A stretch of 64,000 nucleotides of DNA from Natronorubrum halalkaliphilum (GTDB taxonomy: Archaea; Halobacteriota; Halobacteria; Halobacteriales; Natrialbaceae). Both the position numbers and the translations under genes were made by a program. Below, piece after piece: positions 1 through 64,000 of the stretch. Position 1 is the stretch's first letter, and each line of letters begins with the position of its first letter. Under the pieces are notes generated by a model. The model saw only the letters and a program-made list of their open reading frames with translations, did no database searches and was not told the DNA's origin. The stretch is from assembly GCF_009834785.1 (NCBI RefSeq), contig NZ_WUYX01000069.1, forward strand, positions 207,697 to 271,696, written 5' to 3'.

Positions 1-82
1 GTCGACACGAAGGCAGTTCGTACCGTCGGGGAAGAGAGTCCGGCGAAAGTCTTTAGCAGTGACTACGGGTTATACTGTATCA

Positions 83-3000
83 ATGGATCCCCCCTTCGAT
101 AGCGCTGGCGCGAACCAAAACCACCGTCTTCGCCAGCAACGGGTCGTCGCCGACCTCGGCACCCAAGCGCTCGAGGGCACCGACCTCGACGACTTATTTC
201 GGGAGGCGGTAACCGCTGTCGCGACGACGCTGGAGACGGATTCGTGCAAGATTCTCGAGTTGCAACCCGGGAACGACGAGTTCCTGCTTCGGGAGGGGAT
301 CGGGTGGAGCGACGGGCTCTTGGGAACGGCGACGGTTTCGACCGACCGCGACTCGCAGGCAGGCTACACGCTAGAGGTGGAGGATACAGTCGTCGTCGAC
401 GACCTGCGAACGGAGGACAGATTCGCCGGCCCGGAGCTCCTTCGCGAGCACGACCTCGTCAGCGGAATCAGCGTCGTCATCGGATCGGCCGACGACCCGT
501 GGGGCGTCCTCGGCACGCACGCGACCGCACAACGGGCGTACGACGAGGGTGACGCGGTCTTCCTCCGGAACGTGGCGAACGTCCTCGCCTCGGCGATCGA
601 GCGCGACCGGGCGGACCGACGCCGCGATGCGGAGGCAATGCTCAGGCAGAAGATCGTCGACACGAGCCCGATCGGTATCACGATCGTCGGCGAGAACGGC
701 GAGCTGCGGTTCGCCAACGACCGCGCCGAGGAAATCTTCGGCCGGAGTCGGGAGCGGATCAGTGAACTCGAGTTCGACGATCCCGCGTGGGACGAGATCG
801 GTCCCGACGGTGATCCCCTCACCGCCGAGGAACTCCCGTTCCCGCGGATCGTCGAGTCGGGTGAGCCGCTGTTCGATCAGGTTAGCGGCGTGTTGCGGCC
901 GAACGGGGAGCGAATCTGGATCTCCGTCAACGGTGCTCCGCTTTGGAACGACAATGGAAATATCGACGGCGTCGTCTTCGCCATCGAGGACGTCACCGAC
1001 AGGTTCCACCGGGATCGCAAACTCGAGCGCTACGAGACCATCGTCGAGACGGCCCACGACGGTATCTACGTGCTCGACGAGGAGCGTCGGTTCGAACTGG
1101 TCAACGACGCGTTCGCCGAACTGACGGCGTTTTCTCGCTCGGAATTACGCGGCAGCCACGCCTCGCTCGTCTTCGGCGAGGAGTTCGCGTCGACGGAGGC
1201 CCAGCAGTTAGAAGCCGCGTCTGCACCGGAGAGCCCGACGTTCGAAGAGACGATCGAAACCGGTCCGGACGAGACGCTGGCGATCGAGAACCGATTTACC
1301 ATCCTGCCGGTAGACGACGGCACGGGAACGAAGCGAGTCGGCGTCGTCCGCGACATCAGCGAACGCAAACACCTCGAGGCCGAACTGCGCGCCGAACGCG
1401 ACCTGAAGGATCGGATCCTCGAGACGAGTCCGATCGGGATCACGCTCATCGACGCCGACGGGATGAACGTGTTCGCCAACGACCGAGCCGAGGAACTGTT
1501 CGGGCGCTCGCTCGAGGAACTTCGGTCGTACGTCCACGACGACGACCGGTGGAACCTCGTCGACGAGGACGGCCGGCCGCTGTCGGGCGAGGAATTGCCG
1601 TTTACGACCGTCAAGGAGACCGGGGAGCCGGTGTACGGGGACGTCCTCGGTCTCGACCAGCCCGACGGCACGCGGGTGTGGCTCTCTGCACACTGCGGCC
1701 CGCTTTTCGACGCTGACGGGACGTTCGACGGAGCCGTCTACGCGCTCCGTGACATCACCGAGCGAAAACGCCTCGAGAACGAACTCGAGCGGACGCTCGA
1801 CCGGGTCAGTGACGCGTTCAATTCGATAGATACGGACTGGAACTTCACCTACGTGAACGACCACGCCAAGGAGTTGCTCGACGTCGAAGACCGCGAACTC
1901 GTCGGGACCAACGTCTGGGAGGAGTTCCCCAGCGCCGTCGGCTCGCGGTTCGAGGAGGAGTACCGGCGAGCGATGGATACCCAGGAGACGGTCAGGTTTG
2001 AGGAGTACTCGCCCGTCGCCGACGCCTGGCTCGAGGTCGCCGCCTACCCCTCTGAGTCGGGGCTCTCGGTCTACTTCCGCGATATCACCGACCGGAAGGA
2101 TCGAGAACGGGCTTTAGAAGAGAGCGAACAGCGCTACCGGACGCTCATCGATCACTTCCCGAACGGGGCCGTCGCCCTGTTCGACGACGATCTGCAGTAT
2201 ACGATCGTGGGCGGCGAACTGATCGACGAAGGCGAGTACACTCCGGACGAAATCGTCGGCATGTCGGTCGGCGAGTGGGGCGACGAGATCGAGGCGGACT
2301 TCGAGCCGAAGTTCCGGGCCGCGCTGGCGGGCGAGGAACACACGTTCGAGGTCGACTACGAGGGCCGAGAACTGCTCGTGTACACCCTCCCCGTCCGAAA
2401 CAATCGGGGCGAGGTGTTCGCCGGGATGATGATGGTACAGGATATCACCGAGCGAAACGAGTACCGGCGAAAGCTCGAGGAGTCCAACGAACGGCTCGAG
2501 CAGTTCGCCTCCGTGGCCTCACACGACCTCCAGGAGCCGCTGCGAATGGTGTCGAGTTACCTGTCGCTCATCGAGAACCGATACGGGGAGGAACTCGACG
2601 CGGACGGCCAGGAGTTCCTCGAGTACGCCGTCGACGGGGCGGAGCGAATGCGGGCGATGATCGACGGATTGCTCGAGTTCTCACGGGTCGAAACGCGGGG
2701 AGAGCCGTTGGAACCCGTCGAACTCGATGACGTATTCGAGGACGTCCGGAAAGATCTGGCCGTTCGCATCGAGGAGAGCGAAGCCGAAATCGAGGCCGAC
2801 TCGCTACCTCGCGTGGTCGGCGACTCCGATCAGTTGCGGCAGGTGTTCCAGAATCTACTGAGCAACGCCATCGAGTACTCGGGCGACGCGCCACCGCGGA
2901 TCGATATTTCGGCCCACAGCTACGGCGACAGGTGCGAGATCGAGATTAGCGACGACGGGATCGGGATCGATCCGGCCGACGCAGACCGTATTTTCGGCCT

Positions 3001-3172
3001 GTTCAACCGACTGCACACCGTCGACGAGGCCAGCGGCAGCGGTATCGGACTGGCGCTCTGTGAGCGCATCGTCGAGCGCCACGGCGGCGAGATCCGCGTC
3101 GACTCCGAGCCCGGCGAGGGATCGACGTTCTCGGTTACCCTACCGACGGCGGATAAGTCAGCCGAGCGATAA
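83..3172 (+). CDS. GAF/multi-PAS sensor histidine kinase
   Basis: This is a soluble hybrid sensor kinase of 1029 residues. An N-terminal GAF-like region (about residues 20-185) is followed by five PAS/PAC units, recognisable by repeated blocks such as SPIGIT and DITERK spaced about 125 residues apart. A HisKA domain follows, with the phospho-acceptor His814 in SHDLQEP, and then a HATPase domain with N-box NLLSNAIEYS, G1 box DDGIGI and G2 box GSGIGLAL. No membrane segment or receiver domain is visible, so it probably senses an intracellular signal and passes phosphate to a separate regulator. The GTG at 59 would add eight residues. I prefer the ATG at 83 because the extra residues are not acidic or family-like. 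The stimulus cannot be read from the sequence. Confidence 0.93.
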   Translation: MDPPFDSAGANQNHRLRQQRVVADLGTQALEGTDLDDLFREAVTAVATTLETDSCKILELQPGNDEFLLREGIGWSDGLLGTATVSTDRDSQAGYTLEVEDTVVVDDLRTEDRFAGPELLREHDLVSGISVVIGSADDPWGVLGTHATAQRAYDEGDAVFLRNVANVLASAIERDRADRRRDAEAMLRQKIVDTSPIGITIVGENGELRFANDRAEEIFGRSRERISELEFDDPAWDEIGPDGDPLTAEELPFPRIVESGEPLFDQVSGVLRPNGERIWISVNGAPLWNDNGNIDGVVFAIEDVTDRFHRDRKLERYETIVETAHDGIYVLDEERRFELVNDAFAELTAFSRSELRGSHASLVFGEEFASTEAQQLEAASAPESPTFEETIETGPDETLAIENRFTILPVDDGTGTKRVGVVRDISERKHLEAELRAERDLKDRILETSPIGITLIDADGMNVFANDRAEELFGRSLEELRSYVHDDDRWNLVDEDGRPLSGEELPFTTVKETGEPVYGDVLGLDQPDGTRVWLSAHCGPLFDADGTFDGAVYALRDITERKRLENELERTLDRVSDAFNSIDTDWNFTYVNDHAKELLDVEDRELVGTNVWEEFPSAVGSRFEEEYRRAMDTQETVRFEEYSPVADAWLEVAAYPSESGLSVYFRDITDRKDRERALEESEQRYRTLIDHFPNGAVALFDDDLQYTIVGGELIDEGEYTPDEIVGMSVGEWGDEIEADFEPKFRAALAGEEHTFEVDYEGRELLVYTLPVRNNRGEVFAGMMMVQDITERNEYRRKLEESNERLEQFASVASHDLQEPLRMVSSYLSLIENRYGEELDADGQEFLEYAVDGAERMRAMIDGLLEFSRVETRGEPLEPVELDDVFEDVRKDLAVRIEESEAEIEADSLPRVVGDSDQLRQVFQNLLSNAIEYSGDAPPRIDISAHSYGDRCEIEISDDGIGIDPADADRIFGLFNRLHTVDEASGSGIGLALCERIVERHGGEIRVDSEPGEGSTFSVTLPTADKSAER

Positions 3173-3242
3173 TCGCGATCGCATTCGCGTCGCGGACAGT
3201 GTTCCGGGCTCGAGACGTGGAGAAGCCCCGCCCGAATACCGG

Positions 3243-4016
3243 TCAGTCCGTCCGCGGAATCGATCGTGCACCCAGTGCGAACGCGATCACGGCCAGAACC
3301 GCGATGATGCCGAGATTCGCCAGCGCCGGATCGACGCCGGCGACCGCGGCCGCGCCGGCGTCGGGATAGGTCGCCGCGCGAACGCCGCGAGCGAAGTACG
3401 TCAGCGGCGAGAGGTTCACGAACGGCTCGAACCAGCCGGGCAGTTGCTCGAGCGAGATGAACGTCTCGGAGAGGAACAGGAGGGGAAGCCCGATCGCGTT
3501 GCTCGCGGCGACGGCCCCGTCCTGCGAATCGGTGTAGCTGCCGAGCATCGCGCCGATCCCGCAGAACGCCACGACGCCGACGAGAATGTACGGAAGCAAC
3601 AGCGGCGAGAACGCGATTTCGGCCCCCGTCAACAGAACGACGAGCGCGAGGATCAGCAGGCTCGCGAGGCCGATGATGACCGCGTTGACCACGGTCTGAG
3701 CGAGCAGCCACTCGCCGCGGGTCAACGGCGTCGTCGCGAGTTTCTCGAATCGGTTGCCCTCCCGGTGGCGCGCGACCTCGCTGCCCAGTCGCGAGAGCGG
3801 CGTAAAGAGGACGACGACGGCGAGATAGCCCGGCACGTAGTACGCCGGCGGCTCCGTGAACAGTCCCTCACCTGTCGGATCGGTTCGAACGAGCGCGCCG
3901 AAGATGACGATCAGGATCACCGGGAAGAAGAAGGTGAAAAAGACCGCCGTCCGGCGACGGATGAACGACCGCCAGCCGGCGCTGGTCTCGGCCCTGATGC
4001 GACCGAGTCCGCTCAT
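3243..4016 (-). CDS. ABC-2 type transporter permease
   Basis: The 257-residue protein is the membrane half of an ABC exporter. Six hydrophobic segments follow a short basic N-terminus (RRRTAVFFTFFFP), and the conserved ABC-2 pattern of a periplasmic loop followed by FEKLATTPLTR and NLSPLTYFARG is present. Its start overlaps the end of the ATP-binding gene by four bases (ATGA), so the two are translationally coupled and form one transporter. Pairs of this type are usually drug, polyketide or lipid exporters. The substrate is unknown here. Confidence 0.92.
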   Translation of the reverse strand: MSGLGRIRAETSAGWRSFIRRRTAVFFTFFFPVILIVIFGALVRTDPTGEGLFTEPPAYYVPGYLAVVVLFTPLSRLGSEVARHREGNRFEKLATTPLTRGEWLLAQTVVNAVIIGLASLLILALVVLLTGAEIAFSPLLLPYILVGVVAFCGIGAMLGSYTDSQDGAVAASNAIGLPLLFLSETFISLEQLPGWFEPFVNLSPLTYFARGVRAATYPDAGAAAVAGVDPALANLGIIAVLAVIAFALGARSIPRTD

Positions 4017-4987
4017 GCAGTCTCACTCGCGCTCGCGAGGTCGTCCCGTTCGCTCGTGTCGGGGCTGGTTCGCTCGAGTTCCGTACGGTCGGCCAGTTCG
4101 AGGTATACGTCCTCGAGATCGGGTTCGGCCCACGAGAGGCCGGTGTACTCGAGGTTTCGGTCCTCGAGGTAGTCGACGACGGCTCCGATTTCGGCGGGTG
4201 CGATGTCGCGGACGACGAGCGCGCCGTCGGGGGTGCCGTGGCGACCGCGTCCGGGACGCTCGACGGGATACTCGAGGTCCTCGAACGCCTCGCTTTCGGC
4301 CGTCGTCTCGATGGTGAGGCGACTCGAGCCGCCGTGCTTGCGGACGAGCGCCGCCGGTGTGTCGCAGGCGACGAGAGAGCCGTCGGCCAGCAGGCCCACG
4401 CGGTCGGCCAGCCGCTCGGCTTCGGCCATGTCGTGGGTGGTGAGCAGAACCGTCGTCCCGCCCGCGGCGAGGTCTTCGATCAGTCGCCACACCGTCCGGC
4501 GGCCCGCGGGATCGATTCCCGTCGTCGGTTCGTCCAGAAAGAGAACGTCGGGGTCGTTGACCAGCGTCGAGCCGACGCAGACGCGCCGTTGCTGGCCGCC
4601 GGAGAGATCCTCGTACCAGGTGTCGCGGGCGTCGGCGAGACCGACGTCGGCGAGCACGGCATCGGGATCGCGCGGATCATCGTACAGCCCGGCGTAGTAG
4701 GCGAGCAGTTCGCGAGCGGAGAGGCGATCCGGCGGCGAGAAGTCCTGCGGGAGGACGCCGAGGCGGCCGCGATCGATGGCCGCCGGGGCCTCGCCCAGCA
4801 CGCGGGCCGTCCCCGAATCGGGCTCGGTCGTCCCCGTCAGCGCGCGTACGAGCGTCGTCTTCCCGGCTCCGTTCGGACCGATCAGCCCGAAGACTTCGCC
4901 GGCGGTGACGGAAAGCGACGCCCCCGATAGCGCCACCGTCTCGCCGTAGGTCTTCTCGAGGTCCGTCGCTTCGACTACGGCAGTCAT
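4013..4987 (-). CDS. ABC-2 type transporter ATP-binding protein
   Basis: This 324-residue ATPase energises the permease encoded directly downstream. Walker A is GPNGAGKTT, the signature is LSGGQQRR and Walker B is LFLDEPTTGID; an extra C-terminal domain of about 90 residues is typical of DrrA/CcmA-like exporters. An upstream in-frame start at 5074 would add 29 residues. I chose the ATG at 4987 because the protein then begins MTAVVEATDLEKTYGE, the usual family N-terminus. The gene shares a 4-bp overlap with the permease. Confidence 0.93.
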   Translation of the reverse strand: MTAVVEATDLEKTYGETVALSGASLSVTAGEVFGLIGPNGAGKTTLVRALTGTTEPDSGTARVLGEAPAAIDRGRLGVLPQDFSPPDRLSARELLAYYAGLYDDPRDPDAVLADVGLADARDTWYEDLSGGQQRRVCVGSTLVNDPDVLFLDEPTTGIDPAGRRTVWRLIEDLAAGGTTVLLTTHDMAEAERLADRVGLLADGSLVACDTPAALVRKHGGSSRLTIETTAESEAFEDLEYPVERPGRGRHGTPDGALVVRDIAPAEIGAVVDYLEDRNLEYTGLSWAEPDLEDVYLELADRTELERTSPDTSERDDLASASETA

Positions 4988-5080
4988 ACGGGGCGGTTCC
5001 CGCGCGTCGGGGGTAAGGGGTTCGATTCGCATCTCGAGCACGGATGGAGTGGTGGCTGACTCGAGTACACCCAATCCCGA

Positions 5081-6421
5081 TCAGTCGGTTGACTCCGCGG
5101 TCGGAGCGGTCTTCGATCGTTCGACGACGTGCCGATCGGGGAGATCCGGTTCTGGTTCGCGGCCGACGGTAAAGAACCGCTCGGTGCGGGTGAGTTCTTC
5201 CGAAGCGGGGCTGGGCTTCGTGACCTGTTCGTACTCGATCGCGACGCCGTCCGCTTCAGGGGCGATCCGGACCGCCGCAAGCTGATACGACGGGTAAAAC
5301 ACCGGCGGAAGGATCCCGATGATGCCGTCGCGGCGGTGGAGACGCTTCAGCCACGTGCCGGTGTTGACAAGCACGCCGCCGTCGACCTCGTTCAGCAGCG
5401 GTCGGTGAGTATGGCCGAAGCAGAAGATCGTCGTCTCGGGCTCCTCGGCGAAGACCTCGCGAGCCGTCTCCTCGTAGGTGGCGGTCGGATCGACCGTGAG
5501 TTCGGTCTCGAAGACGCCGAACCGATCGACCGTCTTCCTGACGTCTCGACGGATGAAGTACAACGGGATCCCGATGAGCACCAACAGCCCTGCGATGCCG
5601 ATGTTCAACGCGAGAAGGGACCAGGCGATGGTGCCGGCCGTCCCGAACTGACCGAGAAACTCGGTCGTCCACTCGACGGGTGTCGACCAGATCCCCGCCA
5701 GATGGAGTCCGGACAGGACCACGAGGAGGATGCTGATGTTGAACAGCAACAGAAACGGGACCAGCGAGTACCGAATCAGGGGGTTCATCTCCCGGTAGAA
5801 GTACTTCGAGAACAGCCAGATCGGCATCCGCTCGGTCGGCGTCACCGCCTGGACGTCCTTCAGCCAGTTGTACCGGCCCCGATCGGAAAGCTGGCCCGCA
5901 CGGCTCGTAACGAGGGTGTTGTAGTAGTAGCCAAGCGGCGTTGCGTGGGGGTTCCCCCAGTCCTCGATCCGGTTGTTGTCGTCCTGCTGGTGGCCGTGTT
6001 CGAAGTGGATCGCCTGGTCGCCGACCGGCCGCGTGATAGCGTCGTCCTGCACAAGATCGACGTTGTACTCGGCAAAGCGCTCGACGTACTCGTCGTAGGC
6101 CGCGAGCTCGTGGTCGTGGTTGCCCGGCAGCATCGTGATCCGGACGTTCTCGCCGGTCGCCCGGAACTGCGCGAACAGCTCCGGATACGTCTCCTCGAGG
6201 ACGTCGAACTTCTCGATCCCCTCGACCGTCGTGAACTCCCAGAGGCCGAACGCGTCGCCGTTGATCACCAGTTCGGCGTTTTCGTCGGTCTCCTCGAGTC
6301 GCTCGAGGAAGGCGAGCAGTTCGTCGAGGAACGGAACCTCCTCTAACTGCTCGTCACCGCCGATGTGGAGATCGCTGATGACGTAGTAGACCCGATCGTC
6401 GTCCTCGGATTCCCTAACCAT
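5081..6421 (-). CDS. membrane-anchored calcineurin-like metallophosphoesterase
   Basis: The 446-residue protein has all the metal-binding blocks of the calcineurin-like phosphoesterase fold: SDLHIGG near the N-terminus, NGDAFG, PGNHDHE, a GHQ block and FGHTHRP with VNTGTW. Two or three hydrophobic segments (around residues 220-300) interrupt the catalytic domain between the GHQ and GHTH motifs, so the enzyme is probably tethered to the inner face of the membrane. The start at 6421 (MVRESEDDDRVYYVISDLH) replaces a longer reading to 6541 that would add a basic, non-haloarchaeal-looking leader. The substrate is unknown; UDP-diacylglucosamine hydrolases and cyclic-nucleotide esterases share the fold. 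Confidence 0.88.
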   Translation of the reverse strand: MVRESEDDDRVYYVISDLHIGGDEQLEEVPFLDELLAFLERLEETDENAELVINGDAFGLWEFTTVEGIEKFDVLEETYPELFAQFRATGENVRITMLPGNHDHELAAYDEYVERFAEYNVDLVQDDAITRPVGDQAIHFEHGHQQDDNNRIEDWGNPHATPLGYYYNTLVTSRAGQLSDRGRYNWLKDVQAVTPTERMPIWLFSKYFYREMNPLIRYSLVPFLLLFNISILLVVLSGLHLAGIWSTPVEWTTEFLGQFGTAGTIAWSLLALNIGIAGLLVLIGIPLYFIRRDVRKTVDRFGVFETELTVDPTATYEETAREVFAEEPETTIFCFGHTHRPLLNEVDGGVLVNTGTWLKRLHRRDGIIGILPPVFYPSYQLAAVRIAPEADGVAIEYEQVTKPSPASEELTRTERFFTVGREPEPDLPDRHVVERSKTAPTAESTD

Positions 6422-6575
6422 TCGTTCCCAGCCTGTCGCTCGACTACGAAAGGTGTTGCCGTCTGCTTCGCGCCGAGAGTCTCGGCCCGATGGTGGCCGC
6501 CGGGTGTCGTCCGACCCGAAACCGCGCCCTCGCAGGCTCAACCATTACTGCTGCAGTGGTGGTAGCCGGTCGGGA

Positions 6576-7532
6576 ATGACCCGGATCGGTTACACCCTCT
6601 CGAGCGAAGAGCACGGCCCGAACGAACTCGTCGATATCGCGGTTCGCGCCGAGGAAGCCGGCTTCGACTTCCTCTCGATATCGGATCACTTCCACCCGTG
6701 GGTTTCGGCGCAGGGCGAGTCGGCGTTCGTCTGGACGACGTTAGGCGGGATCGCAAGAGCGACGGACGACATCGAGGTCGGCGTCGGCGTCACCTGTCCG
6801 ACGGTCAGAATCCATCCGGCCAACGTCGCCCACGCCGTCGCGACCGTCGACGAGATGTTCGGCGATCGCTTCACGTTCGGCGTCGGCACCGGCGAGAACC
6901 TGAACGAACACGTTACGGGCGAGCGCTGGCCCGAACACGACGTGCGCCTCGAGATGTTAGACGAAGCGATGGACGTCATGCGCGCGCTCTGGACCGGCGA
7001 GACGACGAGCCATCACGGCGAGCACTACACAGTCGAGAACGCGCGACTCTACACCTGTCCCGACGAGCAGCCGACGACGATCGGAAGCGCATTCGGCCCG
7101 CAGACGGCCGAGTGGGTTGCCGAAACGACCGACGGCCTCTGGTGTTCCGGGCCGAAGGCGGAGCCGGTCGAGGCCTACGAGGACGCCGGCGGCGAGGGGC
7201 CGAAATACACGCAACTGCACGGCTGCTACGCCGAAACCGAGGAGGAGGCCGTCGAGACCGTCTACGAGTACTGGCCGAACGGCTCCATGCCTGGCGAACT
7301 CGCACAGGTACTGCCGACGCCGGCCCACTTCGAGCAGGCCGCCCAGATGGTCGAGAAGGAGGATATCGCGGAGGCCGGGACGACGACCAGTCCGGACCCC
7401 CAAGACCACATCGACAGCATCGAGCAGGCGATCGACGCCGGCTACGATCACGTCTACTTCCACCAGATCGGGCCACAGCAGGATCCGGCCATCGAATTCT
7501 ACGAGGAATCGGTATTGCCGTCGTTCCAGTGA
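6576..7532 (+). CDS. F420-dependent LLM-class oxidoreductase (G6PDH-like family)
   Basis: This 318-residue protein belongs to the luciferase-like monooxygenase superfamily, in the subgroup related to F420-dependent glucose-6-phosphate dehydrogenase. Typical blocks are the N-terminal IGYTLSSEEHGPNELVD, SDHFHPW, GVGTGENLNEH and WCSGPKAEPV. It is expected to reduce or oxidise an organic substrate with coenzyme F420, a deazaflavin that haloarchaea make. I chose the ATG at 6576, since earlier starts add a basic leader. It is divergently oriented from the phosphoesterase, with about 150 bp between starts. The substrate cannot be assigned. Confidence 0.9.
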   Translation: MTRIGYTLSSEEHGPNELVDIAVRAEEAGFDFLSISDHFHPWVSAQGESAFVWTTLGGIARATDDIEVGVGVTCPTVRIHPANVAHAVATVDEMFGDRFTFGVGTGENLNEHVTGERWPEHDVRLEMLDEAMDVMRALWTGETTSHHGEHYTVENARLYTCPDEQPTTIGSAFGPQTAEWVAETTDGLWCSGPKAEPVEAYEDAGGEGPKYTQLHGCYAETEEEAVETVYEYWPNGSMPGELAQVLPTPAHFEQAAQMVEKEDIAEAGTTTSPDPQDHIDSIEQAIDAGYDHVYFHQIGPQQDPAIEFYEESVLPSFQ

Positions 7533-7559
7533 GGCGCGTACCGGACTCGAGAAAGCCCC

Positions 7560-7883
7560 TCACGACCGGTATTGGACTTCAATACAGCCGTCGTCGTCGA
7601 TCTCGACCGTATACGTGTTGTCGGCGTCGACCGCGAACGAGACGACCGTTTCACCGTTCCCGGTTCCGTCGGCGAGGAGCGCATCGATCGCGTCCGGATC
7701 GACGTGTTCGTGCAACACGAAGCCGAGTTCGGTCGGCGCGTCGATCGGATCGACGTCCGTGAGGGCACAGATCGCGTGGATCACGGCGATACTGGCGGGC
7801 GTCTCGCCGTCGTACTCGTATTCGAGCGTGTCCGGTTCGCCGTCCGACTCGAGGTCACGAGGCAACGCGTTTTTCGAACCCAT
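7560..7883 (-). CDS. HalOD1 output domain protein
   Basis: The 107-residue acidic protein matches the small haloarchaeal HalOD1 output-domain proteins: an alpha/beta unit with SIAVIHAICALTDVDPIDAPTELGFVLHEHVDP and a C-terminal strand pair ending TVEIDDDGCIEVQ. The domain is thought to act as an output module in haloarchaeal signal transduction, and stand-alone copies are common. The start at 7883 (MGSKNALPRD) was chosen because the reading frame upstream to 8240 is basic and repeat-rich. It converges with the F420 oxidoreductase gene, 27 bp apart. Confidence 0.85.
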   Translation of the reverse strand: MGSKNALPRDLESDGEPDTLEYEYDGETPASIAVIHAICALTDVDPIDAPTELGFVLHEHVDPDAIDALLADGTGNGETVVSFAVDADNTYTVEIDDDGCIEVQYRS

Positions 7884-8454
7884 CGTCGAATGGCAACTCC
7901 GTGTTCGGAAGGGCACACGGGATGCATTTGCAAGCGCGATCCCATAAGAGGCTGCAGAAGCCGTACAAAAGACTCCACCGGCCACTGTCGGAAACTGCTG
8001 GCGAAGTGCGATAGCTCGTCGCAAACGCTCCAGAGCAGGGTTTCGAACGGGGAGTGGGAGAAACCACTCGCGGGGTCGTCGCATACTATCGGTGCAACGT
8101 GACGGGGAGTCCATCGCACCCGAGAGCTCATTCGTAGCGGGTCCCCCGCGAGTGTATGTGGTGCTATCACAGACCAAGGGAAGAGCGTGCGGCCAAATAA
8201 TATTGGACCGGAACGCCGATACTGTTCGGTGGCCGTACACCCCTTGCAGAGTGATACTGTCGGACAGAAGTCAATACGAAGCCGATCGTGTATTCGGGGT
8301 CGTCGCCGACGGTGACGACTCCAGCAGACCGATCGGCTTCACGTCGTTCTGTCCAACAGTATAATAGAGCGGGTCGAAACGAGTGTGCGACGGTAGGAAG
8401 GGTGATTGTAACCCCACAGACACATTCAAGTGGGAGAGACGTGTCCGCCAAACA
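7884..8454. other. intergenic stretch with hairpin repeat
   Basis: This 571-bp stretch lies between the divergently transcribed HalOD1 and GrpB genes and has no convincing coding sequence. The open frames in it give basic, low-quality proteins on both strands. It contains the 109-bp inverted-repeat element at 8254-8362. A partial direct copy of the element's end is present as GATACTGTTCGG at 8218-8229. Confidence 0.6.
8254..8362. repeat. 109-bp nested inverted repeat (MITE-like element or structured RNA)
   Basis: The outer arms ATACTGTCGGACAGAA (8254-8269) and TTCTGTCCAACAGTAT (8347-8362) are complementary at 15 of 16 positions. Inside them lies a perfect 11-bp pair, GAAGCCGATCG (8278-8288) with CGATCGGCTTC (8330-8340), and an innermost GTCGTC/GACGAC pair. 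The whole segment can fold into one long, three-stemmed hairpin. This structure suits either a small non-autonomous transposable element with terminal inverted repeats or a structured transcript. No clear target-site duplication is seen at the ends. Confidence 0.6.
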
Positions 8455-9042
8455 ATGGTCAGTACGAACGACGATCCGATCGAACTCGTTCCGGCCAGGA
8501 CCGAAACATGGCGCGAACAGTTCACCGAGGAACGCGACCGCATCGACGAAACGCTCGCCGATGCGTCCCTCGAGTCGACCGTCGAACGAATCGAACACGT
8601 CGGCTCGACCGCGGTTCCCGACCTCGCGGCGAAGGACATCGTCGACCTCGATATCGTCGTCGCGGACGGCGCGGTTCGCGAAGTCTCGCGAACGCTCGAG
8701 ACCGAACTCGGCGGCGACCGGATCGAGAATAGCGACGAGTGGCACCCCGTATTTCGCCGCGAAAACGGCCAACGGTTCAACGATCACGTCTTCGCGGCCT
8801 CGAGCGACGGCTGGAAAATCAGCGTCGTTACGCGCGAGATACTCGCGGCCGAACCGACGCTCCGTGCGGAGTACGAAGCGCTGAAACGGGAACTGGCGGC
8901 CGAACACGACGAACTCGTCGCGTACTCGAGGGGAAAGACCGCGTTCATCAAGCGCGCGCTCGACGTTGCACGAGCGAGCGACGGACTGTCGTTCGATTTC
9001 GAGGTTCCGATCAATAATCGTGATGACCTCTCCGACGAATGA
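8455..9042 (+). CDS. GrpB family nucleotidyltransferase-like protein
   Basis: This 195-residue protein belongs to the GrpB/UPF0157 family, a nucleotidyltransferase-fold group also found fused to dephospho-CoA kinase in bacteria. The hallmark block IEHVGSTAVPDLAAKDIVDLDIVV is present around residues 48-72, followed by WHPVFRRENGQ and a C-terminal helical region with YSRGKTAFIK. The start at 8455 (MVSTNDDP) was preferred over an upstream in-frame start that adds a basic leader. The biochemical role of the stand-alone family is not established. Confidence 0.88.
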   Translation: MVSTNDDPIELVPARTETWREQFTEERDRIDETLADASLESTVERIEHVGSTAVPDLAAKDIVDLDIVVADGAVREVSRTLETELGGDRIENSDEWHPVFRRENGQRFNDHVFAASSDGWKISVVTREILAAEPTLRAEYEALKRELAAEHDELVAYSRGKTAFIKRALDVARASDGLSFDFEVPINNRDDLSDE

Positions 9043-9078
9043 GAGGTGTTTTCCCCGGTGGCCACCGAAGCCGACTAA

Positions 9079-10125
9079 GTGCCGGACTCCGATCGAGATC
9101 TTCGAGAGAGCGTCGAACAGTCACGGCACGGAGCCCCGGCGGTAGGCGCGGTCGTCCGTGATCGCTTCGAAAGCAACGAAGTGTTCCAGCGGATTATCGC
9201 CGCCGCCGACGAAGAAATCGATATCGGTCTCCGCGAACTGTTCTTTAGCAGTCTCGCGGGCGGGTTCGCGATCACGCTGACGTTCTTGATCTACGCGTCG
9301 ATGACCGCATCGACCGACGGCCATCCGATCCTGAGCGGGATTCTCTACCCGATCGGCTTCGTCTACATTATTCTGGGCGGCTACCAACTGTACACCGAGA
9401 ACACGCTCCCGCCGGTCGCGCTCGTCCTCGAGCGACTGGCGAGTCTTCCGGCGTTGCTTCGGATCTGGGTGGTCGTGTTGATCGGCAACTTCGCCGGCGG
9501 CGGTCTCGGCGCGCTCGTTCTGGCCTACACAGGGGTGTTCTCACCCGAGGCGGCAACCGCCGCCACCGGAATCGCGATGGCCGGAATGGAAACGCCGTTC
9601 TGGGATCTGTTCTTCAAAGCCGGCTTCGCCGGACTGATCGTCGCCGGAGTCGTCTGGCTCGATTACGCCGTTCGCGATACCATCACCCGATTCTTCCTCA
9701 TTTATATGGCGTTCCTGATGATCCCCTACGCCAACCTCTACCACGTCGTCGTCTCCTTCACCGAAGTGATGTATCTCGTGTTCCTGGGATCGATCGGCAT
9801 TATCCCCGGCCTCACCGGATTCATTCTCCCGGTGTTACTCGGGAATACGATCGGTGGCGTCCTTCTGGTTACCGTCGTCAACTACTTCCAGACGACCGAA
9901 CGTCGTCTCGAGAGCGCCCGGAAAGACGGGGCAGAGCGCCAGTTGACGATCCGGGAGTGGCTCATCGGCGGCCCCGTCGGTCGAGCGTACGTGCCGGCGA
10001 GACCCGCTGTCGAAGCGACGCCGGCCGGCGAGCAACTGGACGTCGATCCGACCGACGAGGTGGAGCCGCCGATTGCCGAACCTGACGGCGCGGACGACGG
10101 CCTCGAGTATTCCGAAGACGAGTGA
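9079..10125 (+). CDS. formate/nitrite transporter (FNT) family protein
   Basis: The 348-residue protein starts at a GTG and has an N-terminal cytoplasmic segment of about 50 residues, then six hydrophobic helices typical of the FNT fold (for example GGFAITLTFLIYAS, GNFAGGGLGALVLAY, GNTIGGVLLVTVVNYF). FNT proteins are pentameric channels for small monovalent anions such as formate, nitrite or hydrosulfide. This one looks closer to the YfdC-like branch than to FocA or NirC. The last 60 residues are acidic and disordered, common in haloarchaea. Its stop codon abuts that of the convergent UspA gene. Confidence 0.85.
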   Translation: MPDSDRDLRESVEQSRHGAPAVGAVVRDRFESNEVFQRIIAAADEEIDIGLRELFFSSLAGGFAITLTFLIYASMTASTDGHPILSGILYPIGFVYIILGGYQLYTENTLPPVALVLERLASLPALLRIWVVVLIGNFAGGGLGALVLAYTGVFSPEAATAATGIAMAGMETPFWDLFFKAGFAGLIVAGVVWLDYAVRDTITRFFLIYMAFLMIPYANLYHVVVSFTEVMYLVFLGSIGIIPGLTGFILPVLLGNTIGGVLLVTVVNYFQTTERRLESARKDGAERQLTIREWLIGGPVGRAYVPARPAVEATPAGEQLDVDPTDEVEPPIAEPDGADDGLEYSEDE

Positions 10126-10536
10126 TCACCGAACGACGGTAACCGGACAGTTCGCGCGGCGCATGATCGTCTCTGCGATGCTGCCGAGCAGCACCCGTTT
10201 CACGCCGTCTTTGCCCCGGCTTCCGACGACGATCTGGTCGATATCGTTCTCTTCTGCGTAGGAAACCATCGCTTTGGCGGGATGGCCGAACACCAATTCT
10301 GGTTCGATAGTGCGGTCGTGCTCCGCCGCGATCGTCATCGCCGTTTCGAGGATCGCTTCCGCACGGTCTTCCGCTTCGTCGGTCATCGACGCAGTAGCGC
10401 TAGTATCGAAGGAGATGTTCTGTACCTCCGGGACGTGAGCGGCGTAAATCGTGGCCTCAGGAAACTGCTCGAGGGCGTATTTCAGCGCGTCACGGGCCTC
10501 TTGGGAGTCGTCGACGGCGACAAGTACGCGATCCAT
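10126..10536 (-). CDS. universal stress protein (UspA family)
   Basis: This is a single-domain UspA protein of 136 residues. It has the N-terminal VLVAVDDSQEARDAL block and the C-terminal nucleotide-binding signature VVGSRGKDGVKRVLLGSIAETIM, which fits the ATP-binding type (G-x2-G-x9-GS). It ends back to back with the FNT gene, the TGA and TCA codons being adjacent at 10125/10126. The family modulates stress tolerance, but the specific partner is not evident from the context. Confidence 0.93.
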   Translation of the reverse strand: MDRVLVAVDDSQEARDALKYALEQFPEATIYAAHVPEVQNISFDTSATASMTDEAEDRAEAILETAMTIAAEHDRTIEPELVFGHPAKAMVSYAEENDIDQIVVGSRGKDGVKRVLLGSIAETIMRRANCPVTVVR

Positions 10537-10754
10537 GCGTTCTCGTTAGTGACGCCTCCGTAAAACCATGGAGCCTCGGCGGTAAGCGAGAGTTCGCGGT
10601 AGCGACGTCGCCGTCTGATTCGATTCTCATCGACCACCGTGGGTATTGAGCCCCAATACGACGGAATTACCCGCGCAACGACGAACGGGCTGGTCGTTCC
10701 GTCCCGGTCGCCGCTTCCCCATCCGTTTTGCCCCTCGGATGAGAATCGGCGTCC

Positions 10755-11762
10755 ATGGAGTACACCACCCTCGGTAACACGGGGACGACCGTCTCGAAAC
10801 TCTGCTTCGGCACGTGGCGCTTTGCCAAGGAAAGCGGCGGCACCGTCGAGACCGACCGGGAGGAGGCTCACGAACTGCTCGACGCCTGTTGGGATCACGG
10901 GGTCAACTTCATCGATACGGCGAACGTCTACGGCGACCCCAACGGCACCAGCGAGGCGTGGATCGGCGAATGGCTCGAGGAACGCGACGACGTCGACCGC
11001 GAGGACCTCGTTCTCGCCTCGAAGGTCTACTTCCCCTTCAACGGCCGTGGCGAGCCCGGACCGAACGACTCCGGGCTCGGTCGCAAACACATCCGGGCTC
11101 AGATCGAAGGGACCCTCGAACGGCTGGGAACGGACTACCTCGATCTGTACTACATCCACCGCTGGGACGAGAACACGCCGATCCGCGAGACCATGCAGAC
11201 GCTGACCGAACTCGTCCGCGAGGGCAAGGTCCACTACCTCGGCGCCTCGAGCATGGCCGCCTGGCAGCTTACCAAGGCGCTGTGGACCAGCGACGTCGAA
11301 GGCCTCGAGCGCTTCGACGTGACCCAGCCGATGGTCAACGCGGCCCAGTACGACGAGGTCGGGGACTACCTCGACGTCTGTGCGGATCAGGATCTGGCCG
11401 TCTGTCCGTACTCGCCGCTCGGCGGCGGGTTGCTGACCGGCAAGTACGACCGGACCGAGGACGGCGGCGTCGAGGCTCCGGACGGCTCACGAGGCAGTCT
11501 CGACGAGATGTTCGACGAGTACTACGCGACCGAGCAGGCCTGGGACGTCCTCGAGGCCGTCGAGTCGGTCGCGAACGAGGTCGACGCCACCCCCGCACAG
11601 GTCTCCCTGCAGTGGCTGATCGAACAGGATCGGTTCACCTGCGTTCCGATCGTCGGTGCGCGGACGCCGGCCCAGCTCGAGGAGAACGTCGGCGCCGTCG
11701 AAATCGAACTCAGCGACGAACAGTTCGAGCGGATCGATTCGGCGCGAACCGACGCCGAGTAA
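10755..11762 (+). CDS. aldo/keto reductase
   Basis: This 335-residue NADP-dependent oxidoreductase has the (beta/alpha)8 AKR fold. The N-terminal block MEYTTLGNTGTTVSKLCFGTW, FIDTANVYG with the catalytic Asp and Tyr, DLYYIHRWD and the C-terminal cofactor-binding VPIVGARTPAQLEENVGAVEIEL match the family. It looks most like the bacterial/archaeal AKR group that includes YajO- and Tas-like enzymes. The substrate is unknown and neighbouring genes give no hint. Confidence 0.92.
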   Translation: MEYTTLGNTGTTVSKLCFGTWRFAKESGGTVETDREEAHELLDACWDHGVNFIDTANVYGDPNGTSEAWIGEWLEERDDVDREDLVLASKVYFPFNGRGEPGPNDSGLGRKHIRAQIEGTLERLGTDYLDLYYIHRWDENTPIRETMQTLTELVREGKVHYLGASSMAAWQLTKALWTSDVEGLERFDVTQPMVNAAQYDEVGDYLDVCADQDLAVCPYSPLGGGLLTGKYDRTEDGGVEAPDGSRGSLDEMFDEYYATEQAWDVLEAVESVANEVDATPAQVSLQWLIEQDRFTCVPIVGARTPAQLEENVGAVEIELSDEQFERIDSARTDAE

Positions 11763-11894
11763 TCGGACGACTGCAACCGGAAACCAGAGGGGCGTCCTTT
11801 CAGCGAATTCAACCGGCTACCGTACCGCAGGATCGATCGCCTGTCCGTACCGAAGCGACCCCGTTCGCGGAAAGAGCGACGGTCGAGGGACGGC

Positions 11895-12539
11895 TCAGAG
11901 CGCGTCCTCGATCGCATCGACGACCGCATCGGGATCCGTCGGGTCCTCGACAGTGTTTCCGTCGACGATGACCGTCGGCGTCCTGTCGACCCCCTCATCA
12001 TCTCCGCGATTCCGGTCGGCGACGAGCGTCGGATAGTAAGTCCCGTTCTCGAGTGCGTCGGAAACGGCGTCGGGATCGACGTCGACCGTCTCCGCGAGGG
12101 TCGCGAGTTCCTCGTCGCTCCAGTCGTCGTGGTTTATGACGGCCGTTTTGTACTCGAAGAACGCGCCGGTCGGCTCCTCGTCGGTTCGCGTCTCGTCTTG
12201 GACGGCCCGCGCGGCGTTTGCCATGGCAACCGACTCGTCTGCAGCCCCAACCGGGAAATCGTAGTGTCGGTACGTGATTTCGTCGGAGTCGATAACCTCT
12301 CGCTCGAGGACCGGAAACACGGTTGCCTGAAACTCGTGACAGGCCGGACAGCCGAGATCCTCGTAGACGTCAACGGTGATTGGGCCGGACCCAAGCGTCG
12401 GTACCGGGAGTTGGTCGCTATCGGGTTCGACGTCCTCGAGGTCGTCGGGGGTGCCCCCTTCGAGGAGCGACGTACAGCCGGCGAGGGAAAGCGTTGCCCC
12501 CGCTCCGACAAGCGACAGGAACGAACGACGGTTCATCAT
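11895..12539 (-). CDS. DsbA-like thioredoxin-fold lipoprotein
   Basis: The 214-residue protein begins with a twin-arginine signal (NRRSFLSLVGAGAT) and a lipobox LAGC, so it is predicted to be exported folded and lipid-anchored on the cell surface. The mature part is a thioredoxin fold with the redox motif CPAC (in DLGCPACHEFQ) and a cis-Pro loop (RTPTVIVDG), as in DsbA/DsbG-type disulfide oxidoreductases. It precedes the CtaA-CtaB gene on the same strand, separated by 63 bp. A role in cysteine chemistry for cytochrome oxidase assembly is possible but is inference. Confidence 0.87.
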   Translation of the reverse strand: MMNRRSFLSLVGAGATLSLAGCTSLLEGGTPDDLEDVEPDSDQLPVPTLGSGPITVDVYEDLGCPACHEFQATVFPVLEREVIDSDEITYRHYDFPVGAADESVAMANAARAVQDETRTDEEPTGAFFEYKTAVINHDDWSDEELATLAETVDVDPDAVSDALENGTYYPTLVADRNRGDDEGVDRTPTVIVDGNTVEDPTDPDAVVDAIEDAL

Positions 12540-12602
12540 CTGTGACTACGGCTGGAACAGTGTTAGGCGCACGGTTTCCGGAACGGGGATCTCGAAAACC
12601 GG

Positions 12603-14069
12603 TCAGAGCACCGCTCCGGTGAGCACGAGCGCGTCCACCAGAATTGCGACGAGGACGGCCCCGAGGAAGGCGTTCGAGGCGTGGAACGCCCGGAATGCCG
12701 CGGCTTCGGTTTGCTCGAAGTGGAGTTTGATCGCCGCCCAGAGGAAGATCCCGCCGAATATCGCGACGGTCGCCGCGTAGAGCGCGCCCAGGTCGGTGAT
12801 CCAGGCGAGTGCGACCGTGCTGATGAGCGTCGCCGCGATGTAGTAGAGGATGTGTTTCCGGGTTTCCGTCTCGCCGCGGACGACGGGCATCATCGGGAAG
12901 CCGCCGCGAGCGTAGTCGTCCTGATAGGCCAGTGCGAGGTTGTAGAAGTGAGCCGGCGTCCAGAGGAAGATCACGCCCGCCAGCGCGAGCGCCGGCCACC
13001 CGATCTCGTTCGTGACGGCGGCCCAACCGATGAGTGCGGGAAGGGCACCTGCAGCGCCGCCGATGACGGTGTTCTGGACGGTGTTGGGTTTGAGCAGCAG
13101 CGTGTAGACGACGCTGTAGAAGATGATCGCGGCGAGACCGAGCGCGGCCGCGAGCCGGTTGATCGTCAGGAACGCGCCCAAGGAGGCGAGTGTCAACAGG
13201 CCGCCGAACAGCAATGCGTTCCGGACGGGAACGAGGTCCGTCGCCAGCGGCCGATCCGCCGTGCGCGACATCTGCTGGTCGACGTCGCGCTCTAACACGT
13301 GGTTGAACGTCCCCGAAGCACCGATCGCGAGGACGCCGCCGCCGAGCGTGGCGACGATCGTCTCGCGGGTGAGGTCGGGGCCGGCAGCCAGCGCCATCCC
13401 CGCGGCGGCGACGAGACAGAGCAGCCACATCAGCCGGGGCTTCATCATCTTGAAATACGCGAAAGCGGTGAGCCGGGCTCGAGCGAGCCGGCCGGCGGGA
13501 AGGGATCGGGCCGTGCCTGTAGCGTCCGCCTCAGCACCAGTCTCAGCTACGGACACGGAATCGAGTGGTTCCGGCGTGTCGATCGTGTCGTTCTCGCGGC
13601 CGGTCGCGAGTTCGAGGTCCCAGGCGAGTGCGAGGACGATGGCCGTGAAAATCACGAGCCCGAGGCCGAGGTGGAGTCCGGGAGCGATCGCTGCGGGGCC
13701 GGAAACCGCCGTTACAGCGCCGACGCCGACCTGAACGACGTAGAGGACGGAGCCGACGAGGATCGCCGTGCGAACGCGACTCGAGACATCGCCGAGGACG
13801 GCGGTGACGGCCGTCGCGGCGACGAGGACGCCGACGAGGACGGCCGCGATGCGGTGACCCCAGGCGATTACGAGTTCCGTCTGACTCAGCGGATCGGCCG
13901 GCGCGTGGCAGGTCGGCCAGGTCGAACACGCTGAGGCCGCGTTCGTCAGCGAGGTCGTTGCGCCGACGATCAATAGGAGGTAGACGCCAAGCGCAGTCAC
14001 TGCCAGGAGCGCGGAGAAGCGTTGTCGAGTGCCGATCGGACGGGGAAACGGCGAGGATTCGGTTGCCAC
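12603..14069 (-). CDS. ctaB: heme O synthase fused to a CtaA/COX15 domain
   Basis: The 488-residue polytopic protein joins two steps of heme A synthesis. Residues 1-155 are a four-helix half CtaA/COX15-like unit (WGHRIAAVLVG and GPAAIAPGLHLGLGL with conserved histidines). Residues 190-488 are protoheme IX farnesyltransferase (CtaB/Cox10), a UbiA-family prenyltransferase with the Asp-rich motif NHVLERDVDQQMSRT and a second YQDDYARGG block. The linker (about 155-185) is acidic and disordered. Heme O/A is the cofactor of terminal oxidases. Fusions of this kind are known in haloarchaea. The neighbouring DsbA-like lipoprotein and Zn-finger membrane protein may be functionally linked. Confidence 0.9.
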   Translation of the reverse strand: MATESSPFPRPIGTRQRFSALLAVTALGVYLLLIVGATTSLTNAASACSTWPTCHAPADPLSQTELVIAWGHRIAAVLVGVLVAATAVTAVLGDVSSRVRTAILVGSVLYVVQVGVGAVTAVSGPAAIAPGLHLGLGLVIFTAIVLALAWDLELATGRENDTIDTPEPLDSVSVAETGAEADATGTARSLPAGRLARARLTAFAYFKMMKPRLMWLLCLVAAAGMALAAGPDLTRETIVATLGGGVLAIGASGTFNHVLERDVDQQMSRTADRPLATDLVPVRNALLFGGLLTLASLGAFLTINRLAAALGLAAIIFYSVVYTLLLKPNTVQNTVIGGAAGALPALIGWAAVTNEIGWPALALAGVIFLWTPAHFYNLALAYQDDYARGGFPMMPVVRGETETRKHILYYIAATLISTVALAWITDLGALYAATVAIFGGIFLWAAIKLHFEQTEAAAFRAFHASNAFLGAVLVAILVDALVLTGAVL

Positions 14070-14196
14070 GACTATTCTCGCCTAGACCGTTCGACTCCGC
14101 GTATTTATGATTCCCGCTTTTTGTCCCCCCGTGGGTTTCAATCGCTGCAACGAAGGGGCACATCCATGGGGCGCCGACGGCATCAGTTCGGTACCG

Positions 14197-14508
14197 GTGT
14201 CTCCGTCCAGCCACCCGGAGGAACGCGTCGGTGTCGGGGAACAACGTCGCGACGGCCCGGTCGCCGTTCGGGGCGGCGAGCCGGCTGCTCGCTGTCCCTA
14301 CTGCGACCACCCGTTCCACGACGAGCGACTCGAGACGCTCCACCGCGGACTCGAGCACCCGACCCGAATCGCCGATCGCGAACGGGCCGCCTTCGAACGC
14401 GCCTACCTCGAGGAGGAGGCGGCGATTCGTCGGTTTCGGCTGCAGGCACTCGGCGCCGTGCTCCTCTGTTACTTCTCCGTGCTGTTTCTCTACGCGGTCG
14501 TTACGTGA
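14197..14508 (+). CDS. small C2H2 zinc-finger protein with C-terminal membrane helix
   Basis: This is a protein of about 103 residues, divergent from ctaB. It holds a classical zinc-finger spacing, CPYC-x12-H-x4-H, followed by a charged helix and a hydrophobic C-terminal helix (LGAVLLCYFSVLFLYAVV) that would anchor it in the membrane with the finger in the cytoplasm. The start is uncertain: GTG at 14197 gives the most haloarchaea-like N-terminus, while GTG at 14131 and ATG at 14107 are in frame. Similar small proteins occur next to cytochrome oxidase assembly genes in haloarchaea, but no function is established. Confidence 0.72.
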   Translation: MSPSSHPEERVGVGEQRRDGPVAVRGGEPAARCPYCDHPFHDERLETLHRGLEHPTRIADRERAAFERAYLEEEAAIRRFRLQALGAVLLCYFSVLFLYAVVT

Positions 14509-14533
14509 CGTAATTTCTGGAGCCGACTCGAAC

Positions 14534-14842
14534 TCACATCCCCAGATCTTCGGCCGCCGCCGGCACCGGAAGATCGTGTTGGGAGACGCCCAACAGCTCC
14601 GCAGCGTGGTCGAGCGCCATATCGAACCCGTAGTAGCGCTCGAGTTCGTCGCCGTCGGCCGTCGGGCGCACCTTCAGCATGGCGTACCCCTCGCGGTTCT
14701 GGGCGATCGCCGCGGTCGTACCGGGTCGGGCCGTCGCGGCGTCGTCGGTCGCTCGAAACTCGAGGACCCGCTCCGTTTCGGTCTCATCGTAGCTGGCCCT
14801 AATGCCGTTTGCTTCGGCGGTTCGGTCGTAATCGTCGCTCAT
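14534..14842 (-). CDS. hypothetical haloarchaeal protein
   Basis: This is a compact, acidic protein of 102 residues starting MSDDYDRTAEANGIRA. It has no membrane segment or recognisable catalytic motif. The C-terminal part (DMALDHAAELLGVSQHDLPVP) looks like a helical cap on a small alpha/beta domain. The ATG at 14842 is preferred over an in-frame start at 14866. It converges with the zinc-finger gene. I recognise it only as the kind of conserved small protein common in haloarchaea. Confidence 0.68.
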   Translation of the reverse strand: MSDDYDRTAEANGIRASYDETETERVLEFRATDDAATARPGTTAAIAQNREGYAMLKVRPTADGDELERYYGFDMALDHAAELLGVSQHDLPVPAAAEDLGM

Positions 14843-15093
14843 GACGGATACTCGCGGATCGAGCACCGGGAAGCTATCGGTTCGGAGCCGACTCGAGTCG
14901 TGCCGGTGAAAGCGGTGTCGGAATGCGGTTTCCGGAGGTCATTCCAGAGTCGCTGGGAGGCGTGCATTCGTGCTGATAGGGAGGACACCGCCGTGAGAGA
15001 GACTCGTCCCGGTTGGCTTCGACTCCCCGGCGGCGCGTCGCTACGGAGCGCTGAATCGGTACCGATTTTTTCGTCCCGTGTGAGCGTTCGGCC

Positions 15094-16014
15094 GTGAGTC
15101 GCCCGTCGCCTCGAGAGAGCCCCACCCCCCAGTTGGTCGCGACGGTCCGCCGCACGCGAGCGACGGCGCTCCGGTGGCTCGTCGTCGCAGTGGTAGGGTT
15201 CGTCGCCGCCGCGTACGCGTTCGGTCACGTCCTCGCGGTGCTCCTCGGTGGCACGCTCGAGCCGATTCTCGTGCCGGTGTTCGGACCGACCGACGCGCTG
15301 GTCTGGCTCGTCGTCGCAGCGGGACTCGTCGCGCTCGTCGTCGTCCCCCACGAGTTGCTACACGGCGTGGTCATGGCCCGCTACGGCGGCACGCCGAGCT
15401 ACGGCGTCGGGGTCGCCTACTTCGTGCTGCCGTACGCGTACGCCGAGACCGAACGGGTGAGCTACACGCGAAATCAGTTGCTCGTCGCCCTGCTGGCCCC
15501 GTTCGTTACGATTACGACCGTCGGACTGGCGGCGATGATCGTCTACCCGTCGCCGCTGTTGATCGTGCCGCTTGCGGCCAACGCGGCGGGTTCGATCGGC
15601 GACCTCTGGATGGCCGGCGTCCTCCTCCAGTATCCGCGGGAGGGCCGGGTCGGTCCGCTGCCTGCGGACGACGCCCAGGGGTTCGGCATCTACGCCGACG
15701 GCTCGAGCGCCGGCGACGTGCGTCGACGGCCGGGAATGCGAGCCCTCTCGCGGTTCGTTTCGGGCGCCGTCGGTACGTTCGCGGTCCTGACGATCACGCT
15801 CGTCGGCGCGGTGTTCGCCTCGCTGGCCGTCGGTTCGGGAACCGTCGTGATCGGCGACCCCGACGGCTGGCTGCTCTTTCGCCACGAACTCGATCCCCAC
15901 GGCGGCACGGTTTTCCTCGAGGTCGGCGCCTCGCTGCTGGCGGGCGTCGCGGTCGTCGGCGGGGTCGCGTGGGCCCTCCTCGCCGAAGGCGCTCGAGCGC
16001 TCGTTCGGCCCTGA
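15094..16014 (+). CDS. DUF3267-type integral membrane metalloprotease-like protein
   Basis: The 306-residue protein starts at a GTG and has six or so hydrophobic helices. In the second helix it carries VVPHELLHGVVMA, an HExxH zinc motif. It is followed by YGVGVAYFVLPYAYAE, the arrangement found in the DUF3267 putative zinc-protease family. Two helices near the C-terminus are less conserved. Intramembrane proteolysis is plausible from the motif, but no substrate is known. A PadR-type regulator follows 68 bp downstream on the same strand. Confidence 0.8.
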   Translation: MSRPSPRESPTPQLVATVRRTRATALRWLVVAVVGFVAAAYAFGHVLAVLLGGTLEPILVPVFGPTDALVWLVVAAGLVALVVVPHELLHGVVMARYGGTPSYGVGVAYFVLPYAYAETERVSYTRNQLLVALLAPFVTITTVGLAAMIVYPSPLLIVPLAANAAGSIGDLWMAGVLLQYPREGRVGPLPADDAQGFGIYADGSSAGDVRRRPGMRALSRFVSGAVGTFAVLTITLVGAVFASLAVGSGTVVIGDPDGWLLFRHELDPHGGTVFLEVGASLLAGVAVVGGVAWALLAEGARALVRP

Positions 16015-16082
16015 GATCGACGGGAAGCCGGCGACGAACCCGAACCGAAACGCTCGAGCGGCCGTCGCGCCGAAACGCGTAC

Positions 16083-16382
16083 ATGTCCAAGTGGCTCAGA
16101 AGCGGCCGTCGCCGCGACATCTGTTTCCTGCTGGCCGCCGCTGACGACGGCGAACTGCGCGGCCAACAGCTGAAATCGCGCCTCGAGTCTCACTACGACG
16201 ATCACCTCGAGCCGAAGTCGTTCTACGGCTCGCTGTCGGCGCTCGTCGACGCGGGGTTTGTCGAGAAACGGACTGCGGGGATCCACGACGCGTACGCGCT
16301 CACCGAGGGCGGCGAACGGCGGGTGCGAGAGCATTACGAGTGGGTACGGAAGTGTCTCGAGGACGACGGAGAAGAGGCGTGA
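16083..16382 (+). CDS. PadR-like winged-helix transcriptional regulator
   Basis: This is a 99-residue protein with a winged-helix fold of the PadR type: RRRDICFLLAAADDGELRGQQLKSRLE, then the recognition helix SFYGSLSALVDAGFVEKR and the wing GIHDAYALTEGGERRVREH. PadR proteins usually repress a neighbouring transporter or enzyme gene. It sits directly after the DUF3267 membrane protein and may regulate it. The ATG at 16083 gives the family-like N-terminus MSKWLRSGRRRD. Confidence 0.84.
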   Translation: MSKWLRSGRRRDICFLLAAADDGELRGQQLKSRLESHYDDHLEPKSFYGSLSALVDAGFVEKRTAGIHDAYALTEGGERRVREHYEWVRKCLEDDGEEA

Positions 16383-16445
16383 ACAGGTCGAACGTGATCG
16401 GTTTCGGGTTCCGATTCCGATTGCGGCTGGTGATGAAACCCCGAC

Positions 16446-17594
16446 TCAGGCTTCGTCGAGCAGCTGATCGCCGATGGTGTTTCGCAGCACCTCGCTGGTC
16501 CCCTCGTAGATCTCGTTGAGTTTGGCGTCCCGGTAGAACCGTTCGGCCGGGAAGTCCTTGGTGTAGCCGTAGCCGCCGTGGATCTGGATTCCCTCGTTTG
16601 CGACCTCGCGGCTCACTTCGGAGGCGTAGAGTTTGGCCTGCGAGGCGTCCTTGATGTAGTTCTCGCCGCGGATCTTCTTGTCCGCGGCCTTGTGCATGAG
16701 CATCCGAGCGGCCTGGATCTTCATGTCCATATCCGCCAGCTTGTGTTTGATCGACTGGAACTCGCCGATCGGCTGGCCGAACTGCTCGCGCTCGTTGGCG
16801 TAGTCACGGGCCTCATCGAAGGCTGCGCGAGCGATCCCGACGCCGCGAGCCGCGATGGTGATGCGGCCGCCGTTGAGGGTCTTCAGCGCGTGGACGAAGC
16901 CCTCGCCCTCCTCTCCCAGCAGGCGGTCCTCAGGAATTCGCATGTCGTCGAAGCGGAGTTCGGCCGTCGGACAGCCCTTGTCACCGAGTTTCTCCTCCGT
17001 CCCTTCGACGATGAACCCGTCGTCCTCCTCCGGCCGGACGACAAACGAGGAGATGCCCTTGTTGCCCGCCTCGGGGTCGGTCTTGGCGAACAGGGTGACG
17101 GTCTCCGCTTCGGAGCCGTTCGAAATCCAGAGCTTGCCGCCGTTGACGACGTATTCGTCGCCGTCTTTCTCCGCGGTGGTCTCCATCGCCGGCACGTCGC
17201 TGCCCGCTCCGGCTTCCGAAAGCGCGAACGCGCCGACGTCGCGGCCTTCCGCCAGCGGCGTCAGGTACTCCTCCTTCTGGGACTCGTCGCCGAACTCGTA
17301 GAGCATGTTCCCCGCGAGCGACGTGTGGGCGGCGACGATCGTCCCCACCCCGCCCGATCCGCGGGAGATCTCCTCGAGGCCGATCGCGTAGGAGTGATAG
17401 TCGAGCCCGGCACCGCCGTACTCCTCGGGGAAGGGCATTCCCATCAGCCCGAGTTCGGCCATCTCGTCGATGAGGTCGTGGGGGAACTCGTCGTCGTGAT
17501 CGATCTCGTCCGCGACGGGAACGATTTCCTCGTCGACGAACTCCGATACCATATCCCGGATCTGCTGTTGCTCGGCCGAGAGTGCAAAGTCCAT
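16446..17594 (-). CDS. acyl-CoA dehydrogenase
   Basis: This 382-residue FAD enzyme catalyses alpha,beta-dehydrogenation of acyl-CoA esters in beta-oxidation or branched-chain amino acid breakdown. The full family length is present: N-terminal helical domain (MDFALSAEQQQIRDMVSEF), ALSEAGAGSDVPAMET and KLWISNGSEA in the beta domain, and the catalytic glutamate in LNEIYEGTSEV near the C-terminus. The start at 17594 matches the family. The electron acceptor would be ETF, which is not in this window. Confidence 0.95.
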   Translation of the reverse strand: MDFALSAEQQQIRDMVSEFVDEEIVPVADEIDHDDEFPHDLIDEMAELGLMGMPFPEEYGGAGLDYHSYAIGLEEISRGSGGVGTIVAAHTSLAGNMLYEFGDESQKEEYLTPLAEGRDVGAFALSEAGAGSDVPAMETTAEKDGDEYVVNGGKLWISNGSEAETVTLFAKTDPEAGNKGISSFVVRPEEDDGFIVEGTEEKLGDKGCPTAELRFDDMRIPEDRLLGEEGEGFVHALKTLNGGRITIAARGVGIARAAFDEARDYANEREQFGQPIGEFQSIKHKLADMDMKIQAARMLMHKAADKKIRGENYIKDASQAKLYASEVSREVANEGIQIHGGYGYTKDFPAERFYRDAKLNEIYEGTSEVLRNTIGDQLLDEA

Positions 17595-17676
17595 GCTCGA
17601 GCTATCGAGCCGTCGCTTCTTTATTGTTATCTCTGGCCGGCGGCGTTTCGGCGACCGGCGTCGTCCGGGTCGGGTC

Positions 17677-18320
17677 TCAGTCCGATCCGATCGCCGCGAG
17701 CGCCGCTTCGATCGGTTCGTCGCCGCCGAGCAGCTCGAAGGTCTCCCCGACGAGGCTATCGCGCTCGAGCGTCGCGATGAGCGTCCGTGCGACGTCCTCG
17801 CGTGGAATATCGCCGTCGCCCAGTTCGAGCGAGTCGGCGACCCGGATCCGCCCGGTCCCGGATTCGGTCGTCAACTCGCCGGGGCGGACGATCGTGTGGG
17901 CCAGGTCGCTGTCCCGAAGGTACTCGTCGGCTTCGGCCTTGGCCCTCAGGTACTCCTCGAGCGCGTCGGGCCCCGATTCGGGATCGTCGGCCCCATCGAA
18001 CTGAGCATCACGAATCGGTCGACGCCGCGATCTTCCGCGGCGTCGATCAGGTTGATCGCCCCGTCGCGATCGACGCCGTAGACGTTCTCACCGCCGGAGC
18101 CGGCGGCGAAAACGATCGAATCGCAGCCCTCGACTGCGTGATCGACGGCTTCGGTGAGGTCCGCGACGACCGTTTCGTCGGCACCCAGCGACTCCATGGC
18201 CCCGACCTGGGAGTCGTCGCGGACCATCGCTCTGGCTACGTGCTCGCCGTCGCCGAGTTGTTCAGTGAGATGCTGTCCGACCTGACCGTGAGCGCCGGCA
18301 ACGAGGACCGTTCGGGTCAC
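17677..18320 (-). pseudogene. NAD(P)-binding epimerase-like protein, frameshifted
   Basis: An atypical SDR/NmrA-like NAD(P)-binding protein is split into two frames. The first part starts at a GTG (18320) and reads TRTVLVAGAHGQVGQHL with the Rossmann GxxGxxG motif, then runs to FVMLSSMG. The second frame continues with DDPESGPDALEEYLRAKAEADEY, the VRPGEL block and ends LAAIGSD. One extra G in the GGGG run at about 17990-17996 (CCCC on the plus strand) would rejoin them as MLSSMGADDPESG. The gene therefore carries a single-base deletion, either real or a sequencing error. The intact protein would be about 214 residues. Confidence 0.82.
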
Positions 18321-18580
18321 GGATGCCGTTCGTCCCCGCCCGCTATAGCCGTGGTGTCGGAGCACGCTGGGCGTCGATTGCAAATCGAATCGACCGGCGG
18401 GTTCGAGCGCTCTCCTTTCATCACCTCGCAGGACCTAATAATTTTCCGGACTGTCGCTGTGAATTACAGGGCGGTGACGGTCGATCCGAGTACGGAAGGT
18501 ACTCGACAAGCGCTCTGTGCGGAACGACCCGCCGGGACCGCGGTGTTTTTCCGGGATGGGGACAAAGTGAAATCGAGTAG

Positions 18581-19627
18581 ATGACCACGGGCCAGACCGA
18601 ACCTTCAACCGACGCCGATCTCGAGTGGTGTTACGACGCCGTTCACGGCGTTTCGCGGACTTTTTCGATCACTATCGATCGGCTCGAGGAGCCGATGGCG
18701 AAACAGATCTGTATCGGCTACCTCCTCTGTCGAGTTGCTGACACGATAGAGGACGCGGGACACATTCCGCCGGAAACGCAGACAGAACTGCTAACGACGT
18801 ACGACCGATTGCTCGATCCGGAAACCGACCAGACCGCCTCGGCGTTTATGGACGACGTCGAGCCCTGGATTCCCGACGACCGAACGGACGACTGGGACGT
18901 CGTCGCCGAGACCCCCCGCGTCGTGCGGACGTTCGAATCCCTGGACGAGGAACCGCGCGAAATCATGCGCGACCCCGTCCGCGAACTCGTCGACGGGATG
19001 GCGATGTTCACCGATCGGTACGCCGACGAGGGCGGCCTCCGCCTGCAGACCTTAGAGGAACTCGAGGAGTACTGCTGGTACGCCGCCGGCACCGTCGGAA
19101 CGCTCATCACCGGGCTGGTCGCCCGTGGGGCGTCCCCGGAGCGAGCCGCGGAGATGCGGGAGAACGCCCGGTCGTTCGCCCTGCTCTTGCAGTTGGTCAA
19201 CATCGCCAAAGACGTCGAGTCGGACTACCACGACGAGAACAACGTCTATCTGCCCGCCGAATGGCTCGACGAGGAGGACGTCGACGTCGAGCGGGTTACC
19301 GACGAGTCCAATCACCGGGGCGTCACGAACGTCATTAAACGGGTCACCGGGCGAGCGGAGACCTACCTCGACGACGCACACCGGTATCTCGAGGTCGTCC
19401 CCGAGACCCACGGCAACAAGCTCGCGGCGTGGGCGATTCCGTACCTGCTCGCGGTGGGAACGATGCGCGAACTCCGCGAGCGTCCGGAGGACGTCATCCG
19501 CGACGGCGACGTCAAGATTTCCAGAGCGGAGGTGTACGCGCTGCTCCAGACGTTCGAAGGGGAGATTTCCCGATCGGCGCTGTCCGAACTCCGTAAGGAG
19601 ATGTCGGAAAAGCCCCTGCATCAGTAG
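18581..19627 (+). CDS. squalene/phytoene synthase family protein
   Basis: The 348-residue protein is a trans-isoprenyl diphosphate synthase of the head-to-head condensing class. The two Asp-rich motifs are RVADTIEDAGH near residue 50 and NIAKDVESDYHDENNVYLP near residue 210, with SRTFSITI at the N-terminus. DTIED and the overall pattern look closer to squalene synthase (farnesyl diphosphate farnesyltransferase) than to the haloarchaeal phytoene synthase CrtB. Squalene is abundant in haloarchaeal membranes. A phytoene synthase role cannot be excluded without a phylogeny. Confidence 0.87.
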   Translation: MTTGQTEPSTDADLEWCYDAVHGVSRTFSITIDRLEEPMAKQICIGYLLCRVADTIEDAGHIPPETQTELLTTYDRLLDPETDQTASAFMDDVEPWIPDDRTDDWDVVAETPRVVRTFESLDEEPREIMRDPVRELVDGMAMFTDRYADEGGLRLQTLEELEEYCWYAAGTVGTLITGLVARGASPERAAEMRENARSFALLLQLVNIAKDVESDYHDENNVYLPAEWLDEEDVDVERVTDESNHRGVTNVIKRVTGRAETYLDDAHRYLEVVPETHGNKLAAWAIPYLLAVGTMRELRERPEDVIRDGDVKISRAEVYALLQTFEGEISRSALSELRKEMSEKPLHQ

Positions 19628-19803
19628 CCGATTTACGCCACCGCCGGTCTCGCTCGCCGAGCCGCTCGAGTATCGGCCACCGGCCCAATCGTCTGGCCCG
19701 CCGACTGCTGGTTTCTATCCCGTTCTCCGTCCGTACGAGTATTCGTGGTCGCCCCACCGGATAGCTACAATCATATAATCCGAGTGGAGTGTGCCGTCAG
19801 AAA

Positions 19804-19809
19804 CTATAA
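19804..19809 (+). promoter_or_regulatory. TATA box of the small wHTH-like gene
   Basis: CTATAA lies 26-31 nt upstream of the ATG at 19835. That spacing places the transcription start at or next to the start codon, the leaderless arrangement common in haloarchaea. It supports the ATG at 19835 over the upstream in-frame start at 19745. Confidence 0.5.
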
Positions 19810-19834
19810 CAGCATTCCGGTCGACTACCCCTTC

Positions 19835-20128
19835 ATGTGTCGGGAAACGAAGCGCGAACCGGCGTGGGTGTCGGCGATCCGACTGGCATTTCTGCAGGGC
19901 CAGGTCGACGTCGACGGCGTGATGGAAGAAGCGAATCTGATCCCCGGTCGCGAAGGAACGGTTCGAGACGTGCTCTCGACGATGGCCGATCGGGACCTTC
20001 TCACGCCGGTCGCCGGAGTGGACGACCGGTACGTTCCGGGTCCCGTGCTCGTCGAATCCGACCGATACGACCTCGATTTCACCAAGGCCTCCGACGGCGG
20101 AGCCCATCGCTGGCAGTCGAGCGGGTGA
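19835..20128 (+). CDS. small winged-helix-like hypothetical protein
   Basis: This is a 97-residue protein beginning MCRETKREPAWVSAIRLAFLQG. Its predicted helices (DVDGVMEEANLIPGREGTVRDVLSTMADRDLLTPV) followed by a short wing-like strand pair resemble a winged-helix domain, so DNA binding is possible. It has no other recognisable motif. A TATA box 26-31 nt upstream supports the start. It precedes the AbrB-like gene by 61 bp on the same strand. Confidence 0.62.
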   Translation: MCRETKREPAWVSAIRLAFLQGQVDVDGVMEEANLIPGREGTVRDVLSTMADRDLLTPVAGVDDRYVPGPVLVESDRYDLDFTKASDGGAHRWQSSG

Positions 20129-20147
20129 CCCGCCCCCGCTCCGGGGT

Positions 20148-20161
20148 ATAGCGTAAGCTAT
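20148..20161. promoter_or_regulatory. inverted repeat upstream of the AbrB-like gene
   Basis: ATAGC-GTAA-GCTAT is a perfect 5-bp inverted repeat with a 4-nt centre, 29 bp upstream of the ATG at 20190. Its place over the promoter would suit an operator, perhaps autoregulatory. It could also act as a small transcript hairpin ending the preceding gene. Confidence 0.4.
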
Positions 20162-20189
20162 GTATTGACTAGGGTACTACGGCCCGACG

Positions 20190-20342
20190 ATGGGAACGCT
20201 CACGAATACGAAGGTTTCCGAAAAGAACCTGACGACGGTGCCGAAATCAGTTCGCAACTTCCTCGACGTCGGCGCCGGAGACCGAGTCGAGTGGCACGTC
20301 GAAGACGGACAGATCATCGTCAAAAAACTCGACGACGAGTAG
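20190..20342 (+). CDS. AbrB/SpoVT-like DNA-binding protein
   Basis: This 50-residue protein has the swapped-hairpin AbrB fold: MGTLTNTKVSEKNLTTVPKS, then VRNFLDVGAGDRVEWHVEDG and a final strand IIVKKLDDE. In haloarchaea such proteins are stand-alone transcription regulators or antitoxins. No toxin gene is adjacent, so a regulator role is more likely. It lies 374 bp upstream of coxG on the same strand, which makes it a candidate regulator of the CO dehydrogenase operon. Confidence 0.83.
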   Translation: MGTLTNTKVSEKNLTTVPKSVRNFLDVGAGDRVEWHVEDGQIIVKKLDDE

Positions 20343-20715
20343 GCCGTCTCGTTCTTTCGCCGCCGCGTTCGTAGGCGCGCTCGGTCTCGAGACGCTCCCG
20401 ACCGTGTTTCCGTGCTATCCGCTCGAGCGAAGTCCGTAACCGCGATCGATAACCGTGTGACGATGACCGTGTGAGTTCGATCATCGACTCGAGTTTCCCA
20501 GGTTCACGCCGTCGCGTGGCTTCTCGTTCGGTAGTCGCCCGAGCGGACGCTGGAATCTATCATTAAAAAGCACTAACGTTTATTTGTGTGGCACAGTATA
20601 ACACATGGTGTGGTAAATAGTATGCACATAGTGCAGGGTTATAAAAGATGACGGCGAGCGTTACCGGCCTACGACGAACACGACGGCCACGGCGAACGCG
20701 GATCGGGTGGTCGTA
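20343..20715. other. regulatory intergenic region upstream of coxG
   Basis: This 373-bp region has no supported gene. Its first 220 bp look featureless. From about 20560 it is AT-rich and holds three small palindromes and a strong TATA box (given separately). A 22-codon frame from 20648 to 20716 overlaps the coxG start as TAATG. It begins too close to the TATA box to be carried by that transcript. Confidence 0.6.
20587..20646 (+). promoter_or_regulatory. CO dehydrogenase operon promoter with palindrome cluster
   Basis: A canonical TATA box TTATAAAA lies at 20639-20646. Just upstream are three dyads: TGTG-G-CACA (20587-20595), ACAC-ATG-GTGT (20601-20611) and TGCAC-ATA-GTGCA (20623-20635). The last two share the core CACATRGTG, 23 bp apart. 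Transcription should start near 20670, giving a leader of about 45 nt before coxG. The palindromes sit where activators or repressors usually bind in archaea. The regulator is unknown; Lrp/AsnC-type and AbrB-type proteins are candidates. Confidence 0.62.
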
Positions 20716-21309
20716 ATGGAGTTCGACGGCGAATTCGAACTCGAGGACGTCCCACCGGAACAGGCGTGGATCGTCCTCTCCGATCCGGTCGCGGTCAGGA
20801 ACTCGCTGAAGGGCTGTCGGTACATCACGCCGATGGACGACGACTTCAGCTACGACGAGTACGAACCCGACGAGAACCTCGAGACGCTGCCCGAAGCCGA
20901 TCCGGAGGCCGTCGCCGAGCGCGCGTTCAAAGAGGGACAGCAGTACGCCGCGTTGATGCAGGTCGGCGTCGGCAGCGTTAAACCTCGATTCGAGACGACG
21001 GTGACGATCGAAGAGCGCGACGAGGAGCAGTTCATCATGACCGCCACCGGAAGCGGGACGGCGAGCGGGAGCAGCTTCAGCATGGAGTCGGGGATGCAGA
21101 TTCATCCGCTGGAAGGAAGCGAGGGCTCGCGGATCGAGTGGTGGACCGAAGCGGACATCTCGGGACGGATCGCCCAGCTCGGGTCGCGGGTCATCGAGCC
21201 CGTCGCGAACAAGATCGTGAGCAACTTCTTCGGTGATATCGAGCGCCAGATGAGCGACGTCGAAGAGACGGATTCGGGGATCACAGACCGGATCCGCGGG
21301 ATGCTATGA
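20716..21309 (+). CDS. coxG: CoxG-like SRPBCC protein
   Basis: This 197-residue protein has the SRPBCC (START-like) fold of the CoxG family: [21 protein letters not shown] at the N-terminus, [10 protein letters not shown], and a C-terminal region ending in a helix ([13 protein letters not shown]). CoxG is reported to help recruit or anchor CO dehydrogenase at the cytoplasmic membrane and to deliver quinone. Here it is the first gene of the operon and its stop overlaps the coxM start (ATGA). A GTG at 20707 would add three residues. An acidic insertion (residues 45-75) is a haloarchaeal feature. Confidence 0.85.
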
Positions 21310-22193
21310 AAGCGGCACAGTTCGAACAGCACGAACCCGAAACCGTCGAAGAGGCGGTGAGCCTCCTCGAGAGCTTGGACGACCGGGCGATCCTGGCCGG
21401 CGGCCAGAGTATGGTGCCGATGCTTCGGTTCCGACTTGCGGTTCCGGAGACCGTTATCGACATCAATCAGATCGACGCACTCGACTATCTCGAGGAGGAC
21501 AACGACTGGCTCAGGATCGGCGCACTCGCGCGTCACGCGGACGTCGAGCACGCCGACGTGATCCAGGAGAAGTACGGCAGCTTCGCCGACGCGGCCCCGC
21601 TCGTCGCGGACCCGCAGATCCGCAATCGCGGCACCGTCGCCGGCGCGGTCGCGCAGGCGGACCCGAAGGGCGACTGGGGGAGCGTGCTGCTCGCCCACGA
21701 GGGCGAGGTCGTCGCGCACGGACCGGACGGCGAGCGGACCATTCCGGCGGACGAGTTCTTCCTGTTGCCCTACGATACGACCCTCGACGAGAACGAACTC
21801 CTCACCGAGCTTCGCGTGCCGACGCCGGCGGCCCACGAGGGGAGCGCCTACCACAAACTCAAGCGCAAGGTCGGCGACTACGCGATGGCCGGCTCCGCGG
21901 CGCGGCTCGTCCTCGACGACGACGGACGGATCGAACGCGCGGGGATCGGGCTCACCGCCGTCGACATCACGAACGTCCGAGCGACGGACGCCGAGGACCA
22001 CCTCGAGGGCGAGCGGCCGGGAAGCGACCTGTTCAAACGCGCCGGCGAACTGGCGGCCGAACAGTCCAATCCCGAGTCCGACGAACACGGCGATGCGGGC
22101 TACAAGGAACGAATGGTAAACGTCCTGACCCAGCGCGCACTCGGCGACGCCGCCGAACGCGCCGGACTGGTCAAACGGAGGGTAACACAGTGA
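21306..22193 (+). CDS. coxM: aerobic CO dehydrogenase, FAD-binding medium subunit
   Basis: This 295-residue flavoprotein subunit carries electrons from the 2Fe-2S clusters to the quinone pool. FAD-binding motifs are [14 protein letters not shown] (residues 33-46) and [19 protein letters not shown] (about 106-124), and the C-terminal CO_deh_flav_C region is present. It starts inside the coxG stop and its own stop overlaps the GTG start of coxS, so translation is coupled. The order M-S-L is the one used by aerobic CO dehydrogenases rather than most xanthine dehydrogenases. Confidence 0.92.
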
Positions 22194-22840
22194 CAGACAC
22201 ACGAGAGATCACGCTGACGGTCAACGGAACCGAACACACGATCGAGGTCGAGCCTCGGCAGCTGCTCGTCCACGCGATCAGGGAGGAACTGGACCTGACC
22301 GGAACCCACATCGGCTGTGACACCGGCAACTGCGGGGCGTGTACCGTCCTGAGGGACGGGGAGCCGATCAAGTCCTGTCTGATGTTCGCGACCCAGGCCG
22401 ACGGGAGCGACCTCATGACCGTCGAGGGGATGGAAGACCTCCCCGAAGCCGGCGGCGAGTTACATCCGTTACAGGAGGGGTTCCGCGAGGAACACGGCCT
22501 GCAGTGTGGCTACTGCACGCCGGGAATGATCATGGCCGGGAAGGCGTTGCTCGACGAGAATCCGAACCCGAGCGAAGCCGACATTCGGGAAGCGATCAGC
22601 GGCAATCTCTGTCGGTGTACCGGCTACCAGAACATCGTTCGGTCGATCGAGTACGCCGCCGAGGAACTCGAGCACGGAGAGATCGCGGCCGCGGACGGCG
22701 GAGTCGCGATCGACGCCGACGCCAACGCTGACGGCGAGTTCGACTGCGGCGTCGAGAACTGCTGTGGCGGGCCGGCGGCGGAGGGGGACGGCGACGGCGA
22801 CCGTGGCTCCGATCCCGCCTCGAGAGGTGAACGCCGATGA
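22190..22840 (+). CDS. coxS: aerobic CO dehydrogenase, 2Fe-2S small subunit
   Basis: The 216-residue subunit starts at a GTG. It binds two [2Fe-2S] clusters: plant-type ferredoxin cysteines in [13 protein letters not shown] and the helical-domain cysteines in [11 protein letters not shown] and CRCTGYQNI. The family is normally about 160 residues. The extra 50 or so residues here form an Asp/Gly-rich tail containing a further CGVENCCGG cysteine cluster, which is unusual. The stop overlaps the coxL start (ATGA). Confidence 0.93.
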
Positions 22841-25320
22841 GCAGCGACTCCGAACGGTTCGCGGAAGCGGAGGACGGCGGTCCCCAACCCGAGAAACACT
22901 GCGGCCACGGCCGCGGCGGAATGGGTGAAGAAGTCAAACGCAAGGAGGACCAGCGGTTCATCACCGGCCGCGGCAACTACGTCGACGACATCAAGAAGTC
23001 GGGGATGCTCCACTGCGAACTCGTCCGCAGTCCGCACGCCCACGCTCGGATCGAGGACATCGACAAGTCCCGCGCGCTGGAGGTCGACGGCGTCGTCGCC
23101 GTGCTCACCGCGGACGACCTCCTCGAGTACGATCTCGCGACGATGCCGACGCTGATGGACGACACCCAGGACGTCCTGGTCAACGACAAGGTCAAGTTCC
23201 AGTCCCAGGAGGTCGCCGCGGTCATCGCGACCGATCGGTACACGGCGAAAGACGGCGCGCAGAAGGTCGACGTCGACTACGACGTGCTGGATCCGGTCGT
23301 CGACGCCGCGGACGCGCTCGAGGACGACGCGCCGCTGATCAGGGACGATATCGAGGGCCAGGAGGACAACCACTGTCTGGACTGGGAGACCGGCGACGAG
23401 GAAGCGACCGCCGAGGTGTTCGACGAGGCACCGGTCACCGTCACGGAGCAGATGCTCTACCAGCGACTCCACCCCGCGCCGATCGAGACCTGCGGTGCCG
23501 TCGGCGACTACGACCCCGGGAAGGACAAGCTGACGGTCCACATGACCTCGCAGGCGCCGCACATCCACCGCACGCTATTCGCGCAGGTCTCGGGGATTCC
23601 GGAACACAAGATCCGGATCGTTAGCCCGGACGTGGGCGGCGGGTTCGGCAACAAGGTGCCGATCTATCCCGGCTACGTCGTCGCCGCGGCGGCGTCGTAC
23701 GTCCTCGAGCAGCCGGTGAAGTGGGTCGAGGAGCGCTCGGAAAACATCCAGTCGACCGGCTTCGCCCGCGACTACGATATGCAGGGCGAACTCGCCGCGA
23801 CCGAAGACGGCGAGATTCTGGCGGTTCGAACCGACGTGCTCGCGGACCACGGCGCGTACAACGCCGTCGCCCAGCCGTCGAAGTTCCCCGCCGGGTTCTT
23901 CAACATCTTCACCGGATCCTACGACATCGACACGGCCTACGGCACGCTGACGGCCGCCTACACCAACACCGCACCCGGCGGCGTGGCCTATCGCTGCTCG
24001 TTCCGCGTGACGGAGGCTGTCTACCTCATCGAACGGATGGTGAAGGTGCTGGCCGACGAGCTCGGAATGGATCCCGCCGAAATCCGGCGGAAGAACTTCA
24101 TCCAGCCCGAGCAGTTCCCCTACGAGAGTCCGACGGGGTGGAACTACGACTCCGGCGACTACGAGAAGGCGCTCGACAAGGCCCTCGAGATGGCCGACTA
24201 CGACCACTACCGCGAGGAACAGCAGCGCCGGATCGAAACCGACGCCGACAAACTGCTCGGCATCGGCATCTCGTCGTTCACCGAAGTCGTCGGCGCAGGA
24301 CCCGGGAAGAGCTGTGACATCGCCGGCGTCGAGATGTTCGACTCCGCGGAGATTCGGGTCCACCCGACGGGGAACGCGACGGTCCGCGTCGGCGTCCAGA
24401 CGCAGGGCCAGGGCCACGAGACCACCTTCGCTCAGATCGTCGCCGAGGAACTCGGCATGGACGTCGACGACATCACGGTCGAACACGGCGACACCGATAC
24501 GGACCCCTACGGCCTGGGAACGTACGGCTCGCGGAGCACGCCCGTCGCTGGGGCGGCCGCGGCCGTCGCCTCGCGGAAGGTCCGCGAGAAGGCCAAAGCC
24601 ATCGCAGCCAACGAACTCGAGGCCGCCGAGGAGGACATCACGTGGGACCGCGAGAGCGGCGAGTTCCACGTCGCCGGCGCGCCGGATCGCTCGATATCGA
24701 TCACCGAGATCGCGGCCGGGGCGTACATGAACAAGCCGGCCGGCGAGGATCCGGGACTCGAGGCGGTCAACTACTACGATCCGCCGGAGATGACCTACCC
24801 CTTCGGTTCCTACATCGTGGTCGTGGAAGTCGACCGCGAGACGGGCGAGGTTGAGTTCGAGAAGTTCGTCGCCGTCGACGACTGCGGCAACCGGATCAAC
24901 CCGATGATCATCGAGGGCCAGATTCACGGCGGGCTGGCCCAGGGGATCGGGACGGCGATGATGGAACACGTCACCTTCGACGACAACGGCAACGTCACCG
25001 GCGGCGACTTCATGAACTACCTGCTGCCGACGTCGATGGAGATTCCGAACTTCGAAACCGGCCACACCGTGACGCCGTCGCCCCACCATCCGATCGGTGC
25101 GAAGGGCGTCGGCGAGTCGCCGACGGTGGGCTCGCCGCCGGCGATCGTCAACGCGGTCGTCGACGCCATGGCCCACGGCGGGATCAGCCACATCGAGATG
25201 CCGATGACGCCCGACGTCGTCTGGGAGAAACTCGACGAGGCGGGACTCGCCGCGGATCCCGCCGACGCGATCGCACTCGAGTTCGACGGCCAGTGGAGCG
25301 ACGAAGCGGCGGACGACTGA
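22837..25320 (+). CDS. coxL: form I aerobic CO dehydrogenase, molybdenum large subunit
   Basis: The 827-residue catalytic subunit oxidises CO to CO2 at a Mo-Cu centre bound to molybdopterin cytosine dinucleotide. The active-site loop AYRCSFR is the form I signature. Its cysteine is residue 387, matching Cys388 of the Oligotropha enzyme, which holds the copper ion. The essential glutamate lies in GVGESPTVG (Glu760). Other family blocks include [13 protein letters not shown] and [15 protein letters not shown]. The N-terminal 35 residues are acidic with a CGHGRGGMG segment. It directly follows coxS and precedes maturation genes, so the complex should be functional. Confidence 0.95.
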
Positions 25321-25445
25321 CCGATGCTCGGCCGCGAGACTGAGACGGGGGTCTCCGCCCGCAGATCACCGGCGGACCTGACGTGTGCGTCGGCAACCGC
25401 CAGCGCCGACGCGTTCGCCGCCGAATCCGATTTGATGCCACCGAA

Positions 25446-26756
25446 ATGACACCGGACACACCACCACCAGACACCGACGATACCGAGTCACCGACCGATG
25501 CAAGCGATCGAGCCGCCGCAGTGACCGACGGCGATCTCGACCGGCGAGAGCGCGCCCTGGCAGATCGCAGGGAACCCTACGCCCGGGCGACCGTCGTCCG
25601 GCGCGAGGGGCCGATCTCGGCCAACGTCGGCGATCGAGCGCTTATCACGAGCGACGGCGACCTCACCGGGTGGGTCGGCGGAGCCGCCTGCGCACAGTCG
25701 CGGGTCCGTAGCGAGGCCCGCGCGGCCATCGAAGACGGCGATCCGCGGCTGCTCGGTCTCGCACCTGATCCCGACGAGATCGACCGCCCGGGACTCGACG
25801 CCTTTCCGATGACGTGTCACAGCGAGGGGACCCTCGAGGTGTTCGTCGAACCGATCGTCCCGTCGACGAGCCTCCTCATCGTGGGCGGTTCACAGATCGC
25901 TCGTTCGCTGGCCAGACTGGCGAGCGAGCTCGATGTCGATATTACCGTTGTTGATCCGGAGGCGGAGGCTGGGGAGGAGAGGGAAGCGGAGAAAGAAGAG
26001 AGAGATTCAGAGCCGACCCCGGCAGCCGACGGCCTCCCGAGCGAGGCCGCGGTACTCACCACGCTCGAGCCGGCGGCGATCGCCGACGCGGTCGCCGGCT
26101 CCGGCCCGTTCGTCGTCGTGGCCTCGATGGGAGAGTACGACGCTCGAGGGGTCGCCGCGGGCGTGCTCGCGGATGCGCCGTACATCGGTCTCGTGGCGAG
26201 CAACGTGCGCGCACGCACCGTCGTCGATCGCGCCGCGGGCCTCCTCGATCGAGACCCCGAGACGGTTCGGACGGCGGTGACGAACCCGGCCGGCGTCGAC
26301 ATCTCGGCCGCCACGGGAGCGGAGATCGCCGCGAGCGTGCTCGCCGAACTGATCGACGTGCGGGCCGGTACCGGCGCGGGTGCGGTAACCGCGTCGGCGA
26401 CGCGTTGTGCCGAGGAGTCGGCCGAGTCTTCGACGGCGGTTCCGTCCGCGGACGCGGACGATGCGGTCGAGAACGGTGAGAACGGGGCGGAAACTGCCTC
26501 GCGTTGTGGGGGCACCGACGAAGGCGAGACGACGGCGACGGAAGCGACGACGGCGACCGAGCCGACGCAGGAGCCGGCTGACGAATCGGCTATCGATCCC
26601 GTCTGTGGCATGACCGTCGAGCCGGGAGACGCCCCGAGTGTGACCCACGAGGGATCCGTCTACCACTTCTGTTGTCACGGCTGCGCCGACGCGTTCCGGA
26701 CCGACCCCGACGAGTATCTCGAGACCAGCGAGGACGAGGAACTGACCGCGACATGA
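25446..26756 (+). CDS. XdhC/CoxI-family maturation protein fused to a C-terminal YHS domain
   Basis: The 436-residue protein combines an XdhC/CoxI N-terminal region (ATVVRREGPISANVGDRALI, GWVGGAACAQS), an XdhC Rossmann domain (SLLIVGGSQIARSLARLA, SMGEYDARGVAAGVLADAPYIGLVAS) and a C-terminal YHS domain. The YHS region has DPVCGMTVEPGD and HFCCHGCADAFRTDPDEYL, the cysteine pattern that binds metals such as copper. An acidic linker of about 90 residues separates them. XdhC proteins bind molybdenum cofactor and promote its sulfuration. The metal-binding domain suggests a role in handling the copper of the CO dehydrogenase site, which is inference. Its stop overlaps the coxD start. Confidence 0.84.
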   Translation: MTPDTPPPDTDDTESPTDASDRAAAVTDGDLDRRERALADRREPYARATVVRREGPISANVGDRALITSDGDLTGWVGGAACAQSRVRSEARAAIEDGDPRLLGLAPDPDEIDRPGLDAFPMTCHSEGTLEVFVEPIVPSTSLLIVGGSQIARSLARLASELDVDITVVDPEAEAGEEREAEKEERDSEPTPAADGLPSEAAVLTTLEPAAIADAVAGSGPFVVVASMGEYDARGVAAGVLADAPYIGLVASNVRARTVVDRAAGLLDRDPETVRTAVTNPAGVDISAATGAEIAASVLAELIDVRAGTGAGAVTASATRCAEESAESSTAVPSADADDAVENGENGAETASRCGGTDEGETTATEATTATEPTQEPADESAIDPVCGMTVEPGDAPSVTHEGSVYHFCCHGCADAFRTDPDEYLETSEDEELTAT

Positions 26757-27856
26757 CGGGCGAGTCGCCGACCGAACCGTTCGAAGCGATCTCCGAGTCG
26801 ACGCTGCGAGAGCGATTCGAGCAGCAGAATTACGTCGCGGACGATCGGCTCATCACGACCGTCTACCTTGCGATACAGCTCGGGCGGCCGCTCCTCGTCG
26901 AGGGGCCGCCCGGCAGCGGAAAGACCGAACTCGGGAAGGTCCTCGCGGAGGGGTTCGAGACGGAGCTGATCCGCCTCCAGTGTTACGAAGGGCTGACCGC
27001 CGAGAACGCCCTCTACGAGTGGAATTACACGAAACAGCTCCTCGCGGTGCAGTCGAACGAGGGGACGGTCGCCGGTGGAACGCGGGCCGACGGTCAAGTG
27101 GCCGATCCAGACGCACAGGCGGGATCCGGTACCGATCTCGATTCCGCCGTCAGCGATCCGAACGGAAGCGGGAGCGGGGACGGGACTGGGAACAGGGATC
27201 AACACCCGAACGCGAGCAGCGAGGACAGCCCCCGCTCCATCTTCGACGACGAGTATCTGCTCGAGCGCCCGCTCTTGCGCGCGCTCACCGCCGGAGACGA
27301 CCGGTCGCCGGTCTTGCTGATCGACGAGATCGATCGGGCCGACGAGGCGTTCGAGGCGTTCCTGCTGGAACTCCTCTCCGATTACCAGGTCTCGATTCCG
27401 GAGTTGGGCGTGGTCAGCGCCGACAATCCGCCGGTCGTCGTCCTCACCTCGAACCGAACCCGCGGTCTCAGCGACGCGCTCAAACGGCGCTGTCTGTACC
27501 TCCACGTCGAGCCGCCGTCGTTCGAAACGGAGTACGAAATCGTCTCTCGCAAAGTGCCCGAACTCGACGCCGCGATCGCGGCCGAAGTGTGTGCCGTCGT
27601 CGAACGCCTCCGCGAGGAGTCGTTCCTCAAACGTCCGGGGGTTGCCGAGACGCTCGACTGGGCTCGAGCGGTCGCGACGCTTCGGGCGGACGGCGACGGC
27701 GAGTCGCTTTCGACGGCCGAGATCGAGCGCACGATCGGCTGTCTGCTGAAAGAAGTCGAAGACGTCAGCCGGGTCGATACCGCGTTGCTGGAACAGCTTC
27801 GCGACGCCGCGGCGACGGCCCGTGACCGGGACGAACCGACCGATACGGACACATGA
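26753..27856 (+). CDS. coxD: CoxD-like MoxR-type AAA+ ATPase
   Basis: This 367-residue MoxR-family chaperone has Walker A GPPGSGKTEL, Walker B LLIDEIDRAD and sensor 1 VVVLTSNRTRGLSDAL. CoxD is needed to build the Cu-S-Mo site of CO dehydrogenase. Between the Walker A region and Walker B there is an insertion of about 60 residues rich in Asp, Gly and Ser (27045-27240) that ordinary CoxD proteins lack. The ATG at 26753 overlaps the preceding stop and the TGA at the end overlaps the coxE start, so it is inside the translationally coupled operon. Confidence 0.9.
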   Translation: MTGESPTEPFEAISESTLRERFEQQNYVADDRLITTVYLAIQLGRPLLVEGPPGSGKTELGKVLAEGFETELIRLQCYEGLTAENALYEWNYTKQLLAVQSNEGTVAGGTRADGQVADPDAQAGSGTDLDSAVSDPNGSGSGDGTGNRDQHPNASSEDSPRSIFDDEYLLERPLLRALTAGDDRSPVLLIDEIDRADEAFEAFLLELLSDYQVSIPELGVVSADNPPVVVLTSNRTRGLSDALKRRCLYLHVEPPSFETEYEIVSRKVPELDAAIAAEVCAVVERLREESFLKRPGVAETLDWARAVATLRADGDGESLSTAEIERTIGCLLKEVEDVSRVDTALLEQLRDAAATARDRDEPTDTDT

Positions 27857-29313
27857 GCCCGGATCCGAACCCGTCCGAAACTGCCGCGGAGTCCGATCGA
27901 ATCGACGCTGAGAGCGACGCCACCGATGACTACGACGGCCTCGACCGTCCAACCGAACGCCACGGCCACGCCACGCCGGACTTCGAGGCCGCGCGCAAGC
28001 ACGTCCTGACGGAGCTCGTTCGCTTCGTCGGTCGGCTCCGCCAGGAGGGGGCGAGCGTCCCGGCCTCCGGCGCGCTCGAGGGGGCGCGGGCGCTCGCGGT
28101 CGTCGGCTTCGACGACCGGGATCACGTGGCCGACGCGCTCCGAGCGTCGCTGCTCACCGGATCGGGCGACCGCGACGCGTTCGAGGCGGAGTTCCCGACG
28201 TTCTGGCACCGCCTGCGGACCGGAATCGACCGGATCTCGACGCACGACGACTCGCCGTCGCCCGACGGAACGGAGACCGACGCGGCCGATTCGCCCGCGG
28301 CACAGCTTTCGGGATCGGACCCGCTCTCCGACGCCGAGCTCCCGTCTCCCGACTCCGAGGACGGGCCCGAAACCGCCGACAGCGACGTTCGTCTCGCGAC
28401 CGGGCGCAAGCACGCGACCGGCGAGCGTCCGGACGCCGACGGCGACGACGACGCGCGGCTGTACAGCGCGGTCGGGAGGCGCGAACCCGTCGCAGCCGCC
28501 GACGTGACGTTAGCCGAGACCGAGGCCGGCGCAGTCGATCGATTCGTTGATGCGCTGTCGACGATAGCCGGCCGGCGCAGCCGTCTCGCCGTCGCTGGCG
28601 ACCGAATCGACGCCCGGCGAGCGCTCCGGGCCAGTCTGGGCACGGGCGGAACGGCGATGGATCTCCCGACCCGCGAAGCCGTTCCGAGCGAACTCCGCTG
28701 CTGTCTGTTGCTCGACGTCAGCGGCTCCGTCCTCGACACGATCGACCGCGAAACGCTGCTCGCCGTCGCCGAACGGGTCCAGAACGCCGCACGAAGGGGG
28801 TCCGTGTTCCTGTTCGACACGGACCTCGTCGAGGCGACCGAACAGTTCGATCGAGCGGACGGCGATCCGGCCCGCGCGCTGCGCGACGCCGAAATCCAGT
28901 GGGGCGGCGGCACGCAGATCGGCGGCGCGTTCGACACGCTCCGGCGGGACTACCCCCACGCCGTGGACCGACGCACCGTCGTCGTCATCGTCAGCGACGG
29001 GCTCGACGTCGGCGATCAGGACACGCTGGAGGACGGCATCACCTGGCTCGCCGGCCGAGCCGACGCGATCATCTGGCTCAACCCGCTCGCGGTGTCGCCG
29101 GCGTACGAACCCCGCTCTCGAGGGATGGCGACGGCGCTTCCCTACGTCGACGGGCTGTTCGGCTTCGCAGCACCGACCGATCTGGCCGAGGCGGCCCGAC
29201 AGCTCGAGCGATACGGCGTGGACGGCCCCGTCGGCTACGAACACGATCCGCGCCGCGTCCGGGCCGAAGACGGTCCCGATTCACAGCGGTCCGACGGCGG
29301 TGGTCGGGAATGA
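27853..29313 (+). CDS. coxE: CoxE-like VWA domain protein
   Basis: This 486-residue protein has a C-terminal von Willebrand factor A domain of the CoxE type. The MIDAS metal site is DVSGS beginning at Asp288, with the threonine in GGGTQIGGAF and the aspartate in VVIVSDGLDVGD. The N-terminal half is helical and the middle (about 135-200) is an acidic low-complexity linker. CoxD-CoxE pairs act as a MoxR-VWA chaperone system. The start overlaps the coxD stop and the end overlaps the next gene by ATGA. Confidence 0.89.
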   Translation: MSPDPNPSETAAESDRIDAESDATDDYDGLDRPTERHGHATPDFEAARKHVLTELVRFVGRLRQEGASVPASGALEGARALAVVGFDDRDHVADALRASLLTGSGDRDAFEAEFPTFWHRLRTGIDRISTHDDSPSPDGTETDAADSPAAQLSGSDPLSDAELPSPDSEDGPETADSDVRLATGRKHATGERPDADGDDDARLYSAVGRREPVAAADVTLAETEAGAVDRFVDALSTIAGRRSRLAVAGDRIDARRALRASLGTGGTAMDLPTREAVPSELRCCLLLDVSGSVLDTIDRETLLAVAERVQNAARRGSVFLFDTDLVEATEQFDRADGDPARALRDAEIQWGGGTQIGGAFDTLRRDYPHAVDRRTVVVIVSDGLDVGDQDTLEDGITWLAGRADAIIWLNPLAVSPAYEPRSRGMATALPYVDGLFGFAAPTDLAEAARQLERYGVDGPVGYEHDPRRVRAEDGPDSQRSDGGGRE

Positions 29314-30314
29314 TCGACCCGATCCTTCCGGCCGTCGTCGACCGCCTCCGTTCCGTCGGGGCTCTCGAGCACGCCGCAGTGGAACGCGTCACGATCGGCG
29401 ACTCGGTGGTTATGGTCGAACTGTCGGGCGTGAGCGGGGCGTCTCGGGTCGGCGCTGAAACGGCGGGTTCCGAAGAACGGACGCGGGCGTCCGGCCTCGC
29501 CCACCGGCCGCCCGGGGATTCGGCGTCGGTAGCGGAGACGGACCTCGAGACGCTCCTTCGGTGGGCGAGTTGCGGTCCCGGAGACACGTTCACTGATTTC
29601 GACGAGGGTGACGGTTCGAGTGGGAACGAAGACGGAGGCGAAGGTGCGGACGGAACCGACAACGGAGACGCCACCGCACTCGAGACCGCGCTGGGCGTCG
29701 CGACAGTCAACGCGCTGTCGGCGCCGTTCATCGACTGGAGCGAAGGTGATCCGATGGCGCTAGTGGAGCCGAGCGTCGATACGATCGCGACGGTCGGCGT
29801 TTTCAGACCCGCGTTTCGGAAATTCTCGGACGTCGACGTCCGCGTTATCGAACGCCGCGACGTCGGGGCCGTGTCGGCACCCGACGGGGTCCGCGTCACG
29901 ACGTTCCGGCCGTCGGAAGCGACCGCGGCGATGGCCGACGCGGACGTCGTCTTCATCACCGGCTCAACGTTCGTCTACGGCGGCCTCGAGCGGTATCTCG
30001 AGGCCGCACCGGCGACGGCGACGGTTGTCCTGATCGGCGCGACGGCCTCCGTGCTCCCCGAACCGACGTTCGACGCCGGCGTGGACGTGCTCGCCGGGGC
30101 CGCGGTGACCGATCCCGAAGGCGTTCGCGAGGCCGTTCGGGCCGGCGCGTGTGGAACCGATCTGCACGACGCGGGCGTTCGGAAGGTGTACACGATGGTC
30201 GACGAGGCCGCGGGTCTCGAACGGGGTATGCAACGACGGAGAACCGACCGATCGGATCGAGACGGAGAGTCCGATGAGCAACCGAACGATACCGAAACCG
30301 AAGCCGACCAGTGA
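29310..30314 (+). CDS. DUF364-like Rossmann protein in the CO dehydrogenase operon
   Basis: This 334-residue protein has an N-terminal part starting MIDPILPAVVDRLRSVG and a C-terminal Rossmann-like domain with VATVNALSAPFIDW, VGVFRPAF and VVFITGSTFVYGGLERYLE. These match the DUF364/DUF4213 class of putative heavy-metal chelatase-like proteins that often sit with molybdenum or metal-cofactor genes. An acidic insertion is found at about residues 98-125 and an acidic, Thr-rich tail ends the protein. The role is not known; metal or cofactor handling for CO dehydrogenase maturation is inferred from its place in the operon. Confidence 0.7.
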   Translation: MIDPILPAVVDRLRSVGALEHAAVERVTIGDSVVMVELSGVSGASRVGAETAGSEERTRASGLAHRPPGDSASVAETDLETLLRWASCGPGDTFTDFDEGDGSSGNEDGGEGADGTDNGDATALETALGVATVNALSAPFIDWSEGDPMALVEPSVDTIATVGVFRPAFRKFSDVDVRVIERRDVGAVSAPDGVRVTTFRPSEATAAMADADVVFITGSTFVYGGLERYLEAAPATATVVLIGATASVLPEPTFDAGVDVLAGAAVTDPEGVREAVRAGACGTDLHDAGVRKVYTMVDEAAGLERGMQRRRTDRSDRDGESDEQPNDTETEADQ

Positions 30315-30374
30315 CACGAACCAACTGAGCGACACCGAAACAGAACACGATCAATGACACAAAGCAACTGGAGC
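30288..30374 (+). repeat. 43-bp imperfect tandem duplication at a gene junction
   Basis: Unit 1 (30288-30330) and unit 2 (30331-30374) match at most positions (GAYACCGAAAC, then TGACAC and CAACTG in register). Unit 1 carries the stop of the DUF364-like gene, with a GTG overlapping it at 30311. Unit 2 carries the ATG start of the XdhC-family gene. In unit 1 the GTG frame closes after five codons because one G is missing compared with unit 2. The duplication separates two genes that were probably overlapping like the others in the operon. Confidence 0.72.
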
Positions 30375-31523
30375 GTACCGGAGACCGAGGTTGTACAGCG
30401 CATTCACGAACGACTCGACGCGGACGGCACGGACGTCCTCGCGACGATCGTCGACGTCGAGGGGAACGCGTACCGGCGGCCGGGCGCGAAGATGCTCCTC
30501 GACGAAGCCGGCGACGGCGTCGGCAGCATTACGGCCGGCTGTCTCGAGGACGAATTGCTTGCGGAAGCCCAGTCGGTTCGCGAGCGCGGCCGACCGAAGC
30601 TGGTCACTTACGACCTGATGGAGGACGAAGACGACGTCTGGGGACTCGGCGTCGGCTGCAACGGCGTTATCGACGTCCTGCTCGAGCCGTTGACCGACGC
30701 CTACCGTCCCGCCGTCGAAGCCGTCGTCGACGGGCGAGACGTCGCCGTGCTCACCGTACTCGAAGGAGACGGCGACTCGTTCCGGCGCGGCGACCGGGTG
30801 TACTACCGGCCGACCGCGGCGGCTCTCGAAACGCCGGCCGGCGAACCAGCGACGGACTGGCCGGAGACGCTCGCCGAGCCCGCGGCGGACCTCGCGGAGC
30901 GCGGACGGGCCGATGTCGTCGAGATCACCCACCGCGGAGAACGGCTCACGGTGTTCATCGACGGTCTCGCGGCCCCCGACGAACTGGTCGTCTTCGGCTC
31001 CGGTCACGACGTGGGGCCGGTTACCGAACTGGCCGCGAAAAACGATTTCCGCGTCACCGTCGTCGGCTTTCGGGGGAGCGTCGATCTCGCGGATCGGTTT
31101 CCGGACGCCGACGCGACGACGACCACCGCTCCGGCAGCCGTCGACGAGGCGATCGATCTCGACGACCGAACCTACGCGGTCGTGATGACCCACAACTTCA
31201 TCGACGATCGGTTAGCCGTCGAGCAGTTACTGGATTCCGGGGTCCCCTACGTCGGCTTGATGGGGCCTCGAGAGCGCTTCGAAGAGATGCTCGAGGAGTT
31301 TACAGAGGAAGGCCGATCGTTCGACGACGAGACGCTCTCGAGGCTGTACACGCCGATCGGGCTGGATCTCGGCGGCGGCTCTCCCTACCAGATCGCCCAC
31401 AGTATCGTCGCGGAGGTACTGGCGGTAGCAAACGATCGAACGCCGAAGCATCTGACCGCTCGCGAGGGCCATATTCACGACCGAGTGAGCGTCGATTCGG
31501 AAGAAAATATTCCGTCGACGTAG
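30354..31523 (+). CDS. XdhC/CoxF-family molybdenum cofactor maturation protein
   Basis: The 389-residue protein is a full-length XdhC/CoxI family member: N-terminal XdhC_CoxI region DVLATIVDVEGNAYRRPGAKML, then AGCLEDELLAEA and GVGCNGVIDVLLEPL, and a C-terminal Rossmann domain with VVFGSGHDVGPVTELA and YVGLMGPRERFEEML. It probably binds molybdopterin cofactor and inserts its sulfurated form into CoxL, and corresponds to CoxF or CoxI. It is the last gene of the operon and the second XdhC-type protein in it; the other is the YHS fusion upstream. Confidence 0.9.
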   Translation: MTQSNWSVPETEVVQRIHERLDADGTDVLATIVDVEGNAYRRPGAKMLLDEAGDGVGSITAGCLEDELLAEAQSVRERGRPKLVTYDLMEDEDDVWGLGVGCNGVIDVLLEPLTDAYRPAVEAVVDGRDVAVLTVLEGDGDSFRRGDRVYYRPTAAALETPAGEPATDWPETLAEPAADLAERGRADVVEITHRGERLTVFIDGLAAPDELVVFGSGHDVGPVTELAAKNDFRVTVVGFRGSVDLADRFPDADATTTTAPAAVDEAIDLDDRTYAVVMTHNFIDDRLAVEQLLDSGVPYVGLMGPRERFEEMLEEFTEEGRSFDDETLSRLYTPIGLDLGGGSPYQIAHSIVAEVLAVANDRTPKHLTAREGHIHDRVSVDSEENIPST

Positions 31524-31570
31524 TGGGTACTGTCGGGCGTTCGCGGACGATTCGTTTCGTATCGACACGA

Positions 31571-32899
31571 TCACGGTTCTGCCGGCGTCTCCGCCTCGGC
31601 GAGCCGACGGCCCATGAGGCCGAGCGGATAACCGAACGCGACGATGAGGACGCCCCAGAACGCCAACAGGAGCCAGTAGAGAATCACGCCGAGCCCCGCC
31701 GGTGAGACGAGAAACGCCAGGGAGACGGCCCCGGCGATCAGTGCGAGCGCTGGGAGCACTGCGAAGAGCGCCGCAAAGGCGGGCTTCGAACGGTTCGTCG
31801 AAACGCGCCCGAGCGGCAAGAAGCACGCGGTAGCCAGTGCGAAGGGGAGCGCGATGACGGCCACTGCTCCGCCGAAGATCCACAGCAACACGCCGGTTCC
31901 CAGCGTCACGAGCCCCGCGATGCCGGCCAATCCGCGAGTGGTATGTCGGTAGGTGCTCCGCCGAGCCGCAATGCCGATCGAAGCGTACCCGATGCCGAGT
32001 GCGCTCAGCGCGCCGAGTCCGGGACTGAGCGGTCGACCGGTCGCCGCTACGCTCAGGGCGAGGAGTCCGACCGCACCGAGCGTTCCGACCGCGACGAACA
32101 GCCGCTCGAGGGTCGCCGGAGAAAGCGTCTCGCGACCCGGGTCGTAGCGACCGACCGCGACTCCCGCGAGCACGAGCAGCGTTCCGGGAAGGAGGCCGCC
32201 GAGAACGCCCCGTTCCAGCGCGGGCGGGCCGCGTTCGAGACCGATCGTCGCGTAGCCGCTTGCGGCGCCGCGGACGCTGTCTTCGCCGTAGGTGACGTAC
32301 GTTTGCCGACTGAAATCACCGCCCGACGCGGACCCGTCGTCTCGCGTCCACGTCGCGGTGTTCCCGTCGACGCTGGCGTGGGCGGGATCGTTCGTGACGA
32401 CCGTTCCGTCGGGTGCGTGGATCGTCACCCGCTCGGCGGTCACCGAGTAGCGGGTGTTCGACGCGACGTCCGCGAAGTAATCGACGAGCCAGGCGTCGCC
32501 GACGCCCGGCCGGGCGACGTCGTTGACGGTGTAGTTCACGACAACGGCCCCGTCATCTACGGTCGACGCCACGGTTCGAACGTCGCCGCCGGCCGCATGC
32601 GGTGTTACCCAGGCGTCGTCGACTGCGGACTCGAGTGCGGTCTCGTTGGCCCCGTAGCGATCGGCGGTCGAATCGGTGACGGGAACGCGGGCGCTCCAGA
32701 GCGAGTCGCCGGTTTCGTCGACGTAGATGTCGAGCGTGCCGGGTCCGGTCGACCCGTCGATTTCGGAGTCGTCGACGACTCCGGGGCCACAGACGCCACA
32801 GAGGGACGTCGGCGGGGGTGCGCCGACGACGACGGCGACGCCGGCCAGCGCGAGGAGGGTACAACAGAGGACGGCGAGTGGGAGTCGGGCGGGCCGCAT
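31571..32899 (-). CDS. polytopic membrane protein with N-terminal signal and extracytoplasmic domain
   Basis: This 442-residue protein starts MRPARLPLAVLCCTLLALAG, a signal peptide or first anchor. It is followed by about 200 residues of Thr/Asp-rich extracytoplasmic sequence and seven or so hydrophobic helices (for example GVLGGLLPGTLLVLAGVAVG, VILYWLLLAFWGVLIVAFGYPLG). I do not recognise the family beyond a haloarchaeal group of unknown function. The ATG at 32899 was preferred over a start at 33103, which adds a non-hydrophobic basic leader. It ends 48 bp from the cox operon end on the opposite strand. Confidence 0.72.
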   Translation of the reverse strand: MRPARLPLAVLCCTLLALAGVAVVVGAPPPTSLCGVCGPGVVDDSEIDGSTGPGTLDIYVDETGDSLWSARVPVTDSTADRYGANETALESAVDDAWVTPHAAGGDVRTVASTVDDGAVVVNYTVNDVARPGVGDAWLVDYFADVASNTRYSVTAERVTIHAPDGTVVTNDPAHASVDGNTATWTRDDGSASGGDFSRQTYVTYGEDSVRGAASGYATIGLERGPPALERGVLGGLLPGTLLVLAGVAVGRYDPGRETLSPATLERLFVAVGTLGAVGLLALSVAATGRPLSPGLGALSALGIGYASIGIAARRSTYRHTTRGLAGIAGLVTLGTGVLLWIFGGAVAVIALPFALATACFLPLGRVSTNRSKPAFAALFAVLPALALIAGAVSLAFLVSPAGLGVILYWLLLAFWGVLIVAFGYPLGLMGRRLAEAETPAEP

Positions 32900-33132
32900 T
32901 GTTTCGTTGTACAAACGTATATCACAAATAGGCTTTGGTGAGCTGAAATAATCGGCCGATTTCGGTACCGGATCGCTCAACGATGCACTTCGCGGGCTCG
33001 ACGGCCTCAGAATCGGCCGGCGACTAGGGGCGTAGCCAGCGGTTTCGAAGGCGCGCTCGCTCGAGTCGACGCGCTGTAGTTCCACCCTGAGGACAACCTT
33101 CAAGGCAAGACAGTGTGAGCTACTGATAACCG

Positions 33133-33921
33133 GTGGGTCGCGTGAGCAAGAACAACGTCGTCAGGAAGCGGAATACGGAAGCGGGAAGCGACAACGAAAG
33201 TGCCGAAACCGTCGACCTCGGAATCGGAATTTCGGTCGCTCTCGACGTCGACCCTGCTGCCGTCGATGCCACCGACCTCGACCCTGATACCGACGCCGAC
33301 ACTGGCCCAGAACCCGACGGCAGTATCGAACTCGCGTTCGACGAACGAGAGATGATCGAGGCGGCTGACGACGGCAACGAGACCGCCGTCGACAATCGTT
33401 CGCGACTCGAGGCCGACGAACGGACGGCCCTGGAAGCGGTCGGTATCGAACCCGACGCGGTTCCGGAAAAGGAGTACTCCTATCGGATGTTGTTGGATGC
33501 GGGACTCGACGAAGCGGCCGCGGGGACGCTTCGGCGGCGGTTCTCGCTACCGTGGTCGTTCGAGACCGGCGGCGACGGGGACCTGGACCGTCGGTCGGAC
33601 GAGGTTCGCGGACTCGGGGCCGCCGAACGGGAGTGGATCGCCGTCAGCGCGGACGAAGACTGGCAAGCGTTCGAGTACGAAACGTCCCCGGTCGCGGCGG
33701 TCGGCCGGGAGAAACCGTCCGAGCGACCGTGGCCGAAGCCGACGCCCGTAACCGCGGTGACCGGCGTCGGGCCCGACGACGCCGACGAGCTGGCCGAGGC
33801 CGGCATCCGATCGGCGGAACGGTTGGCGACGATCAGCGCGTTCGAAGTGGCCTCGGTTCTCGACCTAAACGTGTTGCACGTTCGGACGTGGCGACACAAC
33901 GCACGGGAACTGCTGGACTGA
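33133..33921 (+). CDS. acidic protein with a C-terminal helix-hairpin-helix domain
   Basis: This is a 262-residue protein starting at a GTG (another GTG at 33142 is possible). Its first 110 residues are acidic and Asp-rich. A middle segment PDAVPEKEYSYRMLLDAGLDEAAAGTLRRRFSLPWSF is helical. The C-terminus PVTAVTGVGPDDADELAEAGI is a helix-hairpin-helix motif that binds DNA non-specifically, as in RadA and DNA ligase. A nucleic acid-binding role is likely but no specific function can be assigned. Confidence 0.7.
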   Translation: MGRVSKNNVVRKRNTEAGSDNESAETVDLGIGISVALDVDPAAVDATDLDPDTDADTGPEPDGSIELAFDEREMIEAADDGNETAVDNRSRLEADERTALEAVGIEPDAVPEKEYSYRMLLDAGLDEAAAGTLRRRFSLPWSFETGGDGDLDRRSDEVRGLGAAEREWIAVSADEDWQAFEYETSPVAAVGREKPSERPWPKPTPVTAVTGVGPDDADELAEAGIRSAERLATISAFEVASVLDLNVLHVRTWRHNARELLD

Positions 33922-34023
33922 TCCAGCGTCCGCCTTGTTCGCCTGTTCTTACCGGCCTGAACTCGAGCCGATTCGAGTCCGTTTCTCGCCGGTTCGTCAC
34001 TCCGAAGGACATCCATATCGACC

Positions 34024-34077
34024 TTACTTACTACTGTAGTACGTAATTTCGATAACTCGGACCATCAGAGATATATA
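34024..34077 (+). promoter_or_regulatory. fba promoter with upstream 23-bp palindrome
   Basis: The arms TTACTTACTAC (34024-34034) and GTAGTACGTAA (34036-34046) are complementary at 10 of 11 positions around a single central T. A TATA element ATATATA follows at 34071-34077, 25-31 nt before the ATG at 34102, so transcription is probably leaderless. Within the palindrome TACT-N8-TAGTA differs by one base from the reported Halobacterium TrmB site TACT-N7-8-GAGTA. The position upstream of TATA suits an activator. Confidence 0.6.
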
Positions 34078-34101
34078 GCGGCCTAGTGCACCGTCTAGCA
34101 G

Positions 34102-34896
34102 ATGATTCCGATCGACGACTCTCCGATCGTTCGCGACGGCAAGTCACTGATTCTCGCAATGGACCACGGCCTGGAACACGGGCCGGTCGACTTCGAGGAG
34201 GTACCGGAGAAACTCGATCCGTCGACGGTCTTCGAGACGGCGACCCACGACGCAGTCACCTGCATGGCCGTCCAGAAGGGGATCGCGGAGGGGTACTACC
34301 CCAGCTACGAGGACGACGTCAACCTCCTGTTGAAGGTCAACGGAACCTCGAACCTCTGGATGGGCGAGTACGACTCGGCGGTCAACTGTTCGGTCGACTA
34401 CGCGGCCGAACTCGGCGCCGACGCCGTCGGCTTCACCCTCTACGGCGGCTCGAACCACGAGGTCGAAATGGCAGAAGAGTTCCGCGACATTCAGGAGGAC
34501 GCCCGCGAGCACGACCTCCCCGTCGTCATGTGGTCGTACCCGCGCGGTCAGGGGCTCAAAAACGATACCAAGCCGGAGACCATCTCCTACGCGACCCGCC
34601 TCGGCCTCGAGCTGGGTGCTGACATCGCGAAGGTCAAATACCCGGGCAGCTCCGAGGCGATGGAACACGCCTGCAAGGCCGCGGGCGACATGAAGGTCGT
34701 GATGAGCGGCGGTTCGAAGACCTCCGACTACGAGTTCCTCTCGACGGTCGAAGCCGCCGTCAACGCGGGCGCGAAAGGACTCGCCGTCGGTCGTAACGTC
34801 TGGCAGCGCGAGAACCCCACTCGCATCCTCGACGCCCTCGAGCAGGTCATCTACGAGGAGGAGACGGCCGACGCCGCACTCGAGGCGACTGAGTAG
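34102..34896 (+). CDS. fba: class I fructose-bisphosphate aldolase, archaeal DhnA type
   Basis: The 264-residue enzyme reversibly splits fructose-1,6-bisphosphate into dihydroxyacetone phosphate and glyceraldehyde 3-phosphate. Family motifs are LAMDHGLEHGPVDF at the N-terminus and VKYPGS in the strand that carries the Schiff-base lysine, then VVMSGGSKTSDYEF and GLAVGRNVWQREN. The gene has its own promoter with a palindrome and is followed two bases later by fructose-1,6-bisphosphatase, so the two consecutive gluconeogenic steps are made together. Confidence 0.94.
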   Translation: MIPIDDSPIVRDGKSLILAMDHGLEHGPVDFEEVPEKLDPSTVFETATHDAVTCMAVQKGIAEGYYPSYEDDVNLLLKVNGTSNLWMGEYDSAVNCSVDYAAELGADAVGFTLYGGSNHEVEMAEEFRDIQEDAREHDLPVVMWSYPRGQGLKNDTKPETISYATRLGLELGADIAKVKYPGSSEAMEHACKAAGDMKVVMSGGSKTSDYEFLSTVEAAVNAGAKGLAVGRNVWQRENPTRILDALEQVIYEEETADAALEATE

Positions 34897-34898
34897 GG

Positions 34899-35756
34899 AT
34901 GTCCGGGACCGATACGGTCGACGACGTCGTCGCGACGATCGCCCGCTCCGCGATCGAGATCCGGCAGGGGCTGGTCGGTCGCCGCGGGAAGGCCGACGTG
35001 GAAAACCCGAGCGGCGAGACCCAGGCCGAAGCGGATATCTGGGCCGACGAACTGCTCGCCGAGCGGCTGACGTCGATCGACGGCGTCGCCCAGTACGCAA
35101 GCGAGGAGCGCTCCGAGATCATCGACTGCGAGGACGAGGCCTACTGCGTCGCCGTCGACCCCCTCGACGGCTCGTCGAATCTCAAATCGAACAACACGAT
35201 GGGGACGGTGTTCGGGATTTACGACGAGCCGCTTCCCGCCCCAGGATCCGCGCTGGTCGCTTCCGGCTGGATCCTCTACGGACCGATCACGACGATGGCC
35301 TACGCCCGGGACGGAACGGTCACGAAGTACGAACTCACCGGCGGCGAACCCTCTGTCGTCGAGGAAGACGTCACCCTCCCCGACGATCCGCTGGTTTACG
35401 GCTTCGGCGGCCGGGTCCCCGACTGGCCCGCGGACTTCCGCGAGTTCGCCCGCGAGATCGAATCCGACTCGAGCAACAAGCTCCGTTACGGCGGCGCGAT
35501 GATCGGCGACGTCAACCAGGTGCTGACTTACGGAGGGATCTTCGCCTACCCGGCACTCGAGGACAGTCCCCGCGGAAAACTCCGCCTGCAGTTCGAGGGG
35601 AACCCGATCGCGTACCTCATCGAGGCAGCTGGCGGTCGCTCCTCCGACGGGAGTCAGTCGATCCTCGAGGTGGAGCCGACCGACCTCCACGACAGGGTCC
35701 CACTGCACGTCGGGAACGCCGAGTTGATCGATCGTCTCGAGGACGTCCTCGAGTAA
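34899..35756 (+). CDS. fbp: fructose-1,6-bisphosphatase (class I-like)
   Basis: This 285-residue sugar phosphatase of the FIG superfamily has the metal-binding core VDPLDGSSNL around residue 88, together with the upstream acidic metal ligands EERSEII and the C-terminal block EAAGGRSSDGSQSIL. It hydrolyses fructose-1,6-bisphosphate to fructose 6-phosphate, the committed gluconeogenic step. It begins just after the fba stop in what looks like a two-gene operon. Confidence 0.93.
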   Translation: MSGTDTVDDVVATIARSAIEIRQGLVGRRGKADVENPSGETQAEADIWADELLAERLTSIDGVAQYASEERSEIIDCEDEAYCVAVDPLDGSSNLKSNNTMGTVFGIYDEPLPAPGSALVASGWILYGPITTMAYARDGTVTKYELTGGEPSVVEEDVTLPDDPLVYGFGGRVPDWPADFREFAREIESDSSNKLRYGGAMIGDVNQVLTYGGIFAYPALEDSPRGKLRLQFEGNPIAYLIEAAGGRSSDGSQSILEVEPTDLHDRVPLHVGNAELIDRLEDVLE

Positions 35757-35784
35757 ACTGCACCTCACGCTCTGCATCTGGAGA

Positions 35785-37131
35785 CTACTCCTCGATCCGT
35801 TCGTCGTTTTCGTCGCCGACTCCCGCGTCGTACGTGCTGCTGATGTCGATTCGGAACCCCTCCAGGACGTCCCGGCCGAGCAAGAGCGAATGCGCCGCCG
35901 TCGATCGGTCTTCGACCATGGCGTCGACGGTCCGTTCGGTACCGGCGATCCCGACGACGACGTCGACGATGGGGTGTCGCTTTGCCGTATCGTCCCGGTC
36001 GGGCGCCGAGTCGTCAACCCGGATGGGGCCGGCGCCGATGGCGGCGGCGAGTTGCAGGTCGATCCGCGTCCGCGAGCGTCCCGTATCGGCGCGTCCGACC
36101 ACCGCTTTCGTGTTCGTCGTTCCGCTGACGATGACGCGTTCGGTGAGTCCGACGGTCGGCGCCTCGTCCTCGATCGAGAGTCCGGGTTTCGGAACGCAGA
36201 ACGGAACCGAGTCGTCTAGTGTTTTCCGCAGCGTAGCGACTCGGTCCGCGTCGATCGAACCGCCGGCGCGCTCGATCGCGAGCGCTGCGATGTCTGGAGC
36301 CGGGCTCCGCCCTGTCGCCCGGAAAAGCCCCTTGAAACCGGCCGTCGGGTTGACCTCGAGGACGAACCAGCCCTCCTCGCCCTCGATGAGGTCGACGCCC
36401 GCACAGTCCAGCCCGACAGCGGCCGTCGCCCGTATAGCTATCTCGGCGACGGTTTCGGGCAGCGAATCCGTGACGTCCTCGACGGCGCCGCCGCGGGCGA
36501 CGTTGGTTCGCCACTCCTCGTCGGCCGCGTAGCGGTACATCGCGCCCGCGACATCGCCGTCGACTACGTAGATCCGCAGGTCTCGCGGTCGTTCGCTCTC
36601 GGTCGCGACCAGTTCCTGGAGGAACGCTCGGCGTGATCCGACGCTCCCGGTGAGCAGGCTCGACCGGTCGACTTTCCAGGCCACGCCACCGTGGGTTCCG
36701 ACGACCGTCTTGTAGACGTGTTCCTCGCCGAACTCGGGCCGAACGCGTGCGAGCGGTTCAGATCCGAGCGCGAGCGCCGTCTCGGGAACCGGGACGTCGT
36801 TTGCAACCAACGCCGCACCCGCTGCGATCTTGTGCGAGGCGAGCGCCGCGGCGTCGGGGTGGTTGACGATCGGCCGAAAGCGAGCGATCGCGTTGGCGAA
36901 TCCGGCCGCTTCGGCCGGCTGTTTGGTCGTCGACAGCAGCAACCGGTTGATCACCACGTCGACGTCGGGTTCCAGGACGAATCCCTCGCCGGTGAATCGA
37001 ACGAGGGCGTTCTTTTCACGGAGCCAGACGGGTTCGTGGCCGAGAGCCTCGACGGCGTTACAGATCACTTTCGATTCCTTGCTGTCGTGAAAACTCAGGA
37101 CGCCGACGCGAACGGTTGATTCGTTCATCAC
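35785..37131 (-). CDS. RimK-like ATP-grasp protein fused to a RimB-like retropepsin domain
   Basis: The 448-residue protein has two parts. Residues 1-310 are a RimK-type ATP-grasp ligase (EHVYKTVVGTHGGVAWKVDR, FLQELV, CAGVDLIEGEEGWFVLEVNPTAGFKG). Residues 330-448 resemble the Zn_protease/RimB family with a retropepsin-like fold: RADTGRSRTRIDLQLA carries a DTG motif at Asp349 and LLLGRDVLEGFRIDIS follows. RimK adds and RimB removes or processes glutamate tails on ribosomal protein S6 in bacteria, so the fusion could add and trim amino acid tails. The target is unknown. Its start overlaps the ppsA stop by four bases. Confidence 0.8.
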   Translation of the reverse strand: MMNESTVRVGVLSFHDSKESKVICNAVEALGHEPVWLREKNALVRFTGEGFVLEPDVDVVINRLLLSTTKQPAEAAGFANAIARFRPIVNHPDAAALASHKIAAGAALVANDVPVPETALALGSEPLARVRPEFGEEHVYKTVVGTHGGVAWKVDRSSLLTGSVGSRRAFLQELVATESERPRDLRIYVVDGDVAGAMYRYAADEEWRTNVARGGAVEDVTDSLPETVAEIAIRATAAVGLDCAGVDLIEGEEGWFVLEVNPTAGFKGLFRATGRSPAPDIAALAIERAGGSIDADRVATLRKTLDDSVPFCVPKPGLSIEDEAPTVGLTERVIVSGTTNTKAVVGRADTGRSRTRIDLQLAAAIGAGPIRVDDSAPDRDDTAKRHPIVDVVVGIAGTERTVDAMVEDRSTAAHSLLLGRDVLEGFRIDISSTYDAGVGDENDERIEE

Positions 37132-39413
37132 TCCTCCCGCTCGAGCTCCGCGACGGTTAGCATCGTTTCGATGGCGACGTCCGGCGAGACGGAGATCGAA
37201 TCGATCCCCGCTTCGAGAAGAAACTCGCTGTACTCCGGGATGGTCGAGGGTGCGTCGCCGCAGATACCGACTGGGAGATCCTGGCGGTGGGCCTCCTCGA
37301 TCAGGGACGTTATCGAGCGCATCACTGCCTCGTCGGTCTCGTCGAACAACGAGGCGAGTCGCTCCGAGTTCCGATCGACGCCGAGGGTCAGTTGCGTGAG
37401 ATCGTTCGACCCGATCGAAAAACCATCGAACAGGGCCGCAAACCGATCCGCGAGCACGATGTTCGAGGGCAGTTCAGCCATCACGTAGACGTCCATCTCG
37501 TCGCTCGAGAGGCCGTACTCGTCCATCAACTCGAGGACGCGCTCGCCTTCCTCAGGTGTCCGACAGAACGGGACCATCACGATGACGTTGTCCAGCCCCA
37601 CCTCCTGGCGGACCTGGCGGAGCGCCTCGCACTCGAGGCGAAACGCCTCCCGGAACGCCTCGTCGTAGTACCGGGAGGCCCCGCGCCAGCCGAGCATCGG
37701 GTTTGCCTCGTCGGGTTCGTACTTCCAGCCGCCCTCGAGGTTGCGGTACTCGTCCGTTTTAAAATCGCTGAGCCGGAAGACGACCTCGTCGGGGTAGAAT
37801 GCGGTGCCGATCTTCGCGACCCCTGTCCGGAGGGCTTCGATGAACCGGTCTTCCTCGCCGCGCCCGAGCAACTCGAGGGGATGAGAGCCAATGTGAGAGG
37901 TAACGATGAACTCCTCGCGCGCCAGGCCGACGCCGTCGACAGGGAGGCTCGCGAGCGCGAACGCTCGATCGGGATCACCGAGGATCAGCCTGACGTCAGT
38001 GTCGGTTTCGGGGAGGTCATCGACGACCTCTTCGGTGACCTCGTACTCGAGGTCTCCCCGGTAGATGCGGCCGGTATCGGTCGAACAGTCGACCGTCACG
38101 GCGTCGCCGCTGGACAACGAGTCGGTTGCCAAGCCAGTGCGAACGACGGCGGGAACGCCCAGTTCTCGAGCGACGATCGCGGCGTGGGAGGTTTTGCCCC
38201 CTCTGTCGGTGACGATGGCGCTCGCTCGCTTCATCACGGGCACCCAGTCGGGGTCGGTCATCTCCGTGACGAGCACGTCGCCGTCCTCGACGAGATCCAT
38301 CCCCCGGTGGTCCTCGAGAACGCGGACGGTCCCGCCGGCGATCGCGTTCCCGATCGCGACGCCCTCAAGCAGCGGTTCGCCGGGCTCCTCGACCTCGAGA
38401 CGGTACGTCCGGAGGAGGTTCCCCTCGGCTGCCCCGTGGACCGTCTCGGGTCTGGCCTGGACGATGAATAACTCGTCGAGGTCGCCGTCGACGAGCCACT
38501 CGATATCCTGTGGCGTTCCGAAGTGCTCCTCGATCCGGGTTGCGTACCGTGCCAGCTCTCGGATTCGGTCGTCCGAGATCGCGAACGCTTCACGCTGTTC
38601 TTCCGGCACCGACTCGAGTTTGGTCCCGCCGTTCCGTCGAACCATCCGCTGGGACTTCCCGCCGCATTCCTTCTCGACGATGCCGCTCGTCGGCTTGAAG
38701 ACGACGTACCGGTCTGGGTCGACGATGCCCTTGACGATCGGCTCCCCGAAGCCGAAGGCGGCCTCGATCGTGACGACCTCGTCGAATCCCGTATCGGGAT
38801 CGAGCGTGAACAGGACGCCCGACGAGGCCAGATCCGCCCGACCCATCTTCTGGACGGCACAGGCCAGTTTGACGTCGAAGTGGTCGAAGTCGTTGTTCTC
38901 GCGGTAGACGATCGCACGGTCGGTAAACAGCGACGCGAAACAGTGTTTGATCGACTCGAGGAGCTCCGTCTCGCCGGCGACGTTCAGGAACGTTTCCTGC
39001 TGGCCCGCGAACGACGCTTCGGGGAGGTCCTCCGCGGTCGCCGAACTTCTGACGGCGACCTCCGGATCGTCGATCCCGAGTTCGTCGCCCAGTTCGGCGT
39101 ATCGATCGCGGATCGCCGACTCGAGTTCCGGCGGCATCGACGCCTCCGAAATCGTGCGCCTGATCTGCTCTCCGCGTCGCTGGAGATCTGCGACGTCGTC
39201 GACGTCCAGCCCCTCGAGTTGCGACTCGATCTCCGCGTGGATCCCGGTCTCGTCGACGTAGTAGTCGTAGGCCGATGCGGTCGTCGTGAACCCCGGCAGC
39301 ACGGGCACGTCGAGGTCAGCGAGTTCGCCGAGATTCGCACTCTTGCCGCCGACTGCGTCCGTATCGTCGCCGCTCAACTCCTCCAACCACCGGGCGAACG
39401 TCTCTCGTGACAT
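37128..39413 (-). CDS. ppsA: phosphoenolpyruvate synthase
   Basis: This 761-residue enzyme converts pyruvate and ATP to PEP, AMP and phosphate, the first step of gluconeogenesis from pyruvate. The N-terminal nucleotide-binding domain (GGKSANLGELADLDVPVLPGFT, VRSSATAEDLPEASFAGQQET), the phosphohistidine swivel domain with His410 in GGKTSHAAIVAREL, and the C-terminal PEP-binding domain (FSIGSNDLTQLTLGVDRN, GICGDAPS) are all intact. The gene is expressed with the RimK-like fusion gene downstream, whose ATG overlaps the ppsA stop. Confidence 0.96.
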   Translation of the reverse strand: MSRETFARWLEELSGDDTDAVGGKSANLGELADLDVPVLPGFTTTASAYDYYVDETGIHAEIESQLEGLDVDDVADLQRRGEQIRRTISEASMPPELESAIRDRYAELGDELGIDDPEVAVRSSATAEDLPEASFAGQQETFLNVAGETELLESIKHCFASLFTDRAIVYRENNDFDHFDVKLACAVQKMGRADLASSGVLFTLDPDTGFDEVVTIEAAFGFGEPIVKGIVDPDRYVVFKPTSGIVEKECGGKSQRMVRRNGGTKLESVPEEQREAFAISDDRIRELARYATRIEEHFGTPQDIEWLVDGDLDELFIVQARPETVHGAAEGNLLRTYRLEVEEPGEPLLEGVAIGNAIAGGTVRVLEDHRGMDLVEDGDVLVTEMTDPDWVPVMKRASAIVTDRGGKTSHAAIVARELGVPAVVRTGLATDSLSSGDAVTVDCSTDTGRIYRGDLEYEVTEEVVDDLPETDTDVRLILGDPDRAFALASLPVDGVGLAREEFIVTSHIGSHPLELLGRGEEDRFIEALRTGVAKIGTAFYPDEVVFRLSDFKTDEYRNLEGGWKYEPDEANPMLGWRGASRYYDEAFREAFRLECEALRQVRQEVGLDNVIVMVPFCRTPEEGERVLELMDEYGLSSDEMDVYVMAELPSNIVLADRFAALFDGFSIGSNDLTQLTLGVDRNSERLASLFDETDEAVMRSITSLIEEAHRQDLPVGICGDAPSTIPEYSEFLLEAGIDSISVSPDVAIETMLTVAELEREE

Positions 39414-39529
39414 AGACCTGTCACTCGGACTACGCGGACGACAATAAGTTCGCAGGGGGCGAGCGAGGAAACGACGGACGGCACGAGCACCCCAGGATTA
39501 ACCCGCTACGTCTGGGAGAGAGCCGTGCC

Positions 39530-40903
39530 ATGCAGGACGCCCACGCCCAACTGGAAGCGGACGTCACCGCCCTCGAGGAATTGCCTGTGTTCGTCGCCTA
39601 CAACGCGAACGTCGACGCGATCGTTCGGGTCGACGAGGAACTCGAGTCGTTTCTCGAGCGCCCGTCAGATCCCGGCTCCGAACAGCTCTCGAGCCCGTTG
39701 ACCTCGAAACGAGAACTCGCGGCGGCGATCGCACACACGATGGCTGCCGGCCGAGGTGACGAGATCGCGATGACCGACGCGTTCGCCGCGACGCTCGAGG
39801 CGGAGTTAGCGCCCGACAACCAGCAGATGGGCGGGCAAGCAGGGATCATGACGAACCTGCTCACTGCGCTTGGAACCGCGCCGATCACCTACACGTACCT
39901 GATCTCTGACCGACAGCTTTCGATGTTCGAACACCCCGAGGAGGTGCGGTATCCGACCGTCGAGGACGGTCAGGTGAGCTATACGCCTCTCACCGAGGCC
40001 GTCAACACGGACCGAACGAAGATCAACTGGGTGTTCGAATTCAGAGAGGGGGACGAACTGTTCGGCGTAACGGCGACCGAAGGCACCCGGTTCATCGCCG
40101 CCTCGAGACCGCCGGAGTTCGACCTCTCCGCGGGAGCACTCGACGAGGCGATCGATCAGGTCGGCGAAGCCGTCGACGGCGCGCTCCTGGCAGGCTATCA
40201 CAATCTTACGCCCGATCACGTCGAAGAGGGGTACGAGGAGACTCACAAACACGCACGCGACGTCCTCCGTCGACTCCGGTCGGGGAACGACGTCGACGTC
40301 CATGTCGAGTACGCCGTCACCCACGACGACGACCTCAGGGAGAGTATGTACGAGTGGATCCTGCCGGAGGCGAACGTCGTCGGCGCCGATACCCACGAGT
40401 TGACGATGCTGCACGACGACGCGGGTATCGACGTCGTCGAGGAGCCGCCGTCGGAAGCGACGCCGTTCGAACCCGAGGAGATCCTCGACCACTACCGGAT
40501 GCTCGAGGCGGTTCGCGAGGAACTCGGCGTCGACTGTCTGCAGTTACACGCGATGGAGTACCACCTCGCCGTGATGGAGTCGTACCACTCGCCGGAGGCG
40601 CTCCGACGGGGCCTCGAGTTTTCCGCCGTCAACGCCGCGACGAAGGCGGCGCTGGGACACATCTCGGAACCTGAAGACCTCGAGACCGGTCTCGAGTACG
40701 AGCCCTCGGAGATGGGGCGAGAGGCGATCGAACTGCTCGCGGAGCACCTCGGCAAGACGGCCGAGGAGGGCGTACTCGCGACGCCCTCGGCCGCCGCCTG
40801 TCCGAATCGCGTCGTCGACGAGCCGGCGGGGACGGTCGGCATCGGCGACATCGTCTCCTCCTCGAGTTTCGTTCTGGAACTCGCCGTCGCGACCGATCGG
40901 TAG
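39530..40903 (+). CDS. ADP-dependent glucokinase/phosphofructokinase family kinase
   Basis: The 457-residue sugar kinase belongs to the ribokinase-fold ADP-dependent family first found in Thermococcales. Family features are VFVAYNANVDAIVRVD near the N-terminus, QMGGQAGIMTNLL and the catalytic GIGD motif with Asp440 in TVGIGDIVSSSSF. It would phosphorylate glucose or fructose 6-phosphate with ADP, giving AMP. The sequence alone does not tell which sugar it uses. Its place beside aldolase, GAPDH and trehalose-synthase-type genes fits either glycolysis or trehalose recycling. Confidence 0.86.
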   Translation: MQDAHAQLEADVTALEELPVFVAYNANVDAIVRVDEELESFLERPSDPGSEQLSSPLTSKRELAAAIAHTMAAGRGDEIAMTDAFAATLEAELAPDNQQMGGQAGIMTNLLTALGTAPITYTYLISDRQLSMFEHPEEVRYPTVEDGQVSYTPLTEAVNTDRTKINWVFEFREGDELFGVTATEGTRFIAASRPPEFDLSAGALDEAIDQVGEAVDGALLAGYHNLTPDHVEEGYEETHKHARDVLRRLRSGNDVDVHVEYAVTHDDDLRESMYEWILPEANVVGADTHELTMLHDDAGIDVVEEPPSEATPFEPEEILDHYRMLEAVREELGVDCLQLHAMEYHLAVMESYHSPEALRRGLEFSAVNAATKAALGHISEPEDLETGLEYEPSEMGREAIELLAEHLGKTAEEGVLATPSAAACPNRVVDEPAGTVGIGDIVSSSSFVLELAVATDR

Positions 40904-40941
40904 TACGTCACGGGACCGACGGTGATCTCCGGCGAGCGTCG

Positions 40942-41835
40942 TCACGGCGACTCGGCGCTAACCGGCACGCAAAGCACCGGCACCTCGGCCTGGCGGACGA
41001 CGTTTTCGGTCACGCTCCCGAGGAACCACTGGCCGATCCCCGTCCGGCCGTGGGTCCCCATGACGATCAGATCGACGTCATGTTCGGTCGCGTACGTCAT
41101 AATTACGGACGCAGGAGCACCGCTCGCGATCGACCCGGAAATCGAGACACCGGCGTCTCTGGCGCGGTCCCGTACCGTCTCGATCGCCTCCTCTCCCCGG
41201 CGCTCGAGCGCGTCGTGGATCTGGTCGGGCTCCTGGGCCCCGGTGAAGGGGCTTGGATCGACCGAATACAGCGTGTGTACCATCGATTCCAGTCGGGCCG
41301 CCAGTTCGATCCCCCACTCCATCGCGATCGTTGCACCGTCGCTACCGTCGGTCGGCAACAACAGGTGCTCGAACGCGACGTCACCGATCGCGGATTCGTC
41401 GGCATTCGGCGGAACCGCGAGGACGGGGGTCCGTGCCGTTCGAAGGACGTTCTCGGTCACGCTGCCGAGGAGCACCCTGTCGAGGCCCGTTCGGCCTTTC
41501 GTCCCCATGATGATAACGTCGATCTCGCGTCGGCTGGCGTACTCTCTGATCGACTGGAACGGAGTGCCCGTCCTGGTCGCCGTCGTAACGGCTATTTCCT
41601 CGTCGTGGTCCGCGGCTAGCCGGGCGATCTCCTCGACCGCGTTCTCGGCGCGCTCCTCGAGCGGCGGGAACTCGAGTTCGTCGAACTCCCCCGCACGGAG
41701 TCGGGATTCGACGACCGATAGCACGTGGACGTCGGCGTCGATCCGCGACGCGAGGGCGATCCCGCGTTTGGCTCCGGCGAGCGCCCCGTCGCTGCCGTCG
41801 GTCGGTATCAGTATCGCTTCGATGAACCGGCTCAT
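40942..41835 (-). CDS. tandem-domain universal stress protein
   Basis: This is a 297-residue protein with two UspA domains. Each starts with a block such as ILIPTDGSDGALAGAK or LLLPTDGSDGATIAME and ends with a nucleotide-binding signature: MGTKGRTGLDRVLLGSVTENV in the first, MGTHGRTGIGQWFLGSVTENVV in the second. Both have the G-x2-G-x9-GS pattern expected for ATP binding. It lies between the ADP-dependent kinase and the TreT-like gene and converges with the kinase. Confidence 0.93.
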   Translation of the reverse strand: MSRFIEAILIPTDGSDGALAGAKRGIALASRIDADVHVLSVVESRLRAGEFDELEFPPLEERAENAVEEIARLAADHDEEIAVTTATRTGTPFQSIREYASRREIDVIIMGTKGRTGLDRVLLGSVTENVLRTARTPVLAVPPNADESAIGDVAFEHLLLPTDGSDGATIAMEWGIELAARLESMVHTLYSVDPSPFTGAQEPDQIHDALERRGEEAIETVRDRARDAGVSISGSIASGAPASVIMTYATEHDVDLIVMGTHGRTGIGQWFLGSVTENVVRQAEVPVLCVPVSAESP

Positions 41836-41934
41836 GGGTGGGTCCCGGATTGCTTCACCGCCTCGGCGGATAACTGTGTGGGGGTGGTCGGCTGGCAGGA
41901 TCCGACTGAGCCGAAACCGGCGAACGGGCCCGTA

Positions 41935-43176
41935 TCAAGGCTCAGGCGCCAGTTCGGTGACGAAAATCTCGAGGAGGTCGACGACCTGTCGGGGTAGCAA
42001 GAACCGTTCCCGGACGTGTTCCCGGGCGTTGTCGCCGAACGATCGACGACGCTCGTCGTCCTCGAGCAGGTCGACGATCCGGTCGCCGGTACTTGGCGCG
42101 TCGTCCGGGTCGACGAGGTACCCGTTCCGGCCGTCCTCGACCTGCAGCGGAATCCCACCGACCGTCGAGCCGACGACCGGCGTGCGCTTCCAGAGTGCCT
42201 CCGAGACGACGAGACCGAACCCCTCGCGCAGGGACTTCTGGACGACGACGTCTGACAGCCGCTGGAGGGCGTTTATCGTCGCGTCCGGAAGATCGGTCAG
42301 GACGTGGACGTCCGGATCGTCGACAGCCTCGTCGGCGACCTGCTCGTACAGCTCCAGGCCCTCCGGATCGTCGCCGGCCATCCCGCCGGCCAGCGCCAGC
42401 TGTAGCTCCGGCACCTCCTCCTTGGCGGTTCGGTACGCCTTGAGCGTCCCGAACTGGTCTTTCCACGGGTCGAAGCGGGACACCTGCGTCACCACCGGCG
42501 CGTCGAACGAGAGCGGATCCAGGTGGTCCCGTTCGGTCGCCAGTTCTCCCTCATCGAGCGATCGGTTCTTTTCCGTCACCGGATCGATCGACGGGTAGAC
42601 GATGCTCGTCGCCGGGGCGTCGACCGCCGCGTACGCCGAGCGGCTGAAGATCGCGTGATCGATCGGATCGGTGTACGCCGAGACGAACGCGAGATAGTCG
42701 TCGACCGGGTCGGTGAGATCGACGTGGCACCGCCAGACGATCGGTGCGTCCGGTAGCCGTTCGTCGAGTCGCTCGAGCATGCCGAGCGTCTGGGGATCGT
42801 GAGCCAGCACGAGGTCGTACTCGTCTTCGATCTCGGCCGCGTTGGCCTCGGTCACCTCGCGATAGGTCGCTCTCATCTCCTCGGTCAGCGGCTCGGCGTT
42901 TCCCTGGAGCCCGTTGTGCATCGCCTTCGTGACTTCGAAGAAGTCATCGTCGGCGTCCATGACGAGCCAGTCGGTTTCGACGCCGAGGTCGTTGCAGAGC
43001 GGCACGATCGATCGGAGCAACTCCGCGACTCCGCCGCCGGTCGCGGTCGAGTTGAGATGGAGGATCCGGGCGTCCGCGAGCGCGTCGGCGAGCGAGCGGA
43101 GGCGCTCGAGACGGTCGCGTTCCGTCACGGCGGCGTAGGCCTCGATCGATCGGTTCGAAAGAGAGGGGGGATGCAT
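41935..43176 (-). CDS. TreT-like trehalose glycosyltransferring synthase (GT4)
   Basis: The 413-residue GT-B fold enzyme has the features of TreT, the trehalose glycosyltransferring synthase: ARILHLNSTATGGGVAELLRSIVPL, WRCHVDLTDP, VTQVSRFDPWKDQFG and the donor-binding SLREGFGLVVSEALWKRTPVVGSTVGGIP. TreT makes trehalose from NDP-glucose and glucose, and can run in reverse. A sugar nucleotidyltransferase gene that could supply the donor lies 2.5 kb away, and a possible ADP-glucokinase is next door. Trehalose would be a compatible solute. Confidence 0.86.
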   Translation of the reverse strand: MHPPSLSNRSIEAYAAVTERDRLERLRSLADALADARILHLNSTATGGGVAELLRSIVPLCNDLGVETDWLVMDADDDFFEVTKAMHNGLQGNAEPLTEEMRATYREVTEANAAEIEDEYDLVLAHDPQTLGMLERLDERLPDAPIVWRCHVDLTDPVDDYLAFVSAYTDPIDHAIFSRSAYAAVDAPATSIVYPSIDPVTEKNRSLDEGELATERDHLDPLSFDAPVVTQVSRFDPWKDQFGTLKAYRTAKEEVPELQLALAGGMAGDDPEGLELYEQVADEAVDDPDVHVLTDLPDATINALQRLSDVVVQKSLREGFGLVVSEALWKRTPVVGSTVGGIPLQVEDGRNGYLVDPDDAPSTGDRIVDLLEDDERRRSFGDNAREHVRERFLLPRQVVDLLEIFVTELAPEP

Positions 43177-43314
43177 CGTCTACGCGCTACGACCACGACG
43201 ACGCTCGTATCAGTTGGGGGTTGATCCGGTCGAAAACGAATTGGAAGCCTTGTATCTCCCGATATCCGACGGCTCGGCCAACAAATTTACCCGCCGAAGG
43301 TGGAGTCCACCCCC

Positions 43315-44385
43315 ATGAACGGGAACACGAACGACGGCTCCGAAACCGACGAAACGCTTCGCATCGGACTCAACGGCTTCGGACGGGTCGGACGGTGTCT
43401 CCTCCGTGCGTCGCTGACCCACGACGACGTCGACATCGTGGCGATCAACGACGTGATGGACGACGACGACATGGAGTATCTGCTCACGTACGACTCGGTC
43501 CACGGCCGGCTCGACGGCGTCTCTCGCCGCGGCGACACGCTCTTCGTGGACGACCAGGAGTTCCGGTTGTTCTCCGAGCGCGAGCCGTCGGAACTCCCGT
43601 GGGACGAACTGGACGTCGACGTCGCCTTCGAAGCGACGGGCTTGTTCCGGACTCGCGACGAGGCTGGCCAGCATCTCGAGGCCGGCGCGAACAAGGTGAT
43701 CATCTCGGCGCCGCCGAAGGGCGAACCGGAGGTCCCGATGTTCGTCTACGGCGTCAGCCACCAGGAGTACGACGGCGCCGACGTCCTCTCGAATGCTTCC
43801 TGTACGACGAACTCGGTCGCGCCGGTTCTCCAGGTTCTCAACGAGGATTTCGAGATCGTCTCCGGATTCCTGACGACCGTCCACGCCTACACCGGCAGTC
43901 AGGGGCTCGTGGACGGACCCATGGAGAAGCGACGGCGCGGCCGCGCCGCCGCCGAGAACATCGTTCCGACGACGACCGGTGCCGCCGGTTCGACCAGCGA
44001 CGTGCTCCCCGAATTCGAGGGCAAACTCGAGGGGATGGCGATGCGGGTCCCGGTCCCGAACGGGTCGGTCACCGACATCACTGTCAACATCGAGGAGGAC
44101 ATCGAGCGCGTGGAGGTAATAGACGCAATCCAGGCAGCAGCCGACGACAGGCTGGCCGGCGTTCTCGGCTACACCGACGACGAAATCGTCTCGCGGGACA
44201 TCGTCGGGCTGCCGTTCGCCTCGTACGTCGACCTCGAGTCGCTGATGGTCGCGGCCAGAGACACGGTAAAAGTGCTGGCCTGGTACGACAACGAGTACGG
44301 CTTCTCGAATCAGATGATTAAACTCGCGACACACGTCGCGAGCGAATCGGAGAGCATCGACGCCGGCCGAACCGTCGCCAACTGA
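43315..44385 (+). CDS. gap: glyceraldehyde-3-phosphate dehydrogenase, type I
   Basis: This 356-residue phosphorylating GAPDH is of the bacterial type rather than the archaeal type II. It has IGLNGFGRVGRCLLRA for NAD(P) binding, the catalytic Cys163 in SNASCTTN, VHAYTGSQGLVDGP and the C-terminal WYDNEYGFSNQMI. It interconverts glyceraldehyde 3-phosphate and 1,3-bisphosphoglycerate. The ATG at 43315 is preferred; an upstream GTG (43300) would add five residues. Phosphoglycerate kinase follows 34 bp later in the same direction. Confidence 0.95.
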   Translation: MNGNTNDGSETDETLRIGLNGFGRVGRCLLRASLTHDDVDIVAINDVMDDDDMEYLLTYDSVHGRLDGVSRRGDTLFVDDQEFRLFSEREPSELPWDELDVDVAFEATGLFRTRDEAGQHLEAGANKVIISAPPKGEPEVPMFVYGVSHQEYDGADVLSNASCTTNSVAPVLQVLNEDFEIVSGFLTTVHAYTGSQGLVDGPMEKRRRGRAAAENIVPTTTGAAGSTSDVLPEFEGKLEGMAMRVPVPNGSVTDITVNIEEDIERVEVIDAIQAAADDRLAGVLGYTDDEIVSRDIVGLPFASYVDLESLMVAARDTVKVLAWYDNEYGFSNQMIKLATHVASESESIDAGRTVAN

Positions 44386-44419
44386 CGGGCGGAAACCCCG
44401 TACGCACTAATCACCAACC

Positions 44420-45631
44420 ATGACTACGTTTCAGACGATCGATGATCTCGAGTCCGGTCGACGGCTGCTGGTCCGCATCGACGTCAACGCGGCCGTCGAG
44501 GACGGAACCGTCCAGGACGATAGGCGGTTCGCCCGCCACGCCGAGACGATCCGGGAACTGCTCGCGGACGATCATGCGGTCGCCCTGCTGGCCCACCAGG
44601 GACGGCCCGGCCGCGAGACGTTCGTCTCGCTCGAGGGCCACGCCGACATTCTCGCCGACCACCTCGATCACCCCGTCGCATTCGTCGCCGACACCTGCGG
44701 GGACGAGGCGCTCGCGGCGATCGATGACCTCGAGTTGGGCGATGTCATCCTTCTCGAGAACGTCCGCATGTGCGACGGCGAGTTACCCGAGGAGGAACCC
44801 GACGTCAAAGCCGAGACGGACCTCGTCCGAACCCTCGCGCGGGAGTTCGACGCCTACATCGGCGACGCCTACCCCGCCGCCCACCGATCACACGCCTCGA
44901 TTGTCGGTTTTCCGCAGGTCATGGACGCCTACGCAGGCCGGGTGATGGAACAGGAGTACACGGCGATCAGGGCCGTCCGCGAACGGACGTTCGACGGCCC
45001 CGTTACGATGGTGCTGGGAGGCACGAAGGCCGAGGATACCATCCCGATCCTCGAACGGCTCGACGACACCGTCGATCGGTTCTGTCTCGGCGGCGTCGTC
45101 GGCGAACTCTTCCTCCGGGCCGGCGGCCACGACGTGGGCTACGACGTTGCCGGGACCGCACTCTTCGATCATCAGTGGGAGGACCATCGGACCGATCTCG
45201 AGCGCATCCTCGAGACCAGCCGTGACCGGCTGTTCCTCCCGACTGATCTCGCCTACGAGGATGACGCCGGTAAGCGCACAGAGGTGTCGCTGGAGGGGAC
45301 GAGCAAGGAACGGCCGTTCCTCGACGTCGGCTCCGAGACGGCCGACCGGTACGCTGATCTCGCCGCTGATTCCGCCGCGGTGTTCGTCAAAGGCGCTCTC
45401 GGCGTCTTCGAGGACGACAGGTTTGCCGATGGAACCGTCACTGTGTTGTCGGCGATCGCAGACACCGACTGTTTCTCGGTCATCGGCGGCGGCGACACCG
45501 CCCGGGTGATCGAACTGTACGAGTTCGACGAGGACGACTTCTCACAGGTCTCGATCGCCGGCGGCGCGTACGTCCGCGCGCTCGCCGGCGAATCCCTGGT
45601 CGGGATCGGGGCACTCGCCGACAACCCGTGA
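44420..45631 (+). CDS. pgk: phosphoglycerate kinase
   Basis: This 403-residue enzyme transfers phosphate between 1,3-bisphosphoglycerate and ADP. It has the N-terminal substrate site LVRIDVNAAVEDGTV, the AHQGRPGR and HRSHASIVGFP blocks, the central TMVLGGTKAEDTIP nucleotide region and the C-terminal SVIGGGDTARVIEL. It sits directly after gap and immediately before a sugar nucleotidyltransferase gene (6 bp), suggesting one operon. Confidence 0.95.
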   Translation: MTTFQTIDDLESGRRLLVRIDVNAAVEDGTVQDDRRFARHAETIRELLADDHAVALLAHQGRPGRETFVSLEGHADILADHLDHPVAFVADTCGDEALAAIDDLELGDVILLENVRMCDGELPEEEPDVKAETDLVRTLAREFDAYIGDAYPAAHRSHASIVGFPQVMDAYAGRVMEQEYTAIRAVRERTFDGPVTMVLGGTKAEDTIPILERLDDTVDRFCLGGVVGELFLRAGGHDVGYDVAGTALFDHQWEDHRTDLERILETSRDRLFLPTDLAYEDDAGKRTEVSLEGTSKERPFLDVGSETADRYADLAADSAAVFVKGALGVFEDDRFADGTVTVLSAIADTDCFSVIGGGDTARVIELYEFDEDDFSQVSIAGGAYVRALAGESLVGIGALADNP

Positions 45632-45637
45632 ATAGAC

Positions 45638-46618
45638 ATGAGCGAAACCACCACTGCCGTCGTTCTGGCCGGCGGCTACGCGACGCGACTGTGGCCGATC
45701 ACGAAGCATCGACCGAAGATGTTTCTCCCGCTGGGCGAGACGACCGTCGTCGATCGGATCTACGCCGAACTCGAGGACGTCAGCCGGATCGACGAGGTCT
45801 ACGTCAGTACGAACGAACGGTTCGCCCCAGACTTCGAGGCCCACCTCGCGGACAGTCCCTACGAGAAGCCGCGCCTGTCAGTCGAGGAGACGAAGGCCGA
45901 AGACGAGAAGTTCGGCGTCGTCGCTGCGCTCGAGCAACTGATCGACCGCGAGGGGATCGACGACGACCTGCTGGTGATCGCGGGCGATAACCTGTTCGAC
46001 TTCGAGGTCGCGGACTTCCTCGCGTTCGCCGACCGAGTGGATGGGCCCACGATCGCCGCTCACGACGTTGACTCGCCAGATCGGGCGTCGTCCTACGGCG
46101 TGCTCGAACTAGACGGCGACCGGATCGTTCGCTTTCAGGAGAAACCGGCCGAACCGGAGAGTACGCTCGTCTCGGCCGGCTGTTATGCGTTCCCCCGTGA
46201 GACGCTGTCGCTGTTCTCGTCGTATCTCGAGATGGGAAACGATCCGGACGAACCCGGCTGGTTCGTCCAGTGGCTCCAGAACCAGGAACCGACCTACGCA
46301 TTCACCTTCGAGGACGCGTGGTTCGACATCGGCACCCGGGCGAGTTACCTCGACGCCGTCGACTGGTACCTCGATGGCGAGTCGCGAGTCAGCGAGTCGA
46401 CGACGATCCGACGCAGCAAGATCCACGAAGGCGTCCACGTGATGTCGGGTGCCACACTCGTCGACGCCGAGGTCGAACGATCGGTAGTTTTCCCCGAGGC
46501 GGACCTCGAATCGACGACCATACGGCGATCTATCGTCGACGAAGGCGCGAAAATCAGCGGCTACGACCTCAATCGTGCGCTGATCGGGGCGCACACGCGG
46601 TTGCCGGACGAACCGTGA
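45638..46618 (+). CDS. sugar-1-phosphate nucleotidyltransferase
   Basis: This 326-residue NDP-sugar pyrophosphorylase has AVVLAGGYATRLWPITKHRPKMFLPLGE at the N-terminus with the NTP-binding Arg and Lys, the metal-binding IAGDNLFDF and a C-terminal left-handed beta-helix of hexapeptide repeats (STTIRRSKIHEGVHVMSGA). It makes a nucleotide-activated sugar such as dTDP- or UDP-glucose from the sugar 1-phosphate. The sixth gene of the central-carbon island by direction, it could supply the donor for TreT or for protein glycosylation. Confidence 0.9.
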   Translation: MSETTTAVVLAGGYATRLWPITKHRPKMFLPLGETTVVDRIYAELEDVSRIDEVYVSTNERFAPDFEAHLADSPYEKPRLSVEETKAEDEKFGVVAALEQLIDREGIDDDLLVIAGDNLFDFEVADFLAFADRVDGPTIAAHDVDSPDRASSYGVLELDGDRIVRFQEKPAEPESTLVSAGCYAFPRETLSLFSSYLEMGNDPDEPGWFVQWLQNQEPTYAFTFEDAWFDIGTRASYLDAVDWYLDGESRVSESTTIRRSKIHEGVHVMSGATLVDAEVERSVVFPEADLESTTIRRSIVDEGAKISGYDLNRALIGAHTRLPDEP

Positions 46619-46636
46619 CGTCGTCTTCGTCCCCGT

Positions 46637-46858
46637 TCATCCGCTACGCCACGCGGCCGTGAAGGTGACGTACAGGCCGACGCCGAGTATCAACAGCAGG
46701 TAAAACGCCCACTGGGGCCACCCGGTCCCGAGAAAGATCAGCGTCAAGAAGACGACCCAGCAGGTGAGGATGAGTAGATCACCGACAAGTCGGGCGATGG
46801 ATCTCACGATCCCAGGTTGGTCGGAACGATCGGAGCCGGTGTGGGTATCGGTTGCCAT
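46637..46858 (-). CDS. small two-helix membrane protein
   Basis: This is a 73-residue protein with a short polar N-terminus and two hydrophobic helices (LVGDLLILTCWVVFLTLIFLG and FYLLLILGVGLYVTF). It has no catalytic motif. It converges with the sugar nucleotidyltransferase gene. Similar short DUF-type membrane proteins are frequent in haloarchaea. Function unknown. Confidence 0.65.
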   Translation of the reverse strand: MATDTHTGSDRSDQPGIVRSIARLVGDLLILTCWVVFLTLIFLGTGWPQWAFYLLLILGVGLYVTFTAAWRSG

Positions 46859-46919
46859 GAGTTAGTGGAGATGTGTTGGGAGGGAGGTGGGTGTGAAGCC
46901 TGTTTACAGTTCGGTGCAG

Positions 46920-48092
46920 TTAGAAGTGATAGCCGTACATCTCGGTCATTCGATAGGCACCGACGCCCCAGACGTAGCTCTGTCCCGGCCACCAGGTTCG
47001 AGCGTTGTTGAAGCCCGCGACGAGGACGTCCTCGTCGGCACCCACCGGATCGTCATAGTAGCTGACCGAGCCGCTGTCGCCGTCGGTGAGATCCATCTCG
47101 CCGCCCCAACGAATCTGCCCGCGTCGGCAGAAATCGTCAGTAAAGCAGGTGACGGCGTCGATTCCCTGTATCTTCCCAGTCGTGTGTCCGGTTACGGCCC
47201 CGACTTTCTCGAGGTTTTCGCCGCGAGCGATGAGGTCGGCGAGCCCGTATCGGGTGAGCTGACCGCGGACGCGAGTCGGCGACGGCGTGTCGAGCGCGGT
47301 CGATGGCTCGATCTGCCCGCCGGGAGCGACGGTAACGATGTCCTCGACAGGGTGGGAGTGCTCGACCGTTCCCAGCTCCACGGTGTCCGCTTCTTGCAGC
47401 GGAAGACTTAGCTGATCGCTGTCCGGCTCGGCTCCACCTTCGAAGGCGTGTTCGGCTGTCACGAAGAGTTGCTGGTCGCCGTCGGGATCGTACAATACGG
47501 GTCCGAGTGTCGCAATACTTCCGGAGGTTTCACAGGCGACACCGCCCGGAACGGAGCCACCCGAGATGGACCCGAGGATCCGCGGATCGAAGTCGTCGGG
47601 TCCTTCTTCCAGATCTTCGATATCGACGATCGTTTCGATATTGAAGGACACGCCGTCGAGAAGTCCGTCGAACGTCTCTCGCAACGAGTCGGCCCCGCTG
47701 TCGATGCCGACGGAGATCGATGCGGAGCCGCTTTCGTACGAGCCGGGCACGACCGCGCTGCCGAGATAGCCCGTAAACGCCCGCTGTGCCAACAGTTCGT
47801 TTATTTCGAGCGCCTTCTCGACCGCGGCGTACCACTCCGCCGGGACATATCGCGTGCGCTCCTCGAGCGACAACGGATCCTCGGGATCGGATCTGACGAA
47901 CGCAGTGACGATCGGCACCTCGCCGTCGTCGGCTGCGAGGAAGTCGTCGACCCCAAGAAACTGGGCGACGCCGAGTGCGTAGCCGCCGGTAGCGAGGGTC
48001 CGGAGAAATTCGCGACGGTCCATACCTGCGTCGAGCCGGTCACGAAGTGTCGCGATCCGGTGGACGAGATGCTCTGTGTGTGTGCCTTCCAT
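46920..48092 (-). CDS. Tat-exported chymotrypsin-like serine protease
   Basis: The 390-residue protein has a twin-arginine signal DRREFLRTLATGGYALG (residues 25-41) and a mature part that looks like an S1-type serine protease. A candidate triad is His215 in TAEHAF, Asp251 in EDIVTVAP and Ser340 in DGDSGSVSYY, with spacings of 36 and 89 residues compared with 45 and 93 in chymotrypsin. No pro-domain is obvious. The start at 48092 adds 23 residues before the signal; MDRREF at 48023 is an equally possible start. It is expected to act outside the cell, but no substrate is known. Confidence 0.75.
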   Translation of the reverse strand: MEGTHTEHLVHRIATLRDRLDAGMDRREFLRTLATGGYALGVAQFLGVDDFLAADDGEVPIVTAFVRSDPEDPLSLEERTRYVPAEWYAAVEKALEINELLAQRAFTGYLGSAVVPGSYESGSASISVGIDSGADSLRETFDGLLDGVSFNIETIVDIEDLEEGPDDFDPRILGSISGGSVPGGVACETSGSIATLGPVLYDPDGDQQLFVTAEHAFEGGAEPDSDQLSLPLQEADTVELGTVEHSHPVEDIVTVAPGGQIEPSTALDTPSPTRVRGQLTRYGLADLIARGENLEKVGAVTGHTTGKIQGIDAVTCFTDDFCRRGQIRWGGEMDLTDGDSGSVSYYDDPVGADEDVLVAGFNNARTWWPGQSYVWGVGAYRMTEMYGYHF

Positions 48093-48632
48093 ACCGCGGT
48101 GCTGAAACTCAGCTGTGCGTTCGCCCCGTGACGCCTAAGCTAATGTTCACGTACACGGGCATCGTTCACCTAGCGTGTATGACGCCGAAAGCGGCGAAAC
48201 CGATTGTGCCTGCAATTGCTGCTCGCGGTTCAGCCCCTGCTCGTACTCCGTCCGATATCCGCGCCGGCTCCGGTGTATCACACGAGCGCGATCCGTAGCG
48301 CGGTCCGTGATCAAAGGTTCATCTCCGGACGGCTCACCGGCGGTTCGAGTCTCGAGCGGACGTGAAACGGCGATGATATATCTGCCCCAATATAATAGCT
48401 GAACGACTGAACGCAAGCGTTGGTGTCGAGAGCCCGTCGACCACTATCTGTCTCCGTGTTGGTGACCACGGAGGCAGCGACTCACTCCCGATCGGTTCGC
48501 GTCTCCACGACACGCGATCCTCCTCATCCCCTCGTGGCGAGCTCTGAACGATCAGTGGCGGTCGGAGACCGGACCATTTTCTCCTCTTCGCCGTACCGCT
48601 TCCCTATAGTAACAACTGGAGCTATATAGACA

Positions 48633-48696
48633 CTGATCGCACTGTCCACGGTTCTCACCCTTCGGACTCCAAACCGCGCCCCCGTCGTGCGATCAG
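48633..48696. repeat. 10-bp inverted repeat, 44-nt loop
   Basis: CTGATCGCAC (48633-48642) and GTGCGATCAG (48687-48696) are perfect complements. With a TATA-like element TATATAG at 48623-48629 just upstream, the repeat would fold as a hairpin early in any transcript started there. No open frame downstream on that strand is convincing, so a small RNA is one possibility. Confidence 0.45.
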
Positions 48697-48797
48697 GTGT
48701 GGGTTGACTTTCAGTGGCTACTGTAGCCTCCGTAGTAGTCACGCCCGTTGCTGGTGGTGTTCGGGGCGGTGACTGAGGCGTTCGTCGACGCTATTGA

Positions 48798-48847
48798 TAC
48801 AGGTCTTTGTCACCGCTACTGGTACAGGTGTTCGTCACCGCTACTGA
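48798..48847 (+). repeat. two-copy 25-bp tandem repeat
   Basis: Two adjacent units, TACAGGTCTTTGTCACCGCT at 48798 and TACAGGTGTTCGTCACCGCT at 48823, each continue ACTGG/ACTGA. They match at 22 of 25 positions. The repeat lies in the gene-poor region and has no other copies in this window that I noticed. Confidence 0.65.
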
Positions 48848-49365
48848 CGCTGTCAAGCGAACCCGTCGACAGTATGCACGGATTACGCCGTGAGAAGGGT
48901 CCCGTTCGAGCCGCTCAGTCCAGTTCTCCCGAACAGCTCGCTCTTTGCGCCGGTGTGAGTGTTCCGCCTGCGCGGAACCGGCCACCGCAGGTCGCGGGAC
49001 AGACGGTGTGGTCAACCACTCCTTACACCCTCGTAATCGTGGTCTCCAGCCGGGCGACTGATTCGTTGGTCAGCTGACTGACACGGACTGCTATACCGAG
49101 TTACTGGTGCAACTACGGCAACTGTGGGTGTCCCGGTACCGACAGACAGGAGGCCGTCCGCGCTACGAGGGCTGAAGGACGCTGTCGCTCGAGTGAACCG
49201 CGTCCGAGACCTTTTCAGACCGTTTCACGGTCGTTACCGGTGTTTTACGATCGCTGTGGATCGGCTACGCCTGCCATAACAATACCACCAGTGGTGAAAC
49301 CGTCACGTGCTGCATTCCCGACGGTCAACCGCAGTGGTCACCGGTTCGACTCCGGTGGGGAGGCT

Positions 49366-49716
49366 ATGAGTTCGGACAGCGCGCATCTGCGCTATCAGTT
49401 ACCAGGTGATATTACGCCGGCCGCCCTCGAGCGGTTTTGTTGGGTACTTGTGGGACTCTCACTCGTTGGCGACATCGTCACGACGTTCGTCGGGCTTCAC
49501 CTCGGACTGGCGGAATCCAACCCCGTCGCTCGCAGTGCGATCGAAGGGTACGGTCTGGCAGGGATGCTCGCACTGAAGGCGCTCGCTATCGGCGTCGGAC
49601 TGGTCTGTCGGCCCATGCTTCCTAAAGCCTATCGCCCGATCGTTCCGGCAGGGCTCGCGATTCCCTGGACGATTGCCGTCTTCATCAATCTCTACATGAT
49701 CTCACTGACGATCTGA
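49366..49716 (+). CDS. DUF5658-like four-helix membrane protein
   Basis: This is a 116-residue membrane protein, starting MSSDSAHLRYQLPG at an ATG (49366), with about four hydrophobic helices including WVLVGLSLVGDIVTTFVGLHLGL with the conserved D and E-S-N residues of the DUF5658 family, and AGLAIPWTIAVFINLYMISL. The motif D-x-x-T-T plus ESNP is typical for this family of unknown function. It is isolated, with the gene-poor region upstream. Confidence 0.75.
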   Translation: MSSDSAHLRYQLPGDITPAALERFCWVLVGLSLVGDIVTTFVGLHLGLAESNPVARSAIEGYGLAGMLALKALAIGVGLVCRPMLPKAYRPIVPAGLAIPWTIAVFINLYMISLTI

Positions 49717-49812
49717 GACGGTTTACTGTAATCAATTACCACCGATCACCGACCCCGTCCCTGGTGGTCGGCGGTACATAGTCACAGCCATCCGTATGAG
49801 TGCACTCGAGCG

Positions 49813-50571
49813 TCAGTCTGGTGACTCGTGCTCGAGGGTGACATCCTCGTCCGTGGAGGCATTCGACTGAGACCCGGTCGGAGATCCAGATTGCGATTCG
49901 GATTCGAGTCCGGGTTCGGGTTTGGATCCGGCTCGAGAGCGGACAGTTCCCTCCCTCCGTCCCTCGGATTCACCCTTCAGCGAGGATCGGATCGCTCGCA
50001 GTTCCGTGAGGATTTCCTCGAGTATCTCGTCGGTCGATCGCTCCGCTGGCGGCGTTGTCGGCCGATCGCTGTTCCGGTCGCGAGAAACGCGACTGCTAAT
50101 CAGTTGTTGGATTTCGCGGGGGTTCGGGACGGAGTTGAACCGCATCTCGACGCCGGAGCCCCCGGCGGAACTGACCTCGACGTGACCGTAGCCAAAGCGT
50201 GCCCCAAGCGCACTCTGGCTGTAGGACGTGTTCTGAACCTTCTCGAAGTCGATTCGCTTGACATCGCGCGAAAGGACGCCGTGTTTCGCGTAGAGCCCGC
50301 TGGAGGTGACGACGTAGTCCGTGTTGCGAACCCGGAGGACGGCCCAGGCGACGACCGGCACGGTGAGCAGCCCCAGGAAACCCGCGATAGCCAATCCGGC
50401 AATCGTATTAAACGGGACGACGCCGAGTGCGAGTACCGGCAGGATGAGCAGAATCGCCGTCGGCGCAATCGTCCGCCGGTCCGGCCCGCCAGCCCAGAGG
50501 ACCGATTCGCCGTCCAGTGAGAGCCACTCGAGGTTCCGGTCGTGCTCGTCGGGAGCCGTTGATTCGGTCAT
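49813..50571 (-). CDS. bacterial PH domain membrane protein
   Basis: This is a 252-residue protein with two hydrophobic helices (residues 35-80) followed by a bacterial PH-like (YdbT/bPH2) domain: NTDYVVTSSGLYAKHGVLSRDVKRIDFEKVQNTSYSQS and FGYGHVEVSSAGG. The last 90 residues are acidic, with a predicted coiled segment (TDEILEEILTELRAIRSSL). The start at 50571 (MTESTAPDEHD) is preferred over 50598. Such proteins are involved in membrane homeostasis in bacteria; the haloarchaeal role is unknown. Confidence 0.82.
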   Translation of the reverse strand: MTESTAPDEHDRNLEWLSLDGESVLWAGGPDRRTIAPTAILLILPVLALGVVPFNTIAGLAIAGFLGLLTVPVVAWAVLRVRNTDYVVTSSGLYAKHGVLSRDVKRIDFEKVQNTSYSQSALGARFGYGHVEVSSAGGSGVEMRFNSVPNPREIQQLISSRVSRDRNSDRPTTPPAERSTDEILEEILTELRAIRSSLKGESEGRREGTVRSRAGSKPEPGLESESQSGSPTGSQSNASTDEDVTLEHESPD

Positions 50572-50749
50572 TGGTTCGGAATCGCCCGGCCACCACAAAA
50601 GCGTCGTGTTCGCGCCGACTCGCTTATCGCACTCGAGCGCCTCAGTCTAGTTGCGTCCCACCGAAACGGCACGGTTCACCCTCAACCACGTCCCGTTACT
50701 CTGTCCGCGGTGTCCGAAGCACCGGCGCGGATCCGGGTTCGATCGAGTA

Positions 50750-50780
50750 TGCAAATATTGCACGAACCTAATCGAATTAG
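50750..50780. promoter_or_regulatory. paired 13-bp palindromes upstream of glutamate dehydrogenase
   Basis: Two perfect 5-3-5 palindromes lie side by side: TGCAA-ATA-TTGCA (50750-50762) and CTAAT-CGA-ATTAG (50768-50780), with centres 18 bp apart. They are 117-147 bp upstream of the ATG at 50897, before the TATA-like GGTTATC at 50785-50791. A 5-3-5 dyad is typical of Lrp/AsnC-type sites, which would suit regulation of nitrogen metabolism. The first half-site resembles one in the cox promoter. Confidence 0.5.
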
Positions 50781-50896
50781 CAAGGGTTATCCTTTCGGCT
50801 GGGAAATCCGTTTCATCAGTACCCGAAGTGACTCGCTATTGGGGCGGTGCCGTCGAGAGACGCACCGACGATCCCCGCTTTGGGCAACCCACTACA

Positions 50897-52177
50897 ATGA
50901 CATCAGCGCCACCCACATCGGAATCGGAACCGGAAGAGGAGAGTGCCGTCGAGACAGCCCGCCGCCAACTCGAGCGCGCAGCCGCACACCTCGACGTCGA
51001 CGACGGGATCGTCGAACGGCTTCGGCATCCGACGAGCGTCTACCGCATGACGATCCCCCTCGAGCGCGACGACGGAACGCGGGAGATGTTCACGGGGTAT
51101 CGAGCCCACCACGACGGCGTCCGTGGACCGTACAAGGGTGGAATCCGCTACCATCCGGACGTCACCGAGGAGGAGTCCGTCGGCCTGTCGATGTGGATGA
51201 CCTGGAAGTGCGCCGTGATGGACCTCCCCTTCGGCGGTGCGAAGGGGGGTGTCGTCGTCAACCCGAAGGAGCTCAGCAACAAGGAGAAAGAGCGCCTTAC
51301 CCGTCGCTTTGCCGAGGAACTGCGGCCGATGATCGGCCCGATGAAGGATATCCCCGCGCCGGATATGGGTACGGATCCCGAGACGATGGCGTGGTTCATG
51401 GACGCCTACTCGATGCAGGAAGGCCAAACCGAACCCGGCGTCGTCACCGGCAAGCCGCCCGTCGTCGGCGGCTCCTACGGCCGCGAGGAAGCGCCCGGAC
51501 GGAGCGTCGGCATCATCACGCGAGAGGCGATCGACTACTACGACTGGGATCGCGAGGACACGACTGTCGCCGTCCAGGGATTCGGCAGCGTCGGCGCGAA
51601 CGCCGCTCGCTACCTCGACGACCTCGGTGCCTCCGTCGTCGCCGTCTCGGACGTCAACGGCGCGATCTACGACCCCGACGGACTCGATACGAACGACGTG
51701 GAAGACCACGACGAGACGCCGGGAATGGTCTCGGGCTACGACGCGCCCCAGTCGCTCACGAACGAGGAACTCCTCGAACTCGACGTCGATGTGCTTATCC
51801 CGGCCGCGATCGGCAACGTTCTGACCGCCGAAAACGCCAACAACGTCAATGCAGAGATGATCGTCGAAGGCGCCAACGGACCGACGACCTCGGCCGCCGA
51901 TCAGATCTTCGAAGAGCGCGGGATCAACGTCATTCCGGACATCATCGCCAACGCCGGCGGGGTGACGGTCAGTTACTTCGAGTGGCTCCAGGACATCAAC
52001 CGTCGCAAGTGGCGTCTCGAGCGCGTCAACGAGGAACTCGAGACCGAGATGCTCCGGGCCTGGAACGCCGTTCGCTCGGAGTACGAAGCGCGGGACGTAA
52101 CCTGGCGCGACGCGACCTACATCGTCGCCCTCGAGCGGATCGCTGAGGCACACGAGACGCGCGGGCTCTGGCCGTAG
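50897..52177 (+). CDS. gdhA: glutamate dehydrogenase (first paralogue)
   Basis: The 426-residue enzyme interconverts glutamate and 2-oxoglutarate plus ammonia. It has [13 protein letters not shown] and [15 protein letters not shown] with the catalytic lysines, [13 protein letters not shown] for dinucleotide binding and the C-terminal [14 protein letters not shown]. In-frame sequence upstream to 50651 is basic and Cys-rich, so I chose the ATG at 50897. A second, clearly related copy lies at 57087 on the other side of the origin. Cofactor choice (NAD or NADP) is not obvious from the motifs. Confidence 0.94.
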
Positions 52178-52247
52178 TCGGGTCGGTTTCGAGAATCGAC
52201 TTCGTGGCTGAACGCTTCGAGTCGCCGGGCAAACGACTCGCATCCCA

Positions 52248-52269
52248 CACCCCTCGTTCAGACTGAAAC
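52248..52269 (-). repeat. origin recognition box-like repeat (distal copy)
   Basis: CACCCCTCGTTCAGACTGAA reads on the minus strand as a near copy of the repeat family at the origin, differing in one base of the TTCAGA part. It lies 3 kb away from the other copies, between the 3' ends of gdhA and the beta-propeller gene. It may be a distal ORB or a relic. Confidence 0.6.
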
Positions 52270-52414
52270 GGCGCTGTTCATCCCCGTCCACGGTGGGGCG
52301 GGGCATCCGCCTTGTTTCCGTTTTGAAATCCTTGGGGAGTCACCACCGTGGCAGGCCAGTAACTGAACGGTGACCCTTTCGAAGTCACGATCGACCGATT
52401 TGTCGAACTGCTGA

Positions 52415-53554
52415 TCAAGTCGCATCGTGATGTCCGAGTGTCCCGTGTTCGATCCGCGAGTCCTCGCTCGAGCCACTGACACTCGCATCCAGTGCGTACA
52501 CGTTGTGGTTATAGCTCCCGACAAAGAGGGTATCATCTACCACTGTCGGCGATGATTCGATCTTCCCAAGGTTTCTGGCGACCCACCGTTCCGAGCCGTC
52601 TTGCAGATCCAGTGCGTGGATTTGACCGCCGAGGCTACCGACGATGGCTGTGCTATCGACTACCGTCGGCGACGACCAGACTCCGGCATCGGTCTCAACC
52701 GTCCACATCTCCGCCCCCGTAGCCGCATCCAGCGCGTACAGGGTCGTATCCTCGGGCTCACGATACTCTCCGCTGCCGATGAAAACGGTCCCATCGGCCA
52801 CCGTCGGCGACGACCAGATACCGCCTCCGGTCTCAACCGTCCAGATTTCCACCCCCGTAGCCGCATCCAAGGCGTAGACAGTCCGGTCCCAGCTTCCGAC
52901 GAAGACCGTCCCGTCTACCACCGTGGGCGACGACTGGACCCAGCTACCGGTTTCGAACGCCCAGCGTTCGGAGCCCTCTTCGGCAGTTACCGCGTAGACG
53001 TGGTTGTCGTGACTCCCGACGTAGACGGTACCGTCAACTACCACGGGCGACGATCGGACCCAGCTACCGGTTTCGAACGCCCAGCGTTCGGAGCCGTCTT
53101 CGGCGTTTAACGCGTACACACAGTGGTCAGTGCCGCCGACGAAGACGGTCCCATTGGCCACTGCCGGCGACGAATAGAACGACCAACTGCCGATATCGAA
53201 CGCCCACCGTTCCGTGCCGTCCTCGACATCCAGTGCGTACAGTTTGTCGCTCCCGACGAAGACGGTGTCATCTACGACTCTCGGAGACGCCCAGATCTGA
53301 TCGCCGGTGTCGAACGTCCACTGCTCCTCGCCATCGTTCGCGTTCAGTGCGTACAGCGACCGATCCGAACTGCCCACGAAGACCGTTCCATCCACTACTG
53401 TCGGTGATGATCTGATCCGAAAGTCGGTTCCGAACCACCAGCGTTTGCGATTCGCTTCGGATGAGCGTAAACACCCACCGAGAGCCGCGGAAACACCAAT
53501 TCCGAGCGTAGTCAGGTAGGCTCGGCGAGAGGAGGTCGGTCTTTTCGGTCGCAC
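52415..53554 (-). CDS. PQQ/BamB-like beta-propeller lipoprotein
   Basis: The 379-residue protein starts at a GTG with a twin-arginine signal SSRRAYLTTLG and a lipobox GGCL, so it should be a surface lipoprotein. The mature part consists of eight blades of about 40 residues, each of the form SSPTVVDGTVFVGS followed by LYALNAEDGSERWAFETG, the PQQ-binding-like (BamB) propeller. No cofactor-binding residues can be assigned, and PQQ dependence is doubtful. A TATA box on the minus strand (53576-53583) supports the start, leaderless. Confidence 0.88.
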   Translation of the reverse strand: MRPKRPTSSRRAYLTTLGIGVSAALGGCLRSSEANRKRWWFGTDFRIRSSPTVVDGTVFVGSSDRSLYALNANDGEEQWTFDTGDQIWASPRVVDDTVFVGSDKLYALDVEDGTERWAFDIGSWSFYSSPAVANGTVFVGGTDHCVYALNAEDGSERWAFETGSWVRSSPVVVDGTVYVGSHDNHVYAVTAEEGSERWAFETGSWVQSSPTVVDGTVFVGSWDRTVYALDAATGVEIWTVETGGGIWSSPTVADGTVFIGSGEYREPEDTTLYALDAATGAEMWTVETDAGVWSSPTVVDSTAIVGSLGGQIHALDLQDGSERWVARNLGKIESSPTVVDDTLFVGSYNHNVYALDASVSGSSEDSRIEHGTLGHHDAT

Positions 53555-53575
53555 GGTACGGATCGTGTTGGGACC

Positions 53576-53583
53576 ATTATAAA
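53576..53583 (-). promoter_or_regulatory. TATA box of the beta-propeller lipoprotein gene
   Basis: TTTATAAT on the minus strand lies 22-29 nt upstream of the GTG at 53554. This spacing supports that start and implies leaderless transcription. Confidence 0.55.
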
Positions 53584-53781
53584 CACACGGGTCCAGAATG
53601 AATATTTCTTCGCATTCGGTTTCATACTCGCGAGAATACCCTAAAAAATAGTTCGGCAGAGCCAGTGAAACGGATCTGGAGCCACTCGTCGGTGAGCGGC
53701 CGGACGAAAGCGCCGAAAGACACCAACAATCGCGGTCGGAGTCACCGTCAGTTCAGGTACCTTCCTCGCGAAACCCCGGCC

Positions 53782-55065
53782 TCAGGAAAACGAGGAGAGA
53801 TCGACATCGCGGTCTCTCGGTTGGCTGCCGGAGTCGGCGAGTTGGTCGTACGTCGGAAGCTCCTCGAGCGAACTGTCCCGACGAACCGCTTTGATGATGT
53901 GTTTCGGATCGGTGACGAGTCGGTGCAGGAGGTAACTCCCCTGGGAACGGCCGCCGCCGGTCTTTTCGGATTCGATAACCCCGAGGAAGGCCTGCTCTTT
54001 GAGCTGTCGATAGAGCCCGTTTTCGGTGATCGGATCGGTCGCGACCATCTCGCAGATACCGACGTACCGTTCGTAGATCTCCCGCGTCTTGTGGGTCTCG
54101 CGGTCGCCGGTGATGATCCGACTCGCCAGCGCGTACAGGGCGAGTTTCGCGTGGACGGTCGCGCCGCTCGTGAGTTCTTCGATCCGGTTGATCTCGGCGA
54201 CCTCCTGGGCCTGCTGGATGTGGCTTTCGGAGACGTGTTCCGACCCCGCGCGGCGAGCGAGTTCGCCGGCTTCCTTGAGGATCTCGATCGCCTTGCGGGC
54301 GTCGCCGTGTTTCTTGGCGGCAAGCGCCGCACAGAGCTCGATCGTTCCGTTCTCGAGGACGTCCCGCTGGAACGCATCTTCGCGGTTGCGCATGATCTCC
54401 CGAAGCTGTGAGGCGTCGTAGGGGTGAAAGAACAGCTCTCGGTGACCGAAGCTGCTGTCGATGCGCTCGTCGAGGGTCTCCCGATACTTGACCTTGTTAC
54501 TGATGCCGATGACGCCGATGTAGGCGTCCGTCTTCTGGGCTTCGCGGGCTCGCGAAAGCTGCATCAGGATGTTGCTGTTATCCAGCTTGTCGATCTCGTC
54601 TAAAATGACGATGATCGCGTCGAAACACTCCTCGAGAATCCCCCAGATGTGCTGGTAGTACTCCATCGTTCCGACACCGCGGAGCGGGATATTCCCCTGA
54701 AAGGCCGTCTGTTCTTTCAGGCTCAGCGCCAACTGACGCGTCGCACGGGTCTCCGTGTTCGCTTCGGAGCAGTCGACGTAGAGCACCCCGCAGTCGATAT
54801 CGTTGCTTTTCGCGGCGGTCTGTGCTCGCGTGGCGACGTGTCGAGAGATGAGGCTCTTTCCGGTGCCGGTCTTGCCGTAGATCATCACGTTGTTCGGCGG
54901 ATCACCTCGCGTGATCGCACCGACTTCGGCGGCGACGGATTCGATCTCGTCGTCCCGACCGACGATTCGGTCTTCGTCGGGGACGTGACCGACGTGGAGG
55001 AGTTCCTTCCGGTTAAAAATGGGGTCGTGGGATTGGAAGAGCGGGTCCCCAGCCTGTTCAGCCAT
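53782..55065 (-). CDS. orc1: Orc1/Cdc6 replication initiator
   Basis: This 427-residue archaeal origin-recognition/loader protein has Walker A IYGKTGTGKSLISRHV, Walker B VILDEIDKLD, sensor 1 IGISNKVKYRE and a C-terminal winged-helix domain. The sequence looks like the conserved haloarchaeal Orc1-type (cdc6A) protein linked to the main chromosomal origin. A TATA box at 55089-55096 is 24-31 nt upstream of the ATG at 55065, which points to a leaderless message and favours this start over the in-frame ATG at 55089. The origin repeats begin 170 bp upstream. Confidence 0.95.
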   Translation of the reverse strand: MAEQAGDPLFQSHDPIFNRKELLHVGHVPDEDRIVGRDDEIESVAAEVGAITRGDPPNNVMIYGKTGTGKSLISRHVATRAQTAAKSNDIDCGVLYVDCSEANTETRATRQLALSLKEQTAFQGNIPLRGVGTMEYYQHIWGILEECFDAIIVILDEIDKLDNSNILMQLSRAREAQKTDAYIGVIGISNKVKYRETLDERIDSSFGHRELFFHPYDASQLREIMRNREDAFQRDVLENGTIELCAALAAKKHGDARKAIEILKEAGELARRAGSEHVSESHIQQAQEVAEINRIEELTSGATVHAKLALYALASRIITGDRETHKTREIYERYVGICEMVATDPITENGLYRQLKEQAFLGVIESEKTGGGRSQGSYLLHRLVTDPKHIIKAVRRDSSLEELPTYDQLADSGSQPRDRDVDLSSFS

Positions 55066-55088
55066 GTCTCCGTTCTCGAAGACGCACA

Positions 55089-55096
55089 TAATAAAT
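55089..55096 (-). promoter_or_regulatory. TATA box of orc1
   Basis: TTTATTAT on the minus strand is 24-31 nt upstream of the ATG at 55065. The sequence up to the start is too short for a leader, so transcription should begin at or next to the start codon. Confidence 0.6.
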
Positions 55097-55234
55097 CTAT
55101 GGAAGGTAGTTCAGACTGATAATAGCTGGATAGACGTTTTGATACGCAGTGTTTCGGCTGACTCTTCTCGAGTTCGATCTCTGCCGCATGCAGACTGTAC
55201 CGTCGCTTCGGCGGTGATCGGTGGCCGACCCCCG

Positions 55235-55255
55235 CACCCCTCGTTCAGAGTGAAA
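55235..55255 (-). repeat. origin recognition box 1 (ORB)
   Basis: CACCCCTCGTTCAGAGTGAA on the plus strand is the reverse complement of the ORB form at 55602 and carries the G-string on the minus strand. It is the left member of the inverted ORB pair around the AT-rich region. Confidence 0.85.
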
Positions 55256-55414
55256 GGCTGGTCACGGGTGGGAGGGGTGATGCAGGGGAGAGTCGGATTC
55301 CAGAAGAGACCACTCGGATTCGAGTAGAGCGGTGGCAGCGGCGACATTGCGGAAAAGCGATCCGAGGAACTGAATTGATCACCGAGCGACGTGGCTCGTG
55401 CTGTATCCGTAAGT

Positions 55415-55500
55415 TCAGTATCCTTTCTTTCTTCTTTCTAGAACCACTAGCCTAGTATAGTAGTATTATATTTTACGGAACAAGCAACAAATTCCTGCTA
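55415..55500. other. AT-rich duplex unwinding element candidate
   Basis: The segment includes the pyrimidine run TCCTTTCTTTCTTCTTTCTA and an AT block TAGTATTATATTTTAC, the most AT-rich stretch in the surrounding 10 kb. It lies between the two inverted ORBs, as expected of the site where the helix first opens. Confidence 0.7.
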
Positions 55501-55601
55501 GTGCCGCTGCTACACCACAAAAGCCGAGTGTTTGACAGTTTATCAAGACAAGTGCGGAACAGCATGCCCTCGCTCGAGAGGGCTCCCATACCTTCTCCCG
55601 T

Positions 55602-55622
55602 TTTCACTCTGAACGAGGGGTG
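55602..55622 (+). repeat. origin recognition box 2 (ORB)
   Basis: TTTCACTCTGAACGAGGGGT with a following G is identical in its core to the copies at 55977 and, in reverse, 55235. It is the right member of the inverted pair around the AT-rich region. Confidence 0.85.
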
Positions 55623-55751
55623 TGGGTATCGTCGTTCCGGCAACGAGTGCTTCCCGCAGGAGGTATCGTCCGATTCGCTCCGGTCGACTCTCACTCCGCT
55701 GTCAGAGTGACCGACACTCAACCGCTGAGATCGCGGGGCCTCACCGCCCCG

Positions 55752-55771
55752 TTTCACTCTGAACGACGGGT
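55752..55771 (+). repeat. origin recognition box 3 (one-base variant)
   Basis: TTTCACTCTGAACGACGGGT differs from the other copies by one base in the G-string (CGACGGG for CGAGGGG). It may bind the initiator more weakly. Confidence 0.75.
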
Positions 55772-55976
55772 CTCTCCGCTCACGTATTCACGAATTGGTC
55801 GAAGGTGGTCGTACCGATCGCAGTCGGCGACGCGAGGATCGGAGCAAACAGATTTAGCCCAATATTGCTGATTGCCGCCCGCATAACCGCGCTATTCCCG
55901 TCCGATCAATTTCGGAGACCCATGCCAGCACAGCCACACTGATCCCGCCGGACCAGCCAACGCGTATCGAACCACT

Positions 55977-55997
55977 TTTCACTCTGAACGAGGGGTG
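55977..55997 (+). repeat. origin recognition box 4 (ORB)
   Basis: TTTCACTCTGAACGAGGGGT with a following G is a perfect copy, 76 bp before the start of the citE-like gene. Binding of the initiator here could influence that gene's promoter. Confidence 0.83.
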
Positions 55998-56072
55998 TCC
56001 GTCGACATCGAACCGACGCTGTACGCGCGCTGAGAAGCGTACTCCTTTACTCGTGGCTCCCGGACACGGCGT

Positions 56073-56981
56073 ATGGGACGCAGAAGCGTCATGTTCACGC
56101 CGGGGGATCGACCCGAAATGCTTCGGAAGGCACCTGCCGCAGGGGCGGACGTCATCGTTTTCGATCTCGAGGACGCCGTTGCTCCCAAGCGAAAGGCCGA
56201 TGCCCGACAAACCGTCCGCGAGGTGCTCGTCGACCCCGATTTCGATCCGGACTGTGAGGTTTGCGTTCGCATCAACGCAGCCCAATCGACCGCAGCAGCG
56301 GATCTCGAGGCGCTCTTCGGGCCCGCAGAGAGCGACAACGGCAACGGCAGCGACAGCAACGATGACGACCCTCTGCGGCTCGATAGCGTGATGCTCCCGA
56401 AAGTCGATTCGCCGAGCGACGTCCGTGACCTCGTCGACGAACTCGCGACGTACGACGTTTCGCTGCCCGTCTTCGCGGTCATCGAGAACGCCGCCGGCGT
56501 CCTCGCGGCGCCGGAAATCGCCGCCGTCCCGGCGACCGACGCGCTCGTCTTCGGGGCCGAAGACCTCTCGGCGGACCTCGGCGCGACCCGCACCGCCGAG
56601 GGCCTCGAGGTGCTCTACGCTCGCGAACGGGTCGTCCTCGCGGCGTCGGCACACGACTGTACGGCCATCGACACCCTCGTAACGGACTTCGGAGACGAGA
56701 CGCAACTGCACGAGGACACCGAGTTTTCGATCCAGCTCGGCTACGACGGGAAGCTGGCGATCCATCCCGCGCAGGTCGAACCGATCAACGCGGCGTTTAC
56801 GCCGTCGGACGAGGAACTCGAGTGGGCCGAACGCGTCCTCGAAGCCGAGCGGGAAGCCGACGCCGACGGTCGGGGCGTTTTCGAAGTCGACGGCGAAATG
56901 ATCGATGCGCCGCTGATCGCGCAGGCCGAACGGATCCGCTCGCGCGCCGGGAGAACAGACGGAGAACGGAACGGCGAGTAA
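56073..56981 (+). CDS. HpcH/HpaI aldolase/citrate lyase family (CitE-like) protein
   Basis: The 302-residue TIM-barrel protein is of the CitE/malyl-CoA lyase superfamily: RRSVMFTPGDRPEMLRKAP at the N-terminus, DVIVFDLEDAVAPKRKADAR with the metal-binding acidic residues, VCVRINA, AVIENAAGVLAAPEI and GYDGKLAIHPAQVEPIN. Members cleave or form C-C bonds in CoA esters such as malyl-CoA or citramalyl-CoA. An acidic insertion at about residues 88-105 is haloarchaeal. A TTTAC element at 56046-56050, 23-27 nt upstream, suggests leaderless transcription. Confidence 0.88.
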   Translation: MGRRSVMFTPGDRPEMLRKAPAAGADVIVFDLEDAVAPKRKADARQTVREVLVDPDFDPDCEVCVRINAAQSTAAADLEALFGPAESDNGNGSDSNDDDPLRLDSVMLPKVDSPSDVRDLVDELATYDVSLPVFAVIENAAGVLAAPEIAAVPATDALVFGAEDLSADLGATRTAEGLEVLYARERVVLAASAHDCTAIDTLVTDFGDETQLHEDTEFSIQLGYDGKLAIHPAQVEPINAAFTPSDEELEWAERVLEAEREADADGRGVFEVDGEMIDAPLIAQAERIRSRAGRTDGERNGE

Positions 56982-57055
56982 CGTTCGGTAACTGTATTAA
57001 CACATCAGAACACCTTATATTGAGATTAATGTACTATGTAGGGCATTCGTCACGC

Positions 57056-57061
57056 TTATTT
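57056..57061 (+). promoter_or_regulatory. TATA box of the second glutamate dehydrogenase
   Basis: TTATTT lies 26-31 nt before the ATG at 57087. The distance implies leaderless transcription and supports the chosen start. The upstream 60 bp are AT-rich and may contain activator sites. Confidence 0.5.
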
Positions 57062-57086
57062 CGGTTTCCTTCGGTAGCTATACGTA

Positions 57087-58343
57087 ATGTCTGGCGAAGC
57101 CAACCCATTCGAAAGCCTACAGTCCCAGATCGACGAGGCTGCAACCCACCTCGACATCGGTGCTGACGTGATCGAGCGGCTCAAGTATCCGGAACGGGTC
57201 CTCGAGACCAACCTCACGATCGAACGGGACGACGGCGAACTCGAGCGGTTCAAAGCCTTCCGTTCGCAGTTCAACGGCGACCGGGGTCCCTACAAGGGCG
57301 GCATTCGCTACCACCCGCAAGTCTCTCGCGACGAAGTGAAAGCGCTGTCGGGCTGGATGGTCTACAAGTGTGCAACTGTCGGGATCCCCTACGGTGGCGG
57401 GAAAGGCGGTATCATCATCGACCCCAACGAGTATTCGGAAGCCGAACTCGAGCGCGTCACGCGTGCGTTCGCGACGGAACTGCGGCCGCTGATCGGTGAG
57501 GATCGCGACATCCCCGCGCCCGACGTGAACACGGGCCAGCGGGAGATGAACTGGATCAAAGACACCTACGAAACGCTCGAGAATACGACCGAACCGGGCG
57601 TCATCACCGGGAAGAACATCGCCAGCGGCGGCAGCGAGGGTCGCGTCGAAGCGACCGGCCGGTCGACAGTGATCACCGCACGGGAAGCGTTCGACTACCT
57701 CGGCAAAGATCTCGACGGCGCGACCGTCGCCGTCCAGGGATACGGTAACGCCGGCTGGATCGCCGCGAAGCTGATCGACGAAATGGGGGCGACCGTCGTC
57801 GCCGTCAGCGACTCGAGCGGCGGCGTCTACAACGCCGACGGCATCGACCCGGTTACGGTCAAAAATCACAAGAACGAGACCGGCAGCGTCGTCGGTTTCG
57901 ACGGGAGCGAGACGGAACTCACGAACGAGGACGTCCTGACGCTGGACGTCGATCTCCTGATTCCCGCCGCCCTCGAGAACGCCATCGACGGCGACCTCGC
58001 CGAGCAAGTCGAGGCAGACGTCATCTCCGAGGCCGCAAACGGACCGCTGACGCCCGAGGCCGACGCGGTTCTCGAGGAGAAAGACGTTTTCGTGATTCCG
58101 GATATCCTCGCCAACGCCGGCGGCGTCACGGTCAGCTACTTCGAGTGGGTTCAGAATCGCCAGCGCTTCTACTGGACCGAGGAGAAGGTCAACAACGAAC
58201 TCGAGGAGCTTATCGTCGACGCCTTCGATGCGCTTGTCGAAACGATCGACGAACACGATCTCGATAACGCACGGACCGCGGCGTACGTGGTCGCGATACG
58301 GCGCGTTGCCAATTCGTTCGAAGAGTCGGGTTCGTTCCCGTGA
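57087..58343 (+). CDS. gdhB: glutamate dehydrogenase (second paralogue)
   Basis: This 418-residue glutamate dehydrogenase is clearly related to the one at 50897. It has [36 protein letters not shown] with the catalytic lysine, the dinucleotide motif [13 protein letters not shown] and [17 protein letters not shown]. Differences in the Rossmann loop (GNAGW here, GSVGA in the other copy) hint at different cofactor use or direction. The gene symbol only distinguishes it from the first copy. The start at 57087 is supported by its TATA box. Confidence 0.94.
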
Positions 58344-58593
58344 TACGCTGAACCGGTTGGCTTCGCCCGTTTTGCTGTTTCTCTATCCTCGCTTCGGGAG
58401 CTGACATGGTCAGTTGGATCTGTGTCCCGGGGCGACCGCGAGGAGTCTTCCGGTCGCGCCGGCACCGACGGACGGCAGTCCGTACGGAGGCGAGCACTCA
58501 GGAAACCTGACGCTCGCCACAGGCGAGATGATGCGATCGTTTCCGCTTGTGTGTGCCTTTTGCGGCCCAGTCGTGAAGGCCGAGATCACCACG

Positions 58594-60699
58594 ATGGCTG
58601 GGTCCAATCCCCACGGCAGCTTCGACGAGATTCGCGAGAAGATCGACGGCAATCCGATGGCGAAGTTGATCCACTACGCGCTTCCGTACTGGGTGCCGCT
58701 GTGCATCGGATTCGTCTCGACGATGATCAACCGCGCCGCGCGGCTGTTCCCGGCGTTGATGCTCGCGGCCGCGATCGACCTCGTCATCACGCAATCGGGC
58801 GGCGTCGATCAGTTGCTCGCGGCGACGGGGCTCGTCCCCACGGAACCGGTGCCCGCCGAACAGACCGGCGAGCGCCTCTCCCTCCTGTACTACCTGGGCG
58901 CGCTCACGGTGGCGTCCTACGTCATCCAGGCGATTACCCACTACCTGTCGCGGTACTTCTTCCAGACGACCGCTCAGCACATCCAACACGACCTGCGCCT
59001 GGACACGTACGACCACATGCAGCGGCTGTCCCTGTCCTTTTTCAACAACCACCAGACCGGCGGGATGATGGCGATCCTGAACAGCGACGTCAATCGCTTA
59101 GAGGAGTTCTTCAACAACGAGATCCGTCAGATCACGGAGGCGGTGATGATCTTCTCGCTGGTCGGAGGGTACATGCTCTACACGGCTCCGTGGCTGGGCG
59201 CGCTGGTCTTGCTCCCGGTGCCGATCATCGCCTTCGCGACGGCGAAGTTCATCGTCTGGATCGAGCCGAAGTACAAGCGGATCCGCGAACTCGTCGCCCG
59301 CCTGAACACGCGGCTGTCGAACAACCTTGGCGGCGCGGCGATTGTGAAGTCCTTCGATCGCTACGACGTCGAGAACCACCGCGTCGAGGAACAGAGCAAG
59401 GGGTATCGCGACGAGAAGATCAGCGCCATCACGGTCCGGAAGGCGTTCTTCGCGTCGCTTCGCCTGCTCGTCGGCGCGATGTTCGTCTCGATTCTCGTCG
59501 CCGGCGGCTACTCCGTCGTCACCGCGGGCGGCCTGACCGCCGGGACGTTCGTCGTCTTCTTCATGTATCTCCGGGAACTCGACGGCCCGATGACCCGGAT
59601 CGGCAAGACCGCGAACAACTACCAGAAGGCCAAATCCAGCGCCGAGCGCGTCTTCGGGATCCTGGCGACCGACGCGGACATCCAGTCGCCATCGGACGCC
59701 GACGCCCCCGACACGGTCGAGGGGAACGTCACGTTCGAAGACGTCGCGTTCAGCTACAGCGAGGACGGCGAACGAATCCTCGACGGCATCGACCTCGAGG
59801 TCGAGTCCGGCGAAACGGTCGGATTCGCGGGGACCAGCGGCTCCGGCAAGTCGACGCTGTTGAAGCTGGTGCCGCGTTTCTACGACGTCGACAGTACCCA
59901 CCCGCGAGCGGACGGTGGGGTTGACGTGGACGTCGGACCTGCTTCCGGCGGTGCCGACGCCGATACCGACGCCGGGACCGGACCCGGTACCGACGCCGAC
60001 TCCTTGACCGAAAGCGGCTGGGACGACCGGCGCCACGACGGGGCCGACCACGAGACTCGAGGGGACACCGCAGTACGAATCGACGGTGTCGACGTCCGGG
60101 AGTACGACCTCCAGACGCTACGGGACCGGATCGGCGTCGTCGAACAGGATCCGTACATGTTCTCGGGGACGATTCGGGAGAACATCGCTTACGGCGACGG
60201 CGAGACGTTCCGGACGGTCCTCGAGGCCGACCGCGGGACCGACGTGTCGGACGCTGTCGAAGAGCGTATCCGCGAGTCGGCGATCGCCGCCGGTGCGCAC
60301 ACGTTCATCGAAGAGCTTCCCGACGGCTACGATACGATGGTCGGCGAGCGGGGCGTCAAGCTCTCGGGCGGGCAGCGCCAGCGAGTGTCGATCGCGCGGA
60401 CGATCCTCAACGATCCGGACGTCATCGTCCTGGACGAGGCGACCAGCGACGTCGACACCGAGACGGAGCAGGTGATCCAGCGGAATCTCGACGAACTCAC
60501 CGCGGATCGGACCGCGTTCGTCATCGCTCACCGACTCTCGACGATCCGAGACGCCGATCGGATCGTCGTCATGGACGACGGCGAAGTGATCGAGACCGGC
60601 ACGCACGAAGAACTGGTCGAGTCGGACGGGACGTACGCCGATCTCTGGGACTCACAGACGAGCAACGGAGCCGACGACGGCGCTCTCGAGGGCGATTGA
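58594..60699 (+). CDS. ABC transporter, fused permease and ATP-binding domains
   Basis: The 701-residue half-exporter has an N-terminal membrane domain with six helices ([26 protein letters not shown] is the typical cytoplasmic coupling block) and a C-terminal ABC ATPase: Walker [14 protein letters not shown], signature [14 protein letters not shown], Walker [14 protein letters not shown]. Between Walker A and the Q-loop lies an acidic insertion of about 60 residues (59888-60075), rich in Asp and Gly. Homodimers of this type export lipids, drugs or peptides; the substrate is unknown. The start at 58594 was chosen because the earlier frame is basic and proline-rich. Confidence 0.9.
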
Positions 60700-60905
60700 C
60701 TCGACTGGTGTGTGTCGTCCCGCCCCCGTCTTCGGGATGCTCGGAGCACTCGTCGCGATAATCGTCTCAACGCCTCCGTTCGACGGGCTAGTGCCGAATT
60801 ACCGCGCTTGCGGGAGCGAAACGAGCGATCGTCGTGGCGGTTTGCTGTCCTATCTCTTGTCTCGGTAGCTTTTTGCCGGTTGCTGGCTACCGACGGGTAG
60901 AGTGA

Positions 60906-61409
60906 ATGGTACGGGAACGACTCGCTCGGTATCGTGATGCGGCTCGCCAGCAACTCGTCGCAGCCTTCCGCGAAGAACACACGCCACATCAGGTTGCTGC
61001 GAGCTTCGCTATAGGCATCTTCATTACCGCGCTTCCGACGGGGGGGCTCGGGATCGGTCTGTTTTTCGTCTTCATCTCGCTGTGGTCGTCGATCAGCAAA
61101 CCCGCTATCTTCGCCTCCGTGGCCGTTCTCAATCCGTTCGTGAAACCGGCAGTGTACCTCGCGAGCTTTCAGGTCGGCGCTTTCTTGCTCGGATCCGAGT
61201 CGGTCCGATCGCGCGATGCGACGACGACCGAGTCAGCGTGGGTCGCGATCCAGCAACTGCTTCTCGGAAACGCCATCATCGCCGTCGTCCTCTCGGCGCT
61301 GAGTTACGTCACCGTCTTGCACCTGACTCGCCTTCACCGACGGCGAGGCCCGCCGCGGTCCGGGCTCTCACTGACGTCGTTCCTTCTGGGTCCGTTCCGC
61401 CGACAATGA
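60906..61409 (+). CDS. DUF2062 membrane protein
   Basis: This is a 167-residue protein with the DUF2062 pattern: an N-terminal amphipathic stretch with HTPHQVAASFAIGIFITALPTGGLGIG, several hydrophobic helices and a basic C-terminus. The family is found in many bacteria and archaea with unknown function, sometimes fused to glycosyltransferases. The start at 60906 gives the usual N-terminus MVRERLARYRDAARQ. Confidence 0.82.
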   Translation: MVRERLARYRDAARQQLVAAFREEHTPHQVAASFAIGIFITALPTGGLGIGLFFVFISLWSSISKPAIFASVAVLNPFVKPAVYLASFQVGAFLLGSESVRSRDATTTESAWVAIQQLLLGNAIIAVVLSALSYVTVLHLTRLHRRRGPPRSGLSLTSFLLGPFRRQ

Positions 61410-61544
61410 CGGTCTCGTCGCCGTTCACGTCGGCGTGGTCCGCAAACGAGCGTTCGGTCGTCTCGAGCACGAACACTTACCAAAACCAACAGACAGTCTC
61501 CGATCCAATAAACACTTATGAACCGAACTTCCATTGAGGAGGTA

Positions 61545-62390
61545 ATGAATCGCAGAACGCTTCTCGGCGGTCTCGGCGTCGCGGGTCTCGCGAGTCTCTC
61601 CGGCTGTCTAGGCATGCTCGGAATGGCCGAACACGAGTCGTCGCCTGCGGGCGTCGATGCGAGCGTTCGGTCGGATACGGGGTACGAACAGACCGGCATC
61701 GACGACGTGGTCGTCGAAGAGGACGTCGGCGTCAGCGCCGCTTCGGAGACCGTCGTCGTCACGAACTATCTCACCGAACACGAGAAAGCAGTCGATATGG
61801 AACCGCTCGGCAGCCAGCGCGGCGCCGTATTCATGGTCCTCACCACGCCACAGATCGGCGTGGCAGGTCGGAACTTCAACCCGGTCGAGGACATGTCCGC
61901 CGGCGAACTCGTCGATCTCGTCGGGGATAACTACGACGAAATGGGAAATATCTCTCACGAGGCGGACGACGAGATCACGATTCTCGGCGAAACGACGACC
62001 CGATCGCGGTTCAGCGCCGACGCGATGTTCAGCGGTCAAGAGGTCGAGGTCGACCTCCACGTCAGCGAAGCCGTCGAGGGCGGCGACGATCTGCTCGTAA
62101 CCATCGGCGTCTACCCGCAGCGACTCCGGAGCCGGGAGGAGGACAACATCATCGCGCTCATGGAGGCCATCTCTCTGGATATTGACGCGAACGGAGACGA
62201 AACGGGCGACAACGACGACGAGAACGACGATGCCAACGGCGGTGATGAAGCGGACGACAGCGACGACAGCGAGACTGACGACAGTGACGGCGGTACCGAC
62301 GACGACAGCACCGAAGACGATGGCGGGGACGGAGAAGAGGACGACGGGGACGACGAAGACGATGACGGCGTCCTCGGTATTCTCGAGTAG
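61545..62390 (+). CDS. Tat-type lipoprotein with acidic tail (DUF6517-like)
   Basis: The 281-residue protein has a twin-arginine signal MNRRTLLGGLGVAGLASLSGC with a lipobox cysteine, so it should be anchored at the cell surface. The mature domain of about 160 residues (VVTNYLTEHEKAVDMEPLG, FMVLTTPQIGVAG) matches the haloarchaeal DUF6517 lipoproteins. It is followed by a tail of about 65 residues made almost only of Asp, Glu, Gly, Ser and Asn. An upstream ATG at 61518 is in frame; I chose 61545 because it puts RR close to the start. Confidence 0.82.
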   Translation: MNRRTLLGGLGVAGLASLSGCLGMLGMAEHESSPAGVDASVRSDTGYEQTGIDDVVVEEDVGVSAASETVVVTNYLTEHEKAVDMEPLGSQRGAVFMVLTTPQIGVAGRNFNPVEDMSAGELVDLVGDNYDEMGNISHEADDEITILGETTTRSRFSADAMFSGQEVEVDLHVSEAVEGGDDLLVTIGVYPQRLRSREEDNIIALMEAISLDIDANGDETGDNDDENDDANGGDEADDSDDSETDDSDGGTDDDSTEDDGGDGEEDDGDDEDDDGVLGILE

Positions 62391-62481
62391 CCCTCGCTAC
62401 TCAGACGGATTGCTGTCAGTCAGTGGCGGAGCCCGCGAGCGGTCGTGCGGTCGCTCCGGTAAACAGGTACAACAGACCGTA

Positions 62482-62715
62482 TCAGAGGACGCCGGAGCCG
62501 TAGACGAGGAGGGCGAATCCGACGACGACGAAGACGACGCCCGTTCCTTTCGTGACCCGAATTCTGTCCGCGGCATCGATCGCAGTATTTTCTCCCTCTC
62601 GATCCTCGAACGGTGCCATCCCCTGTCGGTGCTGGGCTGCGACGATTGCTGGTGCGTACTGGATCCCGGCGACGCCGAGCGCAACGAACGCGAGACCGGC
62701 AACGAGTGCGATCAT
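62482..62715 (-). CDS. small two-helix membrane protein
   Basis: This is a 77-residue protein with two hydrophobic helices (IALVAGLAFVALGVAGIQYAP and GTGVVFVVVGFALLVYGSGVL) separated by an acidic loop. It has no known motif. Its start overlaps the stop of the acyl-CoA dehydrogenase fragment by four bases. Similar small proteins of unknown function are common in haloarchaea. Confidence 0.65.
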   Translation of the reverse strand: MIALVAGLAFVALGVAGIQYAPAIVAAQHRQGMAPFEDREGENTAIDAADRIRVTKGTGVVFVVVGFALLVYGSGVL

Positions 62716-62936
62716 GATTGGCCGAGGGTGGACGGTAGCGCCCCTTCGCCGAACCCGCCGTTCGTTTCGGTAACGGGAGCGCCCAGCGTTTCGAGGCCGG
62801 CGAACTGCTCGAAGATGTCCGACGGAAATCGGTACTCGGCCTCGACAAACTGAGCGATCGGTTCGATCTCGGTTTCACAGAACTCGTTGACGGGGTCCCG
62901 GATCGCCCGGTGTTCGTCGGGCAACGCCGTGTCCAT
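62712..62936 (-). pseudogene. acyl-CoA dehydrogenase N-terminal fragment
   Basis: This is a 74-residue open frame whose sequence, DTALPDEHRAIRDPVNEFCE then RFPSDIFEQFAGLETLGAPV then TNGGFGEG, matches the N-terminal helical domain of acyl-CoA dehydrogenases (compare MDFALSAEQQQIRDMVSEF at 17594). The rest of the enzyme, including the FAD-binding and catalytic parts, is absent and the sequence changes abruptly to a short unrelated tail. It is best read as a truncated relic. A small retained protein cannot be ruled out. Confidence 0.68.
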
Positions 62937-63059
62937 GCCGACTAGTTTCCGAGACGCAAAATAAACGCACCGCCGCGATCGGCCGCGATCCGTCGTTCTC
63001 GCCTCGCGTGGGTCCTGTTTCGAGACCTCTCTTTCGAAAATCGGTCCGGACTCGAGTCG

Positions 63060-64000
63060 CTACCAGCCTCGGTTCTCGTCGTCTTCGTCGTCGTCGTCGG
63101 CCTCGGTCAAGTCGTCCCACGCACTCGAGTTATCGTCCCACGTGCTCGACGTATCGTCTCGGGAGTCGCGGTCGTCGGGCCGGCGGTCGTCTCGGTCGGC
63201 GTCCGTGGCGGAGTCGGACGGCTGGCGATCGTCGTACTCGTCGCGACCGTCGCGATCCCAGCGGCCGTCGTCAGTCGGCTCACCGCCGTCGGACCGAACC
63301 GCGGCCCGCTGGTCGGGGATGAGGTCGAATTCGGCGTTCGTATCGCCCAGGAGCAACAGCGCGTAGTACCGGAAGTAGGTGGTGATCGGGGTCCAGACGA
63401 GCGCCACGAACAGCAACATGACGACGAACGCGATCACGCCGACGAGGACGGCCAGCAACACGCCGATGTCGCCGAGCATGATCAGCAGGAAGATCACGAT
63501 GCCGAAGGGGATGGCCAGCGCGAGCATGCCGAACATCACGACGAACACCGCAGCGATCGAAATCGCGAGCGAGAGGATCCAGACCAGGATCAGATAGACC
63601 GCGTATTCCGCCCAGTTGCCCGTCCCCGTCGACCAGAACCGCTTCCAGGAACCGATGACGCCACGGTTCTCGAGGAGCATGATCGGTGCGACGAAATCGG
63701 TGGTAAAGCGCCGGACGATCGAATAGACCAGATAGAGGCCGATTCCATACAGCGCGTACAGCCCGATCAATCCGCCCGAGAGATCACCGAGGCCCCCCTG
63801 CAGGTAGATGGCTGCTGCGGGGGCCGTCCCGAGGACCCCCGCGACGAGCATAATCCCGAGTCGGAACCCGAACAGGCGGACCCCGTTCCCGAGGTTCCCC
63901 GAGAAATACCGTCGCACGTGCACCTCGCTCTCCCGTAGCGACTCGAGGAAGACGAACTCCATGATCCCGGCAATGATGGCGTACAACAGCCAGAAGACGA
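63060..64000 (-). CDS. polytopic membrane protein with acidic C-terminal tail (partial)
   Basis: The reading frame continues past the right edge of the window, so the N-terminus is missing. The visible 313 residues hold six or so hydrophobic helices (FRLGIMLVAGVLGTAPAAAIYL, AVFVVMFGMLALAIPFGIVIF) with the motif SWKRFWSTGTGNWAEY between them, which resembles the DUF7544-type haloarchaeal membrane proteins. The last 80 residues are a tail of Asp, Arg and Ser (DDRRPDDRDSRDD). Function unknown. Confidence 0.78.
   Translation of the reverse strand, partial: VFWLLYAIIAGIMEFVFLESLRESEVHVRRYFSGNLGNGVRLFGFRLGIMLVAGVLGTAPAAAIYLQGGLGDLSGGLIGLYALYGIGLYLVYSIVRRFTTDFVAPIMLLENRGVIGSWKRFWSTGTGNWAEYAVYLILVWILSLAISIAAVFVVMFGMLALAIPFGIVIFLLIMLGDIGVLLAVLVGVIAFVVMLLFVALVWTPITTYFRYYALLLLGDTNAEFDLIPDQRAAVRSDGGEPTDDGRWDRDGRDEYDDRQPSDSATDADRDDRRPDDRDSRDDTSSTWDDNSSAWDDLTEADDDDEDDENRGW

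Follow-up and report, generated by a model that had tools for sequence, protein, structure and literature searches.

Haloarchaeal replication origins adjacent to orc/cdc6 genes, as described by Wu et al. 2012 (PMC3528665), combine an Orc gene, inverted boxes with a G-string and an AT-rich element, with one box type per Orc family and with boxes that in some cases flank orc. Every active origin of Haloarcula hispanica needs its own Cdc6; oriC1 requires inverted boxes with a G-string, and oriC2 is restrained by boxes that lie downstream (PMC3936714). In Haloferax mediterranei, active origins lie in a conserved gene context and a dormant one in a variable context (PMC4595724). Here, we describe a locus in the 4.56-Mb draft genome (72 contigs) of Natronorubrum halalkaliphilum that is very probably a genuine and fairly ordinary haloarchaeal DNA-replication start site beside its initiator gene. 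The window, meaning the whole 64,000-nt stretch analysed, covers positions 207697–271696 of contig C38.

All of the elements named by Wu et al. 2012 have their counterpart here; oriCa and most oriCb origins in that study show little conserved context, whereas the context of the present locus is conserved across the family. Like oriC2-cdc6E with oriC2D of Haloarcula hispanica (PMC3936714), the locus is a candidate chromosomal origin other than oriC1 that has a cognate Cdc6 and further boxes beyond the gene, but oriC2D has eleven downstream boxes and the origin predicted here usually one. That such related origins depend on their own Cdc6 and on inverted G-string boxes (PMC3936714) is one reason to read the locus as an origin. 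It also shares with haloarchaeal oriC1 the facing G-string boxes upstream of orc1 and a box near the orc1 start, although box, Orc and contig are all different.

Boxes, AT-rich element and initiator gene

An initial annotation, made from the letters of the window, had placed four repeat copies upstream of orc1, and these were recovered as 21-bp boxes (TTTCACTCTGAACGAGGGGTG) across 55235–55997, starting at 55235, 55602, 55752 and 55977. It had overlooked a fifth box, which lies beyond the gene, and a half-box at the promoter. The features, in window coordinates, are as follows.

55977–55997, plus strand: ORB4, the outermost box, adjoining a citE-like gene (repeat alignment, relatives)
55752–55772, plus strand: ORB3, with the variant G-string GACGGGTC, which also occurs in other genomes
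55602–55622, plus strand: ORB2, facing ORB1 (repeat alignment, relatives)
55414–55493, no strand: AT-rich element and candidate unwinding site, with the highest AT content of any 80 bp in the window
55235–55255, minus strand: ORB1, the orc-proximal box (repeat alignment, relatives)
55184–55199, minus strand: a second, weaker half-box-like block, TACAGTCTGCATGCGG, within 2 mismatches in 29 of 46 relatives
55109–55122, minus strand: half-box TTATCAGTCTGAAC, the box core without the G-string, a short way upstream of the orc TATA
55088–55095, minus strand: TATA-like element TTTATTAT, conserved as TTTTATTA/TTTATAA in aligned upstream regions
53782–55065, minus strand: orc1/cdc6, 427 aa, with ATG at 55063–55065; a longer ORF begins at 55089
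52248–52268, minus strand: ORB5, downstream box TTTCAGTCTGAACGAGGGGTG, beyond orc, with the end of gdhB about 70 bp away

The motif CACTCTGAACGAGGGG is exact at 55237–55252 (−), 55605–55620 (+) and 55980–55995 (+). At 55755–55770 (+) it has one mismatch and reads GACGGG, the divergent G-string noted at the outset; this variant is seen again in other genomes, so ORB3 looks like a retained, perhaps weaker, site. Shuffled windows gave a mean of 0.92 matches to CACTCTGAACGAGGGG at ≤3 mismatches, and 0 of 100 shuffles reached the five seen. Across the 4.56-Mb genome only seven sites match TTTCACTCTGAACGANGGGT at ≤3 mismatches; five of them cluster in this locus, which argues for an origin, and all four zero-mismatch sites fall within 763 bp. 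A literature search with the box sequence gave nothing relevant among the matches listed, and an Rfam search over 52–57 kb gave no match.

ORB1 and ORB2 face each other across an AT-rich element, as the initial annotation had it, and this element is 69% AT against a window mean of 36%; its conserved core (55453–55478) is recognisable, at ≤2 mismatches, in 16 of 46 relatives. The inverted boxes end in a G-string and, by co-occurrence, are specific to this Orc. Boxes that face each other around the most AT-rich 80 bp again favour an origin, at which Orc1/Cdc6 would bind ORB1 and ORB2, ORB3 and ORB4 would offer it additional sites, and the element between ORB1 and ORB2 would open for MCM to be loaded. 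The boxes could also be operators for orc, citE and gdhB, with Orc acting as a transcription regulator and no origin present, given that they lie near the orc and citE starts and near the gdhB end and that a half-box sits at the orc promoter. We regard this as very improbable, since facing G-string boxes around a strongly AT-rich element are the layout of an origin and since citE and gdhB stay together in genomes without orc.

The Orc gene adjoining the boxes is full-length (TIGR02928, 388.7 bits), with an AAA+ domain with Cdc6 lid and a winged helix; among solved structures it best matches Sulfolobus Cdc6-1 and the Aeropyrum Cdc6 homolog. A simple Nei-Gojobori count gives a dN/dS of 0.05–0.10 for comparisons with its eleven closest equal-length relatives; one further pair was left out because a frame offset gave a nonsense value. 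Judged from these sequence comparisons, the protein is intact and under purifying selection, which further supports the origin reading. A leaderless haloarchaeal transcript is expected to have its TATA about 22 nt from the ATG. The ATG at 55063–55065 is therefore favoured over the longer ORF, given that the TATA-like TTTATTAT lies 22 nt upstream, as it does in relatives, and that the N. bangense ortholog is 1284 bp in the NCBI annotation. No relatives of this Orc were found in the viral contigs searched.

Distribution in the Natrialbaceae and on plasmids

We oriented and scanned 50 loci (49 related loci and the window). In nearly all Natrialbaceae loci, one box about 170–340 bp upstream of orc faces two to four boxes further up, and the recurrence of the same array beside the ortholog adds to the case for an origin. 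At least one box lies within 700 nt downstream of the orc end in 47 of the 50 loci (≤5 mismatches). In the window this downstream box is displaced by a 1.14-kb beta-propeller (PQQ repeat) gene at 52415–53554, which separates orc from ORB5 and is absent between orc and gdhB in N. bangense. Facing array, downstream box and promoter half-box thus all recur in relatives within the family. The order gdh2-citE-origin-orc-gdhB is found, whole or in part, in most named relatives, and many genera share this conserved gene context; two genomes, G001 and G006, showed none of the tested neighbour genes adjoining Orc. A 23-kb contig of G006 (C3) was considered as a mini-replicon and rejected, as nothing indicates more than a fragment.

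Among 125 Natrialbaceae genomes, boxes (≤2 mismatches) are present in 60 of 60 with an Orc ortholog (≥83% identity; one of the 60 Orcs was seen partially) and in 10 of 65 without (Fisher p 1.5e-25, uncorrected for shared ancestry). This co-occurrence speaks for an origin, and so do the exceptions: three of the ten (G016, G017 and G094) have relic boxes, in that orc is absent and two or three sites resembling the box lie between gdhB and citE, and five (G055, G056, G070, G071 and G122) carry an Orc that is 53–55% identical and has plasmid relatives with nearly the same box. The remaining two, G004 and G118, have one match each. In G094, which has no Orc ortholog, two nearly perfect facing boxes lie 150 bp apart between gdhB and citE (L216 1247–1417).

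The gdhB neighbourhood was examined in 17 Orc-poor genomes, hand-picked rather than random. In eight Orc-less genomes gdhB directly adjoins citE; three of these retain the relic boxes there, and five (G084, G049, G085, G003 and G004) have no box between the two genes. Because relic boxes remain, our preferred reading is that the orc-plus-origin unit was lost from the gdhB-citE site, the middle as if deleted. That several sister genomes live without the locus implies that it is dispensable in the family.

A plasmid orc1/cdc6 family (for example on Natrinema pJ7-1 and the Halorubrum trapanicum plasmid) has an Orc 53–55% identical to the present one, nearly the same box (TTTCACTCTGGACGAGGGGTG) and a half-box at the same promoter position, but its core is CTCTGGAC against CTCTGAAC here, and box spacing and gene context differ. 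On a Halobellus ramosii plasmid, five tandem boxes spaced 53–54 bp apart lie directly downstream of a 73% identical Orc (L203 9344–9577), a cluster that resembles oriC2D; Halogeometricum pallidum has three boxes spaced 58 bp. The Natrinema J7 ARS vectors (PMC5350488) could not be assigned to this origin and are not used as evidence, their primers having no convincing match in the Natrinema loci.

In the N. bangense assembly (G102; contamination score 13%), the chromosome (C1) and an 827-kb 'plasmid' (C2) are identical in all stretches compared (L062/L063, L210/L212), covering 13.3 kb and a further 19.9 kb around the locus. This is either a recent large duplication or an assembly problem, and the plasmid copy was therefore discarded as evidence of plasmid replication. 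Elsewhere in the window, the pgk/gap region (39489–45604) matches large 'plasmids' of Natribaculum (637–862 kb) and N. bangense; core metabolic genes therefore lie on some of the replicons labelled as plasmids.

A half-box at the orc promoter

Each of the 47 Natrialbaceae loci has the motif TCAGTCTG at position −53 or −54 relative to the ATG, where it abuts the BRE/TATA region on its upstream side. It matches the core of the boxes, TCA[C/G]TCTGA, which has G at position 6 in 16 of the 49 proximal boxes and in 25 of the 56 downstream ones. The half-box tracks the box of each Orc family, reading CTCTGA here and CTCTGG in the plasmid sister family; six loci of that family have TTACACTCTGG or TTACACTCTTG at the half-box position, like their own boxes, and Halobellus ramosii has TTTCACTTTGAACGA. 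At oriC1, both in this genome and in a relative with a complete genome (G101), a full box lies just upstream of the orc1 start.

A half-box that changes with each family's box suggests, at the level of sequence, that Orc regulates its own gene through it. The half-box is oriented so that the side on which the G-string is absent would lie over the BRE, and the simpler guess is therefore repression: by occupying its own promoter, Orc would keep its own level down. The box beyond orc may in turn soak up surplus Orc, as proposed for oriC2D of Haloarcula hispanica. We give about even odds to a wider proposal, in which a box core placed against the orc promoter (here without its G-string, fixed in position across the family and tracking each family's box core) lets haloarchaeal initiators control their own genes, while a conserved downstream box titrates Orc. 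The bacterial parallel, cited in PMC3936714, is the presence of DnaA boxes in the promoter of dnaA. The half-box could instead belong to a conserved promoter or be the site of another regulator, as the conserved block extends into the BRE/TATA. We hold this explanation to be plausible but somewhat doubtful: the half-box matches the invariant box core, the plasmid sister family has its own core there (TTACACTCTGG with box TTTCACTCTGG), and a full box stands just before the orc1 start at oriC1.

A probable secondary origin, distinct from oriC1

An oriC1-type box, TTCCACTCGAAACGAAGGGGT, lies on contig C60 beside a different Orc, and is conserved in the five relatives searched. The C60 locus is taken as oriC1 on the strength of its box type and this conservation. 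Neither that box type nor the oriC1 Orc is present at the locus described here, which is thus not oriC1, the main, universally conserved origin. On the 3.35-Mb chromosome of G101, the oriC1 Orc is at 1.257 Mb and the present Orc at 2.483 Mb. The Orc1 on C60 (L209 8469–10304, minus strand) carries an insert of about 150 aa inside its AAA+ domain, and in its relatives that profile position holds a gap whose length varies; an intein was rejected, the insert being an acidic, Ser/Asp-rich stretch.

The initial annotation had also called for a GC-skew turning point near 55.4 kb, and this expectation failed. The cumulative G−C count of the 292-kb contig climbs until about 243 kb and thereafter stays level or declines a little, with no minimum at 263 kb; in G101, sampled at about one-third density, the minimum is near oriC1 and nothing marked is seen at 2.483 Mb. 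Cumulative GC and AT skew were weak in both and show no turn here. A turning point is supportive of an origin rather than defining, and its lack is weak evidence against a strong constitutive one. The placement of the window at a replication origin with its initiator is thus supported in part: by its orc/cdc6-adjacent anatomy and Orc-box co-occurrence, but not by the skew test, and the main oriC1 lies elsewhere.

Taken together, we assign a probability of roughly 0.7 to a secondary chromosomal origin that is of the orc/cdc6-adjacent type known from haloarchaea and has an initiator of its own, a reading weakened by the missing skew turn and by the sister genomes that live without the locus. It may be active, weak or dormant. 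If dormant or vestigial, Orc would bind the boxes while initiation normally took place at oriC1 or another orc locus, the present origin firing only when others fail. The missing skew turn would fit this, as would the presence in this genome of several further orc loci that have their own box arrays and the sister genomes that lost orc and kept relic boxes, and dormant origins are established in Haloferax mediterranei (PMC4595724). We nevertheless consider dormancy unlikely, because the Orc is under purifying selection and the context is conserved in many genera, whereas the dormant origin of Haloferax mediterranei lies in a variable one (PMC4595724). By analogy with that species, the conserved context makes an active secondary origin the more likely state.

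An Orc-box pair is thus defined at a locus common to much of one haloarchaeal family. Sister genomes without the locus, relic boxes remaining in some of them, and a plasmid family whose box is nearly identical make three questions testable: what purpose an extra chromosomal origin serves, by what route such an origin disappears, and whether the gene of an archaeal initiator is controlled by its own product.
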